Part shown: one piece after another, positions 1 to 64,000 of the stretch
Layout of the letters: each line of letters starts with the position of its first letter
Numbering within the stretch: the stretch's first letter is position 1
Origin: Dyadobacter fermentans
Lineage (GTDB): Bacteria > Bacteroidota > Bacteroidia > Cytophagales > Spirosomataceae
Assembly (NCBI RefSeq): GCF_019924045.1
Contig: NZ_JAHXBN010000013.1
Location: 434,001 to 498,000 of the forward strand
Direction: 5' to 3'
DNA length: 64,000 bases
Made by a program: the position numbers and the translations under genes
Notes under the pieces: generated by a model
Database searches by the model: none
The model's input: the letters and a program-made list of their open reading frames with translations, nothing else
Told to the model about the DNA's origin: nothing

Positions 1-756
1 GGCGTGGACTGCGTCGTACATTTTGATGGTCACTTTTTTGCCGGCGGCTTTCATGTCTTCTTCGAATTTGGCGACCGTAGCCGGTGGGATGCCCTGATCC
101 TGACTACCAAAAATACCCAGCACGTCGGTGTTAAGCTTTTTCAGCTTCTCGACATCGCCTTCGGGGCGACCGTAATACATCACGCAGCCTACTACCTGTT
201 TGCCTCCCGCAATGGCATTCTGCAATGACAGCATCCCGCCGAAGCACCAGCCGATGCTGGCGATTTTCGCATTGGCGCCTGCATATTGAATACCGCCTTT
301 CGTAATGGCGGCCAGGCGTTCGGCAGGTGTGCTCTGCATGAGTTGGCCGGCTTCTTCGCGCGTGGTGCCTACCTTGCCGTCGTACATATCCAATGCGAGT
401 ACGTTCACGTCGCCCAGGTCCTTGTGCAGTTTAGCGGCCTCTTGTTTGACGTAGTCGTTCAATCCCCACCACTCCTGGTACACAAAAAGCCATTTGTCGG
501 ACTTTTTCGGTGATTTGAGCAGAAAACCCGAGGCGGTTTTGCCATCGGCTGTCGGGAAAGTGACGGTTTCGCCAGCACCCTGATAGGTGAACGGCAGCGG
601 TGTTTCGTGCAGCATCCGGAAATCCGCGTTGGCGGCCAGTTCCGACATGGCATTGGCGGGCGTGTGACAAACCGGAATAGTAGTTGGGTTAGCTTCCGGT
701 GCCGGCAGGTTCATTTTGAACAGGAAAATGGTTACCAGGATAAAAACAGCTCTCAT
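1..756 (-). CDS. Dienelactone hydrolase family protein (3' end outside window)
   Basis: This alpha/beta hydrolase runs off the left edge; 252 codons are visible from ATG at 756. The N-terminus is hydrophobic (MRAVFILVTIFLF), suggesting export. The dienelactone hydrolase domain begins near residue 50. The catalytic triad is readable: Cys171 in GWCFGG, Asp220 in GSQDQGIP and His251 in the last visible residues DAVHA. Glu95 in YQEWWGLN matches the Glu that orients the nucleophile in this family. Family members hydrolyse dienelactones or other small esters; the substrate here cannot be told. It is divergent from the MFS gene at 941, and the 184 bp between them hold the promoters and no other gene that I can see. 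Confidence 0.85.
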   Translation of the reverse strand, partial: MRAVFILVTIFLFKMNLPAPEANPTTIPVCHTPANAMSELAANADFRMLHETPLPFTYQGAGETVTFPTADGKTASGFLLKSPKKSDKWLFVYQEWWGLNDYVKQEAAKLHKDLGDVNVLALDMYDGKVGTTREEAGQLMQSTPAERLAAITKGGIQYAGANAKIASIGWCFGGMLSLQNAIAGGKQVVGCVMYYGRPEGDVEKLKKLNTDVLGIFGSQDQGIPPATVAKFEEDMKAAGKKVTIKMYDAVHA

Positions 757-912
757 GTGTACAGGTTTGAAATGAATAGTTAGGATTGTGATATTAAATA
801 TATACAAAATACGGGCCAACGGAAACATCGGTTGCGCAGGCCTTTTTATGGCGGATTGATGAAATTGTTGTACTTATTAAAATACAGGAACTTAATATGC
901 TTAGCCGCCCGT

Positions 913-920
913 TAACTTTG
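913..920 (+). promoter_or_regulatory. Bacteroidota -7 box for the MFS gene
   Basis: TAACTTTG at 913-920 fits the Bacteroidota consensus TAnnTTTG. It places transcription start near 926 and so excludes the in-frame TTG at 923 as the translation start, supporting ATG 941. No clear -33 TTG lies at the usual spacing. Confidence 0.5.
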
Positions 921-940
921 CATTGAGTGAATGTAAGTCC

Positions 941-2173
941 ATGAGCCGTAAGCAATACTTCTTTATTATCCTGATCCTCGGATCGCTGGCGACCGTCAGT
1001 CCGTTCTCCATCGACATGTACCTGCCGGGCTTCCCCCGGATTGCGTCGGATCTGAAAACCACTATCGACAAAGTACAACTTTCGCTAACCAGCTATCTTA
1101 TTGGTATTTGCATCGGTCAGGTGCTTTACGGTCCGCTGCTCGATCGCTTCGGTCGTAAGAAACCACTGTACGCCGGACTGGTATTGTATGTGATCGCCTC
1201 GTTTGGTTGTGCGATGACGTCATCCGTGGATGCGCTGATTGCCATGCGGTTTTTTCAGGCAATGGGAGGGTGTGTAGGGCTTGTGGCGTCGCAGGCATTG
1301 GTGAGCGACCTTTTCCCTGCCGATAAGCGTGCGGAGGTTTTCTCGCTCATTACATTGGTTATCGCTGTTTCACCCATGATCGCACCCACGGTGGGCGGTT
1401 ACGTGACGGCTTCCATCGCCTGGTACTGGATTTTCGTGATCCTGGCGGGTATTGTGAGCCTGATCATCATGGCTATTTATTTCTTCCTGCCCACCGGGCG
1501 CAGTGCCGATGCTACCGTATCGCTTCGGCCCGAGGCGGTGTTGGGAGGATACATTACCGTGATTTCGCAGCCCCAGTTTTTGATTTACACACTCGCGGGC
1601 GGTTTGGCAACAGCTGCGCCATTTGCTTATATTTCGGGCTCTTCGGATGTTTTCATGAACATCTACAAAGTCTCTGAGCAGCAATATGGCTGGATTTTCG
1701 CGTTCCTGGCCGTGGCGATGATCGGCTCCACCCAGTTGAATCACTTTTTACTCAAAAAATACACCAGCGAACAGATTATCCGCTTTACGCTTATTTACCA
1801 AAGCATTGTCGGGCTGTTCCTGATCGTTGGCGTGTACAACAACTGGTTCGGGCTTTTTTCATTGATCGGGACGATGTTCGTATTCCTGACCGGCCAGGGC
1901 CTCACCGGCCCCAACGCTTCGGCGCTTTCGCTTGCTCCCTTCCGCAAGCACACCGGTAGCGCGTCTGCGCTCATGGGGAGTTGGCGTATGGGCGCGGGAG
2001 CCGTTATCTCGGCTATCGTGAGTTTCCTGCATAACAATACCGCCATGCCGATGGTCGGCATGATGGCCTTCTGCGCCTTCGGGGGCCTGGTTATCCTTCA
2101 CGCGGGTAATGTGGTAGTACGCCACCGTGCCGCGCGTCAGGATGTCGAGGACGAGGTTTCGGTACTACTTTAA
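941..2173 (+). CDS. Bcr/CflA-type multidrug MFS transporter
   Basis: This is a 410-residue inner-membrane protein with about 12 hydrophobic segments. The family opening SPFSIDMYLPGFPRIA and the loop motif GPLLDRFGRKKPLYAGL, which is the MFS motif A between TM2 and TM3, identify a proton-driven exporter of the Bcr/CflA drug-resistance type. An in-frame TTG lies at 923, but ATG at 941 is chosen because the -7 box sits on top of the TTG. The stop overlaps the convergent nucleoside hydrolase gene by four bases. The substrate is not predictable. Neighbouring nucleoside salvage genes make a nucleoside or purine analogue possible, but that is a guess. Confidence 0.88.
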   Translation: MSRKQYFFIILILGSLATVSPFSIDMYLPGFPRIASDLKTTIDKVQLSLTSYLIGICIGQVLYGPLLDRFGRKKPLYAGLVLYVIASFGCAMTSSVDALIAMRFFQAMGGCVGLVASQALVSDLFPADKRAEVFSLITLVIAVSPMIAPTVGGYVTASIAWYWIFVILAGIVSLIIMAIYFFLPTGRSADATVSLRPEAVLGGYITVISQPQFLIYTLAGGLATAAPFAYISGSSDVFMNIYKVSEQQYGWIFAFLAVAMIGSTQLNHFLLKKYTSEQIIRFTLIYQSIVGLFLIVGVYNNWFGLFSLIGTMFVFLTGQGLTGPNASALSLAPFRKHTGSASALMGSWRMGAGAVISAIVSFLHNNTAMPMVGMMAFCAFGGLVILHAGNVVVRHRAARQDVEDEVSVLL

Positions 2174-3111
2174 GGCAATACCTTAATCGCGTTGAAAAGC
2201 AAATCCATGAAGGCGTCGCGGTCGATATCGTAGGCTACCGTCGCGTTGGGTTCCATTTGCAGGGTATTGTAAAAATCCACCACCGTTGCGCCGCGGGTAA
2301 GCTCGCCTTTTATTTCCACATCGACATAGCAGGACTTCGTCTTGAAAATGCCGGGGTTGATCAGCCATGCAATGGCGCAGGGATCGTGCAGGGCGGCACC
2401 GCCGTCGAGTTCCACGCGGTTTTCGCGGTAGAAAATGGAAAAGAAATCCATCAGGTCGGCTGCTGCTTTGCCGGTCTTGTTCCCCAACGCTCGCAAGAGG
2501 TCGATATCCTTCTGAAAAACAAGCGCTTTGTGCGTCACGTCGAGCCCGCACATCGTGATCGGGACGCCGGCTTTGAAAACAATGGCGGCTGCCTCGGGAT
2601 CTGCGTAGATGTTGAACTCGGCGAGGGGCGTCATATTACCCCGGAATATCCCGCCACCCATGAGCGAAATGCGTTCGATTTTACTTTTGAGATGCGGATA
2701 AGCGAGCAGAAACGTCGCGATGTTGGTCAGCGGGCCCGTGGGTACAATGGTAACGGGCGTTTCGGAGGCGGCTAGTATAGCGGCAATTCCTTCCACTGCG
2801 CTGATCGGCTGGGCTTGCATCACGGGCACAGGCAGGGCAGGGCCGTCGAGTCCGGTCTCACCGTGGACATAATCCGCGATGACGAGTTCCCTGAACAGCG
2901 GCTTATCGGCACCGTGGTACACCGGAATATCGGTTGCGCCAATGAGCGTCAGCACTTTCAATGCATTTTGCAACGTTTTCGCCTGCGTTTGGTTGCCGGC
3001 GGAAATGGTAACGGCTCTAATATCGAAATGCCCGCTTCCATGCGCGAGCATGAGCATCAGCGCATCGTCATGGCCGGGATCGCAATCTATGATAACGGGG
3101 ATTTTAGTCAT
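2170..3111 (-). CDS. Nucleoside hydrolase (IUNH family)
   Basis: The 313-residue protein opens with the IUNH signature DCDPGHDDALM, the Asp cluster that binds Ca2+ and the ribose hydroxyls. Conserved IVPTGPLTNIA and HDPCAIAWL segments follow. It splits ribonucleosides into base and ribose in the cytoplasm. It starts two bases after the ribokinase stop, so the two are almost certainly cotranscribed and translationally coupled: the hydrolase frees ribose and the kinase phosphorylates it. Whether it prefers purine or pyrimidine nucleosides cannot be read from the sequence. Its last codon overlaps the convergent MFS stop. Confidence 0.92.
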   Translation of the reverse strand: MTKIPVIIDCDPGHDDALMLMLAHGSGHFDIRAVTISAGNQTQAKTLQNALKVLTLIGATDIPVYHGADKPLFRELVIADYVHGETGLDGPALPVPVMQAQPISAVEGIAAILAASETPVTIVPTGPLTNIATFLLAYPHLKSKIERISLMGGGIFRGNMTPLAEFNIYADPEAAAIVFKAGVPITMCGLDVTHKALVFQKDIDLLRALGNKTGKAAADLMDFFSIFYRENRVELDGGAALHDPCAIAWLINPGIFKTKSCYVDVEIKGELTRGATVVDFYNTLQMEPNATVAYDIDRDAFMDLLFNAIKVLP

Positions 3112-3113
3112 GA

Positions 3114-4022
3114 TTAATTAAAAAAGGAATCTAGTTCATGTTGATAAGGGGCTGAGCTTTGTGCGCCCATACGCGTAACGGAAATGGCGGCCGCCTGACA
3201 GGCAAAGTGGCTGGCCTGTTCGAGCGTTGCGCCATCGGCAATGGCTTTCAGCAATGCGCCATTGAACACATCCCCCGCGGCGGTGGAATCCACCGCTTCT
3301 ACAACGGGCGTCGGGATAATGCCTGTGAAGTCGTCGCCCGCGAGGTAAATGCCTTTGCTGCCCAGCGTGATAATGACGTTCTGCACGCCCTGCTCATACA
3401 GGTATTGTGCTGCCTTTTGAAGCGTTTCTTCACTTTCCACGGCAATGCCGGTGATGAGTTCGGTCTCGGTTTCGTTGGGGGTGATCAGGTACAAACCGTT
3501 GAGGAACTCCGGACCAAGCTTCATCGCGGGGGCGGGGTTGAGGATAGCCCGGATCCGCTTTTCTGCGCATTTTGCCAATGCCCAACGCACAGTTTCCGCC
3601 GGGATTTCCAGTTGCAGAAGGGCCAGTGTCACATTTTCAAATGCAGCGTCGGCGATATCGGCGGGATGCAGGTCCATATTAGCGCCGGAAGCCACCACAA
3701 TCTCGTTCTGTCCCTGCGCATTGACGGTAATCAGCGCAACGCCCGACGCCAGATCGGCCGATTCGGTCATGAACCGGGTATCGATGCCCTCCTTTTTGAA
3801 GCCTTCCAGTGCTTGCTTACCGAAAATGTCGTTTCCGGTTTTGGCCACAAAACGCACGTCGGCGCCGAGCCTCGCCGCGGCTACGGCCTGGTTTGCACCT
3901 TTTCCGCCCGGGTTCATCAGGAACGTTCCCCCCAGCACGGTTTCGCCGGGTTTGGGAAAATGTTCCGTTTTAACCACCATGTCGGTATTGGAACTTCCGA
4001 TAATCAGCACGCTCTGTTTCAT
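3114..4022 (-). CDS. rbsK: Ribokinase (PfkB family)
   Basis: The 302-residue PfkB carbohydrate kinase has the ribokinase N-terminal motif GSSNTDMVV, the substrate loop NPGGKGANQAVAAARLG and the catalytic block DSTAAGDVFNGAL, with the base Asp in AAGD. It phosphorylates D-ribose to ribose 5-phosphate. It is the first gene of the pair with nucleoside hydrolase. A possible -7 box, TTAATTTG with one mismatch, lies on the minus strand at 4103-4096, giving a leader of roughly 70 nt. Length and motifs fit true ribokinases better than adenosine kinase or fructokinase. Confidence 0.92.
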   Translation of the reverse strand: MKQSVLIIGSSNTDMVVKTEHFPKPGETVLGGTFLMNPGGKGANQAVAAARLGADVRFVAKTGNDIFGKQALEGFKKEGIDTRFMTESADLASGVALITVNAQGQNEIVVASGANMDLHPADIADAAFENVTLALLQLEIPAETVRWALAKCAEKRIRAILNPAPAMKLGPEFLNGLYLITPNETETELITGIAVESEETLQKAAQYLYEQGVQNVIITLGSKGIYLAGDDFTGIIPTPVVEAVDSTAAGDVFNGALLKAIADGATLEQASHFACQAAAISVTRMGAQSSAPYQHELDSFFN

Positions 4023-4379
4023 TGCCGCTTCGCGATTGATTTGTATCGACCAGCATACCCAGTCGATGGTGAGGATAATTGATCAGCTGCTGCCGCAAAT
4101 TAATGTCCCCTTTTTTCTATTCATAGTGTGGAATGAAATAAAACTAAACGAATAGTTTCTAGCTGTGTCTAAATTTCTTAGCCCACTTGTAGAAGAATTT
4201 TAGTTTTTTTTGTGGCTTGAAAAAGTGCTTTTCCACTATCGGTAGGCGCTATTTGCTTGATAGTTATAGTGCTTTTACCGAATACTAAGTAATTTGTAGT
4301 ACTAATTGGTATGATTTTGTACCATATTGTGTGACAGATTTATTTTATATTTGATGTAGTATTGAACAATCTTATAACT
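4023..4379. other. Divergent intergenic region
   Basis: This stretch of about 357 bp separates rbsK (minus) from the T9SS cargo gene (plus). It is AT-rich toward the right and holds promoters for both directions. I see no RNA gene, riboswitch or conserved small reading frame in it. Confidence 0.6.
4327..4353 (+). promoter_or_regulatory. Promoter of the T9SS cargo gene
   Basis: A TTG at 4327-4329 and a perfect TATATTTG -7 box at 4346-4353 form a Bacteroidota promoter, though the 16-bp gap is a little short. Transcription would start near 4360, which argues for ATG 4380 over TTG 4362. Confidence 0.55.
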
Positions 4380-5621
4380 ATGTCTAGAATTTGTTCTATA
4401 ACTCTATCTGTGTTGTTTTTCTTGGGAGGTAGTGGGGGTGTGAGCGCGCAGGACAACAGTGCGATCTTTACCAAGAGAGACTCACCCATTGGTATTGTAA
4501 GTTTTGGTGCAGCAGTCACTTCCGGCGTGTTGGGTGATGGTAAGTTTATTGACGGCTACATCAAGAAATCAGGCTCGGAGCCCTTCATTTTTCCCGTGGG
4601 CGATAATGGCGCATTGCGGCCGTTCTCGGTGGGTTCTGATCAGGCCATAGGGGCTTACTACGGCGTCAATCCGGCGGTAGCTGTTACGAGCAATCCAGCC
4701 GGCGGTGATTATGGCGTTTTGCCGGAAGGAGGGCCTTTCAGTACGAGTTCAATGGGAGAGGGGCTGGCCGCAATCAGTACCAGCGAATATTGGGATATCA
4801 ATGGCACCTCGCCGAGCCGCATTACACTTTCGTGGAATAGCAGCAGCGCCGTAAATGCGCTTGTGACGGACCGCGGGCTTTCCAAACTGACTATTGCCGG
4901 CTGGGATGGAACCAAATGGGTGAATTTACCTGCCAATGTCGACGCTACTTCTCTTTTCGGGCAGCCCAGCACGGAAACATCCGGATCGCTGACTACGATT
5001 CTCGACGTAGTTCCCAATACCTACAATGTGTATACGCTCGCTGCATTACGTGACGGGGCCTTGCCGGTTGTGCTGGTGCGTTTTACGGCTGTCGCACGCG
5101 AGCACACGAGCTATCTCGAATGGTCGACATCAGAAGAGGTGAATAGCAGCCATTTTGATATCGAGCGCAGCGATGACGCCCAATCCTGGCAGCTGATCGG
5201 CAGCGTGGCCGCCCGCGGGAACGGCATCACAACGTCCTCGGCGCCTTCGCACTACGAGTTTACCGATAAAAATCCTCTGGGCGGGAACAATTTCTACCGG
5301 CTGAAAATGGTAGACCGCGCGACGGACAGCGGAGATGAGCCCTTTGCATACAGCCGCATCGTCAAGGTGGCGATGGATGGACTGCCCGACTGGGCCGTTT
5401 ACCCTAATCCGGTTGCCGAAAAGCTGTTCTTTTCTCCGGATATCAGGCAAAACCTAGCCTCAGCCCGGCTCACGGATGCAGGCGGGCGTACCGTATATGC
5501 ATCGCGTGCGGTTTCAGGCGATGGCATTGATGTGAGCCGGATGCCTGCCGGCCTTTACCTGCTGAAATTCTCCTTTACCGATGGGTTGTCAAAATCATAT
5601 AAGGTGCTGATCAATAGATGA
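4380..5621 (+). CDS. Secreted protein with T9SS type A sorting domain
   Basis: The protein has 413 residues from ATG 4380, with a signal peptide ending about SVSA-QD. The body shows no enzyme motif that I recognise. Residues around 260-330 (ARGNGITTSSAPSHYEFTD, NNFYRLKMVD) look like the beta-sandwich region usual before T9SS tails. The last 80 or so residues, from WAVYPNPVAEKLFF to SYKVLINR, are a classic type IX secretion signal: YPNP, then DAGGRTVY, then MPAGLYLLKF. It is therefore exported across the outer membrane and probably attached to the surface or released. It sits upstream of the DUF1800-DUF1501 pair, a recurrent neighbour in Bacteroidota. Confidence 0.85.
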   Translation: MSRICSITLSVLFFLGGSGGVSAQDNSAIFTKRDSPIGIVSFGAAVTSGVLGDGKFIDGYIKKSGSEPFIFPVGDNGALRPFSVGSDQAIGAYYGVNPAVAVTSNPAGGDYGVLPEGGPFSTSSMGEGLAAISTSEYWDINGTSPSRITLSWNSSSAVNALVTDRGLSKLTIAGWDGTKWVNLPANVDATSLFGQPSTETSGSLTTILDVVPNTYNVYTLAALRDGALPVVLVRFTAVAREHTSYLEWSTSEEVNSSHFDIERSDDAQSWQLIGSVAARGNGITTSSAPSHYEFTDKNPLGGNNFYRLKMVDRATDSGDEPFAYSRIVKVAMDGLPDWAVYPNPVAEKLFFSPDIRQNLASARLTDAGGRTVYASRAVSGDGIDVSRMPAGLYLLKFSFTDGLSKSYKVLINR

Positions 5622-5662
5622 TCATGTGCTCAACCGTACGGAAAATACTAATTCAATGACTT

Positions 5663-7294
5663 ATGGCTTATCTTGATCCTTATACTGTACCACTCACGGC
5701 CAACAAAGCGGCTCACCTGCTCAGAAGAGCTACTATGGGCCCCACACGCTCAGAGATAGCCGCATTTACCGGTCTGAACCCGGGAACGGCCGTTGACCAG
5801 CTATTTGCGAACGTTTCATACACCGCGTCGCCACCGCCGCCGGTCGATTATGCGCCTACCAGTCCATACTACATGCAGCCGTTTACGGCCTTCCCGTTTG
5901 TCTCGTCCAGAAGTGGCGAACTGAGCGTGTATTTGCGCTATTGGTGGGTAGGAGTAATGATGTTGCAAAATAATAAGCCGTCGGTGCTCGAAAAGCTGAC
6001 GGCCTTCTGGCAAAACCATTTTGTGGTGTCGCAGAACGTCATGGCCGACTACCGATACATGTACCGGTACCTGAAACTCCTGCGCGACAACAGCCTTGGG
6101 AATTTCAAAACGATGACCATCGGAATCACCAAAGATCCTGCGATGCTTATTTTCCAGAACGGGCACGGGAATAATAAGGACCATCCTAATGAGAATTATG
6201 CCAGGGAGTTACAGGAGCTTTTTACTGTGGGTCAGCAAGACTACTACGGTAATCCCAACTATACCGAAGAGGATGTGAAGGCAGCATCGAAAGTGCTGAC
6301 CGGCTGGATGGTTACCAATTATTACGCCAACGGAACGACCGATTTTACTTCGAATTTCCATAGGAACTATCACGATACTTCCAACAAAACGTTTTCGGCC
6401 AAGTACGGCGGCATTACCATTCAGGGGCGCAGCGACGACACCGCCGGCGACGTCGAGATGAATGAACTGGTGGATATGCTGCTACGGCATCCCGAGACCC
6501 CCAAGCACATTTGCCGGAAGCTCTACCGCTGGTATGTGAATCAGAATGTGACCCAGGACATCGAAGACAACGTGATTATTCCGCTGGCGGCGTTTTTCGC
6601 GAGCCCGGAGAATAACTACAATATCAAGCCGGTACTCGAAAAGCTGCTCAAAAGCGAGATATTTTTCAGCGACCAGAACATTGGCGCGATCATCAAATCG
6701 CCCATGGAATACCTGGTGGGTATGGGGCGCTATTTCGAGTTCCCTTGCCCGGACATGATGACGGACACTGCGGCATATATCAACTATATCCGTTTTTTCC
6801 TTTGGGGAATGGGCGGGATGAACCTCGAAATTCTCACGCAGCCGCTGGTATTCGGCTACCCGCCTTATTACCAGGTTGGGTACTCTAAAAACTGGATTAA
6901 CGGCTCAACGATCACTGCACGCAGAGGCAACAGCGACACGATTATTTTCCCGAGCCTTGTCGTCAAGCCAGGCTATACTTTGGGGATCGATTTCCTGGCC
7001 TGGATCCAGAAGATACAGCCCAATTTTGCCGATACAAATACTCAGGCGATTACTCCGGATCAAGTGTTGGCTGCATTCTCCAAAAACCTTTTCGCGATCG
7101 AACTCTCGGAAACGCAGAAAACCTACCTCATTGATGTGGTTTTTATGAACAACCTGCCGCGGATTGAATGGCGCTATGAGCTGAATGCCTACCGCAACAA
7201 CCCGACGAGTACCACCGCTGCCAATGCCGTTAAAAACAGATGTTCCAACCTGATGCGGTATATGATCAGGATGGCTGAGTATGAGGTGTTTTAA
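5663..7294 (+). CDS. DUF1800 domain-containing protein
   Basis: The 543-residue protein has the DUF1800 hallmarks AAHLLRRATMGPTRSE near the N-terminus, NYARELQELFTVG in the middle, and HICRKLYRWYV. No signal peptide is visible. The molecular role of DUF1800 is unknown. It is nearly always encoded beside a DUF1501 protein, as here with an 11-bp gap, so the two probably act together, perhaps in envelope or polysaccharide assembly or turnover. That role is inference from gene neighbourhood only. Confidence 0.9.
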   Translation: MAYLDPYTVPLTANKAAHLLRRATMGPTRSEIAAFTGLNPGTAVDQLFANVSYTASPPPPVDYAPTSPYYMQPFTAFPFVSSRSGELSVYLRYWWVGVMMLQNNKPSVLEKLTAFWQNHFVVSQNVMADYRYMYRYLKLLRDNSLGNFKTMTIGITKDPAMLIFQNGHGNNKDHPNENYARELQELFTVGQQDYYGNPNYTEEDVKAASKVLTGWMVTNYYANGTTDFTSNFHRNYHDTSNKTFSAKYGGITIQGRSDDTAGDVEMNELVDMLLRHPETPKHICRKLYRWYVNQNVTQDIEDNVIIPLAAFFASPENNYNIKPVLEKLLKSEIFFSDQNIGAIIKSPMEYLVGMGRYFEFPCPDMMTDTAAYINYIRFFLWGMGGMNLEILTQPLVFGYPPYYQVGYSKNWINGSTITARRGNSDTIIFPSLVVKPGYTLGIDFLAWIQKIQPNFADTNTQAITPDQVLAAFSKNLFAIELSETQKTYLIDVVFMNNLPRIEWRYELNAYRNNPTSTTAANAVKNRCSNLMRYMIRMAEYEVF

Positions 7295-7305
7295 TTAGAA
7301 ATTGT

Positions 7306-8838
7306 ATGAAAAGAAGAGATTTTCTGGCATCAGCCTCAGCCATGGCGTTACCTGTAATGGTAAACGGATTTGGCATAACCAGCCTCAGTAACCGATCATC
7401 CCTTGTGCGTTCGCTTATGGGAACGGCGGCTGCGGCTACCGACCGCATTCTGGTAATCATTTATCTGAATGGCGGTAATGACGGGCTCAACACAGTGATC
7501 CCGCTTCAATATTATTCCAAATACCAGAGTATCCGGACCAACATCGCTATTCCGCAAAACAAGGTACTCACATTGTCGGGTATGGCGGAAGCCGGGTTGC
7601 ACCCGTCGATGACCGGTATGCGGGATATGTATAACCAGGGACGGCTGGCGATTATCAATTCGGTGTCGTATCCGAACCCCAACCAGTCGCACCACCGGTC
7701 TTCTGACATCTGGATGACCGCTACGGATGCCAACCAGTATGCCAACAGCGGATGGGCCGGACGTTACCTCGACAACCGTTTCCCGGGTTATCCGCAGAAT
7801 TATCCGAATGATACCATGAAGGATCCGCTGGCCTTGCAGATCGGCGTACTCAACTCGACGAGCCTGCTGGGGCCGCAAAGCCCGATGAATATTTCGGTGG
7901 AGAACGTCAATAACTTCTATGCGTTGCTGAATGGGGGCCAGGGGCTGGCATCCAGCGATTTGCCCTGCTGCGAGGCCGGGGAGATGATCAAGCACGTGCG
8001 GCAGCAGCAGTTGCTTTCTACCGGCTATTCCGGGCAGATCAAGCGGGCCTATGACGCAGGTTCAACCAAGGCAACGTATCCGGCCGCGGGCACAACCACC
8101 GAACTTTCGGAGCAGCTTAAAATCGTGGCAAGACTGATCCACGGCGGTTTGCAAACGAAGATTTATTTTGTGGAGCTGGGCGGATTTGACACGCACGGCG
8201 ATCAGGTTACAGCAAGCGATACCACGGTGGGAACCCACGCCAATTTGCTCAAAAAGCTCTCGGAGGCAGTGTCGTCGTTCCAGAACGACCTGGTTCTTCA
8301 GGGGACTGCCGACAGGGTTGTGGGCATGACCTTCTCGGATTTCGGGCGGCGGGCCAATTCCAATGCTTCAAGGGGCACCGATCATGGGGTTGCAGCACCG
8401 ATGTTTGTCTTTGGAACAGGTATCAAGCGCCAGATGGTAGGGGTTGTGCCGGATCTTAACAACGATCTCGAACCGCCGACCACCAGCCCGACGAATGAGA
8501 ACCAGGAGATCAAAATGCAGGTGGATTTCAGGCGGATCTATTCCGATATCCTGCGGGATTGGTTTGGGGCGCAAAGCACCGTTACCGATTCATTGCTTTT
8601 CAGGAATTTTAAAACGACTTCGCTTTTCTCGAATGTGATCGAAACGACCGCCTCGGGCGCGTGGCCCGACCGTTCGATCTGGTCGGCGGGGCGTCCCCCG
8701 GGCGTAGGCGACTATGTGCGCGTGAACCCGGGCCATGTGGTGGCAGTGGGCCAGAATATCACTGTCCGCAACATTGAAGTAGAGGGAGGAGGAGAGCTGA
8801 ACATCCTCGGAAATTATACGATTAACACCACAGGATAA
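7306..8838 (+). CDS. DUF1501 protein, Tat-exported, with C-terminal beta-rich tail
   Basis: The 510-residue protein starts MKRRDFLASASAMALP, a twin-arginine export signal. DUF1501 belongs to the alkaline-phosphatase/sulfatase-like superfamily. Visible motifs are YLNGGNDGLNTVIP, ELGGFDTHGDQ and TFSDFGRRANSN followed by GTDHGVAAPMFVFG; the His and Asp residues in them could bind metal. After residue 450 an extra segment (WPDRSIWSAGRPPGVGDYV, then NPGHVVAVGQNITVRNIEVEG) resembles G8-type or beta-helix edge repeats and is absent from the second DUF1501 protein here. It is translationally close to the DUF1800 gene and ends at a strong terminator. Confidence 0.88.
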   Translation: MKRRDFLASASAMALPVMVNGFGITSLSNRSSLVRSLMGTAAAATDRILVIIYLNGGNDGLNTVIPLQYYSKYQSIRTNIAIPQNKVLTLSGMAEAGLHPSMTGMRDMYNQGRLAIINSVSYPNPNQSHHRSSDIWMTATDANQYANSGWAGRYLDNRFPGYPQNYPNDTMKDPLALQIGVLNSTSLLGPQSPMNISVENVNNFYALLNGGQGLASSDLPCCEAGEMIKHVRQQQLLSTGYSGQIKRAYDAGSTKATYPAAGTTTELSEQLKIVARLIHGGLQTKIYFVELGGFDTHGDQVTASDTTVGTHANLLKKLSEAVSSFQNDLVLQGTADRVVGMTFSDFGRRANSNASRGTDHGVAAPMFVFGTGIKRQMVGVVPDLNNDLEPPTTSPTNENQEIKMQVDFRRIYSDILRDWFGAQSTVTDSLLFRNFKTTSLFSNVIETTASGAWPDRSIWSAGRPPGVGDYVRVNPGHVVAVGQNITVRNIEVEGGGELNILGNYTINTTG

Positions 8839-8865
8839 GCAAGAAACTTGCCTGTTGCTACATTG

Positions 8866-8904
8866 AAAGTGCCGGAGAACGTTGATTTCTTCCGGCACTT
8901 TTTG
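8866..8904 (+). terminator. Rho-independent terminator after the DUF1501 gene
   Basis: An 11-bp perfect stem, AAAGTGCCGGA at 8866-8876 with TCCGGCACTTT at 8891-8901, is followed by a T-run. It closes the T9SS/DUF1800/DUF1501 transcription unit. Confidence 0.85.
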
Positions 8905-8936
8905 TTTACTTTACGTTGTTCCAAACGATATTATTC

Positions 8937-10715
8937 ATGAAAAAACTGGTTTATTACGCGTTTGTCGCTACGATCCTGCTCATGCAGGCGTGCCAGAAAA
9001 AAACAGAGAAAGCAGAAGGTACTATGCCACCGATTAGTGAAGTATTTGCCCGCTATTACGAAGAAAGGCTTCCACTTTACCCTTTGGAAGCAACCATGAA
9101 CGGTGATAACCGTTACAACGACAAGATGTCGGACGACCTCTCGCAGGCAGGAAAATCCCGTATGATCGCTTTTTACCGGAAGTACCAGGATGAGCTCGCC
9201 AAGTATGACCGCGGTAAGCTGACCCCGGAGGAGAAGGTAAGCTGGGACCTGATCGAATGGGAATGCGGCATTAACCTGGAAGGCTTAAAGTACCCTGTGG
9301 AGCTGATGCCGATCAACCAGATTTTCTCTACGCACCTGATGATCGGGCAAATGGCGAGCGGCAGCAGCTTACAGCCGTTTAAAACCGTGAAAGACTATGA
9401 TAACTGGCTGAAACGGGTGGACGGCTTCGTGGTGTGGTGCGATACGGCCGTCGTGAATATGCGCAGTGGGATCAAGCAAGGCTATGTTTTGCCTGCGCCG
9501 CTAATCAAAAAGGTGATCCCGCAGTTTGCCGACATGGATCACGGGCCGGTGAAAGATCATCTCTTTTATTCGCCCGTCAAGAACTTCCCGAAGGACTTTT
9601 CGGACGCGGACAAGGCAAGGCTTGAAAAGGAATATGCAGCGATGGTTGAATCGAAAATCATTCCGACCTTCCAGAAAATGCATGTTTTCTTGGAAAAGGA
9701 ATACCTCCCTGCCGGCCGGATGACCGATGGCTTCGCGGCGCTTCCGAACGGAAAGGCTTTATACAATCATTATATAAAGTACTACACCACCACCGATCTC
9801 ACGGCCGAGGAGATCCATCAGATCGGATTGAAAGAGGTAGCACGTATTTCGGCCGAAATGGAGAAGGTGAAGGCGCAGGTAGGTTACCAGGGCGATCTCA
9901 AATCGTTCTTCAATGCGGTGCGGGCCAACAAGAAGCTCATGCCTTTCACGAAAGCCGAGCAGGTAATCGCGCATTTCAATGAAATTCACGAGCGGATGAA
10001 GCCCAACCTGACCAGGCTTTTTGAACTTACTCCGAAAACGCCGTTTGAGGTGCGCAGGACAGAGGCATTCCGGGAGGCGTCGGCTTCCGCGGAGTACAAT
10101 CCGGGATTACCCGACGGTTCGCGCCCGGGGATTTTCTATGTGCCGGTGCCGGACGCTAAGGAATACAATATCGTTTCCGACGAGAGCCTTTTTCTGCACG
10201 AAGCTATTCCGGGGCATCATTATCAGATCTCATTGCAGCAAGAGAACACCGCGCTGCCGGAGTTTCGCAAAAACCTTTGGTACAGTGCGTACGGTGAAGG
10301 CTGGGCATTGTATACGGAGTCGTTGGGCAAGGAACTGGGGCTCTATACCGATCCTTACCAGTATTTCGGCATGCTGAGTGCGGAAATGCATCGCGCGATC
10401 CGCCTCGTGGTGGATACCGGTCTGCATGCGAAAGGCTGGACGCGTGATCAGGCGATTAAGTACTCGCTGGATCACGAGGCCGAATCGGAGGAGAGTATCA
10501 CAGCGGAGGTGGAGCGCTACATGGCAGGCGCCGGACAGGCTTTGTCGTACAAGATTGGCCAGTTGAAAATCCGGGAATTACGTTCGAAGGCAGAGAAAGA
10601 AATGGGGACGAAGTTCGATATCCGCGCATTTCACAAGTTGGTGCTGGAATCGGGTTGTGTACCGCTGAAACTGCTCGAAGATAAAGCCAATGCATGGATA
10701 ACAGCAGGTAAATAA
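8937..10715 (+). CDS. DUF885 domain lipoprotein, probable metallopeptidase
   Basis: The 592-residue protein starts at ATG 8937 (an upstream in-frame TTG at 8916 is rejected). The lipobox LLMQAC gives an acylated Cys19, so it is an envelope lipoprotein. DUF885 proteins are gluzincin-like; the active-site motif HEAIPGHHYQ lies in the second half, followed by YGEGWALYTESLG, which supplies the downstream Glu ligand. It is probably a periplasmic peptidase or carboxypeptidase of unknown substrate. It is transcribed alone, between two terminators. Confidence 0.88.
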   Translation: MKKLVYYAFVATILLMQACQKKTEKAEGTMPPISEVFARYYEERLPLYPLEATMNGDNRYNDKMSDDLSQAGKSRMIAFYRKYQDELAKYDRGKLTPEEKVSWDLIEWECGINLEGLKYPVELMPINQIFSTHLMIGQMASGSSLQPFKTVKDYDNWLKRVDGFVVWCDTAVVNMRSGIKQGYVLPAPLIKKVIPQFADMDHGPVKDHLFYSPVKNFPKDFSDADKARLEKEYAAMVESKIIPTFQKMHVFLEKEYLPAGRMTDGFAALPNGKALYNHYIKYYTTTDLTAEEIHQIGLKEVARISAEMEKVKAQVGYQGDLKSFFNAVRANKKLMPFTKAEQVIAHFNEIHERMKPNLTRLFELTPKTPFEVRRTEAFREASASAEYNPGLPDGSRPGIFYVPVPDAKEYNIVSDESLFLHEAIPGHHYQISLQQENTALPEFRKNLWYSAYGEGWALYTESLGKELGLYTDPYQYFGMLSAEMHRAIRLVVDTGLHAKGWTRDQAIKYSLDHEAESEESITAEVERYMAGAGQALSYKIGQLKIRELRSKAEKEMGTKFDIRAFHKLVLESGCVPLKLLEDKANAWITAGK

Positions 10716-10740
10716 CTTTTTTCGGGATACCCGACCGGCG

Positions 10741-10774
10741 AAAGAGCAATGTCTGAACGGCATTGCTCTTTTTG
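10741..10774 (+). terminator. Rho-independent terminator after the DUF885 gene
   Basis: AAAGAGCAATG at 10741-10751 pairs perfectly with CATTGCTCTTT at 10761-10771, followed by further Ts. Confidence 0.85.
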
Positions 10775-10923
10775 TTTTGTATAAAAGTAAAAAATTGGAC
10801 AAGAGCAGTATAGAACAGGACAGTTCGTTGATTCCAAATTGGTATTATCGCTTCAATAAATGTGCATTTTTTTAGTTAAATTTATATACTGGGTAAAAAA
10901 ATGTCACAGAACCTGAACCCAAG

Positions 10924-13245
10924 ATGATGTATTTAAGGACTAGTTTTTTGCTGCTGACCGGAGCGGTTGTAGTTGCTTTGGGCTTCCAGTCGTGCAACAA
11001 CAAGCAGGGGAGTGCCGCTGAGGAGAAACTGCCCGAGCAGGTAAGTTACAACTTCGATATCCGGCCCATTCTTTCCGACAAATGCCTGGCCTGCCATGGC
11101 CCCGATGCGAACAAGCGGGAAGCGGGTCTGCGCCTCGACGACCCCGTGAGTGCATTTGCCGCATTGAAAGACAATCCCAAAGCGCATGCACTGGTGGCTG
11201 GCAAGCCCGATCGTTCCGCCGTCTACCTGCGTATTACTACCGAGGATACCACGCTCCGGATGCCGCCGCCTGCTTCCAATCTCAAATTATCCCAGCGGGA
11301 AATCGACCTGATCGGAAAATGGATCAAACAGGGTGCTAAATATGAAAAGCACTGGGCATTTGTGGCACCTAAAAAGCCCAAACGGCCCGAGGTAGATCAC
11401 GAGGATTGGGCCCGGAACGATATCGACTATTTCATTCTCGAAAAGCAGGAGCAGAAAGGGCTCGAACCCAGCGCGGAAGCCGATAAGGAACGTCTGCTCA
11501 AACGCCTGAGTCTCGACCTGAACGGTCTGCCGCCAAGCTTGCAGCTCATGGACGAGTTCCTGGCCGACAATAGCCCGAATGCTTATGAGAAAGTCGTCGA
11601 TAAACTGCTCGCCAACCCGACTTATGGCGAAAAAATGGCGATCCACTGGCTCGACCTCGCCCGTTATGCCGACTCGCACGGCTACCAGGACGATGGCTAC
11701 CGGACTCAATGGCCTTGGCGCGACTGGGTGATCCACGCCTTCAATAAGAACATGCATTATAATGATTTTGTGACCTGGCAGCTGGCCGGCGACCTGCTCC
11801 CCCATTCTTCAAAGGAGCAACTCCTGGCAACGGGCTTCAACCGCAACCACAAGATTACCGAAGAGGGCGGGGTGATACCAGAGGAATACCGCATTATGTA
11901 TGTGACCGACCGCAACGATTTGTTTGGCAAAGGCCTGCTTGGGGTTACGCTCGAATGCGCGCATTGCCACGACCACAAATACGACCCATTCTCGCAAAAG
12001 GAATATTACCAGATGTTCGCGTTCTTCAATAATGTAAATGAAGTGGGCATCGAATCGGTGATCGGCGGGCCGGAGACTTATGCCAAAAAGCCGCTAATGG
12101 AGATCAGTAACGAGGAGGTAAAGAATATCCTGACATTTATTAACAAGCCCGATACCAACCGGCTGATCGTGTCTGTGATGGGCGATCTGGACACGTTGCG
12201 CAAGACTTACGTCCTCAAACGAGGGGCCTATGATGCGCCGGGGGAGGAAGTACAGGCCGGGACGCCTGCAGCGATCCTTCCATTTGACAAAAAATACCCT
12301 AAAAACCGTCTTGGGCTTTCTCAATGGCTGTTCGACAAGCGAAACCCGCTGACGGCGAGAGTGTATGTGAATATCCTCTGGCAGGAGTTCTTTGGAAAAG
12401 GTATTGTCAAAACCTCCGGTGATTTCGGAATGCAGGGCGAATTACCGACGCATCCGAAACTGCTCGACTGGTTGGCGGTGGATTTCATAGAGCATGACTG
12501 GGATATCAAACGGTTTGTGAAGCAAATGGTGATGTCTGCCACTTACAGGCAATCGGCCGTGGTGACGAAGGAACACCTCGCGCGTGACCCGGATAATGTG
12601 TACCTGGCGCGCGGCTCGCGCTACCGCATACACGCGGAGTTCGTGAAAGACCTGGTGTTGGCGAGTAGCGGGTTGCTCAACCGGACCATCGGCGGACCGA
12701 GCGTGAAGCCTTACCAGCCTGCCGGCTTATGGGAAGGAGCTACGTCGGGGCGCGGGTTGCTGTCGGTGTACAACCAGGATCATGGTGCGAGTCTCTACCG
12801 TCGCGGGATGTACACGCTCATCAAACGCACCGTTCCGCCTCCTACTATGGCGATTTTCGACGCCAGCAATCGCGACTTGTGCGAGGTAAGGCGCCTGAAA
12901 ACCAATACGCCGTTGCAGGCATTGGTGATGATGAACGACCCGACGGTGCTGGAAGCTTCGCGCGTGCTGGCTGCGAAACTCTTGCAGGAGAAGACCACTA
13001 CCGAGGAGAAGATCACGAAGGCATTCAGGCAGATTGTTTGCCGCAAGCCGAGCCAGAAAGAACTGGAAGTGCTTACCGGTTACTATGCGAAAGAATTGAA
13101 AGAAATTCAGCCTAAAACGGCTGAGAAGATGATTTCGATAGGGGAGTACCCGCTCACCAAAAACGTGGATAAAAAGGCGCTTGCTTCGTTGATGCGCGTC
13201 ATTTCCACGATTTACAATCTGGAAGAAACGATCACGAAATCTTGA
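10924..13245 (+). CDS. PSCyt1/PSCyt2/PSD1 (DUF1549-DUF1553) lipoprotein
   Basis: The 773-residue protein has lipobox Cys24 (GFQSC) and one haem c site, CLACH at residues 54-58. The next domain, PSCyt2/DUF1549, includes HWLDLARYADSHGYQDDGYR, GVTLECAHCHDHKYDPFSQ (a second CxxCH) and GDLLPHSS. PSD1/DUF1553 follows, with FDASNRDLCEVRRLKTNTPLQ near the C-terminus. The architecture is abundant in Planctomycetes and sporadic in Bacteroidota; its biochemical role is unknown. The haem sites suggest electron transfer in the periplasm. The DUF1501 protein encoded next is its usual partner. The start could also be ATG 10927. Confidence 0.9.
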   Translation: MMYLRTSFLLLTGAVVVALGFQSCNNKQGSAAEEKLPEQVSYNFDIRPILSDKCLACHGPDANKREAGLRLDDPVSAFAALKDNPKAHALVAGKPDRSAVYLRITTEDTTLRMPPPASNLKLSQREIDLIGKWIKQGAKYEKHWAFVAPKKPKRPEVDHEDWARNDIDYFILEKQEQKGLEPSAEADKERLLKRLSLDLNGLPPSLQLMDEFLADNSPNAYEKVVDKLLANPTYGEKMAIHWLDLARYADSHGYQDDGYRTQWPWRDWVIHAFNKNMHYNDFVTWQLAGDLLPHSSKEQLLATGFNRNHKITEEGGVIPEEYRIMYVTDRNDLFGKGLLGVTLECAHCHDHKYDPFSQKEYYQMFAFFNNVNEVGIESVIGGPETYAKKPLMEISNEEVKNILTFINKPDTNRLIVSVMGDLDTLRKTYVLKRGAYDAPGEEVQAGTPAAILPFDKKYPKNRLGLSQWLFDKRNPLTARVYVNILWQEFFGKGIVKTSGDFGMQGELPTHPKLLDWLAVDFIEHDWDIKRFVKQMVMSATYRQSAVVTKEHLARDPDNVYLARGSRYRIHAEFVKDLVLASSGLLNRTIGGPSVKPYQPAGLWEGATSGRGLLSVYNQDHGASLYRRGMYTLIKRTVPPPTMAIFDASNRDLCEVRRLKTNTPLQALVMMNDPTVLEASRVLAAKLLQEKTTTEEKITKAFRQIVCRKPSQKELEVLTGYYAKELKEIQPKTAEKMISIGEYPLTKNVDKKALASLMRVISTIYNLEETITKS

Positions 13246-13257
13246 GGGCAGTTGGTT

Positions 13258-13376
13258 TTCGGCTGTCGGCTTTCGGCAGTCGGCAGTCGGCTTTCGGCAG
13301 TCGGATAGGGTGATCTTGTAAATATACGTGTGGTATTAAAAAAAAGGCCGACTGCTGATTGCCGAAAGCCGAAGTC
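13258..13376. repeat. Heptad tandem repeats arranged as an inverted repeat
   Basis: Seven 7-bp units of the form (T/G)TCGGC(A/T) run from 13258 to 13306, the last one degenerate. The opposite strand carries matching units at 13346-13373 (GGCCGAC, TGCTGAT, TGCCGAA, AGCCGAA). The two arms can pair into a long imperfect hairpin with a 40-nt AT-rich loop. It lies between the PSD1 and DUF1501 genes, so it may attenuate transcription or stabilise mRNA, or it may be a mobile intergenic repeat. Confidence 0.75.
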
Positions 13377-13402
13377 AAAAAAAGGCCGAAGTCAGATAAA
13401 AA

Positions 13403-14857
13403 ATGGAAAAGGAAATCATTGAACACGGATTTAGTTTCAATAGAAGGCGCTTCCTCTCTACAATGAGCCTGGGCATCGGGAGCGTGGCACTGGGCTCGCT
13501 GCTGATGCCCGATCTGCTGAAAGGAGGCGGGCTCGAAGAGGAAGGGCTCGCACCGGGCATCCCGCATTTCGCGCCCAAAGCGAAGCGGGTGATTTATTTG
13601 TTCCAGAACGGCGCGCCCTCGCAGCAGGAACTTTTTGATTATAAACCGAAGCTCCGTGAAATGTTCGGGCAGGAAATACCGCCCTCCGTGCGTGGCACGC
13701 AGCGGCTCACGGGCATGACGGCCAACCAGGCGTCGTTTCCACTTGTGGGCTCTTTCGTGGATTTCAAACAATATGGCCAGTCGCAGGCATGGGTGAGTAA
13801 CCTCATGCCGTATACTTCCAAAATCGTCGACGACCTGTGCTTTGTGCGCTCGATGTACACCGAGGCGATCAACCACGACCCGGCATTGACATTCCTGCAA
13901 ACCGGCTCTCAGCAGGGCAACCGGCCGAGTATGGGCTCGTGGCTGAGCTATGGATTGGGTAATGAGAACAAAAACCTGCCGAATTTCACGGTTTTACTCT
14001 CGCGCGGCGTCGGTAATGGGCAGGGGGTGTATTCCAAATTGTGGTCCAATGGTTTCCTTGACTCGGTGCACCAGGGCGTGCAGTTCAGCAAGGGCGAGGA
14101 TCCGGTGCTTTACCTGCGGGATCCCGAAGGAATGGACCGCAAAGAGCGCCGCGATATGCTCGACAAGCTTTCGGAGTTGAATGAATTATCGTACCAGGAA
14201 TTTGGCGACCCGGAGATTACGGCGAAGATCAAGCAATACGAAATGGCTTATCGCATGCAGACGGCGGTGCCGGAAGTAATGGATTTGTCCAAAGAATCGG
14301 ATGATATCATCAAGCTCTATGGCCCGGAATGCCTCGTGCCGGGTACATATGCGGCCAACTGCCTGCTTGCGCGCAAGCTGTCGGAAAACGGCGTGCGGTT
14401 TGTCCAGCTTTACCACCAGGGGTGGGACCAGCACGGCAACCTGCCCTATGAAATCACCAAACAGGCCATGGACGTGGATCAGGCGTCTGCAGCATTGGTA
14501 ACTGATTTGAAACAGAGAGGATTGCTGGACGAGACGCTCGTGATCTGGGGAGGGGAATTTGGCCGTACAAGCTACACCCAGGGTAAACTCACACCCGAAA
14601 ATTACGGCCGCGATCACCATCCGCGCTGCTTCACGATCTGGATGGCTGGCGGCGGTATCAAACCGGGTATAGTCTATGGCGAAACCGATGAGCTTGGCTA
14701 CAACATTGCCAAAGACCCCGTGCATGTGCACGATTTCCAGGCGACGATCCTGCATCAGCTTGGCCTGAATCACGAAAAGTTGATATTCAAGCATCTCGGG
14801 CGCCGCTACCGGCTCACCGACGTTTCGGGCAAGGTGATCCGGGACATTATCAGCTGA
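13403..14857 (+). CDS. DUF1501 domain-containing protein, Tat-exported
   Basis: The 484-residue protein has a Tat motif set slightly inside the N-terminus, FNRRRFLSTMSLG, followed by a hydrophobic stretch. DUF1501 motifs are LFQNGAPSQQELFDYKPK, YHQGWDQHGNLP and WGGEFGRTSYTQG followed by GRDHHPRCFTIWMAGGG. This is the planctomycete-type DUF1501 form that pairs with PSD1 proteins, distinct from the DUF1800-linked copy at 7306. It probably forms a periplasmic complex with the PSD1 lipoprotein upstream; the function is unknown. Confidence 0.9.
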   Translation: MEKEIIEHGFSFNRRRFLSTMSLGIGSVALGSLLMPDLLKGGGLEEEGLAPGIPHFAPKAKRVIYLFQNGAPSQQELFDYKPKLREMFGQEIPPSVRGTQRLTGMTANQASFPLVGSFVDFKQYGQSQAWVSNLMPYTSKIVDDLCFVRSMYTEAINHDPALTFLQTGSQQGNRPSMGSWLSYGLGNENKNLPNFTVLLSRGVGNGQGVYSKLWSNGFLDSVHQGVQFSKGEDPVLYLRDPEGMDRKERRDMLDKLSELNELSYQEFGDPEITAKIKQYEMAYRMQTAVPEVMDLSKESDDIIKLYGPECLVPGTYAANCLLARKLSENGVRFVQLYHQGWDQHGNLPYEITKQAMDVDQASAALVTDLKQRGLLDETLVIWGGEFGRTSYTQGKLTPENYGRDHHPRCFTIWMAGGGIKPGIVYGETDELGYNIAKDPVHVHDFQATILHQLGLNHEKLIFKHLGRRYRLTDVSGKVIRDIIS

Positions 14858-14904
14858 TTTTTTGAGAGTTGTTTATCATTGGTCATTTTTTGGTGGAATT
14901 ATAA

Positions 14905-17079
14905 ATGCATTTGAAACTCAGGGTTTTCGCGGAACAGTTATTAGTTGCTTCCAATATTTTTATACTGTTTTTACTGCTCTTCGAAAGCAAACTTGTGATC
15001 CCGGTATGGCTTCAAACCATCGGCCGGATGCACCCGCTTATCCTGCATTTCCCGATCGTAATCCTGCTGCTGGCGATGCTGCTCGAATTCTTCCGTTTCA
15101 AACCGGAATATGCAGGCAATGCATTCTACCGTAACTTTTTACAGGGCCTGTTGCTGATCGGCGCACTTTTCGCGGCGGTAACGGTGATTATGGGCCTGTT
15201 TTTGTCGAGAGAGGAAGGCTACGAGGGCGCTACGCTGACCTACCACAAATGGACGGGGGCGGGGATCTTCTTTTTTGCATCCATTATCTATTGGGTGAGA
15301 AATGCGCGGTGGTACAAATCGCTGGCAGCCCGGGCAGGTGCAATGTTGTCGGTAGTGGCTCTCGTGCTGACCGGCCATTACGGGGCTGCACTCACGCATG
15401 GCAGTAACTTTATTTGGGAACCAATTTCCAACAAGAAGGAAGTTGCGGAAGTGCCTTTGGATCAAGCGGTTGTTTATACTAATGTGATCAAGCCTATTCT
15501 GGAACAAAAGTGTACAAGCTGCCATAATCCCGATAAACTCAAAGGTGAGCTGATCCTGACCGATCCGCAGTCGATCATGAAGGGAGGGAAGTCGGGTAAG
15601 CTGCTTGTCCCAGGTAACCCGCAAATGAGCCTTTTGCTACAACGCGTACATTTGCCGATGGAGGAGAAAAAGCACATGCCGCCGTCGGGAAAGGCGCAGC
15701 TTACGTTGCAGGAAATCTCGCTGCTCACATTGTGGGTTAAGCAAAAGGCCGATTTCCAAAAGAAACTGACTGCTTTGCCTGCCTCCGACTCACTGCGCAT
15801 GCTTGCTACCGCGTTCCTGCAACCGCATACGCAGGAAGAAGAATACGATTTCCCGGCAGTCGATGAGGACAAAGTGAAGGCACTCAATACCGACTACCGG
15901 ACCATATTACCTCTCGCGCGCGAGTCTCCCGCATTGGCGGTAAACATCTACAATGCCGCGGCCTACAATGTGAGCCAGCTCGATGAGCTGGGTGATATCC
16001 GCAAGCAAGTGATCTCATTGAACCTGAACAAAATGCCGGTTAAAGATGCGGATTTGAAAAGCATTGCGAAATTCGAAAACCTCCGTAAGCTGGATCTCAA
16101 TTTTACAGACGTTAGTGCGGTGGGGTTGAAAGAACTGTCAGGGTTGAAGCACTTGCAAAATCTTACGTTGTCCGGTACAAAGCTGGGTCTTAATGACCTG
16201 AAAGGATTGTTGCCGCAACTGAAAAGCGTCAAAACTGTTGCCGTTTGGGATACAAAACTATCGGCCTCGGATGTGCAGCAATTGCAGCAGGCCAATAAGG
16301 GCATAAACATCATCGGAGGCTTTAAAGACGACGGTAAGAACCCGTTGAAGCTCAATCCGCCGCAAATGAGAAATGCCTCCCCGATTTTCGCGCATACGCT
16401 CGTCGTGGATATTCAGCACCCGATCAAGGGTGTAGATGTGCGGTTTACAATGGATGGTTCGGAGCCGGATAGCGTAAAATCGCCGTTGATGGATCACAAA
16501 ACGGTGATCAACAGCAATACCACTATTCGTGCCAAGGCCTACAAAAATGGCTGGTACGGCAGTGATATGATTACCTTCGATTATTATAAAAGTGCCTACC
16601 AGCCCGACAGCGGTACATTACTGGCACCATTGAACCGCGTGCACCAGGCCGAGGGCGTGAAGACATTTTTCGATCATAAACTGGGCGTGATCGGTGCCAA
16701 TAATCCAGCCTGGGCCAATAACTGGGCGGGGGTTAGGGACAACGACATGGCCTTTGTGTCGGAATTCAAAAAGCCGATTATGCTGTCGTCGCTCGGTGTG
16801 CGGTATATGGTGGAAGAAGATACGGGCATTTTCCCGCCGGAGTTGGTCGAAATATGGGGGGGCACCACGCGTGAGAACATGAAATTGCTCACGAAGTTTA
16901 AGGCGCCAATGCCTGTAAAAGGGGAGCGGGCGTCGCTGCGCAGCGTGGCAGGGTCGTTCGCGCCGCAGCAGGTTTCCTACATTAAAATCATAGCCAAGCC
17001 ACTCAGCAAAATACCGGCGTGGCACCGCAACAAAGATAAACGCGCATTGCTGCTAGTAGACGAAATGTTCCTGAATTGA
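14905..17079 (+). CDS. Membrane cytochrome c protein with LRR and chitobiase-like C-terminal domains
   Basis: This is a 724-residue multi-domain protein. Residues 1-165 hold about five membrane helices with MHPLILHFPIV, as in DUF2231-like modules fused to planctomycete cytochromes. A single haem c site, CTSCH, lies at residues 203-207 within a cytochrome-type domain. Leucine-rich-repeat-like units follow at about 360-470 (LRKLDLNFTDVSAVGLKEL). A chitobiase/beta-hexosaminidase C-terminal-like fold follows (VRFTMDGSEPDS). The C-terminal 150 residues resemble a discoidin-like carbohydrate-binding region. It lies 47 bp after DUF1501, in the same direction, completing a three-gene set. It probably anchors redox activity to a glycan-binding surface; this is inference. 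Confidence 0.85.
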   Translation: MHLKLRVFAEQLLVASNIFILFLLLFESKLVIPVWLQTIGRMHPLILHFPIVILLLAMLLEFFRFKPEYAGNAFYRNFLQGLLLIGALFAAVTVIMGLFLSREEGYEGATLTYHKWTGAGIFFFASIIYWVRNARWYKSLAARAGAMLSVVALVLTGHYGAALTHGSNFIWEPISNKKEVAEVPLDQAVVYTNVIKPILEQKCTSCHNPDKLKGELILTDPQSIMKGGKSGKLLVPGNPQMSLLLQRVHLPMEEKKHMPPSGKAQLTLQEISLLTLWVKQKADFQKKLTALPASDSLRMLATAFLQPHTQEEEYDFPAVDEDKVKALNTDYRTILPLARESPALAVNIYNAAAYNVSQLDELGDIRKQVISLNLNKMPVKDADLKSIAKFENLRKLDLNFTDVSAVGLKELSGLKHLQNLTLSGTKLGLNDLKGLLPQLKSVKTVAVWDTKLSASDVQQLQQANKGINIIGGFKDDGKNPLKLNPPQMRNASPIFAHTLVVDIQHPIKGVDVRFTMDGSEPDSVKSPLMDHKTVINSNTTIRAKAYKNGWYGSDMITFDYYKSAYQPDSGTLLAPLNRVHQAEGVKTFFDHKLGVIGANNPAWANNWAGVRDNDMAFVSEFKKPIMLSSLGVRYMVEEDTGIFPPELVEIWGGTTRENMKLLTKFKAPMPVKGERASLRSVAGSFAPQQVSYIKIIAKPLSKIPAWHRNKDKRALLLVDEMFLN

Positions 17080-18258
17080 TTACGCTTTGCCGAGCCTGCG
17101 CCACATTTCGGCGCAGGCGCGCGCATTGTGGTAAGGACATTTCCAGAAGTTGATCTTGTCGCCTTTTACCGGCGTGCCGTCCTCTTTGACGGTGCCGAAC
17201 CATTCGCCTCTGTCGTGGTCGATGAACTCGTTGACGATGTAATCCCAGCTTTTTTCGGCTTTTGTTTTAAACTGCGAATCTTTTGTGAGCTGGTAAGCAT
17301 TATAAAACCCGACAAGCTGCTCAGCGGCAACCCACCAGCTGCGATCGGTTTGGGTATGTTTCGTTTCGGGATCGTACTCGTAATTCAATGCCCCGTCCGG
17401 TCCGAGCCCTTTGGAAGCCGCAGTAGCCATGGCGATCGACTTTCTTTTCATCCGGGCAATCAGCTTCTCGTCGTGCAAAACCTCCGCCGTTTCGAACAGC
17501 AACCAGGAGGCTTCTATATCGTGACCAAACGAAACGATATGGTCTTTGGTTTTCCACTGCTCGTCGAAGAAGAGCTGCATGGTTTCGGTCCCCGAGTTCA
17601 CAATGTGTGTAATGATCGCGTCCAGCATTCCGGCTGTCTGCTTTTTGAGTTTTGCATCCGGCCACACGCTGTAGAGGTTGGTATATGCTTCTACCAAATG
17701 CAAATGCGTGTTCATGCTTTTGTTCCACGGACTTTTGCTGAGTATGTAATCGTCCGTCGCCGACCAGTCACGGGCGAATGCTTCACAGTAACCGCCATTT
17801 ACGGGGTCGAACGCGTGTTTTTCAATCACCTCAAAAAGGGACTGCGCTTTTTCCAATGCCGGTTTAAAATGCGTAACGCGATAATACTCCGCCAGCCCGT
17901 ACATCGCAAAGGCATTGCCGTAGATCTGCTTTTTGGTTTCAAGCGGCGAGCCATCCGCATTCACGGACCAGTACACGCCGCCATGTTCGGCGTCAAAGAA
18001 ACTTTTTACCAACTGTTGATAAGCCCGGTCGGCCAGTGTCAGATATTTGGCCTCTTTCAGTAACCGGTGGGCTAGTGAAAACGTCCACAGAAGCCGCCCG
18101 GTAAGTACCACCGATCTTGCGGAGTCCTTCACCGGCTGGTTATCATAATTAACTCTTCCATAAAACCCGCCTTTCTCCGTATCCGGCCCATACTTTTCCC
18201 AATAATCGAGAATCGCAACAAACTCTTTTCTAAATGCTTCGGACGTAAATTCGGCCAT
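17080..18258 (-). CDS. AGE family epimerase/isomerase, probably cellobiose 2-epimerase-like
   Basis: The protein has 392 residues from ATG 18258; an upstream in-frame TTG at 18288 is less likely. The (alpha/alpha)6-barrel signature segments are present: GGFYGRVNYD near the start, then HTHLHLVEAYTNLY-like helices (MNTHLHLVEAYTNLYSVWPD), FGHDIEASWLLFE and RSWWVAAEQLVGF, with catalytic His in the HLVEA and FGHDIE segments. Family enzymes epimerise C2 of the reducing sugar in cellobiose or mannobiose, or GlcNAc/ManNAc. Its stop abuts the convergent cytochrome gene stop. The nearby GH2 enzyme suggests beta-mannoside or glucoside breakdown. Confidence 0.85.
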   Translation of the reverse strand: MAEFTSEAFRKEFVAILDYWEKYGPDTEKGGFYGRVNYDNQPVKDSARSVVLTGRLLWTFSLAHRLLKEAKYLTLADRAYQQLVKSFFDAEHGGVYWSVNADGSPLETKKQIYGNAFAMYGLAEYYRVTHFKPALEKAQSLFEVIEKHAFDPVNGGYCEAFARDWSATDDYILSKSPWNKSMNTHLHLVEAYTNLYSVWPDAKLKKQTAGMLDAIITHIVNSGTETMQLFFDEQWKTKDHIVSFGHDIEASWLLFETAEVLHDEKLIARMKRKSIAMATAASKGLGPDGALNYEYDPETKHTQTDRSWWVAAEQLVGFYNAYQLTKDSQFKTKAEKSWDYIVNEFIDHDRGEWFGTVKEDGTPVKGDKINFWKCPYHNARACAEMWRRLGKA

Positions 18259-18262
18259 AGTT

Positions 18263-18293
18263 CCGGGTTGGTTTTTCAGGAAAAGCAACCCGG
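18263..18293 (-). promoter_or_regulatory. Hairpin in the leader of the epimerase gene
   Basis: CCGGGTTG at 18263-18270 pairs with CAACCCGG at 18286-18293. On the minus strand the hairpin ends five bases before the ATG and lacks a T-run, so it could cover the ribosome binding region rather than terminate transcription. Confidence 0.4.
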
Positions 18294-18323
18294 AGCAAGT
18301 TCATACTGTTGCTTATTTGGGTT

Positions 18324-18746
18324 CTATCGGTAGCTCGTCTTTTGCAGGAGGGATCCTAGTAATTTGTCGGACGTTACGAAAAGATCCACCCTATCTCTCA
18401 AAGCAATCGCCGTCGCCAGCTGAATGCTATCGAGCGATCGAAGACCATTCACACCATACTTATTTAATAATCCGCAGGCATCGTCGATGATTTGTTCGTT
18501 CAATGACAGAAAAGTAAACTGCGCAACGTCGTCCTCAAACCAAACAGCGATTTGGCTCACAATCTCAGTGGCTAGTTCTCCCTGCCTTAGCTTTTTCCAA
18601 AGAGCTGACAAGAACTCTACTCGCGTGAGTTCAGAAAGGAAAATGGTGGAAATCGAGTTCTGGACAATGATATTTTTGAAGGACTCGCTGTCCTTTTCTT
18701 CATGATAAAGTTTTATCAGTGAAGAAGTATCCAGAAAAATACGCAT
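18324..18746 (-). CDS. VapC-like PIN domain toxin
   Basis: The 140-residue PIN-domain ribonuclease has all four acidic residues: Asp6 (FLDTSSLIKLY), Glu44 (RVEFLSAL), Asp106 (GLRSLDSIQLATAIAL) and Asp127 (VTSDKLL). VapC toxins cleave tRNA or rRNA with Mg2+. Its ATG shares one base with the stop codon of the upstream antitoxin gene (TAATG), which is typical translational coupling. It is placed between the GH2 glycosidase and the epimerase. Confidence 0.88.
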   Translation of the reverse strand: MRIFLDTSSLIKLYHEEKDSESFKNIIVQNSISTIFLSELTRVEFLSALWKKLRQGELATEIVSQIAVWFEDDVAQFTFLSLNEQIIDDACGLLNKYGVNGLRSLDSIQLATAIALRDRVDLFVTSDKLLGSLLQKTSYR

Positions 18747-18985
18747 TATGAATTGCGTCTTTCGGAAATTGCTTCTTCGGACAGCGAGCTTTTGAGATTT
18801 TTTAGTAGCTGCCGGCTTCTGTCGAAGGAGAAATCACTCCATTGCAGCGTTTTCGCATTAGCTTCCGCCGGAGACGCATCGTTTATTTCAGGGAATGCTA
18901 CAACAACTTTTGAGGGTACGTTGATGCCGGGATTCGAATCCAAATGGATTCTGCCGTTTTGATAAGTTCCTTTAATTTCAAGCAT
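18746..18985 (-). CDS. Antitoxin partner of the PIN toxin
   Basis: The protein has 79 residues from ATG 18985. The N-terminal MLEIKGTYQNGRIHLD followed by VPSKVVVAFPEI is a short beta-rich DNA-binding-like segment seen in antitoxins of PIN toxins (DUF2281/AbrB-like). The polar C-terminal half (SFDRSRQLLKNLKSSLSEEA) would bind and block the toxin. A longer frame reaching 19078 overlaps the GH2 gene and is not needed. It lies only 31 bp after the GH2 stop, so it may be read both from its own promoter and by read-through. Confidence 0.75.
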   Translation of the reverse strand: MLEIKGTYQNGRIHLDSNPGINVPSKVVVAFPEINDASPAEANAKTLQWSDFSFDRSRQLLKNLKSSLSEEAISERRNS

Positions 18986-19016
18986 AGTGGTATATAGTAT
19001 TAAGTTGAAAACAAAC

Positions 19017-21656
19017 TTACGGTTTTCCAGCGACTGGCACCAGCTGTTCCTTTGCGTTCCAACCCTCCACAGAAACAACCGGCGTCAGCCCGTTTTTGGC
19101 GGTGTATTCGAGCAAAACTGTCTTGCTTTCGCCGGGTAACACCGATACATAATTGTCGTCGTAGAATACAGGCAGGATGCGCTGTTTCGTGGTTGGATCA
19201 ACCAATGCGATGCGGTTGAAGAATGCGAGCGGCGCGTTGGCGGGGTTTTGGAGGGTTACCGCCACTTTGCCGCTGGAAACGATACGGGCCGTTGCGGCGG
19301 CTTTTGAATCGGGCATGGTTTGCAGACCACTGTACTTGCCCGCGGCATCGGGTAGCCAGTAGAGGTTATCGCTGACGGGCTTACGGTCGAGGTTCAGGAG
19401 GCGCAGGGAAAGAAACATTCCTTCCTTTTGGGCCATTTCTCTGATCTCGCGGTTGATATCAATGATCTTCCGAGTGGTTGAAGGGCCTATTTCCACGAAA
19501 ACCTGGGTCAGGTTCTTGACATTACCCTTCATATCGATAGCATTGATGACGAGCATCAGGTCGTACTGATGCTTGAACGTGTTGTTCACGATCGCCACAG
19601 CAGTATCGGCGGGGTTGTACATCACGTGCAACGGTTCGCTACCGGAATGCAGGCCGTAGAGGCACGCATTCGGATCGAGGTAGTAGTCGTACATCTGCCC
19701 GCGGAGGGATGTCCATGGATTTTGGGTTTTCCAGATGATCACGCCTGTGTACCAATCCCACATGTGCGCGCTGAAACCCTCCATCAATGCGCGGTACTGG
19801 TCAAAGTTGACGAGCTGGGCCTTTTTGCCGAAGTCGCGCATATCGGTGGCTTTGCCGTAAGGTTCGATAGAGCCGTCGTAGCCAATGTATTTATGGTATT
19901 GCCAAACCGAATCCACTTTTTCGCGGCGCGTTTCTGCTGAATACTCGGGTGCGACGCGGTTGGCTTCGGGCAAAAACCTTTCGAGCGAGTGATGGTCGCC
20001 AACGCCCACGGAGCCGATTTCGGAATTGAAGGGCCATGTGCGGTAGTTCCAGAAGCGGGTCAGTGGCTGAATGCCATAGGGACCGTCACCATTGCCGCCG
20101 AGCGCGTTGAACGACATGTCATCGGAGTTGGAATAATCCACAAACCAGCGTGTGCCGTCGAGTGCGGGCAGGATGGAGTCGCGCAGCGGTGTCATGATGT
20201 CGACCGGAAGGGTAATCTCGTTTCCACCGCACCAGATAGCCAGGGAGGGGAAGTTGCGGATCATTTTAATCTGGTCGGCAGCCGATTCGAGGAAGAGATT
20301 GTGGTCGTCCGGGTATTTGCGACGCGTCCATTGATCGTCGGCTTTGGCCGGGTCGATCCAACGGCCGTTACAGTCGCCGGAGCCCCAGAAATCCTGCATA
20401 ACCAATATTCCGTAACGGTCGCAGGCTTCGTAGAACTCGGGACGTTCGGTCAACGCGCCGCCCCAGATACGCAGCAGGTTCAGGTTCATGTCGCGGTGGA
20501 AGCGAACTTCGGCATTGTAGCGCTCGTCCGAAAAGCGGAGCATGGCGTCGGAAATGATCCAGTTACCGCCTTTGATGAACACTTTTTGCCCGTTAACAGA
20601 TATTTGTTTGCTGCGGGTGGCTGTGTTCCATTCGGCTTGTATTTCACGGACGCCTACGTGCAGCGTTTCGGTATCGGAGACTTTTCCGGCCTGCGTGAAT
20701 TGCATTTTAAGATCATACAAATCCTGCGGCCCATAGCCGTTTGGCCACCACAGTTTCGGGTTTTTCAGACTCAGGTCGGGCAATTTTACCTCCACCGTGG
20801 AATGCGGCTGAATGGTAACCTCCCTGGTAACCTTGTTGCCGTCCAAAGTATACTGCAAAATGCCCTTCTGCGGTGTCGTACCGGCATTTTCGAGCTCGGC
20901 GGTTACCTTAATGGTCGCCGGTTGCTGGGGGGCACCGGGTGTTCTTTTACCAGGTACCAGGGTGATCACGTGCGGGTTTTTGATATTGACTTTGCCGGTT
21001 TTTTCAATGGTTACCTTGTCCCAAATACCGGTATTGCGGTCGCGGACGGGTTGGATCCAGTCCCAGCCGGCTACATATTGATGCGCTACATTCCGTGCGA
21101 TCGTGCCATCACCGCCCTGGCCGCCGTTTGGGTTACCCACCTGGTCGGGCGGGTACACGATCACCGCAAGCCGGTTTTTACCCTGTTTGCGGAGCTGGCC
21201 CGTAATGTTGTAAGTCTGCCGAAGGAACATTCCCGAATGCAGCTTGGTATTTAGTTTCTTGCCGTTCAAAAACAGATCGCAGCTGTAATTTACACCGCGC
21301 AAATGCAGCCAGGCTTCCTGTCCCGGCTCGACTCTTTCTTCAAAATCTTTGACAAACCAATAGGTATAATAGTCTCTTCCCGTGTGGAAAATATCCGGAA
21401 TCTGCTTGTTGTTCATGCCCCAGAATGGATCGGGAACCTGCTTGTTTTCCAGCATGGTGGTGAGTACAGTGCCGGGTACGACGGCTGGCTGCCACCCGTT
21501 CAATGCAAAATCAGGAGCGGAAATGACGGTGCCGGGATCTTTCATTTTTGAGACTGGAATGCATTTCCAGTCATCGCGGAGTTCGTATCGTTGAGCGTTG
21601 GCGTCGATCGTCCACAAGCAGACGATCGATAGGAGGAGGGTTCGCAGGTTAGTCAT
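19017..21656 (-). CDS. Glycoside hydrolase family 2 protein (mannosidase/exo-glucosaminidase-like)
   Basis: The 879-residue exported enzyme has a signal peptide ending ANA-QR. A sugar-binding N-terminal domain is followed by the segment GWDWIQPVRDRNTGIWD, typical of exo-beta-D-glucosaminidase and mannosylglycoprotein endo-mannosidase members of GH2. The catalytic barrel has RIWGGALTERPEFYEACDRYG, the acid/base Glu in WCGGNEITLP and a likely nucleophile Glu in FNSEIGSVG. C-terminal Ig-like domains follow. It acts in the periplasm on beta-mannosides or amino-glucosides; the exact linkage is unresolved. The epimerase gene downstream could process the released disaccharide. Confidence 0.88.
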   Translation of the reverse strand: MTNLRTLLLSIVCLWTIDANAQRYELRDDWKCIPVSKMKDPGTVISAPDFALNGWQPAVVPGTVLTTMLENKQVPDPFWGMNNKQIPDIFHTGRDYYTYWFVKDFEERVEPGQEAWLHLRGVNYSCDLFLNGKKLNTKLHSGMFLRQTYNITGQLRKQGKNRLAVIVYPPDQVGNPNGGQGGDGTIARNVAHQYVAGWDWIQPVRDRNTGIWDKVTIEKTGKVNIKNPHVITLVPGKRTPGAPQQPATIKVTAELENAGTTPQKGILQYTLDGNKVTREVTIQPHSTVEVKLPDLSLKNPKLWWPNGYGPQDLYDLKMQFTQAGKVSDTETLHVGVREIQAEWNTATRSKQISVNGQKVFIKGGNWIISDAMLRFSDERYNAEVRFHRDMNLNLLRIWGGALTERPEFYEACDRYGILVMQDFWGSGDCNGRWIDPAKADDQWTRRKYPDDHNLFLESAADQIKMIRNFPSLAIWCGGNEITLPVDIMTPLRDSILPALDGTRWFVDYSNSDDMSFNALGGNGDGPYGIQPLTRFWNYRTWPFNSEIGSVGVGDHHSLERFLPEANRVAPEYSAETRREKVDSVWQYHKYIGYDGSIEPYGKATDMRDFGKKAQLVNFDQYRALMEGFSAHMWDWYTGVIIWKTQNPWTSLRGQMYDYYLDPNACLYGLHSGSEPLHVMYNPADTAVAIVNNTFKHQYDLMLVINAIDMKGNVKNLTQVFVEIGPSTTRKIIDINREIREMAQKEGMFLSLRLLNLDRKPVSDNLYWLPDAAGKYSGLQTMPDSKAAATARIVSSGKVAVTLQNPANAPLAFFNRIALVDPTTKQRILPVFYDDNYVSVLPGESKTVLLEYTAKNGLTPVVSVEGWNAKEQLVPVAGKP

Positions 21657-21808
21657 AGAAAACAGAATTTGTCGTTATCGGCGATAGGGCAAATATATCT
21701 GATCCAAATGCCTCCAAACAAGGAAGGATATTGCATTAATTAAAATATTAACGAATGTTCTTCTTATTTTTAAATTTAAATAAAAATTGCATTTGGAACC
21801 TGCTGAAA

Positions 21809-21840
21809 CAAAAAAGCCTGACGCGGTTACGCATCAGGCT
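21809..21840 (-). terminator. Terminator of the acidic protein gene
   Basis: AGCCTGACGCG at 21815-21825 pairs, with one mismatch, with CGCATCAGGCT at 21830-21840. On the minus strand it is followed by a run of Ts (the As at 21809-21815). Confidence 0.8.
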
Positions 21841-21859
21841 CGCCGGAACGGGCGTCAGG

Positions 21860-22186
21860 TTAGTCGCCCTGGTTCTCTTCCTGCCACTCGTGGTTATCAC
21901 CACCCAGGCTGTAATAGTTGTTTTCCTCATCTTCCCTTCCGATTTCCTCGTCGTCATCGTCATATTCTGAGCCCGGGACGTCGAGATCGTCGCCGGTCAG
22001 GTCGTCTTCAAACGATTTTTCGTTCCATTCATCGGCGTCCAGGTCGAGTTCACGCTTGACGCGGGAGATATCTTCGGGATCAATATCCGGGTCAATAAGT
22101 CCTTGACGGTAAATGTCTTCACCCGCTGGATAATTTCCGGGAAGATCATCATCATATAATTCGTCGTCTTCATCATATGGGCCCAT
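21860..22186 (-). CDS. Small highly acidic hypothetical protein
   Basis: The 108-residue protein is very rich in Asp and Glu (DEDDELYDDDLP, YDDDDEEIGREDEENN) and has no signal peptide, membrane segment or cysteine. I recognise no domain. A good terminator follows it and a gene of this size and composition with an ordered ATG is plausible as a conserved Cytophagales protein. It could be a cytoplasmic binding partner or DNA mimic, but nothing in the sequence proves that. Confidence 0.65.
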   Translation of the reverse strand: MGPYDEDDELYDDDLPGNYPAGEDIYRQGLIDPDIDPEDISRVKRELDLDADEWNEKSFEDDLTGDDLDVPGSEYDDDDEEIGREDEENNYYSLGGDNHEWQEENQGD

Positions 22187-22300
22187 AGCTGTAATGGTTA
22201 AATGTACTAAAATCGGGTAGTCGTTTTGGGGATTGGTTAAAAAAGCGTTCCCGTACGCTTTTACCTAAAATAAGTGTTTTCACCCAATTTTACCGATTGC

Positions 22301-23578
22301 ATGCAAAGAAAATTAATCCGGTCAACCGGAGCCCTGGCAGTATTGGCCGCTACGACCGCCGTACTGTTCGGTTACCGAAACGAGTCCCCCCTGAAATCCC
22401 CCCTCTACGCGCCTGTTGACGCAAAGGAACTGAAACTGCCCGCTGGCTTCTCGGCTACCGTGCTGGCTACCGACCTGGGTGCTACCCGCCATATGGTGGT
22501 GGGTAAAAACGGCGACATGTATGTGAAGCTTTCGAAACTGAAAGATGGAAAGGGTATTTACCTGCTGCGCGACACCGATGGCGACGGCGTGATCGATGAG
22601 CAGAAGCTTTTTGGTGATTACCCCGGCACGGGAATCGCCATCAAGGACGGTTTTTTGTATAGCTCTTCCAACAAAGGTGTTTTCAGGTATAAACTGAATG
22701 AAAAGGACGAAATCATCGATTTTGATAAACCCGAAAGCATTATCGGCGGATTGACCGACCACGGACGCGACAATGCAAAGCCGATTACCCTGGATAACAA
22801 AGGCAATATTTACGTAACCGTAGGGTCTTACAACGACAACTGCCGTGCGGCGGGTTCGGCGAAAGGCATGTCGCCCTGCACCATTCTCGATTCGGCGGGC
22901 GGGATCTGGCGTTTCAGGGCCGGGCAGCTGAACCAGCAATTCTCCGACGGTACGCGTTACGCGACGGGCGTAAAAAACGCGGTGGGGATCGACTGGGACA
23001 ATAAAACCAACGCCTTGTATGCAACCACACACGGCCGCGGCAAGTTCGACGATATGTACCCGCAATATTATACCCCCAAGCACAGCGCCGAGCTACCAGC
23101 CGAAACGCTCTATCGCCTGAAAGAGGGCGACGATGCGGGCTGGCCGTACATTTATTATGATCATTTCCAGAACAAGAAAATGCTCGCACCGGAATACGGC
23201 GGCGATGGAAAGAAAACGGGTGGGGAGAAGGCGATCAACCCACTGGTAGCATTTCCGGCGCATTTGGGACCAAATGCATTGATGTTTTATACGGGCAATA
23301 TGTTCCCGGCACGGTACCGCAACGGGGCTTTCATTGCTTTCCATAGTCAGTCGTCGGAACTGAAAAAAGGTTACCTGGTGGCATTTGTACCCTTTGTGAA
23401 TGGGAAGCCGGGCAAATGGGAGATTTTTGCCGATAATTTTGCCGGCACCGACCTCGCCAAACCGACCGGCCCGATCCAGCATCGCCCATGCGGGCTCGCG
23501 CAGGGACCCGACGGCGCATTGTACGTGACCGACGACCTGAATGGTACTATTTTCAAGATTGCCTATAAAAAGAAGTAA
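22301..23578 (+). CDS. Sorbosone dehydrogenase-like beta-propeller protein
   Basis: The protein has 425 residues from ATG 22301; the upstream GTG at 22274 has no support. An uncleaved or signal-type N-terminal hydrophobic segment (LAVLAATTAVLFGY) points to the periplasm. Propeller motifs follow: LPAGFSATVLATDLG, DTDGDGVID, GGLTDHGRDNAKP, RYATGVKNAVGIDWD, and the terminal QGPDGALYVTDD. These match L-sorbosone dehydrogenase / glucose dehydrogenase B-type PQQ-linked proteins. There is no haem c motif. The substrate is unknown. It ends in a strong shared terminator. Confidence 0.82.
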   Translation: MQRKLIRSTGALAVLAATTAVLFGYRNESPLKSPLYAPVDAKELKLPAGFSATVLATDLGATRHMVVGKNGDMYVKLSKLKDGKGIYLLRDTDGDGVIDEQKLFGDYPGTGIAIKDGFLYSSSNKGVFRYKLNEKDEIIDFDKPESIIGGLTDHGRDNAKPITLDNKGNIYVTVGSYNDNCRAAGSAKGMSPCTILDSAGGIWRFRAGQLNQQFSDGTRYATGVKNAVGIDWDNKTNALYATTHGRGKFDDMYPQYYTPKHSAELPAETLYRLKEGDDAGWPYIYYDHFQNKKMLAPEYGGDGKKTGGEKAINPLVAFPAHLGPNALMFYTGNMFPARYRNGAFIAFHSQSSELKKGYLVAFVPFVNGKPGKWEIFADNFAGTDLAKPTGPIQHRPCGLAQGPDGALYVTDDLNGTIFKIAYKKK

Positions 23579-23587
23579 GCGTAAATG

Positions 23588-23622
23588 AAAACGGGATTGT
23601 CAGAGCGACAATCCCGTTTTTT
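23588..23622. terminator. Bidirectional terminator
   Basis: A 14-bp perfect stem, AAAACGGGATTGTC at 23588-23601 with GACAATCCCGTTTT at 23607-23620, lies between two convergent genes. T-runs exist on both strands. Confidence 0.88.
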
Positions 23623-23642
23623 ATAGGTACGGCAAGTAGAAA

Positions 23643-24527
23643 CTACGCTTTGGCCAATGTGGCAAATGCCCTCACCGGGAATGTGCCTACGCCTTTGAAC
23701 TTCGGCGGTACCGCGCTGAACAGATAGCCCGACGCCGGGAGCCTGTCCAGGTTACACAAGTGCTCGACGATCAGGATTTCGGCGCCTAGTAAAATGGTGT
23801 GCACCGGGCGGCTGTTGCCGCGGGTATCGTCGATGTTGTGGCTGTCGATCCCTACCAGTTTTACACCGCAGTCGCGCAGGTATTCGGCCGCCTCACGCGT
23901 GAGGAACGGGTGGTTTTCAAAATAGGCTTCCGTATTCCAGTTTTTCGACCAACCTGTGTTTACAATGACGGCCTTGTTCCGGATTTCCAGGTTTTGGAAA
24001 AATTCAATCCCTATTTCCTGTGTCCCGGATGCATGGATCGTGATGGCGTCCAGGTTCGCAAAAGCCTCCAATTCAACCTCCGAAAGGTCTTTCCCATGAG
24101 CATAGCGGTGAAAGGGGCAGTCGATATAGGTGCCTGTGTTGCTCACCATTTCGATTTTGCCGATCTGGAACTCGGTACCTTCTTCGTATTTTCCGATTGA
24201 ATCCTCGCGGCTGAGAAAATCGCAGATGATCGGTGCAGGAAGGCCTTTGTAGGTAACCAGTCCATCAAAAACCGTGTGGCTCAGATCGACGAGCAGTTCC
24301 GGCGACGGCTGGTCTATGGGCTGGCGTTTATGTTTTTCCTGAATGTAAAACTTATTGAGGATGCTCACCTTCCCGACCATCAGCAGACGGAGGTCTTTCA
24401 CAATATAGTCGGCCAGCTCGGCGTCGGAAATTGTGTCACCGGCGATATCCAGCCGGAAATCCTGGCCCTGAATACCCCCGCCGTTGGTAAATTCAATGTC
24501 AAAATCAAAAACTACTCTGTGATCCAT
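23643..24527 (-). CDS. Cyclase family protein with N-terminal extension and altered metal motif
   Basis: The 294-residue protein has an extra N-terminal domain of about 75 residues (VFDFDIEFTNGGGIQGQDFR) before the cyclase domain. It is related to kynurenine formamidase (KynB), which has the motif HxGTHxDxPxH. Here it reads NTGTYIDCPFH at residues 130-140, so two of the usual zinc ligands are Asn130 and Tyr134 while Asp136 and His140 remain. It may belong to a cyclase subfamily with a changed metal site. It is likely a hydrolase or lyase of an amide or cyclic substrate, unproven. It is 18 bp after the DUF1080 gene, in a probable operon. Confidence 0.82.
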   Translation of the reverse strand: MDHRVVFDFDIEFTNGGGIQGQDFRLDIAGDTISDAELADYIVKDLRLLMVGKVSILNKFYIQEKHKRQPIDQPSPELLVDLSHTVFDGLVTYKGLPAPIICDFLSREDSIGKYEEGTEFQIGKIEMVSNTGTYIDCPFHRYAHGKDLSEVELEAFANLDAITIHASGTQEIGIEFFQNLEIRNKAVIVNTGWSKNWNTEAYFENHPFLTREAAEYLRDCGVKLVGIDSHNIDDTRGNSRPVHTILLGAEILIVEHLCNLDRLPASGYLFSAVPPKFKGVGTFPVRAFATLAKA

Positions 24528-24545
24528 AGGCTATCGTGATGTATT

Positions 24546-25328
24546 TCAGAAATTGGTGTCCGGCTTATCCAGTTCCATTTCCTTGATCCAGATGTTGCGG
24601 TAATAAACATCGTGGCCTTCGGACTGTAGTTTCAGGCCGCCAGGGGTATCGGTAATGCCCTTGCCACCATCGTTACCGCCATCAATACCCGAGTTTTTGC
24701 CGCCCCAAACCTGGCTGATTTTCTGGTTGGTATGCACTTTTTTACCATTGAAATAAAGGGTTACCATCGGCTGCTCCACCAGTTTTCCGTCTTTGAAACG
24801 CGCCGCGCGGAACAGAATATCGTACGAATTCCACTTTCCGATGCCGTTGTAGGCATAATAGGGCGATTTGGATTCGTTGATCACTGCACCCATACCGTGC
24901 GATGTGGTATCGCCGTCGAGCACCTGTATTTCGTAACGGTTTTGCAGGTAAACACCGCTGTTTCCTCCGGGTTTGGTGATGAGAAACTCCACGTGTGCGC
25001 GGAAATCTTTGAATTGCTTTTTGGTAACAATATCCGCCGAACCATACAAGCCGCCCGCGGACGCCGGATCGTTACAGTTGATGACCGTGCCCTTATCGAC
25101 CGGGTCGTTCACAACCGTCCATTTGATCGGTGGCTTGGCAGCAAACCGGGGGCCTTCCCAGTAAATCCATTTTTCATCCAGCATTTTGCGGCTGCCGTCG
25201 AGGTACACCTCTGCACCTTTGGGAGCTTTCACACCCACGCCCACTTGTGCGTACGCGAGACCAGTGAATGCAATGGCGAGCGCCTGGCCGAGGAAGATGC
25301 TTTTCAGCTTCGAGAAATTTCGGTTCAT
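24546..25328 (-). CDS. DUF1080 (3-keto-disaccharide hydrolase) family protein
   Basis: The 260-residue exported protein has a signal peptide ending LAYA-QV. The domain is a concanavalin-like jelly roll with the conserved FRAHVEFLITKPGGNSGVYLQNRYEIQVLD segment (quoted in parts: AHVEFLITKPGGNSGVYLQ, YEIQVLD) and NIWIKEME at the end. Family members bind or hydrolyse 3-keto-glycosides. Its place between a cyclase and an S9 peptidase does not settle the substrate. It is 63 bp downstream of the peptidase gene in the same direction. Confidence 0.85.
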   Translation of the reverse strand: MNRNFSKLKSIFLGQALAIAFTGLAYAQVGVGVKAPKGAEVYLDGSRKMLDEKWIYWEGPRFAAKPPIKWTVVNDPVDKGTVINCNDPASAGGLYGSADIVTKKQFKDFRAHVEFLITKPGGNSGVYLQNRYEIQVLDGDTTSHGMGAVINESKSPYYAYNGIGKWNSYDILFRAARFKDGKLVEQPMVTLYFNGKKVHTNQKISQVWGGKNSGIDGGNDGGKGITDTPGGLKLQSEGHDVYYRNIWIKEMELDKPDTNF

Positions 25329-25391
25329 GTTGTTTTCGTTTTTTATGCTGGATATAAGGGTTGGAAATTTTAGAATTTACTCACCGGTCGG

Positions 25392-27758
25392 CTACAACTT
25401 CTCTTCGAACAGTTTCAAAATGCGTTTGTACTCGTCGGTCCACGACGATGCCTCCACAAATCCATGGTCCTCCATCGGGTAGGAAGCGAGCTCCCAGTTG
25501 TTTTTGCCCAGCTCGATCAGCCGCTGTGAGAGGCGCACCACATCCTGGTAATGCACATTCACATCCACCATTCCATGGCAGATCAGCAGGTTGTTTTTCA
25601 AACCGGCGGCGTGGTAAATGGGCGAGCTTTTGCGGTAGGCCAGGCTGTCGGCCTGCGGTTCGTTGAGGATATTCGTGGTGTACGACTGATTGTAGGCAGC
25701 CCAGTCGGTAACGGGACGTAATGCGGCACCGGCCGTGAATACATCGGGCGTTGTGAAGAGTGCCATCAAAGTAATGAAGCCGCCGTACGAGCCGCCGTAG
25801 ATGCCGATCTTTTTGGGATCGACGCCGTAGTTTTTTACGAGCCATTGTGCGCCATCGGTGTGGTCGGTGAGGTCCTTGCCGCCCATAAAGCGGTAAATGC
25901 CCGTGCGCCAGTCGCGACCATAGCCGGAACTTGCCCGGTAATCCATGTCGAGCACGGTGTAGCCTTTGTCGGTGAGCAGGTTATGGAACATGTATTCCCG
26001 GAAATACTGGCTCCACCATTTGTGAGCATTCTGCAAGTAACCCGCGCCATGGACAAATATGACCGCCTTGCCGTTCGATTGCTTCGGCTCGTAAACCCGT
26101 GCGTAAATGTCCTGGCCGTCACCGGCTTTGATGGTTACGACCTTAGCCTCGCGCCACGGATAGGAGAGGAATTCGGTAGAAACGGAACGGGTGATCTGAA
26201 CCGGCTGCGTGCTTTTTCCGGTCGCATTATCCAGCAAATACAACTCCCACGGCGCGGTACTTTTGGAGAAGCGGATTGCCAGGGTCTTTTCGTCCGGTGA
26301 AAGCGTCATTTCATGCGCGCCCGTCGCGTGTGTAAGGCGCGTACGTGCGCCGCCCGTCACAGGCATCCGATAAACGTGCTGCTCGCCGGGGTGTACTTCG
26401 TTGGTAATGAGGTAGAAAGTCTTTCTGTCTTTCGAAAGTACCACGTTCTGTACCTCAAACTTACCGGAGGTCAATGCGGTTTTCTTGCCGGAAGCGATGT
26501 CGAATGCGTACAAATGCGAGTAGCCGGTGGCTTCGCTCTGGAAGTAGATCGTCTGGTCATCGAGCCAGCCTACCTCCCCGGCGCTTTGCGGATAGCCGCC
26601 CACGCCCGGTCCGCCGATCCACGCTTCATCGCGCTGGCGGTCGAGGAGTTTCAACGAAAGCGTCGCCGGGTCGAAAGACATGATCCAGCGGTCCTTGCTG
26701 TCGAGCGAACGGATTACCACCACGGCATGCTGCCCATTAACCGACCAGAATGGCCCGTGGAAAACCACTTTCCGTTCCTTTTTCTTCCACGCAGTGTCCA
26801 GCTTGGGGTAATCTTTGAGATAGTCGGGCTTGTCATAAATACCGGGGATGTCGGTCGTAGAAACCTTTCTGGCGGTATCTTTTTTCACGTCATATACCCA
26901 AAACTCGCTTTCGGAAGCCGACGCGCCTACTTTGGTGCGCGCAGAAATATCCTCCGTGAAGCCGCTTTCTGTCACATAGTTAGGTACAATAGTGGATTTG
27001 GCGCTTTTGTCCGTTTGCATCAGCCCGTAGGTAATGAACCGGCCGTCCGGACTCACTTGCTGGTTGGTCACGTTTTTATCGCCGAGGTAAATTTCCTTCG
27101 GCCGCGCCGGCTTGTCGGCTTCGGTAACCTTTTTGCCTGCGTCTTTTTTATCTTTTCTTTCTTTTAAAACCTCGAACATCGCCAGCTGATCGGCTTTCAG
27201 GAATTTTTCCTGCTCGCTGGGCTTACCGTCGGCTTTTTTGGCGCCTGTTTTAAAATCGGTCAACTGGCTGACCAGCCCGGAAGTCAATGCAATGCTGAAC
27301 AGGTTATTACCTCGCTCGAAAACGACCGTCGATTCATCACCGCCGAACACCGGATCCGACTCACGCTCGGTAGTATTGGTAAGCTGGCGGATCGCGAAAT
27401 CCTTGTAATTGATGATGAAAATGTCGCCGTTCTTCTCATACAGCCGCATCGAATGGGCGCGGTTATAGATACCGTTCTTGCTGGGTATGCGCCTGCGGTC
27501 GGCCGGGGCTACCTTGCTGATTTTCTTACCTGCAAGTGAATACGCATACAGCGAATCGGAAGGGTTTTTGTCAGGATTCCAATTGAAATACACCGTTTTC
27601 GAATCATCACCCCAGGTAATATCGCTCGGTGAAGTCCCGATCCACATTTTCGGGTCCCGCATGATTTTCTCGACGGTAAGCGGGGCCAGGGATTGGGCTT
27701 GAAGGTTGTTGATGTAAAAAACTAAGATGAAAAGGGAAAGCTTGTAAAAGTGGTTCAT
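25392..27758 (-). CDS. S9 family prolyl oligopeptidase-like peptidase
   Basis: The 788-residue exported serine peptidase has a signal peptide (LSLFILVFYINNLQA-QS). A WD40/TolB-like beta-propeller fills residues 30-540. The C-terminal alpha/beta hydrolase domain has nucleophile Ser in GIYGGSYGGFITLMAL, the preceding LDMDYRASSGYGRDWRTGIY loop, and the His in SYPMEDHGFVEASS. It probably removes dipeptides or cuts peptides in the periplasm. The gene starts 27 bp after the HTH gene, so it appears to be part of the same transcript. Confidence 0.92.
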   Translation of the reverse strand: MNHFYKLSLFILVFYINNLQAQSLAPLTVEKIMRDPKMWIGTSPSDITWGDDSKTVYFNWNPDKNPSDSLYAYSLAGKKISKVAPADRRRIPSKNGIYNRAHSMRLYEKNGDIFIINYKDFAIRQLTNTTERESDPVFGGDESTVVFERGNNLFSIALTSGLVSQLTDFKTGAKKADGKPSEQEKFLKADQLAMFEVLKERKDKKDAGKKVTEADKPARPKEIYLGDKNVTNQQVSPDGRFITYGLMQTDKSAKSTIVPNYVTESGFTEDISARTKVGASASESEFWVYDVKKDTARKVSTTDIPGIYDKPDYLKDYPKLDTAWKKKERKVVFHGPFWSVNGQHAVVVIRSLDSKDRWIMSFDPATLSLKLLDRQRDEAWIGGPGVGGYPQSAGEVGWLDDQTIYFQSEATGYSHLYAFDIASGKKTALTSGKFEVQNVVLSKDRKTFYLITNEVHPGEQHVYRMPVTGGARTRLTHATGAHEMTLSPDEKTLAIRFSKSTAPWELYLLDNATGKSTQPVQITRSVSTEFLSYPWREAKVVTIKAGDGQDIYARVYEPKQSNGKAVIFVHGAGYLQNAHKWWSQYFREYMFHNLLTDKGYTVLDMDYRASSGYGRDWRTGIYRFMGGKDLTDHTDGAQWLVKNYGVDPKKIGIYGGSYGGFITLMALFTTPDVFTAGAALRPVTDWAAYNQSYTTNILNEPQADSLAYRKSSPIYHAAGLKNNLLICHGMVDVNVHYQDVVRLSQRLIELGKNNWELASYPMEDHGFVEASSWTDEYKRILKLFEEKL

Positions 27759-27785
27759 GTTTGAGTTGTTGAAAATGCAATGTAA

Positions 27786-28088
27786 TCAGTTGCTTGGGGC
27801 AACTTTCTCTTCCTGGTATGGAATGGCCTTAATGAGACGCGTGTTGTTGAGTTCTTCAATGATAACCGTATCCTCGGCCGGAATGATCCCCCGTTTGAGC
27901 CAGTTGCTAACGGTTTGTGTATTGGGAATGTTAAAGCGTCTGCAGTATTCCGCAACGGTCACCCAATCGTGCAATTCGTAAATTTTGCCGTCTTTCGAAA
28001 GATAGTTTTGCGCTTTCGCCAAAGTTTCCCGCGCCGCTTCCAGCAGCTCATCGAGCTGATCGGGGGCTGATTCTGTGATTGTTTTCAT
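27786..28088 (-). CDS. Small helix-turn-helix protein
   Basis: The 100-residue protein has a helical N-terminus (DQLDELLEAARETLAKAQNY) and then WVTVAEYCRRFNIPNTQTVSNWLKRGIIP, which reads as a MerR/excisionase-like helix-turn-helix. The C-terminal part (DTVIIEELNNTRLIKAI) could be a wing. No cleavage or enzyme motif is present. It sits between a 51-residue protein gene (10 bp away) and the S9 peptidase gene (27 bp). A perfect palindrome near the head of this transcript could be its operator. Confidence 0.65.
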   Translation of the reverse strand: MKTITESAPDQLDELLEAARETLAKAQNYLSKDGKIYELHDWVTVAEYCRRFNIPNTQTVSNWLKRGIIPAEDTVIIEELNNTRLIKAIPYQEEKVAPSN

Positions 28089-28098
28089 ATGCCTAGTT

Positions 28099-28254
28099 CT
28101 ACCTTTTCCGTTTTTCTAACTCTGCGAGCATCTGCATTAACTTTGATATGACGTCCAGCACCTGGTCGGTCTGTTCAGTTGTCATCTGATGCTGAAAATC
28201 CCGCAAATACTGTCGCAATGAAGCGATCCGCATGCGAATCTCCATTTCGTCCAT
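28099..28254 (-). CDS. Very small helical protein
   Basis: The protein has 51 residues from ATG 28254; a TTG extension to 28284 is less likely. The whole chain is predicted helical and charged (MRIASLRQYLRDFQHQMTTEQ, then VLDVISKLMQMLAELEKRK, leucine-spaced as in a coiled coil). I recognise no family. It resembles in style the small protein upstream of the recombinase at 51952 (TxEQ then a Leu/Met-rich helix). As the first gene before the HTH gene it may modulate that regulator. Confidence 0.5.
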   Translation of the reverse strand: MDEMEIRMRIASLRQYLRDFQHQMTTEQTDQVLDVISKLMQMLAELEKRKR

Positions 28255-28287
28255 AGTGTGCGAATTTTTTGAAGCAATATACAAAAT

Positions 28288-28302
28288 GTTACGTTTCGTA
28301 AC
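28288..28302. promoter_or_regulatory. Perfect palindrome, candidate operator
   Basis: GTTACGTTTCGTAAC has 6-bp arms around a TTT centre. It lies in the divergent region between the small-protein/HTH/S9 unit and the M1 aminopeptidase gene, upstream of both ATGs. Confidence 0.5.
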
Positions 28303-28319
28303 GGAATAGGAAGGGAGTT

Positions 28320-28352
28320 TTGTCCAGTATTAAAATGGATATGCTATTTTTG
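28320..28352 (+). promoter_or_regulatory. Promoter of the M1 aminopeptidase gene
   Basis: TTG at 28320-28322 and TATTTTTG at 28345-28352 fit the Bacteroidota TTG/TAnnTTTG pattern with a 22-bp gap, 17 bp before ATG 28370. Confidence 0.55.
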
Positions 28353-28369
28353 AGCGTATACTTAATCCC

Positions 28370-30892
28370 ATGACTTTCATACGCCCTCTCATTTTCCTTG
28401 CTGCCACAATTTTCGTGGCCTTCGCCTGCACGCGTCAGCAAAGCCCTGCCCCCGAAAAAGGCGTTTCGTTCTCCCTCAATCAGTACCGCAAGCAACATAT
28501 CGATAGCATTCAATATCAGATCGAGCTCGATATTCCGGCGGGTAAGGCGGGGCAGATTTTGGGAAAAGAGATTGTTACCTTTCACCTGAATGCCGTCGAC
28601 TCGGCGCTGGTACTGGATTTCAATGTGGAGGCGAGCCATTTGCAGGAGGTTCGCGTAGGCGGTGAGAAAGTGGATTATCAGTTTGTCAATGAGCATATTG
28701 TCATTGATACAAAGCATTTGAATAAAGGGAAAAACGAGGTGGCGATCGACTTTGTCGCGGGCGATCAGTCGCTCAACCGGAGTGATGATTACTTGTACAC
28801 GCTCTTCGTGCCCGATCGCGCTTCGACGTGCTTCCCGTTGTTCGATCAGCCGAATTTGAAAGCGTCCTACCGACTGACTTTAAAAACGCCCGTGGGTTGG
28901 GAAGCCGTCTCCAATGGGAAACTGAATGCCAAAACGGTTGAAAATGGCAAGAGCGTGTACCAATTCGGCGAGACGAAGCCGGTGAGCTCTTATCTATTTG
29001 CATTTGCTGCGGGCAAGTTTTTCAAAGAAACCCGCACGATGGACGGCCGCGAAATGACGATGTACTACCGCGAGACCGATACAACGAAGGTAAACCGCAA
29101 CCGCGACGAGGTTTTCCGGCTGCATGCAAAATCGCTGGCATGGCTGGAAGACTACACGAGCATCGATTACCCATTCGGGAAATTCGACTTTGTACTGTTG
29201 CCATCGTTCCAATATGGCGGAATGGAGCATCCGGGTGCTATTTTTTACAATGAGCCGGCCCTTTTTCTGGATGAAAATGCATCGGTGAACCGCCGCATGG
29301 CCCGCGCGAGCGTGATCGCGCACGAGTCGGCGCATATGTGGTTCGGCGACCTGGTCACGATGGACTGGTTCAATGATGTGTGGCTGAAAGAGGTGTTTGC
29401 GAATTTTATGGCCGCGAAGATCGTCCATCCCAGTTTCCCGGAGATCAATCATGAGCTGCGGTTTTTGCTGGCGCATTATCCCAATGCCTATGAAGTCGAC
29501 CGCACGGCAGGTACCAATCCGATTTTGCAGCAGTTGGGCAATCTCAAAAACGCAGGGACGCTCTACGGGGCCATCATTTATATGAAGGCGCCCATTGTGA
29601 TGCGACAGTTGGAAAGAAAGATCGGAGAGGAGCTGATGCGCGAGAGCCTCCGCGAATATTTGAAAACCTATTCGTTCGGAAATGCCCGTTGGGACGATCT
29701 GATCGGCATTATCGATAAACGCTCGCCGGAGGATATTACCAGGTGGAGCAATGTATGGGTGAAAACGCCCGGAATGCCGGAGTACGGCATCGACGCGGGC
29801 AAGCTGGTGCAGGTGAAAGATTCTGTTTCGGGACGTGTGTGGGAGCAGCCGCTGGTGTTGAAAACAATGCAAAACGGGCAGCTTGTTTTTCCTAATCATG
29901 ACGGCACGGGTTATGGGTATTTTAAAATGGATACCACTTCCAAAGCGTGGTTCTTTGCACATTACGGTAATGCGGAAGTGTCCGATCCGGTTTTCAAGGG
30001 AGCTATGCTGGTGAATAGCTGGGAAGGGTTGCTGCGCGGCGATGGCCCCGGGCCGGAAAAGCTGGTAAATTCCATTTTGAATACATTGCCCAAAGAGCAA
30101 AACCCGCTTCTGGTCGACTATTTGTTGGGCAACCTCCAAACAGACTGGTGGGTATTCCTGAATGCAGACCAAAGGGCTGCCTATCAGACACGTGTTGAGC
30201 ACGAAATCTGGCAGCTTTTAAATAGTACCCGGGACAAAGGCATTCAAACATCCTATTTCAGGGCATTCAAGGCGATGGCGCTGACCGACGACGGCTGGCA
30301 GAAAATGCACGGGCTCTGGACGGGCAAGCTGGAAGTGAAGGGCCTCGTACTTTCGGAAGAAGACAAGATTTCCCTGGCGTACGAACTGGCATTGAAAGGA
30401 AATGGAGACGGGAAAGCGATCCTGAACAGCCAACTGAACGCAACGAAGAACCCCGACCGGAAGGCAAGAATGCAGTTTGTGATACCCGCATTGAGCGCCA
30501 GTGAGGCCGAACGCGATGCGTTTTTTGAGACATTAAAAAAGGAAGAAAACCGTGAAAAAGAGGCCTGGGTACTCGATGCACTGACCTACCTGCACCATCC
30601 GCTGCGGGCGCAAGGCGCGTTGAAATACCTGCGCCCGTCACTCGACCTTTTGCAGGAAATTCAGCTTACCGGCGATATTTTCTTTCCGACCCGCTGGTTG
30701 CATAATACATTTGCAGGGCATTCGTCACCCGAAGCCGCACGGATCGCGCAGACTTTTTTGAAGGAACATCCTGACTATCCCTATTTTCTGAAAAACAAAA
30801 TATTGCAAGCGACCGACTTGCTCGATCGTTCCGTAAAACTTTCCGCGACTTATGCCCCCCAAGAGCATTCCCCTGCATTATCTCAGCAATGA
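28370..30892 (+). CDS. M1 family aminopeptidase lipoprotein
   Basis: The 840-residue protein has a lipobox around FVAFAC, so it is membrane-anchored in the periplasm or outer membrane. The exopeptidase motif appears as GGMEHPGAIFYN in place of the usual GAMEN. The zinc site is HESAHMWFGDLVTMDW with the third ligand Glu in NDVWLKEVFANF. An ERAP1-like helical C-terminal region follows. It removes N-terminal amino acids from peptides. The AraC gene begins 41 bp before its stop, in another frame. Confidence 0.92.
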   Translation: MTFIRPLIFLAATIFVAFACTRQQSPAPEKGVSFSLNQYRKQHIDSIQYQIELDIPAGKAGQILGKEIVTFHLNAVDSALVLDFNVEASHLQEVRVGGEKVDYQFVNEHIVIDTKHLNKGKNEVAIDFVAGDQSLNRSDDYLYTLFVPDRASTCFPLFDQPNLKASYRLTLKTPVGWEAVSNGKLNAKTVENGKSVYQFGETKPVSSYLFAFAAGKFFKETRTMDGREMTMYYRETDTTKVNRNRDEVFRLHAKSLAWLEDYTSIDYPFGKFDFVLLPSFQYGGMEHPGAIFYNEPALFLDENASVNRRMARASVIAHESAHMWFGDLVTMDWFNDVWLKEVFANFMAAKIVHPSFPEINHELRFLLAHYPNAYEVDRTAGTNPILQQLGNLKNAGTLYGAIIYMKAPIVMRQLERKIGEELMRESLREYLKTYSFGNARWDDLIGIIDKRSPEDITRWSNVWVKTPGMPEYGIDAGKLVQVKDSVSGRVWEQPLVLKTMQNGQLVFPNHDGTGYGYFKMDTTSKAWFFAHYGNAEVSDPVFKGAMLVNSWEGLLRGDGPGPEKLVNSILNTLPKEQNPLLVDYLLGNLQTDWWVFLNADQRAAYQTRVEHEIWQLLNSTRDKGIQTSYFRAFKAMALTDDGWQKMHGLWTGKLEVKGLVLSEEDKISLAYELALKGNGDGKAILNSQLNATKNPDRKARMQFVIPALSASEAERDAFFETLKKEENREKEAWVLDALTYLHHPLRAQGALKYLRPSLDLLQEIQLTGDIFFPTRWLHNTFAGHSSPEAARIAQTFLKEHPDYPYFLKNKILQATDLLDRSVKLSATYAPQEHSPALSQQ

Positions 30893-31703
30893 GTCGGGCC
30901 TGGGTATCTCCCTGCACCGTATCGACCGGATGAACCGGATGAATGCGCCGCATATGGATGCGCACCGAGACGATCACGGGAACTTCTTTTTCCAGGAAGA
31001 CGGCCATGCCAGACTTATGGTGGATTTTCGGGAGGTTGAGTTGAGGGGGAGCGGGGTGTTCTGCATTATGCCCGGGCAAGTGCATCACCCGTTGGAAACA
31101 GAAGGATCGTATGGCTGGTTTCTGGGTGTAGACATGAGCTTGCTCGATGATCACCACCGCGCCGTGGTGGACGAATACGCCTTGCATGGCTTCCCGATCA
31201 GCCTGGACCCGGAGCAGGCCGATTTGCTGACGCGCAGCCTCCATTTGCTGCTGGGATTTTACGAGACGCCTGCGCAGTACGGACACTCAGTGCTGCAATC
31301 GATGCTGAAAACCTGCCTGGGTATTTTTACTTCGCTTTTTGAAAAGGAGATTTTGCAGCGGACGGCCCAAACGCGCCCGTCGGCCCTTACTTCGCAGTTT
31401 CGTAAACTTTTATCGCAGCATTTTAAAACTGTGAAAAGTCCCTCGGAGTATGCGGGCATGCTCAGTATTACTTCATCCTATCTGAACGAAGTCGTGAAAG
31501 AGACATCGGGGCAACCGGTGAGCCATTGGATTCAAAATGAAGTGATGATGGAGGCTAAAAGATTGCTCTACTACACCGATTTGAGCATTAAGGAGATCGC
31601 ATTCGGCTTGGGTTACGAAGACCATACCTACTTTTCACGACTGTTTAAAAAGGTGGCCGGTAAATCGGCCGGGCAGTTCCGGGGAGAGTTTCGGAGTTTA
31701 TAG
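30852..31703 (+). CDS. AraC family transcriptional regulator
   Basis: The 283-residue protein has an N-terminal cupin-like sensing domain (GSGVFCIMPGQVHHPLE) and a C-terminal double helix-turn-helix of about 100 residues ending IKEIAFGLGYEDHTYFSRLFKKVAGKSAGQFR (motif GLGYEDHTYFSRLFKK). The start at 30852 overlaps the aminopeptidase gene by 41 bp; the next in-frame Met would lose much of the sensor domain. The siderophore-interacting protein gene 138 bp downstream is its most likely target, a common pairing. Confidence 0.88.
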   Translation: MPPKSIPLHYLSNESGLGISLHRIDRMNRMNAPHMDAHRDDHGNFFFQEDGHARLMVDFREVELRGSGVFCIMPGQVHHPLETEGSYGWFLGVDMSLLDDHHRAVVDEYALHGFPISLDPEQADLLTRSLHLLLGFYETPAQYGHSVLQSMLKTCLGIFTSLFEKEILQRTAQTRPSALTSQFRKLLSQHFKTVKSPSEYAGMLSITSSYLNEVVKETSGQPVSHWIQNEVMMEAKRLLYYTDLSIKEIAFGLGYEDHTYFSRLFKKVAGKSAGQFRGEFRSL

Positions 31704-31841
31704 TTTTGATAAAACCGCGATTTGTCCAACTATTACCCCTCTTTTGCCCTTTATTCTCTTCGCGCGGGCGTGTTGTTTTGTAAAGTAAAATTTCGGCTGG
31801 ATCGTCAGCCATGGAACAACACCAATCCAATCGCACGAAAA

Positions 31842-32531
31842 ATGAACATCATCAAACAGAAAGCGCTGCACTTGCTTGAAAATGCCTTTGGAAAAACAGG
31901 AACCGTGCTTGCGATACGGGCCTGGGAACCTGCTACCTTTTTTGAAGTGGACGTCCATTTCCCCGAAATGGATATGAGCGGCTGGAAACGCGTCCAGCAT
32001 ATTAAAGTACGTGTCGGAGAAGGAATTTACCGCGATTATACCCCTGCCGGCTGGGACGAGGATATCCGTACCTGCACCTTGTACATCAATGCCGAGCAGG
32101 ATGGCCCGGGCGCACAATGGATACGCTCGCTGCGTGCAGGCGACCGCATGACGTACGTGGGCGTAGGCGCGACCATGCACAGGCCTACCTACGCGGGAGA
32201 AATGGTCGTTTTGGGTGATATGAGCAGCATCGGGCATTACCTGGCGTTGCAGCAGCTGGCCGGCACGCGGAAAATCAGCGGAGCCATCACCATCGCCCAC
32301 GAGAACCATCGTGAGGAGTTTAAGGAATATTTCAACTGGAACATTCAGCCGGTGAAGAAGAACGGCGACGGCGGGCTGCATTCGATGCTCAAATGGGCCA
32401 GCGACAGGCAGCTGGCCAATTCGAACATCTATATTTCGGGACATATCCCTACCTGTATCCGTTTGCGAAAGGAACTCAAAAAACGGGATGATTCACCGCT
32501 GGGGATCCAGGTGCAGGGATTTTGGTCATAA
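31842..32531 (+). CDS. Siderophore-interacting protein (FAD-dependent ferric reductase)
   Basis: The protein has 229 residues from ATG 31842; a longer frame to 31722 lacks support. The flavin-binding motif YRDYTPAGWD (Arg64-x-Tyr-Thr-Pro) and the NAD(P)H-side segment VVLGDMSSIGHYLALQQL mark a SIP-family reductase. Such enzymes reduce iron from ferric siderophores in the cytoplasm. AraC control upstream fits an iron or siderophore response. The stop abuts the convergent methionine aminopeptidase gene with no gap. Confidence 0.85.
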   Translation: MNIIKQKALHLLENAFGKTGTVLAIRAWEPATFFEVDVHFPEMDMSGWKRVQHIKVRVGEGIYRDYTPAGWDEDIRTCTLYINAEQDGPGAQWIRSLRAGDRMTYVGVGATMHRPTYAGEMVVLGDMSSIGHYLALQQLAGTRKISGAITIAHENHREEFKEYFNWNIQPVKKNGDGGLHSMLKWASDRQLANSNIYISGHIPTCIRLRKELKKRDDSPLGIQVQGFWS

Positions 32532-33296
32532 TTAGTCGAAAATGCCGTTCATAGCCGTGAGGATCACCGGTTTGCCGTCCGTAACGATGATCGTGTGCTC
32601 GTGCTGCGCTACATACCCGCCGCGCGAGCCTACGAGCGTCCAGCCGTCGCGCTCGGTAGCGGCGTTTGTGGAGGCGGTTGAAATGAACGTTTCGATAGCC
32701 ACCACGCTGTTTTTGCGGAAACGGGTCGTATTATAACGATCATAGAAGTTGGCAATTTCATGTGGCTCCTCGTGCAGGCTGCGCCCTACGCCATGGCCCG
32801 CCAGATTTCTAATGACCTTGTAGCCCGACCGTTTGGCTTCGGTTTCGATCAGCCGTCCGATATCGGCAATCCTTACGCCGCCTTTGATCTGGCTGAGTGC
32901 TTTGCTCAGGATCCGTTTCGAGGCATTCACCAGTTTGTTGTGCCCGTGAATGTCCTCGCCCAGCACGAATGAGCCGCCGTTATCGGACCAGAACCCGTTC
33001 AGTTCGGCAGAGACGTCGATATTCACCAGATCCCCTTCCTGCAAAACCTTTGTTTCGGAAGGTACGCCGTGCGCGACTTCGTTGTTGACACTAATGCAGG
33101 TCCAGCCCGGGAAGCCGTACGTGAGCTTCGGTGCCGATTTCGCGCCGAGGCTATTCAGCATTTCGCCTCCGAAATCGTCGAGTTCCTTGGCCGTCATACC
33201 CGGCTTCGCATGCTCGCGCATCGCGCGTAAAGTGGTGGCTACCGCGCGGCTGGCTTCCTGCATGCCGGCCAGTTCCGATTCTTTATTGATAGACAT
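32532..33296 (-). CDS. map: Methionine aminopeptidase, type I
   Basis: The 254-residue enzyme removes the initiator Met from nascent proteins. The five metal ligands are visible: Asp in NIDVSAEL, Asp in GFWSDNGGS, His in AGHGVGRSLHEEP, Glu in VAIETFIST and Glu in YVAQHEHTI. The usual His before the first Asp is in NNEVAHGVPS. It is not next to ribosomal protein genes, so this is likely a second, dispersed copy. It is followed upstream, on the same strand, by the DUF3050 gene at a 15-bp distance. Confidence 0.93.
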   Translation of the reverse strand: MSINKESELAGMQEASRAVATTLRAMREHAKPGMTAKELDDFGGEMLNSLGAKSAPKLTYGFPGWTCISVNNEVAHGVPSETKVLQEGDLVNIDVSAELNGFWSDNGGSFVLGEDIHGHNKLVNASKRILSKALSQIKGGVRIADIGRLIETEAKRSGYKVIRNLAGHGVGRSLHEEPHEIANFYDRYNTTRFRKNSVVAIETFISTASTNAATERDGWTLVGSRGGYVAQHEHTIIVTDGKPVILTAMNGIFD

Positions 33297-33311
33297 GGTT
33301 GAGAGTCGGTC

Positions 33312-34097
33312 TTATTTTGTAATATTTTCTACCGCTATCTCCTCGTAAACACCATCCCATAATGCAATGCGCTTTTCGAGGGATGCGATGGTGGCCTGCT
33401 CTGCTTCCTGCCAGAATGCCTCGTTCTTTTCGCAGAGGTTGGCGGTCATGCGAAGCGCGAGGTGACTGTGGTGGTCGCCGTCGACTTCGATATGGCGTTC
33501 AAGATAGTATTTGAAAATAGAAATACTGTCCGGGAAATTGCGGTGAATGTCTTCGATGATCGACATAAACATGCCCGGAATGAGGTCCTCGCGCCCGAAG
33601 GTAAAAATGGCGGCTTGCAGGTAATCCTTGCGGGTGCCGATGGTGTCGAATGTGAAACGGACAAATTCACGGGCTTTTTCGGGTGTACCTGCTGCATCGA
33701 ATGCTTTTTCAAAATCGCCTGTCTCACGTAGAGCTTCAATAAAACGGCCGATTTCTGTGGTATCGGCGCCGCATTGGGCCATGGCATCGAGGTACAATTC
33801 GAAATGGCTTTTGAAATTTCCTTCGCTGTCCACATCCGATTCTTCACCGGCTACGATCTCGTTGATGAGGTTGCGCGTTTCGCCGTCTCCTGTCGGGAAC
33901 CAGGGCACAGACGTGCAGGTAAGGCTGTTTTGAAGTGATTTTAGCAGCGACATAAAGTCCCAAACCGCGTAAACATGGTATTTCATGAATACTTTGAGGT
34001 CCTCGATGTCGTTGATAACCGAATAAACTTTGTGCTGGATAATCTGTTGCCGCAGGGGCTCGATGTTCTGCTGGATTCTGGTAATGTGATCGTTCAT
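33312..34097 (-). CDS. DUF3050 domain-containing protein
   Basis: The 261-residue all-helical protein belongs to DUF3050, part of the haem oxygenase-like diiron fold. Visible segments are KVYSVINDIEDLKVFMKYHVYAVWDFMSLLKSL (parts MKYHVYAVWDF, SLLKSLQ) and ILIHIEDIHRNFP-like (SIIEDIHRNFPDSISIF), with the late ERHIEVDGDHHSHLAL metal-like His cluster. Haem oxygenase-like diiron oxidases use such Glu/His sets; the reaction here is unknown. It is probably cotranscribed with map. Confidence 0.85.
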   Translation of the reverse strand: MNDHITRIQQNIEPLRQQIIQHKVYSVINDIEDLKVFMKYHVYAVWDFMSLLKSLQNSLTCTSVPWFPTGDGETRNLINEIVAGEESDVDSEGNFKSHFELYLDAMAQCGADTTEIGRFIEALRETGDFEKAFDAAGTPEKAREFVRFTFDTIGTRKDYLQAAIFTFGREDLIPGMFMSIIEDIHRNFPDSISIFKYYLERHIEVDGDHHSHLALRMTANLCEKNEAFWQEAEQATIASLEKRIALWDGVYEEIAVENITK

Positions 34098-34158
34098 TAT
34101 TTGCGTAGTTCTTCTACCTAAACTGTTGTCGGGGAATGTTTGTTCGAATTTGGGCCGA

Positions 34159-34632
34159 CTATTTTTCTTGCTGAGGTGAATACTTTACGAGATCGATCCC
34201 GATGCCATTCGGGTCCTGAACTGCGAAATGCCTGTCGCCCCAGGGTTCGTCACGGATATCGATTTGGATGGGTATTCCCTTGTTTTGAAGTTCGTGATAA
34301 AGCTTGTCGACATCGTCTACCTCGATGGTCAGGTACATGCCCTGGCCCTGGAATGGCTGGTGAAACAATGGCTGCTGTGTAGGATGCTCGGGCAGCAGAA
34401 AGCTAAGTTCCGACGCGCCGCCAGGCGTGTGGAGCAGTAAGTAAAACTCATTTTCGAATGTTACGCCGAAGCCGAGTACCTGGGTGTAAAATGCTTTGGT
34501 TTCAGCGAGTTTGGAAGTGACGATGCCTGCGTTCAGTTTCATGTTGTGTTTAGTTTGAGTGGATGTACTGGTTTGAGGAAATGCATTGGCGCAAATGCAG
34601 GCCAATGCCCATAGTGAGATGAGCCGTTTCAT
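34159..34632 (-). CDS. VOC family protein with signal peptide
   Basis: The 157-residue protein has an export signal (LISLWALACICANAFPQ) and a glyoxalase/bleomycin-resistance fold: LNAGIVTSKLAETKAFYTQVLGFG opens and GDRHFAVQDPNGIGIDLVKY closes the domain. VOC proteins are metal-dependent dioxygenases, lyases or binding proteins; a periplasmic member is less common. If the inner ATG (MKLNAGIV) were used the protein would be cytoplasmic. The likely regulator is the AraC gene directly upstream. Confidence 0.82.
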   Translation of the reverse strand: MKRLISLWALACICANAFPQTSTSTQTKHNMKLNAGIVTSKLAETKAFYTQVLGFGVTFENEFYLLLHTPGGASELSFLLPEHPTQQPLFHQPFQGQGMYLTIEVDDVDKLYHELQNKGIPIQIDIRDEPWGDRHFAVQDPNGIGIDLVKYSPQQEK

Positions 34633-34705
34633 AATGCCGTCCGTTTTGTTGATGGTACAAATTTCGGCATGGCCTATGGAGCAGGATTGTAAAAAACGGA
34701 CAAAA

Positions 34706-35521
34706 TCATCTCCCGAACGCTTTCCCGGGCGTCACGCCGTAAAGATTCTTGAATTCCTTAATGAAATGGGCCTGGTCGTAGTAGCCGTTGTCGTAAAACA
34801 GTTTGTTCTCGCGGAGGCTCTGCTGCGAGGGTTTGGCACGGAGGATATTCTGAAAACGAACGACCTGGCTGAACGTTTTGGCCGAGTCGCCGATGTAATA
34901 CTCGAAAAGCCGGCGGAGCTGCCGGGGGCTAAGACCGGTGTCGAGGTCTTTTTCGACATTCAGCACGCCGAAATTTTGGAGGATCATGGCCAATGCCCCG
35001 TACAACCGCGAATCGTGGTTGAAATCAATACCCGCTACCCAATGCAGGAAGTAGTCGTCGAGCCTGCGTTTGATCTCCGCCAAAGACAGCCCCGGTTCGA
35101 AGGCCGAGGCGATGAACTCCGCCGTGCCGGGTACCACAGCATCCAGGTTTTCGAAACGGTTGCTCAGTTCGGAGGCATTGATTTTGAAGAGCTGCGGAAA
35201 CATTGTAGGTAAAAAACGCACACCCACGTAGTCGAAACTGTTTTCGAGGGGAAACTCCGTATACTTTTTGCAAAAGCCCATCACGAAATTTTCGGAGGGA
35301 TTATGCAGCTCGAAGAAGATGTCGATACAACCATCGGCGACCACGCGATAAAGAAAAGGGCCATCCAGTGGGGCGGAGGTACGCAGTCGCCAATAGCAGT
35401 AAATAAATCCCTGCAAGGCGCTATCCGGGAGAAATTCCTGGTACGTTACCTGCTCCGCCGACTGCTTCACCGTCGGCTGAACAGGCACATACAGTCCTCG
35501 AATATCTGGGGTTTGATACAT
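34706..35521 (-). CDS. AraC family regulator with DUF6597-like N-terminus
   Basis: The 271-residue regulator has an N-terminal part (YQEFLPDSALQGFIYCYWRL, RVVADGCIDIFFEL) that matches the ligand-sensing type common in Bacteroidota, and a C-terminal AraC HTH with YYDQAHFIKEFKNLYGVTPGKAF. The helix GLSPRQLRRLFEYYIG is the first HTH. It is divergent from the DinB gene and upstream of the VOC gene in the same direction. Confidence 0.85.
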   Translation of the reverse strand: MYQTPDIRGLYVPVQPTVKQSAEQVTYQEFLPDSALQGFIYCYWRLRTSAPLDGPFLYRVVADGCIDIFFELHNPSENFVMGFCKKYTEFPLENSFDYVGVRFLPTMFPQLFKINASELSNRFENLDAVVPGTAEFIASAFEPGLSLAEIKRRLDDYFLHWVAGIDFNHDSRLYGALAMILQNFGVLNVEKDLDTGLSPRQLRRLFEYYIGDSAKTFSQVVRFQNILRAKPSQQSLRENKLFYDNGYYDQAHFIKEFKNLYGVTPGKAFGR

Positions 35522-35557
35522 CCTGCTTGTTGATCCGCTTAATCTGATCAGATGAAA

Positions 35558-35573
35558 GTTAACGTATATTAAC
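35558..35573. promoter_or_regulatory. Palindromic site in the AraC/DinB divergent region
   Basis: GTTAACGTATATTAAC has 5-bp arms (GTTAA/TTAAC). It lies between the two divergent starts, beside CTGATCAG at 35544-35551. A regulator site is possible but unproven. Confidence 0.3.
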
Positions 35574-35638
35574 TAGGGTTTCCGAAGGCATTGTTACGGC
35601 ATTGTTTTTTAAGTGCAAGCAAAAAAACGAACAATACC

Positions 35639-36139
35639 ATGAGCAACAGGACCTTAGTAGACGCCTACATTAAAGAGCTGGAAGCTGAGTATGCTTCGAC
35701 CCGCAAATGCCTGGAAAGATTTCCGGTGGCATTATTTGGCTACAAACCGCATCCTACCTCTATGGAAATGGGCTACCTCGCGCTTTTAGTGGCTGAAATT
35801 CCCCTTTGGATCACTTTTATGGTTGAGCAGGGCGAAGTTGATTTTGCCACTTACAAACGTTTCGAATTCACTACCAGCGAGGAATTGCTTGACCATTATG
35901 AGGAAGTTTTCAAAGGTGCTCAAAAATCGCTGGCCGGCATTACCGACGACGACCTGGATGCTCCGTTCTATCTGAAACGGCAGGGCCAGGTATTGTTTAC
36001 CCAGCCCAAACGCGAGGGCATCGGCTCGACGATCAATCACTGGGTGCATCACCGCGGCCAGCTTACCGTGTACATGCGGTTGAACGAAATTGCCGTACCG
36101 TCAATTTACGGACCTTCGGCCGACGACCGTACGTTTTGA
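35639..36139 (+). CDS. DinB family protein
   Basis: The protein has 166 residues from ATG 35639 (the frame opens earlier at 35591 without a good start). The four-helix DinB bundle is recognisable by the closing helix INHWVHHRGQLTVYMRLN, where the His residues bind a metal together with a His or Glu earlier in the chain. DinB-like proteins are often thiol-dependent metalloenzymes such as bacillithiol transferases; no particular substrate can be assigned. Its stop abuts the convergent HAD gene. Confidence 0.85.
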   Translation: MSNRTLVDAYIKELEAEYASTRKCLERFPVALFGYKPHPTSMEMGYLALLVAEIPLWITFMVEQGEVDFATYKRFEFTTSEELLDHYEEVFKGAQKSLAGITDDDLDAPFYLKRQGQVLFTQPKREGIGSTINHWVHHRGQLTVYMRLNEIAVPSIYGPSADDRTF

Positions 36140-36781
36140 TCAGCGCGGCGGACCGAAACGGTCGAACTGTTCTTTTTTCAGTTCTTCGAGGATTTCCTTC
36201 GTCGATTCGAAACTCGTGTGCTGGTACGCACGCAGGCCAAGGGTTTTAGCCATATTGGCAAACATAATGCGGTCGTCGAAATACACGCACTGACTGGGTG
36301 TTGCCTGCGCAATGCCCATGGCAAGTTCGAATATCCGCGGATCGGGTTTGCGCATTTTTACTTCGCAGGAAGAAATAAATGCATCGAAGCAGGTGTGCAG
36401 TTTGAACTTCTGAATGCGGTAGTCGTTCAGCTCTTTCCCTTCATTGTTGATGGAAATGATGCGGAAGCCGCAGTCCTTTTTCCATTCTTTGAGCCATGCG
36501 AGCATGCCAGGCAGCTCGACGGACTGGGAATACATGAATTCCTTGAAATCTTCCCGCACGAAGTCGCGTGGGTGATTGAAGATCACCGTGTCGAGATACT
36601 GATCGAGATTCACACTCCCGATTTCGTAGACGTTAAAAATGAAATTATGGAGCTGATCCATCTCTTTATAATTGAGGCCGAATTTCTCCGCCGCCAGAAG
36701 GCGGGATTCGTGGCCCCACCCATTACTCAAAAGGACGCCGCCAATGTCAAAAAAGAGGATTTTGAGATCGCTGATCTGCAT
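36140..36781 (-). CDS. HAD superfamily hydrolase (YihX-like)
   Basis: The 213-residue phosphatase has motif I FFDIGGVLLSNG with nucleophile Asp12, and motif IV YFDDRIMFANMAKTLG. The DxG in place of DxD after the nucleophile is normal for YihX-type glucose-1-phosphatases. A small helical cap sits between motifs I and II (ISINNEG). It probably dephosphorylates a sugar phosphate or nucleotide in the cytoplasm. Confidence 0.85.
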   Translation of the reverse strand: MQISDLKILFFDIGGVLLSNGWGHESRLLAAEKFGLNYKEMDQLHNFIFNVYEIGSVNLDQYLDTVIFNHPRDFVREDFKEFMYSQSVELPGMLAWLKEWKKDCGFRIISINNEGKELNDYRIQKFKLHTCFDAFISSCEVKMRKPDPRIFELAMGIAQATPSQCVYFDDRIMFANMAKTLGLRAYQHTSFESTKEILEELKKEQFDRFGPPR

Positions 36782-36931
36782 GATTGTGTTGAAAGTGTAA
36801 GGTTCGGCAGTAAATATGCGCGGTTAATTTGTGATTTCCGCTTTTGTGAGAAGTGAGATTAGGTTTTAAGGGAGTGTTTGTAAATTAAAATTGACAAATT
36901 TGTTGAAATTTAATGCCATATTTGTATTCAA

Positions 36932-37249
36932 ATGTCTACTCAAAGTTCCTTGATCATGATGAATGAAACCATAAAACGCTACGAGCGCATTGTTATGAAC
37001 ATTGGAGAACTTATCGAGGTGTCAGGTTATCGGAATGACTACCTGGCCGGGAAATTGGGATTGACAACCGTCAATTTCTCAGCAAAGAAAAAACGGAAGA
37101 CCTTCACATTGGAGGAAATCAGGAAGCTCGCGTACATTATCGATAATGACGATGTACAGGACTATCTGCTGGCGCTCGAAATGGATGCGCGGCAAGGCGA
37201 GGAGACCATTACCTACGACGAATTTGCTAAGGAAATGGGATGGAAATAG
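36932..37249 (+). CDS. Antitoxin of a RelE-type pair (HTH-like)
   Basis: The protein has 105 residues or fewer. A near-consensus -7 box (CATATTTG, 36917-36924) would start transcription near 36931, so translation from ATG 36932 would be nearly leaderless; ATG 36956 or 36959 gives a 25-nt leader. The segment IGELIEVSGYRNDYLAGKLGLTTVNFSAKKK is HTH-like, and the acidic C-terminus (DEFAKEMGWK) would clasp the toxin. It overlaps the toxin gene by 10 bp. Confidence 0.78.
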   Translation: MSTQSSLIMMNETIKRYERIVMNIGELIEVSGYRNDYLAGKLGLTTVNFSAKKKRKTFTLEEIRKLAYIIDNDDVQDYLLALEMDARQGEETITYDEFAKEMGWK

Positions 37250-37521
37250 TCATTACAAAATCATTCAGAAGAGAATTTAAAAGACTACCAGTCAACGCCC
37301 AACGTGCAGTTCAAACTGTATTGGAAAAATTGAGAAGCGTAGATGCTTTGGAAACGGCAGGAGTCGACTGCGCTCCGATTCGAGGGTACAAGGCTGGTCA
37401 CAGCTATTACCGGATTCGCATTGGTCACTATCGAATGGGAATTGAATATGTTGCTCCGGACGTGATAGTTATCACGATCGCTGTTCGTGGCGATATTTAC
37501 AAAACGTTTCCACCAAAGTAA
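37240..37521 (+). CDS. RelE/ParE family toxin
   Basis: The 93-residue protein has the family fold: SFRREFKRLPVNAQRAVQTVLEKL, then YRIRIGHYRMGIEYVAPDVIVITIAVRGDIY. The Arg and Tyr residues of the YRIRIGHYRMGI strand correspond to RelE catalytic residues that cut mRNA in the ribosome A site. It is translationally coupled to the antitoxin and ends inside a terminator stem. Confidence 0.9.
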   Translation: MEIVITKSFRREFKRLPVNAQRAVQTVLEKLRSVDALETAGVDCAPIRGYKAGHSYYRIRIGHYRMGIEYVAPDVIVITIAVRGDIYKTFPPK

Positions 37522-37557
37522 AAGCCGGTACGAATACAAATTCGTATCGGCTTTTAG
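37521..37557. terminator. Bidirectional terminator
   Basis: AAAGCCGGTACGAAT at 37521-37535 pairs, with one G-T wobble, with ATTCGTATCGGCTTT at 37540-37554. It serves the toxin gene and possibly the convergent gene at 37572. Confidence 0.75.
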
Positions 37558-37571
37558 CTTTAACAGATTAC

Positions 37572-38897
37572 CTACCGTCTTCCCCCACGAAAACCGCCAC
37601 TAAACCCGCCTCTGCTAAATCCGCCGCCACCGCCATTAAAACTCCTGCCCCCAAATGATCCATACGACCGGGAAGGAGCGCTGAATGTATTACCACGCGG
37701 CATCGACCGGTATCCTTGCGCATTCATCGAGCGCGGGGCGGAACGCACACCCTGGCCTCTGTCGAATAGGTAGGATCGTGAGCCGACCGACGGATTGAAG
37801 TGTCTCGCGGCGGAACCGATGAATGCGGTTCTTGGCGAATACATGTAATTCCGGGGCGCTATGGTGTGGTAATAGTGGTCGTACTGGCGGTACAGGTGCG
37901 GATAATACCGATAGGCGCCGCCGAAAAACCATCTCGAAAAGCCGAGGGAAGGCATTGCGTAAACCATCGGATAACCACCCAGACCCAGATAGAAGCCGGA
38001 ACCATAGCCATACAAGCCAGGATACCACATCGGCGAGCCGTACCAGTAAGGATAGCCAAACCAGTAAGAATAAGGACTGCCGTAGTTGACCACTTTATCG
38101 CCGGTTGGGACAGGGTAGCTGTAACCTCCCTGGGACGCATATTCCTGCGAAGCCTGGCTGAGTTCCTGCATGGCCTGTGGATTTTGTTTCAACTCGTCCT
38201 GATAAGCAGCCAATTCTTCCTTGTTTTGTGCTTCGATTTGGTCGTGAATGTTCGCAAGGTCATTACGCACGTCGCCCGGGTTCTCTTTGAAACGCTCGCC
38301 GAGCCGTGTTACGAGGTCGGAGTGATCGTTCAGCAGAGACAATACGTCAGGCATTTCTTCCAGGGTTTTGAATGCCTGCTGTGCATCGGGATCGAGCAGC
38401 GCGATCATGCCCTGGAAAGAGGAGCTGGCTTCTTCATTGAGATTGTCGACAGCCACCAGGTCGCTGTGATGGTTGTTATACAATTTCCAGGCTGCCTCTT
38501 TCAATTCGGAAGACTGATCCACATTTGCTACCATTCCGTCGACCGTTTCGCGAGAAGTTCTACGCGGAAGTGTTGCAAGTTTATGCATCAGCTCGGGATA
38601 CCGGCTGATTTCATAAAACCAGTTTTGTTTCTTTTGACCGTAGTTTTGAATGATTTGCTGAAAACCCACGCTGCTTTTCTCCCGGATCGCGGCCAGTTTG
38701 CCGAGCACGTCGGGATATTGGGTAGCTACGAGAATGTCATTGCGGACGGCGTCATTGTAAGGGGCAATGGCTTTGAGCAGACTTTGGTCAGTGACAATGT
38801 TTTGTTGCGCATTGCTAACCATTTGATCATCCTGGCCGTAGCCTGTGAGGCTGCCGGCGGAGAGCAGAATAGCGACGAAATATTGAAGCGTTTTCAT
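37572..38897 (-). CDS. Exported Tyr/Gly/Arg-rich hypothetical protein
   Basis: The 441-residue protein has a signal peptide (LLSAGSLTGYG-QD). Residues 25-240 are helical with pairs such as ALLDPDAQQAFKTLEEMPDVL. Residues 240-340 are rich in Tyr, Pro and Gly (PYSYWFGYPYWYGSP). The end is Gly/Arg-rich (FNGGGGGFSRGGFSGG). It somewhat resembles DUF3300-type proteins but I cannot assign it firmly. It overlaps the DUF4136 gene by four bases (ATGA), so the two are cotranslated. It is likely an outer-envelope or adhesive protein. Confidence 0.7.
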   Translation of the reverse strand: MKTLQYFVAILLSAGSLTGYGQDDQMVSNAQQNIVTDQSLLKAIAPYNDAVRNDILVATQYPDVLGKLAAIREKSSVGFQQIIQNYGQKKQNWFYEISRYPELMHKLATLPRRTSRETVDGMVANVDQSSELKEAAWKLYNNHHSDLVAVDNLNEEASSSFQGMIALLDPDAQQAFKTLEEMPDVLSLLNDHSDLVTRLGERFKENPGDVRNDLANIHDQIEAQNKEELAAYQDELKQNPQAMQELSQASQEYASQGGYSYPVPTGDKVVNYGSPYSYWFGYPYWYGSPMWYPGLYGYGSGFYLGLGGYPMVYAMPSLGFSRWFFGGAYRYYPHLYRQYDHYYHTIAPRNYMYSPRTAFIGSAARHFNPSVGSRSYLFDRGQGVRSAPRSMNAQGYRSMPRGNTFSAPSRSYGSFGGRSFNGGGGGFSRGGFSGGFRGGRR

Positions 38898-39463
38898 GAC
38901 ACGGGGAAGCTTTTCATTAACTTCTTAACACCTTTATTAATCTGTTTTTCAAGCCGGTTGGGATTGCTCACATCGCCGGAAATCGCTTTTTGCCAGATAA
39001 TGTCCCCGCTTTTGGTATCCACGACATCCAGGATGAGCGTCCCGTCGGTGCCGGTGGTGGAATAGGGGTAACCACCATATGCATAGCCGCCAAAACCGCC
39101 GTAGTAGGGATATCCCCAGCCAAAACGCCCCCAGCCCATCATCGGATAAGCCCCGAACGGATACCCCCCGCCACCATAGTAGTTCTTACGCACGCGTTGT
39201 GTGTAGGTGTGGAATTGCAGGAGCAGGTCAGGATGCTGGGTGTTGCGCGTGAGTCCCCTGCTTTGCAGCGCCTTGTCGAAGGCATCCTGAATGCGGTGTC
39301 GTGACAATGAGCTGGCGTACATCGGATTCTGGTTGGTTTTCATGTCGGGGACAATCCAGTTATAAGTCATTGCCTTGCCGGAGGTCGGCTGTTGGGGACT
39401 TTGCGCGAGCACCACACTGCCCAGCACAGTCAGCATTCCCAACAAAATCAGGTTCTTTTTCAT
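38894..39463 (-). CDS. DUF4136-type exported protein
   Basis: The 189-residue protein has a signal peptide ending VVLA-QS. The DUF4136 core is visible in TYNWIVPD, SSLSRHRIQDAFDKALQSRG and GTLILDVVDTKSGDIIWQKAISGDV. A Gly/Tyr/Pro insert (YYGGGGYPFGAYPMMGWGRF) interrupts the domain. Such proteins are small periplasmic lipoprotein-like factors of unknown role. It sits at the head of the pair with the Tyr/Gly-rich protein and downstream of HtrA. Confidence 0.8.
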   Translation of the reverse strand: MKKNLILLGMLTVLGSVVLAQSPQQPTSGKAMTYNWIVPDMKTNQNPMYASSLSRHRIQDAFDKALQSRGLTRNTQHPDLLLQFHTYTQRVRKNYYGGGGYPFGAYPMMGWGRFGWGYPYYGGFGGYAYGGYPYSTTGTDGTLILDVVDTKSGDIIWQKAISGDVSNPNRLEKQINKGVKKLMKSFPVS

Positions 39464-39483
39464 TTTAATGGGTCATTTTGAAA

Positions 39484-39525
39484 GGCTTTCCGAGGTCCGG
39501 TCCTATGATAGGTAGCCCCGGAAAG
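39484..39525 (-). terminator. Hairpin after htrA
   Basis: GCTTTCCG at 39484-39491 pairs with CGGAAAGC at 39518-39525. The T-run is weak, so it may be a leaky terminator or mRNA stabiliser. Confidence 0.4.
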
Positions 39526-39534
39526 CGCGTGTTA

Positions 39535-41055
39535 CTACAATCCAATTGCGAAATATTGGGTTTCATCGTTGCCGGGATAAAGCCCTTCGATCATCACCCC
39601 GCCTTTTTTGCCTTGCAGCATTTTCACTGCTTCCCGGGCATTGGCAACCGGTGTTTTGTCAATCTTGGTAATCACAAAACCTTCTTCCATATCGGTACCC
39701 TGGCGGATTTTACCTGCATTAATGGCCGTAACCTGCGCACCGGAACCGATTCCATATTCCTTTTTCTGCTGATTGGTCAGGTCTTTCAGTTCGATACCCA
39801 GCTGTTCCATCACGGCGGACGACGAGCGGTCGGCTACGGAAGGTTCGGAAATGCCTTTTAATGTCACGGAAACCACTTTTTCGACGCCATCGCGATTCAC
39901 ATTCACACTTACTTTGTCGGATGGCTTATGCTGGGCGATGGCTTCCTGTAATTGCGGCACGCTGGTAATATCGTGGCCGTCGATTTTGGTAATCACATCA
40001 CCGATTTTGATGCCGGCTTCTTTCGCAGCGCTTTCGTCGGCGAAATTCTCGACGCGCACGCCCTCATCCACTTTCAGGTCAAACGACTTGACTTTCGCAG
40101 CATCCACTTCGCTGATCCCCACGCCGAGGTACCCGCGCTGTACGGATCCGAATTTGGAAATATCCTCCACCACTTTATGCGCAATGCTCGACGGAACAGC
40201 GAACGAGTAGCCCGCAAACGAGCCTGTCTGGCTGGCAATGGCGGTGTTGATGCCGATGAGGTTACCATTTAAATCCACCAGCGCGCCACCCGAGTTTCCG
40301 GGGTTTACGGCCGCGTCGGTCTGGATGAATGACTCGATGGGGGCCTTCGCATTCTCGCCGAGGATGTTAATGCTGCGTCCTTTGGCGCTCACAATGCCCG
40401 CGGTAACGGTCGATGTGAGGTTATAGGGGTTACCAACTGCCAATACCCATTGACCTACTTCCACATTTTCGGAATTACCGAACGACAATGCAGGCAAATT
40501 CTTCGCATCGATCTTGATGAGCGCGATGTCGGTGTTCGGGTCGCTGCCAATGACCTTCGCTTTGTAGGTATGCTTGTCGGCGAGGGTTACTTCCAGCGTT
40601 TCGGCACCCTGGATCACGTGGTTGTTGGTGACAATGTAGCCGTCAGGGTTGATGATTACGCCGGAGCCGGTGGCTTGCGGTTTCTCCATTTTTCCCTCGG
40701 GGGCCTGCTGGCCGAACGGGCTGCGGCCGCCGAAGAAATCCCGGAACTCCTCGGGGATTTGCATTTGGCTTACTGTTCGTTCAGGTTTGAGAGTTGATTT
40801 AATGTGTACCACAGCCGCGGTGGCTTTTTTGGAGGCAAATGAAAAATCGGCGGGGATCATCGCGGTAGCACCGTTGGCCGCAGCACCCGACCTGGCATCC
40901 AGTCTGGCTTTGACGAACGGGGTCGCATTGTTGACCCAGGTTGAAATGGTATCTGGTTTGCCAAAATGTTCGTAGGTAGCGTAGGAGGTTCCGCCCAATA
41001 ATGCGGATGCGAAAGCTACTGCTGCAATTTTTCTGAAATTCCGGGTTGTTGTCAT
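39535..41055 (-). CDS. HtrA/DegP-family periplasmic serine protease
   Basis: The 506-residue protein has an N-terminal signal or anchor (AAVAFASALLGGTSY). The trypsin-like domain has the triad His in VTNNHVIQGAE, Asp in NTDIALIKID and Ser in NPGNSGGALVDLNG. Two PDZ domains follow (GYLGVGI to KIDGHDI, and a second ending LQGKKGGVMIEGL). It degrades or refolds misfolded envelope proteins. It lies downstream of the two-component pair, separated by a terminator, and may be a target of that system. Confidence 0.93.
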   Translation of the reverse strand: MTTTRNFRKIAAVAFASALLGGTSYATYEHFGKPDTISTWVNNATPFVKARLDARSGAAANGATAMIPADFSFASKKATAAVVHIKSTLKPERTVSQMQIPEEFRDFFGGRSPFGQQAPEGKMEKPQATGSGVIINPDGYIVTNNHVIQGAETLEVTLADKHTYKAKVIGSDPNTDIALIKIDAKNLPALSFGNSENVEVGQWVLAVGNPYNLTSTVTAGIVSAKGRSINILGENAKAPIESFIQTDAAVNPGNSGGALVDLNGNLIGINTAIASQTGSFAGYSFAVPSSIAHKVVEDISKFGSVQRGYLGVGISEVDAAKVKSFDLKVDEGVRVENFADESAAKEAGIKIGDVITKIDGHDITSVPQLQEAIAQHKPSDKVSVNVNRDGVEKVVSVTLKGISEPSVADRSSSAVMEQLGIELKDLTNQQKKEYGIGSGAQVTAINAGKIRQGTDMEEGFVITKIDKTPVANAREAVKMLQGKKGGVMIEGLYPGNDETQYFAIGL

Positions 41056-41160
41056 CGCTATTAAATTGATTAAGTGTATTCAAATTTCAGTAGCGATCCT
41101 GTTGCAATTCTGTGTGAATTCTGAAGACAATTTGTAGTTGCGTATTTTTTTGAAATACAT

Positions 41161-41190
41161 AAAAAAAGGAGGATCAGAAACCCTCCCTTT
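41161..41190 (-). terminator. Terminator of the two-component operon
   Basis: On the minus strand the arms AAAGGGAGG and CCTCCTTT pair with one bulge and are followed by a T-run (As at 41161-41167). Confidence 0.7.
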
Positions 41191-41224
41191 ATTCACTACT
41201 AGCCATGAAAAATCTTGAATATCG

Positions 41225-42478
41225 TTACCAGGTCACGGTAAGAATGTGCCAAGGGCCGTCGGTTTCGTACCTGAGCGTCTGCCCGTTCACCTGGCAAATA
41301 GTCTTCGCCAGCGCCAGTCCAAGCCCCAGTGAGGCCGAATGCGTGCCTTCTTTCCGGAAGCGTTCGAACATCAGTTCAGGGTCGATATGGATAGGGCTAC
41401 CCGTATTGCGGACCACCAGCTTGCCTGCATGAAGTGTAATATCGATCGTTCCTCCATTTATATTGTACCTGATCGCATTAGTCAGCAGGTTATTGACCAG
41501 TACTTCCGCCAATGCCGGGTGCATCACAGGCCCCGTTGGTTCGATCGCCGTTTTCACGGTAATCTCCCGCTGCTCGATCAGGTCTTCCAGATCACGGAGT
41601 TTCCGGTTGATGATTGGAACCAGGCTGATCGGCTCGGTGCCGGCCAGAAACTGCCGGTTTTCAATCTTGGTAAGCAATAATAATGCCTGGTTCAGCCTGG
41701 CGAGCCGATTGGCCGCTTCGCTGATCTCCGAAAGCGCCACGAGCTGCGACTCTTTCAGGCTCTCGTCCTGGAACAAGCCTTCAATTTTGGACAAAATGAC
41801 CGCCAGCGGCGTCTGTATTTCATGCGACGCATTCTCGGTAAACTCTTTGAGGTTCTGGTAAGTGGCGGCGAGACGGTCCGTAAACTGCGTTACCGACTGG
41901 TTCAGCTGCTCAAATTCGACGGTATGCTGTTTAGGAAAAGTGAGCACCTCGTGTTTTTCGACCTCGTAGGAATCCAATGCACGCAATGTCTTGTAAAACG
42001 GCCGCCATAACCGGCGGGAAAGCCAGCTGTTGAGCAGGAGGAGCGATATAAGCAACAGCGCTACGATGAATGTGACGGTCATCACCACTGCTTCCAGTAA
42101 CTGCTGTCGCTGTGCTAGTAACTTGCTGATTGTCACCCGGTACCAGGCGCCTTCGACACGTTCGTAGAAGATCAGCTGCCGATAGGGCTGGTATTCGCTT
42201 TCAAACTCGTTGAACAATTTTCGCTCTACCAGCGCCATTTGGCCGGGATACCGCACCTGGTCGAGTTGCAGGCTGTCGCCCAGTTGCAGGATGTACACCG
42301 GTAGTTCGTCGATATGCCGTAACTGCCAGCTTACTTTCGCCTTGCTGCGCATGAGCTCTTTGTTTACCTCCTGATCTATCAGATAATCTACTGAAAAATA
42401 GAACAATACGGCGCCTAATGTGAGCACGGACAGCGAAGTGACGATTTGGTATTTGAGAATGCGTTCCAGCAGTTTCAT
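41225..42478 (-). CDS. Sensor histidine kinase
   Basis: The 417-residue membrane kinase has TM1 near residues 12-32, a periplasmic loop with no recognisable sensing domain, and TM2 near 130-150 (VVMTVTFIVALLLISLLLL). HisKA has the phosphorylated His in NASHEIQTPLAVI. The HATPase has LVNNLLTNAIRYN and a compact G box LGLGLALAKTICQVN. It overlaps the response regulator gene by four bases and so is cotranslated. Its signal is unknown. Confidence 0.92.
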   Translation of the reverse strand: MKLLERILKYQIVTSLSVLTLGAVLFYFSVDYLIDQEVNKELMRSKAKVSWQLRHIDELPVYILQLGDSLQLDQVRYPGQMALVERKLFNEFESEYQPYRQLIFYERVEGAWYRVTISKLLAQRQQLLEAVVMTVTFIVALLLISLLLLNSWLSRRLWRPFYKTLRALDSYEVEKHEVLTFPKQHTVEFEQLNQSVTQFTDRLAATYQNLKEFTENASHEIQTPLAVILSKIEGLFQDESLKESQLVALSEISEAANRLARLNQALLLLTKIENRQFLAGTEPISLVPIINRKLRDLEDLIEQREITVKTAIEPTGPVMHPALAEVLVNNLLTNAIRYNINGGTIDITLHAGKLVVRNTGSPIHIDPELMFERFRKEGTHSASLGLGLALAKTICQVNGQTLRYETDGPWHILTVTW

Positions 42479-43152
42479 TGCTCGCTGAATTTATAGCCGA
42501 CGCCGTAAATGGATTTCAGGTAATCGGGGCAGCCTTTATCCATCAGCTTCTTCCTGAGATTTTTAATATGTGTGTATATAAAGTCAAAATTGTCCATTAA
42601 ATCCGCATCGTCGCCCCAGAGGTGCTCGGCGATGGATTCTTTGGTGAGTACGCGGTTTTTGTTGGCGATCAGGTACACGAGCAGGTCATACTCTTTGCGG
42701 GTCAAGACGATTTCCTGCTGGTCGACCAATACCAAATGCTCCTGCGGATCGATCTGGATCTTGCCGAAGCGGATCTGCTGGCTGCCCTGGAAGCTCCGCC
42801 TGCGTATGACAGCCTGCACACGTGCATTGAGCTCCGAAAGGTGGAACGGCTTGGTCAGGTAGTCGTCCGAGCCCAGGTTAAGGCCGGTAATGCGGTCGTC
42901 GAGCGAATTCTTGGCGGAAATAATGATGATACCCGTTTCCGGGAAGCTCCGTTTCAGCTCCCGAACGGCGTCGAGGCCGTCGCCATCGGGCAGCATCAGG
43001 TCTACGAGCACGCAGTCGTAGCGGTAAATATTGATCTTTTCTACGGCCGTCTGGTAATCCGCCGCCCATTCGCAAATGAAGTTTTCGCGCTGAAAATAGT
43101 TCTGTATGCTGGTAGCCAGCGCTTTTTCGTCTTCAATGAGCAGCAGTTTCAT
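42475..43152 (-). CDS. OmpR-family response regulator
   Basis: The protein has 225 residues from ATG 43152. An upstream in-frame ATG at 43236 lies inside the tandem repeats and is rejected. The receiver begins MKLLLIEDEKALA and is phosphorylated at Asp51 (VLVDLMLPDGDG). The winged helix ends FDFIYTHIKNLRKKLMDKG with YLKSIYGVGYKF. It is coupled to the kinase by an ATGA overlap. Five 14-bp repeats immediately upstream are candidate sites for autoregulation. Confidence 0.93.
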   Translation of the reverse strand: MKLLLIEDEKALATSIQNYFQRENFICEWAADYQTAVEKINIYRYDCVLVDLMLPDGDGLDAVRELKRSFPETGIIIISAKNSLDDRITGLNLGSDDYLTKPFHLSELNARVQAVIRRRSFQGSQQIRFGKIQIDPQEHLVLVDQQEIVLTRKEYDLLVYLIANKNRVLTKESIAEHLWGDDADLMDNFDFIYTHIKNLRKKLMDKGCPDYLKSIYGVGYKFSEQ

Positions 43153-43204
43153 AGCCTTGTTGTTTATGCAAATGAAACTACAAATTTTGGAGGAAATCTG
43201 AAGT

Positions 43205-43274
43205 GCATTCCATGCCGGGCATTCCATGCGGGGCATCCCATGCGGGGCATCTCATGCGGGGCATTCCATGCAGG
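43205..43274. repeat. Five tandem 14-bp repeats upstream of the response regulator
   Basis: Five exact-length units follow one another: GCATTCCATGCCGG, GCATTCCATGCGGG, GCATCCCATGCGGG, GCATCTCATGCGGG and GCATTCCATGCAGG. Each contains the inverted repeat GCAT-NNN-ATGC. The array fills the gap between the upstream hydrolase stop (43275) and a 52-bp leader region before the regulator ATG. Confidence 0.95.
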
Positions 43275-44285
43275 CTACTTCACGGTCCGTTTGGCCCAGT
43301 TGAAAATGGTAGAATACACTTCGTCGCGCACCGGTTGTTTGGAAAGGATCAGATCGTGCATACCACCCTGGACGGCCTGAATGCTGTATTGTCCCACGAT
43401 ATTCTGGGCCTGGCTCGCCACATCCCCGACATTCAGCACGGCATCGCCGGTGAAAAATGCATCGCTCCATTTTTTCTCGTCGATGGATTTGGCCGAATGC
43501 AGCACCAGTACCGGTTTGTTGATGGTAATGCCCTGCGCAAGCCGCTCCTGCGCATTGTGCACCGCGCGTATCCAGCCCAGATTGACCGGCGGGGCAACAA
43601 ATGGTTTCAGGCCCAGGCTGTACGACCACTCTCCATGGGCGGTCACGTGCAAGCTTTCACCGTAAAGCGGGTTAATACCCAGGTCGAAGTTGGTTTCCGG
43701 GTGTTTTTCAGCCCTTTTCAGCAGCAACGGTAGTGCCGTCTTTTTGAGCCCCGATTTAATATTTAATGCAAACATCGGGCTGTTGAGCAGCACCGCGTCG
43801 AACTTTTCCTTGCCCGCGCGCTCACTCGCGTAGAGCGAGATGGTAAGCCCGCCGAGCGAATGCCCGCTCAAAAGCACTTTTTCGTTGCCTTCCCCTTTGA
43901 TAACCGCCAGAGCGGTGTCGATATCGGCATAATATTCGGAAAGGTCCCGGACGTTGTTGATTTTCTGATGGCTGAGCCACGAGCGCCCATATTTCCGGAG
44001 ATCGATCGCGTAAAAGTTGAAACCTTCTTTGATGTACCGTTCCGCCATTTCCTCCTGAAAGAAGTAATCGTTGAAGCCGTGGACGTAAAGTACCGCTTTG
44101 GTGCTTTTGTCGGGCACCGTTTTTCTGACGAGGGTGCAGGTAACGCTGCCTTCGTAATCGGAAGGCTGGACGATCGTCGCCTGTTTGAAGCCTTTGCCCA
44201 TCAAATCCGCAAAATAGGTAACCTGAGCGTTGACGGCGCTGGCAGAAATCGTAAAGAGGAGTGAGAGCAGGAGGCTGTTTTTCAT
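43275..44285 (-). CDS. Exported alpha/beta hydrolase (monoglyceride lipase-like)
   Basis: The protein has 336 residues from ATG 44285, with signal peptide LFTISASAVNA-QV. The fold shows the oxyanion loop VLYVHGFNDYFFQ, nucleophile Ser in LLSGHSLGGLTISLYA, and the closing His in AVQGGMHDLILS. The arrangement is like monoacylglycerol lipase-type serine aminopeptidase_S33 proteins. It acts in the periplasm on an unknown ester. The stop touches the tandem repeat array. Confidence 0.85.
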   Translation of the reverse strand: MKNSLLLSLLFTISASAVNAQVTYFADLMGKGFKQATIVQPSDYEGSVTCTLVRKTVPDKSTKAVLYVHGFNDYFFQEEMAERYIKEGFNFYAIDLRKYGRSWLSHQKINNVRDLSEYYADIDTALAVIKGEGNEKVLLSGHSLGGLTISLYASERAGKEKFDAVLLNSPMFALNIKSGLKKTALPLLLKRAEKHPETNFDLGINPLYGESLHVTAHGEWSYSLGLKPFVAPPVNLGWIRAVHNAQERLAQGITINKPVLVLHSAKSIDEKKWSDAFFTGDAVLNVGDVASQAQNIVGQYSIQAVQGGMHDLILSKQPVRDEVYSTIFNWAKRTVK

Positions 44286-44362
44286 GGAGATATGTACTAA
44301 TGTGCGGCAAATATAAAGGCTGCGGGGCCACACGGCAAGTTACAGGCAGTAACACGCCCGGG

Positions 44363-45190
44363 CTATTCGATCTTTTTAAGTTCGGCGCCGCGATCGGGTT
44401 GGAGATTCACCTTGCCAAACTCGGCGTTGGTATTGTTTTCGACCGTGAAACCCTTCGCCCTATCTACTTCCACGGTAACTGCGTCGGCGGTGAAGTTGAA
44501 GATATGCCCGCCCGACTTGTGATCATCGGCCAGGTAATGCAAATGGAACCCGGGTACATTGGTACGGGCCAGATAGGGCGGCAGCAGAAAGCCACTGCAT
44601 ATACCTTTCGTGTTTTTCAATTCAAATACAATCTGATTGTGCTTTAAATGCTCCGGTAGTGAGGTATAGGGCTTGCTCGCGGGTTTCTCGGCACGCGTAG
44701 TCATGGTCGGGAATGTAGCGGAGATTCTTAATGCGTAAATGCCGTTGGGATTGAGCATATGCCTGATTTGCTCCTGCACTTTTTCATAAGTGAGTCCCGG
44801 GCCGTTCAAATGGATCACGGTGTCGGCTTTAAAAAACTTGACGAAGGCGGCGGAGGTGCTGTCGGAATCGGGGACTTCTTTCACCGAACCGTCGTAACTG
44901 ATCTTATAAACATGCCCTTTGTCGATCAGCAGCTCACCATCGACCCGGTTGAATGTGCCGACGCCGAAATCGCCTTTCTTTTTCAGTTGACCGATCGTCA
45001 GGTCGCCGTCGAAAACGCCTGCCATGAGTGCGTCGATGATCGAATATTGGTACATGAAATCCTGGTCGGGAGCAGATTTGGGCCGGTTTTTGATTGATTG
45101 TGCGATGGCATTGAATGCGAAAACGCCGGAGAGAAGTGCTGCCAGGGTACAGCGGAATATGCTATTGTAAAATGCGGAAAGACGAACCAT
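44363..45190 (-). CDS. Exported alpha-acetolactate decarboxylase
   Basis: The protein has 275 residues from ATG 45190, with signal peptide FAFNAIA-QS. The ALDC fold is clear: IIDALMAGVFDGDLTIGQLKKKGDFGVGTF, Glu86 in VDGELLID, and the zinc-binding GFHLHYLADDHKSGGHIFNF with His residues spaced as in known enzymes. ALDC turns acetolactate into acetoin. The signal peptide is unusual for a cytoplasmic fermentation enzyme; here the product would be made in the periplasm. No acetolactate synthase gene is adjacent. Confidence 0.85.
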   Translation of the reverse strand: MVRLSAFYNSIFRCTLAALLSGVFAFNAIAQSIKNRPKSAPDQDFMYQYSIIDALMAGVFDGDLTIGQLKKKGDFGVGTFNRVDGELLIDKGHVYKISYDGSVKEVPDSDSTSAAFVKFFKADTVIHLNGPGLTYEKVQEQIRHMLNPNGIYALRISATFPTMTTRAEKPASKPYTSLPEHLKHNQIVFELKNTKGICSGFLLPPYLARTNVPGFHLHYLADDHKSGGHIFNFTADAVTVEVDRAKGFTVENNTNAEFGKVNLQPDRGAELKKIE

Positions 45191-45406
45191 GCTAAGAAAG
45201 GGTTTGGGATTGGTTACAAATGACGGCATACGACCGAATCTTTGCAATGCAGACGGTGACATTCTATTCAAAGGTATTTATAGCATCTGGCCGGGGATAT
45301 TTTGGAGAATAGCAGGGAAAGCGGGTGGGTAGTTGACAATGCGGGAAAAAAAGATCAATTTAAAAACTGCTAATATTCCTTTACCAATCACCAATTACTC
45401 CTGAAA

Positions 45407-46615
45407 ATGAAACGGTTTTTACTCCTGTTACTCGTTCCTGCGCTGACGCACGCGCAACTCGCACCACCCGTGATGTCGGATAAGGCCAAGAAGATCCACG
45501 CCGCCGCATTGACCATCGATACCCACGCCGACGTACCTATTAATATGATGAAGCCCGGCTTCGACGTGGCTGTGGAGCATGATTTTGAAAAGGACCGCTC
45601 GCAGATCGATTTCCCGCGGATGATACGGGGCGGAATGGACGGAATGTTTTTTGCGGTGTACCTCGGGCAGGGCAAACGCACCGAAGAAGCCAATGCAGAA
45701 GCCAAGAAAAAGGCCCTGGCGATTTTTGACAAGATCCATGAGGCCGTAAAGGCCAATCCGCAGACCGCCGGGCTCGCTACGACGTCCAAAGACGCCTACC
45801 GCTTGCAGAAAGAGGGCAAGCGCGCCGTTTTTATTGGTATGGAAAATGGCTGGCCGGTAGGGAAGGACCTGGCCAACCTGAAACTCTATTACGATCTCGG
45901 CCTTCGCTACATCACCCTTTCGCATTCCCTGAACAACGACATTTGTGACTCTTCCACGGACGGCGACGGCCCGGAATTCAACGGATTGAGCGCATTTGGC
46001 GAGCAAGTGGTGAAAGAAATGAACCGGCTGGGCATTATGGTTGATATTTCGCACGTTTCGGATTCTACTTTTTATGATGTGATCAAACTCACGAAGGCGC
46101 CCGTGATCGCCTCGCATTCGTCGTGCCGCGCATTGTGCGATGTACCGCGGAATATGACCGACGATATGATTAAGACACTTGCCCAAAACGGCGGCGTGAT
46201 ACAGATCAACTTTGTACCCGGTTTTGTGAAAAAGCCTTCGGAGCCGCACGAGATGTCGCTGAAAGCATTGCGCCTCAAAATCCGCCAGACCGATCTTTCG
46301 GATGCGGATAAGAAGGCTTTGAGGGACGAAATGAAGGCGATCAATGAAAAGTATAAGTCGGATATGCCTACCGTCCAGGACGCTGTGAACCATATCGAGC
46401 ACGTGATCAAACTCACGAGTGTGGACCACGTGGGTATCGGTATGGACATGGACGGCGGCGGCGAGGTGATCGGCTTGCAGGACGTGAGCCAGATCGGCGC
46501 GATCACCGAGGAACTGGTCAAAAGAGGCTATTCAGCGAAGGATATCGAAAAAATATGGGGCGGCAATATCATGCGGGTTCTGGATCAGGTAGAAAAGGCC
46601 GCAGGCAACATCTGA
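45407..46615 (+). CDS. Membrane-type dipeptidase (M19)
   Basis: The 402-residue exported metallopeptidase has a signal peptide ending LTHA-QL. The first metal pair is in TIDTHADVPINM (HxD-type), the bridging Glu region is IFIGMENGWPVG and other ligands are in MVDISHVSDSTFYDV and VIASHSSCRALC. The closing DHVGIGMDMDGGG is typical. It cleaves dipeptides, including possibly D-amino-acid-containing ones from cell wall turnover. It is transcribed alone, before the branching enzyme gene. Confidence 0.92.
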   Translation: MKRFLLLLLVPALTHAQLAPPVMSDKAKKIHAAALTIDTHADVPINMMKPGFDVAVEHDFEKDRSQIDFPRMIRGGMDGMFFAVYLGQGKRTEEANAEAKKKALAIFDKIHEAVKANPQTAGLATTSKDAYRLQKEGKRAVFIGMENGWPVGKDLANLKLYYDLGLRYITLSHSLNNDICDSSTDGDGPEFNGLSAFGEQVVKEMNRLGIMVDISHVSDSTFYDVIKLTKAPVIASHSSCRALCDVPRNMTDDMIKTLAQNGGVIQINFVPGFVKKPSEPHEMSLKALRLKIRQTDLSDADKKALRDEMKAINEKYKSDMPTVQDAVNHIEHVIKLTSVDHVGIGMDMDGGGEVIGLQDVSQIGAITEELVKRGYSAKDIEKIWGGNIMRVLDQVEKAAGNI

Positions 46616-46742
46616 TTTGCATTCAAGTGGCGCTCCCGACGGTACAGAGGGGACAAAAAATATATACATTTTAATAAATAGTTTAATAAAATTGTAAATC
46701 TTACGTCCTCGAACAGATTACACATTAATTGAAGAATTACAA

Positions 46743-48749
46743 ATGGCTAAGTCAACCGGAAAGAAAAAAACAAACGCAACCGTCGATCCTGCCGAGGATG
46801 CCGGCACCCCTGTGGCGGCCCAGTCGGTGAATGCGGTGGAAACCATTAGCCGTTTTACAGACTTCGATATTCACTTGTTCCGTCAGGGCAAGCATTTCAA
46901 GCTTTATGAGAAGCTGGGTTCGCATGTGATGGAGGTCAATGGGGTGGTAGGGACGTATTTCGCAGTGTGGGCTCCCAACGCGACCTACCTGTCGGTGATC
47001 GGCAATTTCAACGGCTGGAACCATGGCAGCCATTCGCTGGCACCGCGCTGGGATAGTTCCGGTATCTGGGAAGGCTGGATTCCGAATGTCGGGGTAGGGG
47101 AAGTTTACAAATACTACATTATCTCCCAAAACGGGCAGCATCTCGAAAAGTCGGATCCTTTTGCGCTCTGGTGCGAGGTGGCGCCGCGCACGGCTTCCAT
47201 TGTATGGGATACCTGGTACGAATGGAATGACGCCGAATGGATGAAGATCCGCAAGGAAAAGAACAAGCTGAATGCGCCGATCTCGGTGTACGAAGTGCAT
47301 TTGGGCTCCTGGCAGCGCGACCCGTCAAATCCCGAAAGGCATTTGACCTACAAGGAGATCGCGGCCAGCCTGGTACCTTATGTGAAGGAAATGGGCTTCA
47401 CGCACGTGGAACTGATGCCGATCATGGAGCACCCGTATGCGCCTTCGTGGGGATACCAGATCACGGGTTACTTCTCTTGCTCGTCGCGCATGGGGACGCC
47501 GCAGGAACTGATGTACCTCGTAGATCAGCTGCACCAGGCGGGCATCGGTGTGTATATGGACTGGGTGCCTTCCCATTTCCCGGGCGATGCTCATGGGCTC
47601 TTCCGGTTCGACGGCACGGCATTGTACGAGCATGAAGACCCGCGTAAAGGCTACCATCCCGACTGGAAGAGCTATATTTTCAACTACGGAAGGAACGAGG
47701 TAAGGTCGTTTTTGATCAGTAATGCCATTTTCTGGCTCGACCGCTATCACTCCGACGGCTTGCGCGTGGATGCGGTGGCATCGATGCTCTACCTCGACTA
47801 TTCCCGCAAGCACGGTGAATGGATCCCGAACGAATTCGGCGGCCGCGAGAACCTGGAAGCGATTTCATTGCTACGTGAAATGAATGTCGCCGTCTACACC
47901 GAGTTCCCGGATATCCAGACCATCGCCGAGGAATCGACGGCATTCCCGGGCGTATCCCGCCCCGTGTTTGTAGGCGGACTGGGCTTTGGTATGAAATGGA
48001 TGATGGGCTGGATGAATGACACCCTGAAGTATTTCGAGAAAGACCCGGCGTTCCGCAAATGGCACCAGGACCAGCTTACATTCAGTCTCGTGTATGCATT
48101 TTCTGAGAACTTCATGCTGCCATTCTCGCACGACGAGGTGGTTTATGGCAAGAAGTCGCTCATTAACAAAATGCCCGGCGACGAATGGCAGCGGTTTGCG
48201 AACCTGCGCCTGATGTTCACATATATGTACACGCACCCGGGCACGAAGCTGATGTTCATGGGGGGCGAATTCGGGCAGACTTCGGAATGGAACTTCCAGC
48301 AGAGCCTGGACTGGCATTTGCTGGAACATGCGCCGCACAAAGGCATCCGTGAATGCGTGATTGCGCTCAACAAGCTGTACAAAGAGGAGCCGGCATTGTT
48401 CGACTATTCATTCTCACACGACGGCTTCGAATGGATCGATACACAGGACCGCGAAAACTCCGTACTCGTCTATGCCCGCAAATCGACCGACCCCACACGT
48501 AACCTGATCATCGCCCTGAACCTCACCCCGGTTCCCCGGAAAGGTTATCGCGTCGGCGTGGCCTCGGAAGGAAGCTGGAAGGAGATATTCAATTCGGATG
48601 CGGCGGAGTTCGGCGGCAGCGGGATCATCAATTATGAGCCGGTAACTGCGGAGAGCCATCAATGGCATGGGAAAGCCCATTCGCTGATCCTGGATCTGCC
48701 TCCGTTGGGTGCGGTGGTGCTCAGGAAAGAAGTCAAAAAACGCAAATAG
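46743..48749 (+). CDS. glgB: 1,4-alpha-glucan branching enzyme
   Basis: The 668-residue enzyme has a CBM48 domain (YFAVWAPNATYLSVIGNFNGW) and then the GH13 barrel. Catalytic residues are visible: nucleophile Asp in GLRVDAVASMLYLD, Glu in TIAEESTAFPGV and the stabilising Asp in LPFSHDEVVYGK. Before CBM48 about 35 residues are Lys/Thr-rich. It forms alpha-1,6 branches in glycogen. The rest of the glycogen operon is not next to it. A terminator follows. Confidence 0.95.
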   Translation: MAKSTGKKKTNATVDPAEDAGTPVAAQSVNAVETISRFTDFDIHLFRQGKHFKLYEKLGSHVMEVNGVVGTYFAVWAPNATYLSVIGNFNGWNHGSHSLAPRWDSSGIWEGWIPNVGVGEVYKYYIISQNGQHLEKSDPFALWCEVAPRTASIVWDTWYEWNDAEWMKIRKEKNKLNAPISVYEVHLGSWQRDPSNPERHLTYKEIAASLVPYVKEMGFTHVELMPIMEHPYAPSWGYQITGYFSCSSRMGTPQELMYLVDQLHQAGIGVYMDWVPSHFPGDAHGLFRFDGTALYEHEDPRKGYHPDWKSYIFNYGRNEVRSFLISNAIFWLDRYHSDGLRVDAVASMLYLDYSRKHGEWIPNEFGGRENLEAISLLREMNVAVYTEFPDIQTIAEESTAFPGVSRPVFVGGLGFGMKWMMGWMNDTLKYFEKDPAFRKWHQDQLTFSLVYAFSENFMLPFSHDEVVYGKKSLINKMPGDEWQRFANLRLMFTYMYTHPGTKLMFMGGEFGQTSEWNFQQSLDWHLLEHAPHKGIRECVIALNKLYKEEPALFDYSFSHDGFEWIDTQDRENSVLVYARKSTDPTRNLIIALNLTPVPRKGYRVGVASEGSWKEIFNSDAAEFGGSGIINYEPVTAESHQWHGKAHSLILDLPPLGAVVLRKEVKKRK

Positions 48750-48816
48750 TTTAGTAGAGGAGCAACGGTAAGGTCGCGAATGTGTGTCTACCGTTTACTT
48801 AATTCGTAGATGATCT

Positions 48817-48850
48817 TGAGGCAGAGGCTGGGGTCTCTGCCTTATTTTTT
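48817..48850 (+). terminator. Terminator after glgB
   Basis: An 8-bp stem AGGCAGAG/CTCTGCCT is followed by a run of Ts (positions within about 2 bp). Confidence 0.75.
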
Positions 48851-48858
48851 TACCTTTG
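48851..48858 (+). promoter_or_regulatory. -7 box of the barrel-like protein gene
   Basis: TACCTTTG matches TAnnTTTG and lies 22 bp before ATG 48881, right after the glgB terminator. No good -33 TTG is seen. Confidence 0.45.
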
Positions 48859-48880
48859 CCGTTCAAAACATCACGATCAA

Positions 48881-49561
48881 ATGAAAAGCATTCGATTCAT
48901 AGTACTTTTTGCTTTTTTAGGTTTATCAGAAGCTTTTTCTCAGGACATATCCCGCGTTACTTCCGGCATCGACGTCGGCCTGGGCTACCAGGACAAGGTT
49001 TGGGTGCCTTCGGTTACCTACCATCAGGAATTGAGCCTCAGTAACTTTCCCTGGTTCAGGATAGGTTGGGGTGTGCGGGGCTGGGGGTATTACGCCGGCC
49101 GCACAGACATGCTCCCCAAGGCCAGTGCTCTCAATGCCGACACGCTCAAATTCGGAAAAATCACTGCCAACGGCGCCAGCTTTCTGGTTGGGGCTAATTT
49201 CAGAGTTTGGAAATTCGACATCGGAGTCAATACCGACCTTTTTGGCGTTGCATTCGGCTTGAAACGCAATGCATTGTACGAAGGCGGCGGCCTTTATGGA
49301 GAGGGCGGCGCGCATTATAATTCCTACATTAAAAGCGGTCCTGCAACCCTGAATGCCCTGCCGCTGTTCATGGACAAGCAAAACGGGCAGTCGGAAGCAT
49401 ATGTCCGCTTCTGGATCACCGACCAGATCGGCGTGAAAGTAGCTTATGTGCATGGTCGCATGACGTACGCATCGCCTGACAAGCTGATCAACGGCCAGAC
49501 GCGCTATTCGACCACTTACGGCGTGCCTTACGTGGCGTTATCGTTCCCTTTATACAACTAA
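48881..49561 (+). CDS. Outer-membrane beta-barrel-like hypothetical protein
   Basis: The 226-residue protein has a signal peptide (LFAFLGLSEAFS-QD). Alternating hydrophobic/polar strands with aromatic ends (GLGYQDKVWVPSVTYHQEL, YVRFWITDQIGVKVAYVHG, VPYVALSFPLYN) and a terminal aromatic residue near the C-terminus fit a small outer-membrane barrel. No functional motif is present. It is followed 17 bp later by the Nudix gene. Confidence 0.7.
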   Translation: MKSIRFIVLFAFLGLSEAFSQDISRVTSGIDVGLGYQDKVWVPSVTYHQELSLSNFPWFRIGWGVRGWGYYAGRTDMLPKASALNADTLKFGKITANGASFLVGANFRVWKFDIGVNTDLFGVAFGLKRNALYEGGGLYGEGGAHYNSYIKSGPATLNALPLFMDKQNGQSEAYVRFWITDQIGVKVAYVHGRMTYASPDKLINGQTRYSTTYGVPYVALSFPLYN

Positions 49562-49578
49562 TATTCGCGCACTAGCTT

Positions 49579-50250
49579 ATGGCAGAGAATCTGACCGATT
49601 CGCATAAATACAATCTCTGGAAGAACCGCCTGGTCGGGAATGGGCTTGATATCCACCGGATCGACGAGCTTTATACCCGTCGCAACGGTCATGGCGAAGT
49701 ATTGTTCTCGCTCCTCTACACCGACGCGACAACGCCGGAAGGTAATAAAATACCGCCCATTTGCTTCCTGAAAGGCGAAGTCGTAAGCGTGCTCGTATGT
49801 TTTATTGATGTAGTGACCGGAGAAAAATACCTGCTCCTCGTACAGCAGCGTCGTATTTGCGACGGCTCAATGACCTACGAACACCCGGCCGGCATGCTCG
49901 ACAGCGAGAGTGACGCAGCCTCCGTCGCCGCGCGCGAGGTTTTCGAAGAAACCGGCATCGCCGTCGAAAAATCTCAGCTGATCAGCGTCAACAGCGAACC
50001 ATTCTACCCGTCCACCGGCACGAGCGACGAAGCGATGTACATGTTCTATTGTGAACTGGAACTCACTTCTGAGGCCATCCAGTCGTACCACGACACCGTA
50101 CAAGGCCTGCTTTCCGATCACGAGTACATCAAGACTTTCGTTGTCCCGTTCGAAGAAGGCCACAAGCTGATCACGAATGTAAACGGGGTATTACTTGATT
50201 ATCTCTACCTGAAAAGCGTGGGCGACTGGGAGTTGCTGAAAAAGTTGTAA
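49579..50250 (+). CDS. Nudix hydrolase
   Basis: The 223-residue enzyme has an ADP-ribose pyrophosphatase-like fold. The Nudix box reads GMLDSESDAASVAAREVFEETGI: the REVFEETGI part is intact, but the first Glu of Gx5E is displaced by one residue (Ser at the expected site, Glu just before it). It hydrolyses a nucleoside diphosphate linked to another group; the substrate is unknown. It is translationally close to the barrel-protein gene. Confidence 0.82.
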   Translation: MAENLTDSHKYNLWKNRLVGNGLDIHRIDELYTRRNGHGEVLFSLLYTDATTPEGNKIPPICFLKGEVVSVLVCFIDVVTGEKYLLLVQQRRICDGSMTYEHPAGMLDSESDAASVAAREVFEETGIAVEKSQLISVNSEPFYPSTGTSDEAMYMFYCELELTSEAIQSYHDTVQGLLSDHEYIKTFVVPFEEGHKLITNVNGVLLDYLYLKSVGDWELLKKL

Positions 50251-50257
50251 TTTTGGG

Positions 50258-51943
50258 TCACTGATTTTGAAACAAATTTTCGGGGAATTGCTCAAAATTG
50301 AAAATAGAAGCTATATTTGCACCCCGATAAGGCTTCAAAGCCAGCGACTGCTCCCGTAGTTCAATGGATAGAATAATGGTTTCCGGTACCATCGATAGGG
50401 GTTCGAATCCCTTCGGGAGCACCCTAAGGGACAAGTCGTTTTTAAACGCACTTGTCCCTTTTTTTTGCGTTCGTAACTTGCTCGTTATCTGATAAATAAG
50501 GTCGATCCCTTCGTTCAGCCGAGCGGTTCGATGTTCGATTCCGTCAAACGTCAAATTTTCCGGGAAGATCGAACCAATTATCTGCCTTTTTTCTTCTATC
50601 GTACCTGATTTATAGAGCTTTGAGAGGTGTTCGAGTCCCGTGAGGATATGCTTTAAATATGCGCCTATTTCTGCATGATCATCGGAAAAGCTGTTGAGCT
50701 TAATTTCAAGCTCTTCGATTCGTTTTGTACAGTGCGATTTTACATGCTCAAAGTCTTCCGTTCCCAACAGCCCATCGACCAATTTAATCCGGGCATTTCG
50801 CAATCTCTCGTTTATCTTGTCGAGTTCTTCGACTAAATTTCGACGTTCCATTTCCCGAATTTTGGTCTGTTCTTTGTAGGTGGCAAGCACCAGATCAGAA
50901 TAAATTTTCATCCGGCCGGGACGCGGTACAAGCATGTTGAGTTGCCTTTCGAACTTTTCATTTACGTCGTCCGCTTTAAATCGCACACCACACGACGAAG
51001 AACAGTGATAATAGTAGTAGTAAGTGCTTCTTCCTTTCGATGCGCTTCCAGACAGCATTCTATCGCATTTGGTACAACGTAAGAACCCCCGGAGAGGAAG
51101 GTTGTCATCTGAAACGATTTTTGGCTTTTGATATGGATTCCGTTTTCGTCCGGAAATCATATCCTGCACTAAATTGAACGTTGAGGGCGACACGATTGGC
51201 TCGTGCAATCCCTTCACACGCTGTGCCTTTTCCCCTTCGAATTCGGGAATAAATATTTGTCCGCAATAGACCGGATTCCGAATTGCAAGCCAAAAGTTGT
51301 TTTTACTGCACTTTAGTCCTTTTCTGACCGCTTGCTTCCATACCTGTTCCGTGTTAAACCTACCTAGGGCAAGTTCTTCAAACACCCATTTCATTATCTG
51401 TGCCTTATTTGTGTCAGGCTCAATTATTTTTTTTCCGTCAAATGAGCGGGTATTACGATATCCTATCGGGGCGGTGGCAACCCAGCGTCCTTCTTTCTTG
51501 GCGCGCCGCATGCCGTGGAAGACATTTAACGCGCGACGGTCATTCTCAACTTCGGGCGCAGCTAAATAGAAAGCCAGCATGATCTTGTTTTCTGGAATTC
51601 GGATATCAAGTGGTTGTTCGATAGCCTGTGGTTCAATACCTGCTTTGCGAAGGATATTAATCATTTGGTAGGCATCACCAGCGTTGCGACTGAACCGGTC
51701 CCATTTTGTAAATAGGATCTGATCAATCTGAAGTCGTTTCTTCTCCCTTAATCGGGCAAGTAGCATTTGCCACTTTGGCCGCAAGAATGTTTTTGCCGAA
51801 TGGTCCTCGAGGATCACTTCGGCAACTTCCACGGAATTGTGCTTACACCAATTTCGCAACCTTTCCTCTTGATCTCGCTGAGAATAGCCTTTTTCTGCCT
51901 GTTCATCAGTGCTTACCCTGACATATAGAATAGCTCTGGACAT
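50258..51943 (-). CDS. Large serine recombinase, C-terminus antisense to tRNA-Arg
   Basis: The 561-residue integrase has catalytic Ser11 in ILYVRVSTDEQ and the resolvase core with DQILFTKWDRFSRN. The recombinase domain and zinc ribbon (CTKCDRMLSG ... HCSSSCG) follow, then a coiled coil (RRNLVEELDKINERLRNAR). Residues after about 507 are encoded antisense to the tRNA and its terminator (VLPKGFEPLSMVPETIIL), so the natural tail is set by the integration site. It would catalyse integration and excision of the element on its right. It is more AT-rich than its left neighbours. Confidence 0.88.
   Translation of the reverse strand: MSRAILYVRVSTDEQAEKGYSQRDQEERLRNWCKHNSVEVAEVILEDHSAKTFLRPKWQMLLARLREKKRLQIDQILFTKWDRFSRNAGDAYQMINILRKAGIEPQAIEQPLDIRIPENKIMLAFYLAAPEVENDRRALNVFHGMRRAKKEGRWVATAPIGYRNTRSFDGKKIIEPDTNKAQIMKWVFEELALGRFNTEQVWKQAVRKGLKCSKNNFWLAIRNPVYCGQIFIPEFEGEKAQRVKGLHEPIVSPSTFNLVQDMISGRKRNPYQKPKIVSDDNLPLRGFLRCTKCDRMLSGSASKGRSTYYYYYHCSSSCGVRFKADDVNEKFERQLNMLVPRPGRMKIYSDLVLATYKEQTKIREMERRNLVEELDKINERLRNARIKLVDGLLGTEDFEHVKSHCTKRIEELEIKLNSFSDDHAEIGAYLKHILTGLEHLSKLYKSGTIEEKRQIIGSIFPENLTFDGIEHRTARLNEGIDLIYQITSKLRTQKKGTSAFKNDLSLRVLPKGFEPLSMVPETIILSIELREQSLALKPYRGANIASIFNFEQFPENLFQNQ
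50288..50319 (+). promoter_or_regulatory. Promoter of tRNA-Arg
   Basis: TTG at 50288-50290 and TATATTTG at 50312-50319 with a 21-bp gap form a strong Bacteroidota promoter 30 bp before the tRNA. Confidence 0.7.
50350..50421 (+). tRNA. tRNA-Arg (anticodon CCG)
   Basis: The acceptor stem GCTCCCG/CGGGAGC is perfect. The anticodon arm ATGGT-TTCCGGT-ACCAT puts CCG at positions 34-36, reading CGG. The T arm AGGGG-TTCGAAT-CCCTT is intact. Discriminator A is at 50421 and CCA is not encoded. Confidence 0.95.
50426..50466 (+). terminator. Terminator after tRNA-Arg
   Basis: AAGGGACAAGT at 50426-50436 pairs perfectly with ACTTGTCCCTT at 50450-50460, followed by six more Ts. Confidence 0.85.
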
Positions 51944-51951
51944 GGTATTGG

Positions 51952-52143
51952 TTATTTTGTTGACGAATTGCGCTTCGAACCAGAAGCCTTACGAAAATAC
52001 TGATTAATAGCCAATGTAACCAGGTGTTGCATCGATTCCAGCATCTTTTCTGCTTGTTCGATAGTTAGATCTTCGCCAATATCTTTCAGATGTTTGACGA
52101 CACTCAAGACTTGCTCATTGTTAGGTTTACCTCGTTTCTCCAT
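51952..52143 (-). CDS. Small helical protein upstream of the recombinase
   Basis: The protein has 63 residues from ATG 52143. It reads as two amphipathic helices (NNEQVLSVVKHLKDIGEDLT, IEQAEKMLESMQHLVTLAINQYF) and a basic tail (KASGSKRNSSTK). I recognise no family. It ends 8 bp before the recombinase start, so it is likely cotranscribed and may be a directionality or accessory factor. The style resembles the 51-residue protein at 28099. Confidence 0.55.
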   Translation of the reverse strand: MEKRGKPNNEQVLSVVKHLKDIGEDLTIEQAEKMLESMQHLVTLAINQYFRKASGSKRNSSTK

Positions 52144-52586
52144 TGCCACGCTCTTTTCTCCAAGCCTTAATATAGGTCTGTGAAAACGGGGAACAAGCAC
52201 CCTTTCGATTTTCGAATGGGTCAATGCGGAGATGAACGTTCCGAAGAATAGCTTTGGTTATTTGTCCTCGCCTGGGGGCACAAGAAGTAGAGTATCCTAC
52301 CTGCAACGGGGCAAATGTCGCATCAAATTTTTGTTGATCTAGAATCGATATCTAAATGCTTGAAAATGAGAGACAAATTTGAGCGTTAAAAGCCAAGTAG
52401 TGTACGTAAATACGGTCGTTAAAGTGAAATTTCAATATCCTGCCAAAGTTTGTCCTCCTATCGTTGGGAGAGGGATTTTTGTTCAGTTAAAGGGGAGTGC
52501 TACACCTTAATCTGTACTTTTCCATCGACTCCAGAAATACATTAATAGTTGGCCGTCTGTGTGTGAACGGTCCAATCCAAAAAATA

Positions 52587-52617
52587 CTTGCAACTAAATA
52601 GATCTCTCAATATATTT
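52587..52617 (+). promoter_or_regulatory. Promoter of the MarR-GNAT gene
   Basis: TTG at 52587-52589, a 20-bp gap and TATATTTG at 52610-52617 give a near-perfect Bacteroidota promoter, with transcription start near 52624. Confidence 0.75.
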
Positions 52618-52621
52618 GCAT

Positions 52622-52641
52622 AACTGATTATATAAATAGTT
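52622..52641. promoter_or_regulatory. Palindrome over the start site, candidate MarR operator
   Basis: AACTGATTATATAAATAGTT is an imperfect palindrome (AACT/AGTT arms, TTATATAA centre) covering the predicted transcription start and ending directly before ATG 52642. It fits autorepression by the MarR domain. Confidence 0.55.
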
Positions 52642-53598
52642 ATGAACTTATTTAGTAAGACGGGAAAAATGGCTCTTGGGAGTCGGTTACGCTTGTTTAC
52701 AGGCCGCATAACCGATGATGCTGCTAAGATATACGAGTTGTATAATGTGGACTTCTCTCCAAAATGGTTCCCCGTATTTTTTGTGCTCTCTACTGATGGG
52801 GCAAAGACGATTACTGAAATCGCCGATGATATCGGACATTCTCAGCCATCCGTCACAAAAATTATTAAAGAGATGGAAGCGGCCGGAATTGTAGCCGGTA
52901 ACCAAAAGTCAAAGGATAAACGCAGAAATGTAGTTAGCCTGACTGAGGCGGGGGGCGCACTTGCAGAGAAGGTAAAAGTTCAATCCGGAGATATCGAGGT
53001 GGCTATTGATGAAATTATCAGCGAGGCCACGCACAACCTTTGGGAGGCGCTTGCTGAATGGGAATACCTCCTTGATCAAAAGTCACTGCTAACACGGGTT
53101 CAAGGACAAAAGAAACTCCGAGAGAGTAGGGATGTTCAAATTGTCCCATACGAGGATAGATACCAAACTCACTTCAGATCACTCAATGAACAGTGGATCT
53201 CCACCTACTTTAAAATGGAGCCATCTGATTCCCTGGCACTTGACAATCCCAGAGAAGCCATTTTAGAGACCGGCGGGAAGATATTCGTAGCACTGTACGA
53301 AAATGTACCTGTGGGCGTGTGCGCAATGATTAAACTGGAAGATCCAGAGTATGACTACGAATTAGCAAAAATGGCCGTAGCCCCAGCTGTACAGGGCAAA
53401 AATATAGGCATGCTGCTTGGCGAAACAGTGATCAAGACTGCCCGTGAACTCGGCGCGTCAAAAATATACCTGGAAAGTAATACCATTCTGGCGCCAGCTA
53501 TCAAGCTATACCAAAAACTTGGTTTTCAGAAAGTTGTTGGCAGAGCCACTCCTTATGAGCGCTGCAATATTCAAATGGAGTTAAATTTAAAAGGCTAA
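52642..53598 (+). CDS. MarR-GNAT fusion regulator/acetyltransferase
   Basis: The 318-residue protein has an N-terminal MarR winged helix (ITEIADDIGHSQPSVTKIIKEM, wing NQKSKDKRRNVVSLTEAG) up to about residue 150, and a C-terminal GNAT domain with LAKMAVAPAVQGKNIGMLLGE as the acetyl-CoA loop and KLGFQKVVGR at the end. Such fusions sense a ligand and may acetylate a small molecule. It has a perfect promoter and a palindrome over its start. The DUF2000 gene follows after 3 bp. Confidence 0.9.
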   Translation: MNLFSKTGKMALGSRLRLFTGRITDDAAKIYELYNVDFSPKWFPVFFVLSTDGAKTITEIADDIGHSQPSVTKIIKEMEAAGIVAGNQKSKDKRRNVVSLTEAGGALAEKVKVQSGDIEVAIDEIISEATHNLWEALAEWEYLLDQKSLLTRVQGQKKLRESRDVQIVPYEDRYQTHFRSLNEQWISTYFKMEPSDSLALDNPREAILETGGKIFVALYENVPVGVCAMIKLEDPEYDYELAKMAVAPAVQGKNIGMLLGETVIKTARELGASKIYLESNTILAPAIKLYQKLGFQKVVGRATPYERCNIQMELNLKG

Positions 53599-53601
53599 AA
53601 A

Positions 53602-54012
53602 ATGTACGATAAAAAAGTAGCAATCGTCATCAAAGACGATCTTCTTCCATGGCAAAAAATGAATGTGGTTTCATTTTTGGCAGGCAGCATTGCCATAAAA
53701 TTTCCCGAAACACATGGCGGTGAATTCGTGACCGCGGATGATGTAAAATTCCTTCCTTTCGTCAAGCATCCAACACTTGTCTACAAAGCAAATAGCTCCG
53801 AAAAAATGCAACGAGCCTTTCAGCGGGCAAGAGATCGGGATCTAGCTATCGGGATCTACACCAAGCCTCTTTTTGCTACCAGATCCGGAGAAGAAAATGT
53901 CCAGGAAATTGCAAGCCACACAGTTGATGATCTAGACCTGGTCGGCATCATTATCTATGGGGAAAATAAAAAGGTAGATAAGGCATTAGACGGCTTAAAA
54001 TTCCACGAATAG
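53602..54012 (+). CDS. DUF2000 family protein
   Basis: The 136-residue protein begins DKKVAIVIKDDLLPWQKMNVVSFLAG, the DUF2000 signature, and closes with DLDLVGIIIYGENKKVDKALDGL. The fold is related to peptidyl-tRNA hydrolase 2 but the function is unknown. No signal peptide. It is cotranscribed with the MarR-GNAT gene, so it may share its inducer. Confidence 0.85.
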   Translation: MYDKKVAIVIKDDLLPWQKMNVVSFLAGSIAIKFPETHGGEFVTADDVKFLPFVKHPTLVYKANSSEKMQRAFQRARDRDLAIGIYTKPLFATRSGEENVQEIASHTVDDLDLVGIIIYGENKKVDKALDGLKFHE

Positions 54013-54035
54013 ATTTGTGAGAACCTACGGGAATC

Positions 54036-54370
54036 ATGGTAGCAAATTCAAACCTTCATAATTCCACCATCAAGGGAATAATAGATAATGGGTTCGCTCT
54101 CAGCGCTGAAGATTTGGCCGGAACTTTGAATGCGGAAAAGAAACAATTATCAAAAGGATGTATGAATTATAGGACTATCGCGGAGTACGTCTTCATCCCA
54201 ATGACCCGAAAGTATAGGTAATTCATCCCTTTCCCCAGCACCTACAATTTCTACGCAAAGTCGACCAAAGGTGTATGGTCGGGTAATTACGGCTAGTGTT
54301 CTTTGGGATTAGCTGCCTTACTAAAAGAAGATGTCAAAATAACCACCACCTCGGGCGCTGAGAATAAGTA
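54036..54370 (+). pseudogene. Decayed alkylmercury lyase-like gene
   Basis: A frame from 54036 reads LHNSTIKGIIDNGFALSAEDLAG, as in alkylmercury lyase-like proteins. It is then broken. A shifted frame gives GVRLHPNDPKV, a stop, and VIHPFP; the first frame resumes with STYNFYAKSTKGVWSGNYG, a stop, CSLGLAALLKEDVKITTTSGAENK and a stop. Family proteins carry uninterrupted HPFS-PTNF, WWGNCAWCSLG and ITT segments, so at least one frameshift and several stops have killed it. The C-terminal half is missing. Confidence 0.65.
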
Positions 54371-54644
54371 GATCAGGCTACTGCTGTTCTTGTGGGTAGT
54401 GACTTTCTTTGTAGGAGATGCCTTAACCCGATTGATAATTTTTCGTAATTACATGTAGTCAAAAATTTAACCGGTGGTTAAGCAGTAATCTTAGCAAGTT
54501 TTGGTTCGACCTGTCTGTGGGCTTGTATGGCCTGTTTAAGTTCGGTATACCTAAGATTGCTCACGTTAACTGTATTTTAAGTTTGAGCTGGCTATTCGCT
54601 ACTCGAAGGTTTGTCGTACCTCGTATCAATGTTTATTAAATAAA

Positions 54645-54658
54645 ACAGACTTGTTTGT
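54645..54658. promoter_or_regulatory. TetR-type operator, site 1
   Basis: ACAGACTTGTTTGT differs by one base from the other three sites and overlaps the -33 region of the monooxygenase promoter. Confidence 0.75.
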
Positions 54659-54684
54659 TTTTATTGTTGATTTGTTTAACTTTC
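54654..54684 (+). promoter_or_regulatory. Promoter of the flavin monooxygenase gene
   Basis: TTTG at 54654-54657, a 19-bp gap and TAACTTTC (one mismatch) at 54677-54684. ATG 54728 lies 43 bp downstream. Confidence 0.6.
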
Positions 54685-54727
54685 TCTCAGATCACTGCTT
54701 TAATGGATCCACACTAAACCTTGTGTC

Positions 54728-56068
54728 ATGGAAAACAAACTTATTTTAACCGGGTTTTTCTTCAACCCCCAGGGGGATAACCGCATGTCATGGCGGTATC
54801 CTTCCGCGCCAGCACATGAGATTTTTACACTCGAATATTACCAGAAGCTTGTACTGGCCGCCGAGCGAGCTGGCCTGGATGCTGTTTTTTTGGCCGACCA
54901 TGTTGGGATATGGGACAGCTACCCCAGTAACATCGCCAGTTACGCCAATGCACGGCTGGAACCGATAACCTTGTTGAGCGCGCTGGCATCGGTAACACAG
55001 CGGATTGGCTTGTTCTCGACAATTTCAGCGTCATACAGCGAGCCGTACAATGTCGCGCGCATGCTTGCTTCGCTGGACCATATCAGTAAAGGAAGGGCGG
55101 GGTGGAATGTGGTTACATCCGGGATGAACGAGGAGGCCATGAACTACGGTAGAGATGCCCGCATCGAGCATAGCTCACGCTACAAACGGGCCGAAGAGTA
55201 TGTAACCCTTGTGAAAGCATTGTGGGATAGCTGGGAGGACGACGCGCTCAAAATCAACAAGCAGTCGGGTGAATTTGCAGATCCTAGCAAAGTCCACAGG
55301 GTTGACCATCATGGTGAGTTTTTCAAGGTAAGAGGGCCACTGAATGTGCCCAGACCCCTTCAAGGGCATCCAATCATTATTCAGGCGGGTTCTTCCAGTG
55401 ACGGAAGGGACCTTGCCGCAAAGCACGCAGATCTTAATTTTACGCTTCTCCGCTCGATTGAGGAAGGACAGCAATACCGGGCCGACTTCAACGACCGGCT
55501 TGCCAATTTTGGTAGAAAGCCCACGTCACTGAAAATCTTGCCTGGCATATTACCGATCGTCGCAGGCTCTGCCGCTGAGCTTGAAGAAAAGAAGCGGTTG
55601 CTGGAAAGCCTGATACCCGACCAGGTGGCCATTGATTTGGTATCCAGTTGGGTCGGCATGGATTTGTCCGGCCTGGACCTGGATGCCCCCTTACCGGAAT
55701 TACCGGATGAATCGACTTTCGATGGGCAACGTACCAACCTGGTCAAGGTCAAGCAGTACCAAAGCGAAGGCTTGACGCTTCGTCAAATCTCGACGATTGT
55801 TGCCAGCGCTGGAAGCGCGCCCATTGTAGGGGGGACACCCAAGGAGATAGCCGATGAGCTGGAAGCGTGGTTCAGGGCCGGGGCTGCTGATGGTTTTGCC
55901 CTGATGTTTCCCACTATCCCCGAAGACTGGGACCGGTTTCTTGAAGAAGTGGTGCCTGAGCTCAAAAGGCGAGGTTTGATTGCTGGTGACGATGGTAGCG
56001 GTACGATCCGTGACAGGCTGCATTTGCCTAAACCTGAAAACACTTTTTCCAAGCAAAGCGCAGAATAA
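54728..56068 (+). CDS. LLM class flavin-dependent monooxygenase (NtaA/SnaA/DszA type)
   Basis: The 446-residue TIM-barrel enzyme uses FMNH2 supplied by a separate reductase. Typical segments are YYQKLVLAAERAGLDAVFLADH, LSALASVTQRIGLFSTISASYSEPYNVAR, ISKGRAGWNVVTS and HPIIIQAGSSSDGRDLAAKHAD. This subgroup oxidises compounds such as nitrilotriacetate, EDTA or organosulfur molecules. No flavin reductase gene is adjacent. The TetR-type operator at its promoter links it to the genes that follow. It may attack a xenobiotic or sulfur compound sensed by the TetR proteins. Confidence 0.9.
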   Translation: MENKLILTGFFFNPQGDNRMSWRYPSAPAHEIFTLEYYQKLVLAAERAGLDAVFLADHVGIWDSYPSNIASYANARLEPITLLSALASVTQRIGLFSTISASYSEPYNVARMLASLDHISKGRAGWNVVTSGMNEEAMNYGRDARIEHSSRYKRAEEYVTLVKALWDSWEDDALKINKQSGEFADPSKVHRVDHHGEFFKVRGPLNVPRPLQGHPIIIQAGSSSDGRDLAAKHADLNFTLLRSIEEGQQYRADFNDRLANFGRKPTSLKILPGILPIVAGSAAELEEKKRLLESLIPDQVAIDLVSSWVGMDLSGLDLDAPLPELPDESTFDGQRTNLVKVKQYQSEGLTLRQISTIVASAGSAPIVGGTPKEIADELEAWFRAGAADGFALMFPTIPEDWDRFLEEVVPELKRRGLIAGDDGSGTIRDRLHLPKPENTFSKQSAE

Positions 56069-56084
56069 TGCTTTAATTTATCGT

Positions 56085-56098
56085 ACAGACTTGTCTGT
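56085..56098. promoter_or_regulatory. TetR-type operator, site 2
   Basis: ACAGACTTGTCTGT (perfect 6-bp arms) covers the -33 TTG of the first TetR gene. Confidence 0.8.
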
Positions 56099-56120
56099 TT
56101 GATTCGTTTGTTTAACTTTG
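56091..56120 (+). promoter_or_regulatory. Promoter of the first TetR gene
   Basis: TTG at 56091-56093, a 19-bp gap and a perfect TAACTTTG at 56113-56120. The ATG at 56125 follows after only four bases. Confidence 0.75.
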
Positions 56121-56124
56121 CCTT

Positions 56125-56679
56125 ATGCGCAAGGATAGAAAAAATGCAGTCAGGCAAGCAGTCGTAGAGACGGCTTCGCGGTTGTTTTACAAGCAAGGGT
56201 ACAGTAACACCGGCATCAACCAGATCATTGAGGAATCCGGGGTAGTTAAATCATCCTTGTACACGACTTTCCGCTCGAAAGAGGACATTCTGATGGCATA
56301 CCTGGAAACTTCCGGTGCCGCTACCGACCAGGCGTTGAAAGATGCAGCAGACCGCTTTGAAGACCCTGTCAAAAGAGCACTCGCCATCTTTGACTATCTG
56401 GTCGAGTTGGTGCAACAAAAGGAATATTACGGCTGTAACTTTTTGAATATCATCTCAGAGATCCCCAAGGAGGACGAACGCGTCCGGGCGCAGATTAAAA
56501 AGCAAAAAAATGGCGTCCGCAGGCTATTCTATCAGATCCTGGAACCGGTGGGCAAAGAGGATCTCGCCGATGAAATGTACACGCTCTTTGATGGGGCGTT
56601 GATTGCCAATAAGGTCCACGATGAAGTATGGCCCGTACTGAGCGCCCGAAGAATGGCCGACAAGCTATTGAATAACTGA
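56125..56679 (+). CDS. TetR family regulator 1
   Basis: The 184-residue repressor-type protein has HTH TGINQIIEESGVVKSSLYTTFRSKEDIL at about residues 30-57 and a ligand-binding helical domain with GCNFLNIISEIPKED. It is a clear paralogue of the next gene: recognition helix SSLYTTFRSKED against SSLYQHFKSKEE, and the matching GCNFLNI/GCHFLNI segment. The ATG lies four bases after the -7 box, so the transcript appears leaderless; no other Met occurs until residue 51. The operator in its own promoter indicates autoregulation. Confidence 0.9.
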   Translation: MRKDRKNAVRQAVVETASRLFYKQGYSNTGINQIIEESGVVKSSLYTTFRSKEDILMAYLETSGAATDQALKDAADRFEDPVKRALAIFDYLVELVQQKEYYGCNFLNIISEIPKEDERVRAQIKKQKNGVRRLFYQILEPVGKEDLADEMYTLFDGALIANKVHDEVWPVLSARRMADKLLNN

Positions 56680-56722
56680 TCGTTAGCGGATTGGAAATTG
56701 TGCACATTAAAATAAGATTAAA

Positions 56723-56752
56723 ATTTAAAAACAGACTTGTCTGTTTTTAAAT
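56723..56752. promoter_or_regulatory. TetR-type operator, site 3 (14-bp perfect arms)
   Basis: The core ACAGAC-TT-GTCTGT at 56731-56744 is extended to perfect 14-bp arms, ATTTAAAAACAGAC and its complement, around a TT centre. It overlaps the -33 region of the second TetR promoter. Confidence 0.85.
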
Positions 56753-56768
56753 AAATGCTCTATCTTTG
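56737..56768 (+). promoter_or_regulatory. Promoter of the second TetR gene
   Basis: TTG at 56737-56739, a 21-bp gap and TATCTTTG at 56761-56768. The ATG at 56773 follows after four bases. Confidence 0.75.
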
Positions 56769-56772
56769 AACC

Positions 56773-57312
56773 ATGAGAAACATGACTGTCAGGGAATCAA
56801 TCCTGAAAACAGCGGCCAGGCTATTTTATCAGCAAGGTTATAGCAACACGGGAATAAACCAGATCATCGAGCAGGCAGGTATCGCCAAATCATCTCTGTA
56901 CCAACATTTTAAATCGAAAGAGGAGTTGCTAATGGCTTATTTGCAATTAACCGGGACCGAGACTTTGGCGCGTTTGACTCAGGCGTCTGAGCATGGCGCA
57001 TCACCCAAGCAAAAGGTGCTGGCGATTTTCGACTATCTGGCGGCTTCGGTGACCAACGAAAGTTTTCATGGCTGCCATTTTCTCAACATCGTATATGAAA
57101 TGCCCCACGATGCTTTGCGGGTGCGGGAGCAGGTCAAATTGCAAAAAGAGGGCGTGCGGAATCTATTTCATGATATCCTTCAGCCATTGGAAAACGAAGC
57201 ATTAGCCAATGAAATTTACACCCTGTTCGAGGGTGCGCTCATTGGCCATAAGGTGCACAATGATCCCTGGCCGGTCTTGGCCGCAAGGGCAGTTGTGGAA
57301 AAATTGCTTTGA
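56773..57312 (+). CDS. TetR family regulator 2
   Basis: The 179-residue protein is a tandem paralogue of the gene at 56125. The HTH reads TGINQIIEQAGIAKSSLYQHFKSKEELL. The C-terminal domain has FHGCHFLNIVYEMPHD. Operator site 3 is in its promoter and the ATG follows the -7 box by four bases. With two repressors of similar recognition helix, the same operator may be shared or contested. It ends just before operator site 4. Confidence 0.9.
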   Translation: MRNMTVRESILKTAARLFYQQGYSNTGINQIIEQAGIAKSSLYQHFKSKEELLMAYLQLTGTETLARLTQASEHGASPKQKVLAIFDYLAASVTNESFHGCHFLNIVYEMPHDALRVREQVKLQKEGVRNLFHDILQPLENEALANEIYTLFEGALIGHKVHNDPWPVLAARAVVEKLL

Positions 57313-57326
57313 TTTAATTTTTAAAA

Positions 57327-57340
57327 ACAGACTTGTCTGT
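57327..57340. promoter_or_regulatory. TetR-type operator, site 4
   Basis: ACAGACTTGTCTGT, flanked left by TTTTTAAAA, stands upstream of the alpha/beta hydrolase gene. The associated -7 box is unclear; TCTATTTG at 57345-57352 is the nearest candidate. Confidence 0.8.
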
Positions 57341-57374
57341 ATTGTCTATTTGTTAACCGTAAACTTTACTGCAC

Positions 57375-58244
57375 ATGAAAACGAACCGGGTACACTACCA
57401 AAAATTGCAGGTCAATGGCCTGAACGTATTCTATCGCGAAGCAGGGCCTGTGGACGGCCCGGTGGTGCTTCTCTTGCATGGCTACCCGACGTCTTCGCAT
57501 ATGTACCGAAATTTGATACCGATCTTGGCAGAAAAATACCACGTATTCGCTCCCGATTTGATTGGTTTTGGCAATTCGGATGCACCGCATTACAAATCGT
57601 TCGATTACACCTTTGATAACCTGACCAAATATGTCCAAGGGTTTATCGACCAACTCGGATTAGAACGTTTTGTGGTGCAGGTATTTGACTACGGCGCGCC
57701 GGTCGGGTTCCGGCTGGCAGTTGCCAACCCGACAAAAATAACCGGCATTATTACCCAAAACGGGAATGCTTACGTGGAAGGGTTAAGCGATGGCTGGAAC
57801 CCGATCCAGAAGTATTGGGCAGACCCCAGCGAGCAGAACCGCAATAACCTTCGGGTGCTTTCGACTGCTGAATCTACGCAATGGCAGTACTTTACCGGCG
57901 TGAGTGACAAGAGCCTGATTGCGCCGGAATCTTACCTGCTCGACCAGTTTTTCCTCGATCGGTCCGAGAATGAGGAAATCCAGCTTGATCTTTTCAAGGA
58001 TTACGCGAGCAATGTAGCATTGTACCCAACTTTCCACCAGTATTTCAGAGACTCTCAGGTGCCATTGCTTGCCGTTTGGGGCGACAAAGACCCATTCTTT
58101 TTGCCAGCCGGGGCAGAAGCATTCAGAAAAGACTTGCCAGATGCGATCGTTAAGCTCTACGATACAGGCCATTTTGCACTGGAAACCCATGTCGATGAGA
58201 TTGGAGAAGCAATTTTGACGTTTCTGGACACGCTGCCGCGTTAA
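57375..58244 (+). CDS. Alpha/beta hydrolase with Asp nucleophile (haloalkane dehalogenase/epoxide hydrolase-like)
   Basis: The 289-residue cytoplasmic enzyme has the oxyanion loop HGYPTSSHMYRN, where HGYP resembles HGxP of dehalogenases. The nucleophile is Asp105 in VVQVFDYGAPVGFRLA, the acid lies near VWGDKDPFF, and the base His is in DTGHFALETH. An Asp nucleophile points to haloalkane dehalogenase, epoxide hydrolase or fluoroacetate dehalogenase-type chemistry. It heads a same-strand gene row that includes egtB and egtD, under the TetR-type operator. Confidence 0.88.
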   Translation: MKTNRVHYQKLQVNGLNVFYREAGPVDGPVVLLLHGYPTSSHMYRNLIPILAEKYHVFAPDLIGFGNSDAPHYKSFDYTFDNLTKYVQGFIDQLGLERFVVQVFDYGAPVGFRLAVANPTKITGIITQNGNAYVEGLSDGWNPIQKYWADPSEQNRNNLRVLSTAESTQWQYFTGVSDKSLIAPESYLLDQFFLDRSENEEIQLDLFKDYASNVALYPTFHQYFRDSQVPLLAVWGDKDPFFLPAGAEAFRKDLPDAIVKLYDTGHFALETHVDEIGEAILTFLDTLPR

Positions 58245-58296
58245 GAATCGCAGGCGCGCAGGTTCGAATTGGTTAAACATATCAATTGTGATCATC

Positions 58297-59481
58297 ATGC
58301 AAACAAGGACGCAAGTTCAGGTACTGCGCGAGCGGTACGAACAGGTGCGCCGGCTCACCGTGGATATCTGCCAGGGTTTGGAGACCGAGGATTACGTAGT
58401 GCAACCCACAGCAGATGTAAGCCCACCCAAATGGCACCTGGGCCACACCACATGGTTTTTCGAAACATTTGTGTTGAAGCCCCACTGCCCAGACTATCAT
58501 CCGTTCAGCGAGGACTTTGATTACGTCTTTAACAGCTACTATGAAACGATCGGACGTAGGGTAGTCCGGACCGACAGGGGCAATCTGAGCAGACCGACGG
58601 TACAGGACGTATTTCGGTATCGCCATTATGTGGATGAAAAACTATACCAACTAATAGAATTGGCAAGCGCTGATTTGTTAACCGAGATGTCACCAATCAT
58701 AGAGCTTGGAATAAACCATGAACAGCAACATCAGGAGCTGCTCTGGACGGACATAAAGTACATTCTTGGTAATAATCCCCTGTTTCCCCGCTTTTTAAAT
58801 TCGCAGCACCCTGATACCACTGACAGGTATTCAGATCAAGGCTTTTTATCGATCAATTCCGGGAACTATGAGATAGGATATGCTGGGCCGGTTTTCTCAT
58901 GGGATAATGAACATAACCGGCACACGGTGTATCTGCAGCAGTTCGAAATATGCACAACGCTGGTTACCAACAAGGAGTATCTTCAATTCATTGATTCTGG
59001 CGGATATACCGATTTCCGGCATTGGCATTCCGACGGTTGGGCCTGGGTCAAAACGCATCAAATCCAGGCGCCGTTATACTGGTATTATTGGGAAGGCGAA
59101 TGGCTCAACTATACCTTCGATGGACTACGGGCCATCGATCTGCAAGCGCATGTTTGCCACGTTAGTTACTACGAGGCCTACGCCTATGCCAATTGGATGG
59201 GACTAAGGCTTCCTACAGAATTTGAATGGGAGGTGGCGGCGCCCAAAATGCAATGGGGCCAGCGTTGGGAATGGACCGAAAGCGCTTATCTACCTTACCC
59301 TGGCTATAAGAGGCCTGCCGGCGCCCTTGGCGAATATAATGGCAAGTTCATGGTGAACCAGCAGGTACTACGCGGAGCTTCCACCTACACTTCACCAGGC
59401 CACAGCCGGATTACTTACCGAAATTTCTTTCAGCCACAGGCCCGCTGGCAATTTTCCGGGATTAGAACAGTACGCCCCTAA
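58297..59481 (+). CDS. egtB: Ergothioneine biosynthesis protein EgtB
   Basis: The protein has 394 residues from ATG 58297 (a GTG lies at 58288). The DinB-like domain carries the iron ligands: His47 or His50 in WHLGHTTWF and the HX3HXE motif at residues 141-147 (HEQQHQE). The FGE-sulfatase domain follows, closing with WEWTESAYLPYPGYKR, EYNGKFMVNQQVLRGAST and ARWQFSGIRTVRP. EgtB oxidatively joins a thiol donor (gamma-glutamylcysteine or cysteine) to hercynine using O2. EgtD, which makes hercynine, is the next gene. No egtC or egtE is nearby. Confidence 0.93.
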   Translation: MQTRTQVQVLRERYEQVRRLTVDICQGLETEDYVVQPTADVSPPKWHLGHTTWFFETFVLKPHCPDYHPFSEDFDYVFNSYYETIGRRVVRTDRGNLSRPTVQDVFRYRHYVDEKLYQLIELASADLLTEMSPIIELGINHEQQHQELLWTDIKYILGNNPLFPRFLNSQHPDTTDRYSDQGFLSINSGNYEIGYAGPVFSWDNEHNRHTVYLQQFEICTTLVTNKEYLQFIDSGGYTDFRHWHSDGWAWVKTHQIQAPLYWYYWEGEWLNYTFDGLRAIDLQAHVCHVSYYEAYAYANWMGLRLPTEFEWEVAAPKMQWGQRWEWTESAYLPYPGYKRPAGALGEYNGKFMVNQQVLRGASTYTSPGHSRITYRNFFQPQARWQFSGIRTVRP

Positions 59482-59501
59482 TTTGTTAACTGGAAGCGTA
59501 T

Positions 59502-60575
59502 ATGTATGGACGTTATGACACCAAGCACTCAACAACCATTATGACTATGTTCATTGCAGACCAGTTCGTTGGTAGTCTCGAAGTTGCCCAGACTCCTGAC
59601 AAGACTACGACGCCAGATAACTTGAATTTTTACGTTGATGTCCTCAGGGGACTTAGCGCCCCACAGAAGCGTATCAGCTCAAAATATTTCTATGATGCCC
59701 AGGGCGACCGCATATTTCAGCAGATCATGGCTTGTGAGGAATACTATCCGTTCAAATGCGAGTTGGAAATATTTCAAAACCATTCAGCCGAGCTGGCCCG
59801 GCAGTTGATGGAGGGAGGCAGTGATACCGATTTGATCGAACTGGGCGCAGGGGACGGGCAAAAATCGGTTTACCTTTTGCAGGCGCTTAGCCGGTTAAAG
59901 GCATGCTACACTTATGTCCCGATTGATATTTCCGGCAGTATGGTTGCATACCTGACTAGCCATTTAGGTAGTATGGTTCCTGATATTAACGTAAGCGGTT
60001 TGGCGGGAGAATACCTGCCGATGTTGCAGCAAGCAGCCAGGCGGTCGGCCAACAGGAAGGCGGTGATGATGCTGGGATCAAACCTGGGTAATATGCTGCC
60101 GGTAGATGCCCTGAAATTCTGCGAAAGCATACGTGCATTGTTGAATGCTGGCGACCGGTTTATTGTTGGAATAGACCTTAAAAAATCTCCGCAGCAGGTG
60201 CTGGCAGCTTACAACGACAAACAGGGCATAACCCGGAGCTTCAATTTAAACCTGCTTACGCGGCTTAACCGGGAGTTGAATGCGGATTTTAACCTGGGCC
60301 AGTTCGAACATTTTCCCACCTATGACCCTGAATCGGGCAGTTGTAAGAGCTATTTGATCAGCTTGCAGGAGCAGGTGGTCAGGTTTTGTTTACAGGACCG
60401 GACCGATTGTATCTATTTCCAGAAGTACGAGACGATATTTACAGAAATTTCACAAAAGTATAGCCTAGCCGAACTTGGAAAGATGGCCAAAATGGCCGGT
60501 TTTGAAGTGATTCATAACTATTACGACGCCAATGGCTGGTTTGTAGATATGGTTTGGGAGGCTAAACAAGCATAA
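59502..60575 (+). CDS. egtD: L-histidine N-alpha-methyltransferase EgtD
   Basis: The 357-residue enzyme trimethylates histidine to hercynine with S-adenosylmethionine. The family opening KYFYDAQGDRIFQQI (residues 61 on) is followed by CEEYYPFKCE and the SAM loop LIELGAGDGQK (111-120). MLGSNLGNM and LLAGDRFIVGIDLKK-like (FIVGIDLKKSP) segments follow. Internal ATGs at 59541 and 59547 are alternatives. It lies 20 bp after egtB. Confidence 0.93.
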   Translation: MYGRYDTKHSTTIMTMFIADQFVGSLEVAQTPDKTTTPDNLNFYVDVLRGLSAPQKRISSKYFYDAQGDRIFQQIMACEEYYPFKCELEIFQNHSAELARQLMEGGSDTDLIELGAGDGQKSVYLLQALSRLKACYTYVPIDISGSMVAYLTSHLGSMVPDINVSGLAGEYLPMLQQAARRSANRKAVMMLGSNLGNMLPVDALKFCESIRALLNAGDRFIVGIDLKKSPQQVLAAYNDKQGITRSFNLNLLTRLNRELNADFNLGQFEHFPTYDPESGSCKSYLISLQEQVVRFCLQDRTDCIYFQKYETIFTEISQKYSLAELGKMAKMAGFEVIHNYYDANGWFVDMVWEAKQA

Positions 60576-60593
60576 GGATAAAGGTGACCGAAG

Positions 60594-61253
60594 ATGGAAC
60601 AACAATCCAAAACAAGAACAGAAAATGCTTCTGCCGACAGGGTGTTTGCATTTTCTGATGGCGTTTTCGCGATCATTATCACGATTATGGTACTGGAATT
60701 AAAAAAGCCCGCCGGGGATGACTTTCATGCCGTGCTTTCGTTATGGCCGACTTGGCTGAGCTATGCGACCAGCTATCTTTTCATTTCTATCGTATGGCTT
60801 AACCATCACTATTTGTTAAGGAACCTGTCAGCGGTTAGTCTACGACTGTTATGGGCAAATTTCGGGCACTTGTTTTCGGTGTCTCTCATTCCTTTCCTGA
60901 CGGATTGGGTAGCTGAAAGCAAACTCGCACCCGTTCCTGTATCATTGTACGCTTTCGTATTCTTATTGGTCAATGTCAGCTATTTAATCCTGGTTTGGGA
61001 GAGCCAGGATGAGCTTGCTACAAAAGAGCACAAAGCACTGGCAAGCTGGATGATTCGGTTACGGTCTACTGCGACCATTGCTGTTTTCCTGGTATCGACA
61101 GTGGTTTCACTGTGGGTGCCCATAATTGGTTTTGCAATGGTATGCGGATGCCTGATTCTATACACCCGGCCGGAAATTAAAGCTTCCGGTCAGCATCTGG
61201 AGAGGTTCGGGAAAATTCAGAAATTATTAAAACATCAAACAGACAAACATTAA
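60594..61253 (+). CDS. TMEM175 family membrane protein (putative ion channel)
   Basis: The 219-residue protein has about six membrane helices. The pore-type signature RVFAFSDGVFAIIITIMVLEL near the N-terminus is diagnostic of TMEM175/DUF1211 proteins, which form potassium-permeable channels. SWMIRLRSTATIAVFLVST lies in the second half. It is 18 bp after egtD and 6 bp before the SDR gene, so it is in the same operon. Confidence 0.9.
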   Translation: MEQQSKTRTENASADRVFAFSDGVFAIIITIMVLELKKPAGDDFHAVLSLWPTWLSYATSYLFISIVWLNHHYLLRNLSAVSLRLLWANFGHLFSVSLIPFLTDWVAESKLAPVPVSLYAFVFLLVNVSYLILVWESQDELATKEHKALASWMIRLRSTATIAVFLVSTVVSLWVPIIGFAMVCGCLILYTRPEIKASGQHLERFGKIQKLLKHQTDKH

Positions 61254-61259
61254 ATAGCA

Positions 61260-62033
61260 ATGGTAGAGAAACGCGTAGCAGTTGTAACTGGTGCCAGTAG
61301 TGGCATTGGTGCCGCCACAGCCTTGCGGCTGGCCGACGATTTTGGGGGCATTGTGCTCGTTGCCAGCAGAGCAGATGAATTGCAAAGGACCGCCGAAAGG
61401 GTCAGGGCAGCCGGTGCTGAGCCGTTAATTGTCTGCGCGGACCTAATGGAAGCGGACGCGGCCCAAAGAATTATCCATGAAACAACCGCCCGTTTTGGCA
61501 GGATCGATGCGCTAATCAACGTGGCGGGCGCTGTTCCCCAGGTCGACGTGTTTGAAATGAGCGACGCGCAATGGATTGCCAGTATGGAAGTTAAATTTCA
61601 CAGCGCCAGAAGGCTGACTATACAAGCCTGGCCGCACCTGACCAGCAGCAGAGGCTCCGTCATTTTTATGTCTGGTACGGCAGCAGAAAACCCAAAGCCT
61701 GCGGCAGCGGCCATTGCAGCGACGAATGCTGCGGTCGATGCGCTTTCGAAGGCATTTGCAGAACATGGCTTGGCGGACGGAGTCCGGGTTAACACAGTAC
61801 TACCAGGTCCGATCATGACCGAAAGGCGCACGGTTTTTCTCGAAAAGATGGCAACCTCTCAGAAGATCACTGTTGATCAGGCAGCCCAAAGTTTCTTGAG
61901 CGAATCAAGGATCGCCCGGTTTGGGCAGCCTGGTGAAGTAGCAGAGTTGATCGCGTTCCTGGTTTCCCCTAAAGCCAACTTTATTACCGGCACCGCCATC
62001 AGGATAGATGGCGGAGAAGTTAAAGGAATCTAA
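61260..62033 (+). CDS. SDR family protein lacking the catalytic Tyr and Lys
   Basis: The 257-residue Rossmann protein has the nucleotide motif TGASSGIG (residues 10-17) and NVAG in place of NNAG. Ser138 (IFMSGTAA) is retained. The usual YxxxK appears as IAATN, that is Ile152 and Asn156, so the proton-relay pair is missing. It may bind NAD(P) without classic reduction, or use another mechanism. Otherwise its length and RIDGGEVKG end are normal. It shares its operon with egtBD. Confidence 0.85.
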   Translation: MVEKRVAVVTGASSGIGAATALRLADDFGGIVLVASRADELQRTAERVRAAGAEPLIVCADLMEADAAQRIIHETTARFGRIDALINVAGAVPQVDVFEMSDAQWIASMEVKFHSARRLTIQAWPHLTSSRGSVIFMSGTAAENPKPAAAAIAATNAAVDALSKAFAEHGLADGVRVNTVLPGPIMTERRTVFLEKMATSQKITVDQAAQSFLSESRIARFGQPGEVAELIAFLVSPKANFITGTAIRIDGGEVKGI

Positions 62034-62069
62034 AACATTACAAATCAATTTAACCTTCAACACCAAGTT

Positions 62070-62603
62070 ATGAACGCTTTTTCAGTACCCGCCAGGCAGC
62101 AAGTATCTGCGGCCAATCAAACCCTATTTGACAACCTGACCAAATCTGTCGGGAGAGTCCCTAATTTGTTTTCTGTATTCGCCTACTCGGACAACGCACT
62201 GGCAAATTATTTGACACTTAACAGCGGCAAATCGTCACTCCGTGCAAGAGAACGGGAGGTGATAAACCTTGTTGTCAGCCAGGTGAACGAATGTCTGTAT
62301 TGTTTAAGCGCCCATACCGCAATTAGCAAAATACAAGGCTTCACCGATGAACAGATCATTCAAATACGGAAAGCGCAAGTAGACTTCGACCCGAAGCTGG
62401 ATGCACTGGCCAAGCTTGTCAAAAGTATCGCTGAAAACAAGGGCCACGCCGAGCCCGAACTAATAGATAACTTTTACGCGTCAGGCTATAACCAGGGCAA
62501 TTTGATGGACGTGGTTGTGGGGGTAGGGGACAAGATCATAACCAACTATGTTTTTGCATTGACACAAGTTCCCATAGACTTTCCCGTCGCGCAGCCATTA
62601 TAA
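62070..62603 (+). CDS. Carboxymuconolactone decarboxylase/AhpD-like protein
   Basis: The 177-residue all-helical protein has the redox pair Cys75 and Cys78 in NECLYCLSAH with His82, the AhpD-type peroxidase relay. Arg/Glu residues in REREVINLVVS match the family. It is probably a peroxide or alkyl hydroperoxide-related disulfide reductase. In an operon with ergothioneine genes it fits an antioxidant role. Confidence 0.88.
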   Translation: MNAFSVPARQQVSAANQTLFDNLTKSVGRVPNLFSVFAYSDNALANYLTLNSGKSSLRAREREVINLVVSQVNECLYCLSAHTAISKIQGFTDEQIIQIRKAQVDFDPKLDALAKLVKSIAENKGHAEPELIDNFYASGYNQGNLMDVVVGVGDKIITNYVFALTQVPIDFPVAQPL

Positions 62604-62747
62604 GCTGACCATACCTGGCAGGAATCAGGTATATTCCCAACTTCGGGAAAAGCGGCCTTGATCCCGGGAACTATCGCCATTCTTTGGCAGCGGCATTCGC
62701 CGGACCTTTGACCTATCAAAATATCGAACACGAAAACAAGAAAGACA

Positions 62748-63278
62748 ATGAAAAATCTTGCAATTTCCACCGAAGATCAAAACGCAGCATTGATATCTGG
62801 ACCATTATTAGTGAAACTGGCTGCGAAAATCGAACAACTAGACCTGCCTTTCCGGGTAATGCTTACTGCTATGACAGTAATGCTTTTGTGGGCGGGCGCC
62901 TATAAAATGACCGATCCTGGCTCGGAGGGTATTGAAGTACTGGTCAACAACAGTCCGCTGATTAGCTGGCATTTTCAGCTTTTTGGCGTACATACGGGAG
63001 GAGACCTGATCGGTTTGACCGAAATCGTAGCGGCTTTGCTCATGCTGACAGGGCTTTTCCGTCCGCAGGCCGGCATTGTGGGCGGCGGCATTGCCGTAAT
63101 GATGTTCTTTGTGACCAGCACGATGCTCATCACCACGCCGGACGCTATTACACACGTGAATGGCGTAGGTTATATGAGTTTCCTAGGGCTCTTCTTATAC
63201 AAAGACCTGCTGGCACTGGGCGTTTCCCTTTACCTGATCACCCGGTTCGGTCACAGGGCCGCAATGCAAAAGGGGTGA
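62748..63278 (+). CDS. DUF417 (YkgB/RclC-like) membrane protein
   Basis: The 176-residue protein has about four membrane helices (VMLTAMTVMLLWAGAYKM, GLTEIVAALLMLTGLF, GIVGGGIAVMMFFVTSTML). GAYKMTDPGSEGIEVLVNNSPL is the DUF417 signature; RclC of the reactive chlorine response is a member. No catalytic residue is known. The 144-bp gap after the AhpD-like gene has no terminator that I can find, so it may be in the same unit. Confidence 0.82.
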   Translation: MKNLAISTEDQNAALISGPLLVKLAAKIEQLDLPFRVMLTAMTVMLLWAGAYKMTDPGSEGIEVLVNNSPLISWHFQLFGVHTGGDLIGLTEIVAALLMLTGLFRPQAGIVGGGIAVMMFFVTSTMLITTPDAITHVNGVGYMSFLGLFLYKDLLALGVSLYLITRFGHRAAMQKG

Positions 63279-63323
63279 AAGCCTTCAACCGGCCTATAAT
63301 ACGGCCAGATGTAACCAGCAAAG

Positions 63324-63361
63324 ACCATGCCGACACGGGTATTCCGGGCCGGCATGGTTTG
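63324..63361 (+). terminator. Weak terminator after the DUF417 gene
   Basis: ACCATGCCG at 63324-63332 pairs with CGGCATGGT at 63350-63358, followed by a short T-run. Confidence 0.5.
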
Positions 63362-63391
63362 TTCATATATTCCGTTTGCTACATTCAAGAT

Positions 63392-63399
63392 TATATTTG
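63392..63399 (+). promoter_or_regulatory. -7 box of the right-edge AraC gene
   Basis: A perfect TATATTTG stands 15 bp before ATG 63415. No good -33 TTG lies at the usual spacing. Confidence 0.5.
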
Positions 63400-63414
63400 T
63401 TAAACCTTCTGATA

Positions 63415-64000
63415 CATGTTGCACCAACTGACCCATCCGCATACCAGTGCTCAATTCAGGCTCGTATATGACCAAAGCGATTTCGACCGCATCTTCTACG
63501 GCCGCGACCGGAAAGATAAGCTATTGACCATTGCCTGGAACCGGGGCGTCGCACAGAAAGCTATCATCGATAATGTGGTTTACGATTTCCCGGCTAACTC
63601 CGTGCTATCCCTGATGGTCAATGAGACTTTTCACTTTGAGAGACCTTCGGACATTGTCGCCTGGCAATTCAACAGGGACTTTTACTGCATCGTCAACCAC
63701 GACAAGGAAGTGAGCTGTGTGGGTTTTTTATTCTATGGGTCGGGGCAGCGGATGTTTATGGCTATCGACGAGAAGCATGGCAGAAAGCTGGACCTGCTGT
63801 TACAGGTTTTCAAGGATGAATTTGAAATGCAGGACCCGATCCAGGGCGAAATGATGCTGGCGCTGCTCAAACGTTTGATCATCATTATCACCCGACTAGC
63901 CAGGGATCAGTACATTTCCGAGCAGGACCTGCCGTCAGACAAGCTGGACATCGTCCGGAAATACAATTTACTGGTGGAGAACCATTACCGGCAGCAGCAC
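63415..64000 (+). CDS. AraC-type regulator, N-terminal part (runs off the window)
   Basis: The frame is open from ATG 63415 to the right edge, 195 codons. The protein begins MLHQLTHPHTSAQFRLVYDQ; its middle (YDFPANSVLSLMVNETFHFE, IVAWQFNRDFYCIVNHDKEV) reads as a cupin-like sensor domain of a Bacteroidota AraC family member. The HTH would lie beyond the edge, so the class is inferred. Confidence 0.65.

Follow-up and report, generated by a model that had tools for sequence, protein, structure and literature searches.

Ergothioneine is generally viewed as a constitutive antioxidant. The described systems closest to the locus presented here are the epoxide-inducible CifR-cif circuit of Pseudomonas, with similar circuits in Acinetobacter and Burkholderia; NemR-nemA-gloA of E. 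coli; the type II EgtB-EgtD pathway of Chloracidobacterium; and the mel2 locus of mycobacteria, which holds the luciferase-like melF and the epoxide hydrolase melH. Loss of melH is reported, in the available text of PMC11036813, to lower ergothioneine. Here, we describe a module of Dyadobacter fermentans in which egtB and egtD lie behind a pair of TetR repressors, with an Asp-nucleophile hydrolase and a channel. This combination has no described instance in the open-licence PMC literature on ergothioneine, as far as its available text goes, in line with an earlier sequence-only reading that knew no described system of this kind.

Gene content of the module

The window (the whole stretch analysed, 64,000 nucleotides, positions 434,001 to 498,000 of contig NZ_JAHXBN010000013.1) contains the following features, in window coordinates.

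54628..64000, no strand: in-window part of a putatively mobile block, which runs on to 64961 in the genome
54644..54659, +: operator 1 (AACAGACTTGTTTGTT), before the LLM gene, with a TTTG -33 element inside
54728..56068, +: NtaA/DmoA-family FMN-dependent LLM monooxygenase (TIGR03860 501.9 bits, cut-off 279.7; best PDB match YtnJ/MoxC)
56084..56099, +: operator 2 (TACAGACTTGTCTGTT), before tetR1, overlapping the -33 element
56125..56679, +: TetR1 (PF00440; sole Cys is Cys104; Lys163)
56730..56745, +: operator 3 (AACAGACTTGTCTGTT), before tetR2, overlapping the -33 element
56773..57312, +: TetR2 (PF00440; sole Cys is Cys101; Lys160)
57326..57341, +: operator 4 (AACAGACTTGTCTGTA), before the hydrolase operon, without a promoter match at one mismatch or fewer
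57375..58244, +: alpha/beta-hydrolase with Asp nucleophile (FDYG at 104; PF00561), without DhaA-type halide residues
58288..59481, +: EgtB, predicted type II (CthEgtB-like) sulfoxide synthase, GTG start (TIGR03440 516.9 bits, cut-off 360)
59502..60575, +: EgtD, histidine N-alpha-methyltransferase (PF10017, Methyltransf_33, 314.3 bits, cut-off 23)
60594..61253, +: TMEM175-type channel (PF06736 89.7 bits, cut-off 25)
61260..62033, +: SDR oxidoreductase (PF13561)
62070..62603, +: CMD/AhpD-like protein with CxxC (PF02627; TIGR00778 47.9 bits, cut-off 27.8)
62748..63278, +: DUF417 membrane protein (PF04224 80.1 bits; NF040476, RclC, 51.1 against a cut-off of 275)
63322..63360, +: hairpin followed by UUUGUU, likely operon terminator (-22.9 kcal/mol, z -3.60, 2 of 200 shuffles as good)
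63416..64000, +: AraC-family regulator, ending at 64267 beyond the window, within the block
after the AraC gene, to 64958: second CMD protein, within the block

The ten ORFs between 54728 and 63278 all lie on the + strand and belong to the families that the sequence-only reading had named. The close packing it described from the hydrolase to DUF417 is borne out, with gaps of 43, 20, 18, 6, 36 and 144 bp.

By family and residues, EgtB is predicted to be a type II sulfoxide synthase. Its closest PDB match is CthEgtB (8qf6, E 4.6e-120), and H53, Y84, Y85, R94 and R97 correspond to H62, Y93, Y94, R103 and R106 of that enzyme. The motif HEQQHQE is present, together with the Fe-ligand His, the Tyr-Tyr pair and the two Arg of CthEgtB; the roles of the individual His residues are our assumption. 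Those of the Tyr and Arg residues follow the available text of PMC10903977 and PMC9103826, the first of which reports a preference of CthEgtB for cysteine and the second acceptance of both donors. Since EgtB is nearest to an enzyme reported to use cysteine, egtC may be unnecessary. EgtD falls under its NCBIfam cut-off (TIGR03438, 275.1 against 290.9 bits). In alignment, its N197, Y237, E315 and S317 match residues of mycobacterial EgtD (4pim) that we take to form the histidine pocket.

As noted earlier, no egtC or egtE lies inside the cluster, and no C-S lyase gene is linked to the module. Genome-wide, the best EgtE candidate reaches 89.3 bits where the TIGR04343 cut-off is 400; in 14 of 14 controls, too, the family stays below it. 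It is possible that ergothioneine, the module's presumed output, is "finished by genes elsewhere", as had been suggested.

The hydrolase had been called dehalogenase-like, which holds for the nucleophile and not for the rest. Its FDYG at 104 aligns with HDWG of DhaA, placing the Asp nucleophile. HGYP and FDYG, against HGNP and HDWG, put Tyr at both halide positions (in DhaA presumably N41 and W107), and the protein scores below the NCBIfam haloalkane dehalogenase cut-offs (131.8/241, 115.2/265 and 91.5/466). Full-length relatives at 63–68% occur in six family genomes, where the other module genes find only weak SDR or AraC matches; the hydrolase alone is therefore no predictor of the module.

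Repressors, operators and a proposed mechanism

TetR1 and TetR2 are 54% identical. The AlphaFold2 model of TetR2 (pLDDT 87.7) has 3g7r, YxaF, NemR and CifR as structural neighbours, the fits of YxaF, SCO4454 and NemR being equally good (Z within 1). C106 and K175 of NemR align with Cys104 and Lys163 of TetR1 and with Cys101 and Lys160 of TetR2, and this Cys and Lys are invariant in 120 of 120 homologues among the matches listed. At the places of the NemR electrophile cysteines 21 and 116, the module repressors carry Phe and Pro. Seven of 10 order-level relatives have Gln in place of the switch Lys. The Cys also occurs in each of the five remoter TetRs among the alignments listed, so it may be a structural residue. 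A class-wide search with TetR2 (395 genomes, E <= 1e-50) gave no match beyond its own genome; a genus-level search around G803 did yield relatives.

The operator pattern AACAGACNNGTCTGTW occurs at 0–1 mismatch only at the four listed sites in the 8,001,404-base genome. Within the window at up to three mismatches there are nine matches, eight from these sites on both strands and one elsewhere, against a shuffled mean of 0.39, and none of 100 shuffles reached nine. The operator proposed from sequence thus stands, at 54644, 56084, 56730 and 57326. Across the genome, allowing up to three mismatches brings no enrichment: 369 forward matches stand against 420 with the reversed control. Related tetRs of other genera also carry it: in the 200 bases examined, 8 of 10 order-level tetRs have the palindrome within one mismatch, one (L087) has a variant and one (L085) has none. 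At three of the four sites the -33 promoter element lies within the operator. A sigma-70-type promoter scan found no excess (11 against 13.0 expected); Bacteroidota use a promoter consensus other than the sigma-70 type. The hairpin after DUF417, missed by the sequence-only reading, likely ends the operon, and hairpins occupy the equivalent place at two related loci (L041, L042). It is not among the matches of a simple terminator scan, which showed no excess (8 against 11.8 expected). Taken together, the sequence supports the claim of one TetR-controlled unit that includes egtBD.

Our best reading, to which we give about an even chance, is that the module is a detoxification regulon, inducible by electrophiles, into which ergothioneine synthesis was recruited. 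TetR1 and TetR2 would hold all four transcripts repressed. The single Cys101 or Cys104, with Lys160 or Lys163 in place of the NemR switch Lys, would be modified by a reactive electrophile that resembles an epoxide, quinone or aldehyde, or possibly by hypochlorite, and the modified repressors would leave the DNA. Hydrolase, SDR and monooxygenase could then destroy the compound, while the channel and membrane proteins might adjust ion or membrane state. EgtD and type II EgtB would raise hercynylcysteine sulfoxide, which a putative C-S lyase would convert to ergothioneine, the thiol trapping remaining electrophile. Both inducer and hydrolase substrate are presumptive, and the missing promoter match at operator 4, the one before egtBD, counts against this scheme, as do the possibly structural nature of the Cys, the Gln at the Lys position of most order-level relatives, the lack of the other NemR cysteines, the equal fit of YxaF and SCO4454, the lack of a linked C-S lyase gene, the EgtD score under its cut-off and the rarity of egtBD among related modules.

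Distribution, mobility and alternative readings

The block shared among Dyadobacter genomes measures 10.3 kb, from 54628 to genome-equivalent 64961, with the genes in the order listed above, from the LLM monooxygenase to the second CMD; its part beyond 64000 was absent from the earlier account. By blastn, G037 matches it in a single alignment of 10,346 bp at 91% (54628-64961) and G044 over 8,902 bp at 85% (56074-64958), and no match between carriers was found in the flanking DNA compared. Because the flanks differ among the three Dyadobacter carriers and the identities of the block disagree with those of a chromosomal locus, the block appears to move; our best reading, held with evenly balanced confidence, is of a self-contained detoxification regulon that moves horizontally. 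GC content gives no strong sign of transfer (49.0% in the module, 51.6% for positions 1-50000), and a plasmid search returned EgtD matches in 51 records, every one below 60% identity.

An island in tRNA-Arg was considered and rejected. A serine recombinase ORF (50258-51943) overlaps the tRNA-Arg gene, yet the module is not tied to it, because neither the window nor the 16 kb after it contains a further same-strand 18-mer of the tRNA, and because the start of the shared block is 2.7 kb further on.

Another egtBD pair, missed by the first reading, lies on another contig beside an EgtU-type transporter. At this primary locus (C119) a 574-aa ORF with ProW-like and OsmF-like parts adjoins a ProV-like ATPase. 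All transporter parts score below NCBIfam cut-offs; the permease is fused to a solute-binding domain, an architecture that suggests the EgtU type. Given this separate pair and its transporter, the module egtBD is, judged by sequence, a second, regulated copy, the usual set being elsewhere.

A further order of Bacteroidota also has the core module, in versions that include egtBD and versions that do not. Among 12 Mucilaginibacter-like loci, egtD is present in two, egtB in one and the LLM gene in one; this version of the module includes an MFS gene. Wherever both genes are present (the Mucilaginibacter-like L104 and the three Dyadobacter copies), egtBD occupies the same slot. The neighbourhood also exists without the pair (L102, L103, L106, L107) or with egtD alone (L105), so egtBD is optional; since most relatives lack it, the core function can do without the pair. 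The EgtB and EgtD trees agree with each other, with both groupings under the 95 mark and long-branch warnings on the trees.

The same genes could also be catabolic, an operon that breaks down one particular xenobiotic or natural product. In that case the monooxygenase would open the compound, hydrolase and SDR process it, MFS move it and the TetRs bind it non-covalently, with ergothioneine or hercynine as co-substrate or side protection. EDTA and dimethyl-sulfide monooxygenases, as well as a hexachlorobenzene oxidative dehalogenase, are among the relatives of solved structure in the family of the LLM protein, and in L104 a flavin reductase and a further hydrolase come after the LLM gene. The match of YxaF-type TetRs to the TetR2 model fits as well, and Rhodococcus raises EgtABCD during dibenzothiophene desulfurization, according to the available text of PMC8557817. 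However, the LLM gene is absent from 20 kb around the G044 module and rare in Mucilaginibacter-like loci, making the core independent of it; gene content varies strongly for a fixed pathway, and the invariant Cys and Lys also speak against this account, which we consider somewhat unlikely.

The peroxide and chlorine antioxidant operon of AhpD, RclC and ergothioneine, as first proposed, is improbable. It draws on an AhpD core domain over cut-off, membership of the DUF417 family and a Cys-Lys pair common to HOCl-sensing NemR. But the label RclC-like fails, DUF417 lying far under the RclC cut-off; no catalase or peroxiredoxin is among the ten proteins scanned; and hydrolase, SDR and monooxygenase are left unexplained. 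Least probable is that egtBD simply rides along in the regulon and has no functional tie to it. Modules do lack it and another pair is already in the genome, but it is intact in the same slot in three Dyadobacter and L104, its trees agree, and the EgtB and EgtD described here have their active-site residues in place.

Comparison with known systems

The electrophile-inducible regulon that we favour shares with CifR-cif a TetR, the Asp-nucleophile alpha/beta-hydrolase fold and, in the Mucilaginibacter-like version, MFS. In the module the hydrolase adjoins a TetR and its epoxide hydrolase activity is putative; the CifR likeness is the structural match of the TetR2 model, and we infer the electrophile release. 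CifR-cif lacks the two TetRs, four operators, ergothioneine genes, channel, LLM, SDR, CMD and DUF417. With NemR, the repressors share the fold and the Cys106 and Lys175 positions, and AGAC/GTCT half-sites, presumably NemR's site, also lie upstream of nemR. In the module, 2 bases instead of 6 separate AGAC from GTCT; the five other cysteines of NemR are absent from the module TetRs, and no OYE (nemA) or glyoxalase (gloA) gene is among the ten proteins scanned. The Chloracidobacterium type II pathway has the same EgtB family, Fe ligand, Tyr-Tyr pair and two Arg, and the module differs by its TetR operators, its apparently mobile second copy and the lack of an EgtE over cut-off. We know of no egt genes or TetR pair in mel2; by gene types the two are alike, both combining an LLM-type gene with a hydrolase gene at a locus for redox protection.

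Here, near-identical operators precede the egtBD core genes within a putatively mobile block, and the usual set stays elsewhere. As a broader and more tentative proposal, possible though doubtful, Bacteroidota may own a transferable, repressor-switched ergothioneine system, in which NemR/CifR-like TetR pairs with a Cys-Lys thiol switch for electrophiles or hypohalous acids control one transcript with the hydrolase, TMEM175 and a second egtBD; ergothioneine would then be an inducible detoxification thiol, not just a constitutive antioxidant. The module supplies a defined operator and, in its repressors, a candidate Cys-Lys sensor of thiol stress in Bacteroidota, and the inducer of its TetRs, once found, would reveal what bacteria need ergothioneine for.

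An operator-marked gene block

Ten plus-strand genes lie between 54728 and 63278 of the window (G000:C35:434001-498000, from a genome of 8,001,404 bases). They encode an LLM monooxygenase of the NtaA/DmoA family, two TetR regulators, an alpha/beta-hydrolase, EgtB, EgtD, a TMEM175 protein, an SDR protein, a CMD/AhpD-like protein and a DUF417 protein. Between the hydrolase and DUF417 genes the intergenic gaps are 6-144 bp, bearing out the gene families and packing described in the sequence-only reading. Two further genes, named by likeness and by eye, end the list of associated elements:

54644, operator AACAGACTTGTCTGTT (0 or 1 mismatch, as for the next three), before the LLM gene
56084, operator, tetR1
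56730, operator, tetR2
57326, operator, hydrolase gene
63322-63360, hairpin downstream of the DUF417 gene
63416-64267, AraC-like regulator, downstream of the DUF417 gene
after the AraC-like regulator, second CMD-like protein

A whole-genome search for AACAGACNNGTCTGTW at 0-1 mismatch found no further site in this genome. In 222 genomes of the family there are 10 exact copies of the 16-mer, six in the three module carriers (this genome, Dyadobacter CY261 and SG02) and four as singletons elsewhere. The phylum's promoter consensus is TTTG-N19-21-TAnnTTTG; at ≤1 mismatch it matches five times on the plus strand of 54501-63420, versus a mean of 0.79 and a maximum of 3 in 100 mononucleotide shuffles. 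Three of these matches place the -33 element inside an operator, and the fourth operator (57326) has no promoter match within one mismatch. The hairpin (-22.9 kcal/mol, z -3.60; 2 of 200 shuffles equally good) has counterparts at the equivalent position in both relatives; a simple terminator scan, whose total shows no excess over shuffles, does not list it. The 144-bp CMD/DUF417 gap (62604-62747) can fold and is identical in length in both relatives' module loci (L041, L042); the promoter scan gave no match there.

The repressor subfamily and the egtBD slot

Across 390 genomes of the order, 10 besides this one hold a TetR2 relative (40-48% identity); CY261 and SG02 have no row in this list. 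The palindrome ACAGAC-NN-GTCTGT (≤1 mismatch) lies upstream in eight of these ten; of the other two loci, L087 carries a variant of it and L085 lacks it. A hydrolase is nearby in five, and no EgtB or EgtD match was found in any of the ten (11-20 kb each). In the genus of G803, inferred to be Mucilaginibacter, 10 of 100 genomes have a TetR2 relative; the 12 loci examined cover all 16 TetR2 matches, and 10 carry the exact palindrome. Because the palindrome accompanies most of these TetR2 relatives and is absent, even at one mismatch, from all 12 EgtD loci chosen regardless of TetR, it reads as the predicted footprint of a repressor subfamily.

Gene counts in the 12 Mucilaginibacter-like loci, some of which are truncated at contig ends, are hydrolase 9, SDR 6, TMEM175, DUF417 and CMD 3 each, EgtD 2, and LLM and EgtB 1 each. 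Three of the loci read as follows:

L102: TetR1-TetR2-two hydrolases-TMEM175-SDR-AraC-DUF417-CMD, without egtBD
L104: LLM-flavin reductase-hydrolase-TetR2-two hydrolases-EgtB-MFS-EgtD-TMEM175-SDR
L105: EgtD (13745-14755) and an MFS-like ORF, without EgtB, in a TetR-operator locus

egtBD thus has the same slot in two orders of Bacteroidota, between hydrolase and TMEM175/SDR. The proposal that ergothioneine genes belong to the TetR-controlled cluster is upheld as to this shared slot, but the module also exists without egtBD, which is an optional cassette within a conserved module. The product of L105 is possibly hercynine rather than ergothioneine. In L104 (10619-11476) and L105 (10498-11364), a hydrolase paralogue beside tetR2 has Gly at the Asp-nucleophile position (IGYGG/LGYGG), and may therefore be a pseudoenzyme or work by a different mechanism.

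A single group in the EgtD tree (SH-aLRT 94; 17 of 74 rows) unites the three Dyadobacter module copies with L104, L105 and 12 database proteins; the Sphingobacteriaceae-like EgtDs that are linked to EgtU fall outside it. Sixteen database rows were included, eight of them selected because their longest contig equalled in length one belonging to a TetR2 homologue; the group takes all of these eight and four of the other eight. In the EgtB tree, too, L104 joins the module copies (94); that tree carries a long-branch warning.

Mobility of the block and other egtBD copies

The block matches CY261 from 54628 to 64961 at 91%, with sharp edges, and SG02 from 56074 to 64958 at 85%; the flanking DNA compared gave no match in either. 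The primary egt locus ranks the two genomes the other way round, being 79.0% identical to CY261 and 84.9% to SG02. The module is thus nearer to CY261 than the chromosomal locus is (91% versus 79.0%). EgtD at ≥86% identity is found in 3 of 222 family genomes, this one counted. These comparisons indicate that the block moves. Elsewhere in the window, a serine recombinase ORF (50258-51943) overlaps at its 3′ end an opposite-strand tRNA-Arg gene (50349-50424); a search of the window plus 16 kb downstream revealed no same-strand duplicate of the tRNA-Arg end.

The primary egtBD lies on contig C119, adjoined by an ATPase, an EgtU-kind permease-binding-protein fusion and an FAD oxidoreductase; its EgtB and EgtD are 57% and 37% identical to the module's. 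EgtU is described, in passages of PMC9732360, as the ergothioneine importer of Streptococcus. At least one EgtD occurs in 46 of 48 Dyadobacter genomes, and the five-gene set is present in all nine primary loci examined in the genus, some matches being in two pieces. By score the oxidoreductase (L010:1827-3317) resembles RclA, the HOSCN reductase MerA and mercuric reductase, below cut-off in each case. It immediately precedes the EgtU-type transporter and egtBD in 9/9 Dyadobacter primary loci (L049-L057), and 10 of a further 12 EgtD loci (L090-L101) share this arrangement; it is a candidate partner in ergothioneine metabolism. Some other Dyadobacter genomes (L043-L045, L048) have second pairs in an accessory egtD/egtB cluster of another kind, which includes a Crp-type regulator and NTF2-like proteins (both named by eye) as well as a PIG3-like quinone oxidoreductase; the EgtD match of L048 (G004) is in two pieces, and the EgtB match of L044 (G023) is short and in pieces.

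Enzymes and comparison with known systems

The module EgtB is nearest to CthEgtB of Chloracidobacterium, with the His ligand, Tyr-Tyr pair and both Arg conserved. Passages of PMC10903977 report that CthEgtB prefers cysteine as donor, and passages of PMC9103826 that it uses both donors; by analogy, EgtA and EgtC may be unnecessary for the module pathway. No protein of this genome scored above the EgtE profile cut-off. The hydrolase, first read as dehalogenase-like, keeps the Asp nucleophile, but Tyr replaces both halide-binding residues (Asn and Trp) of the haloalkane dehalogenase DhaA.

Searches of open-licence PMC papers on ergothioneine turned up no account of egtBD placed behind a TetR operator, in agreement with the initial view that the combination with a hydrolase and a channel is not known from described systems. 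TetR electrophile circuits are known, as is egtBD, and each has been described separately.
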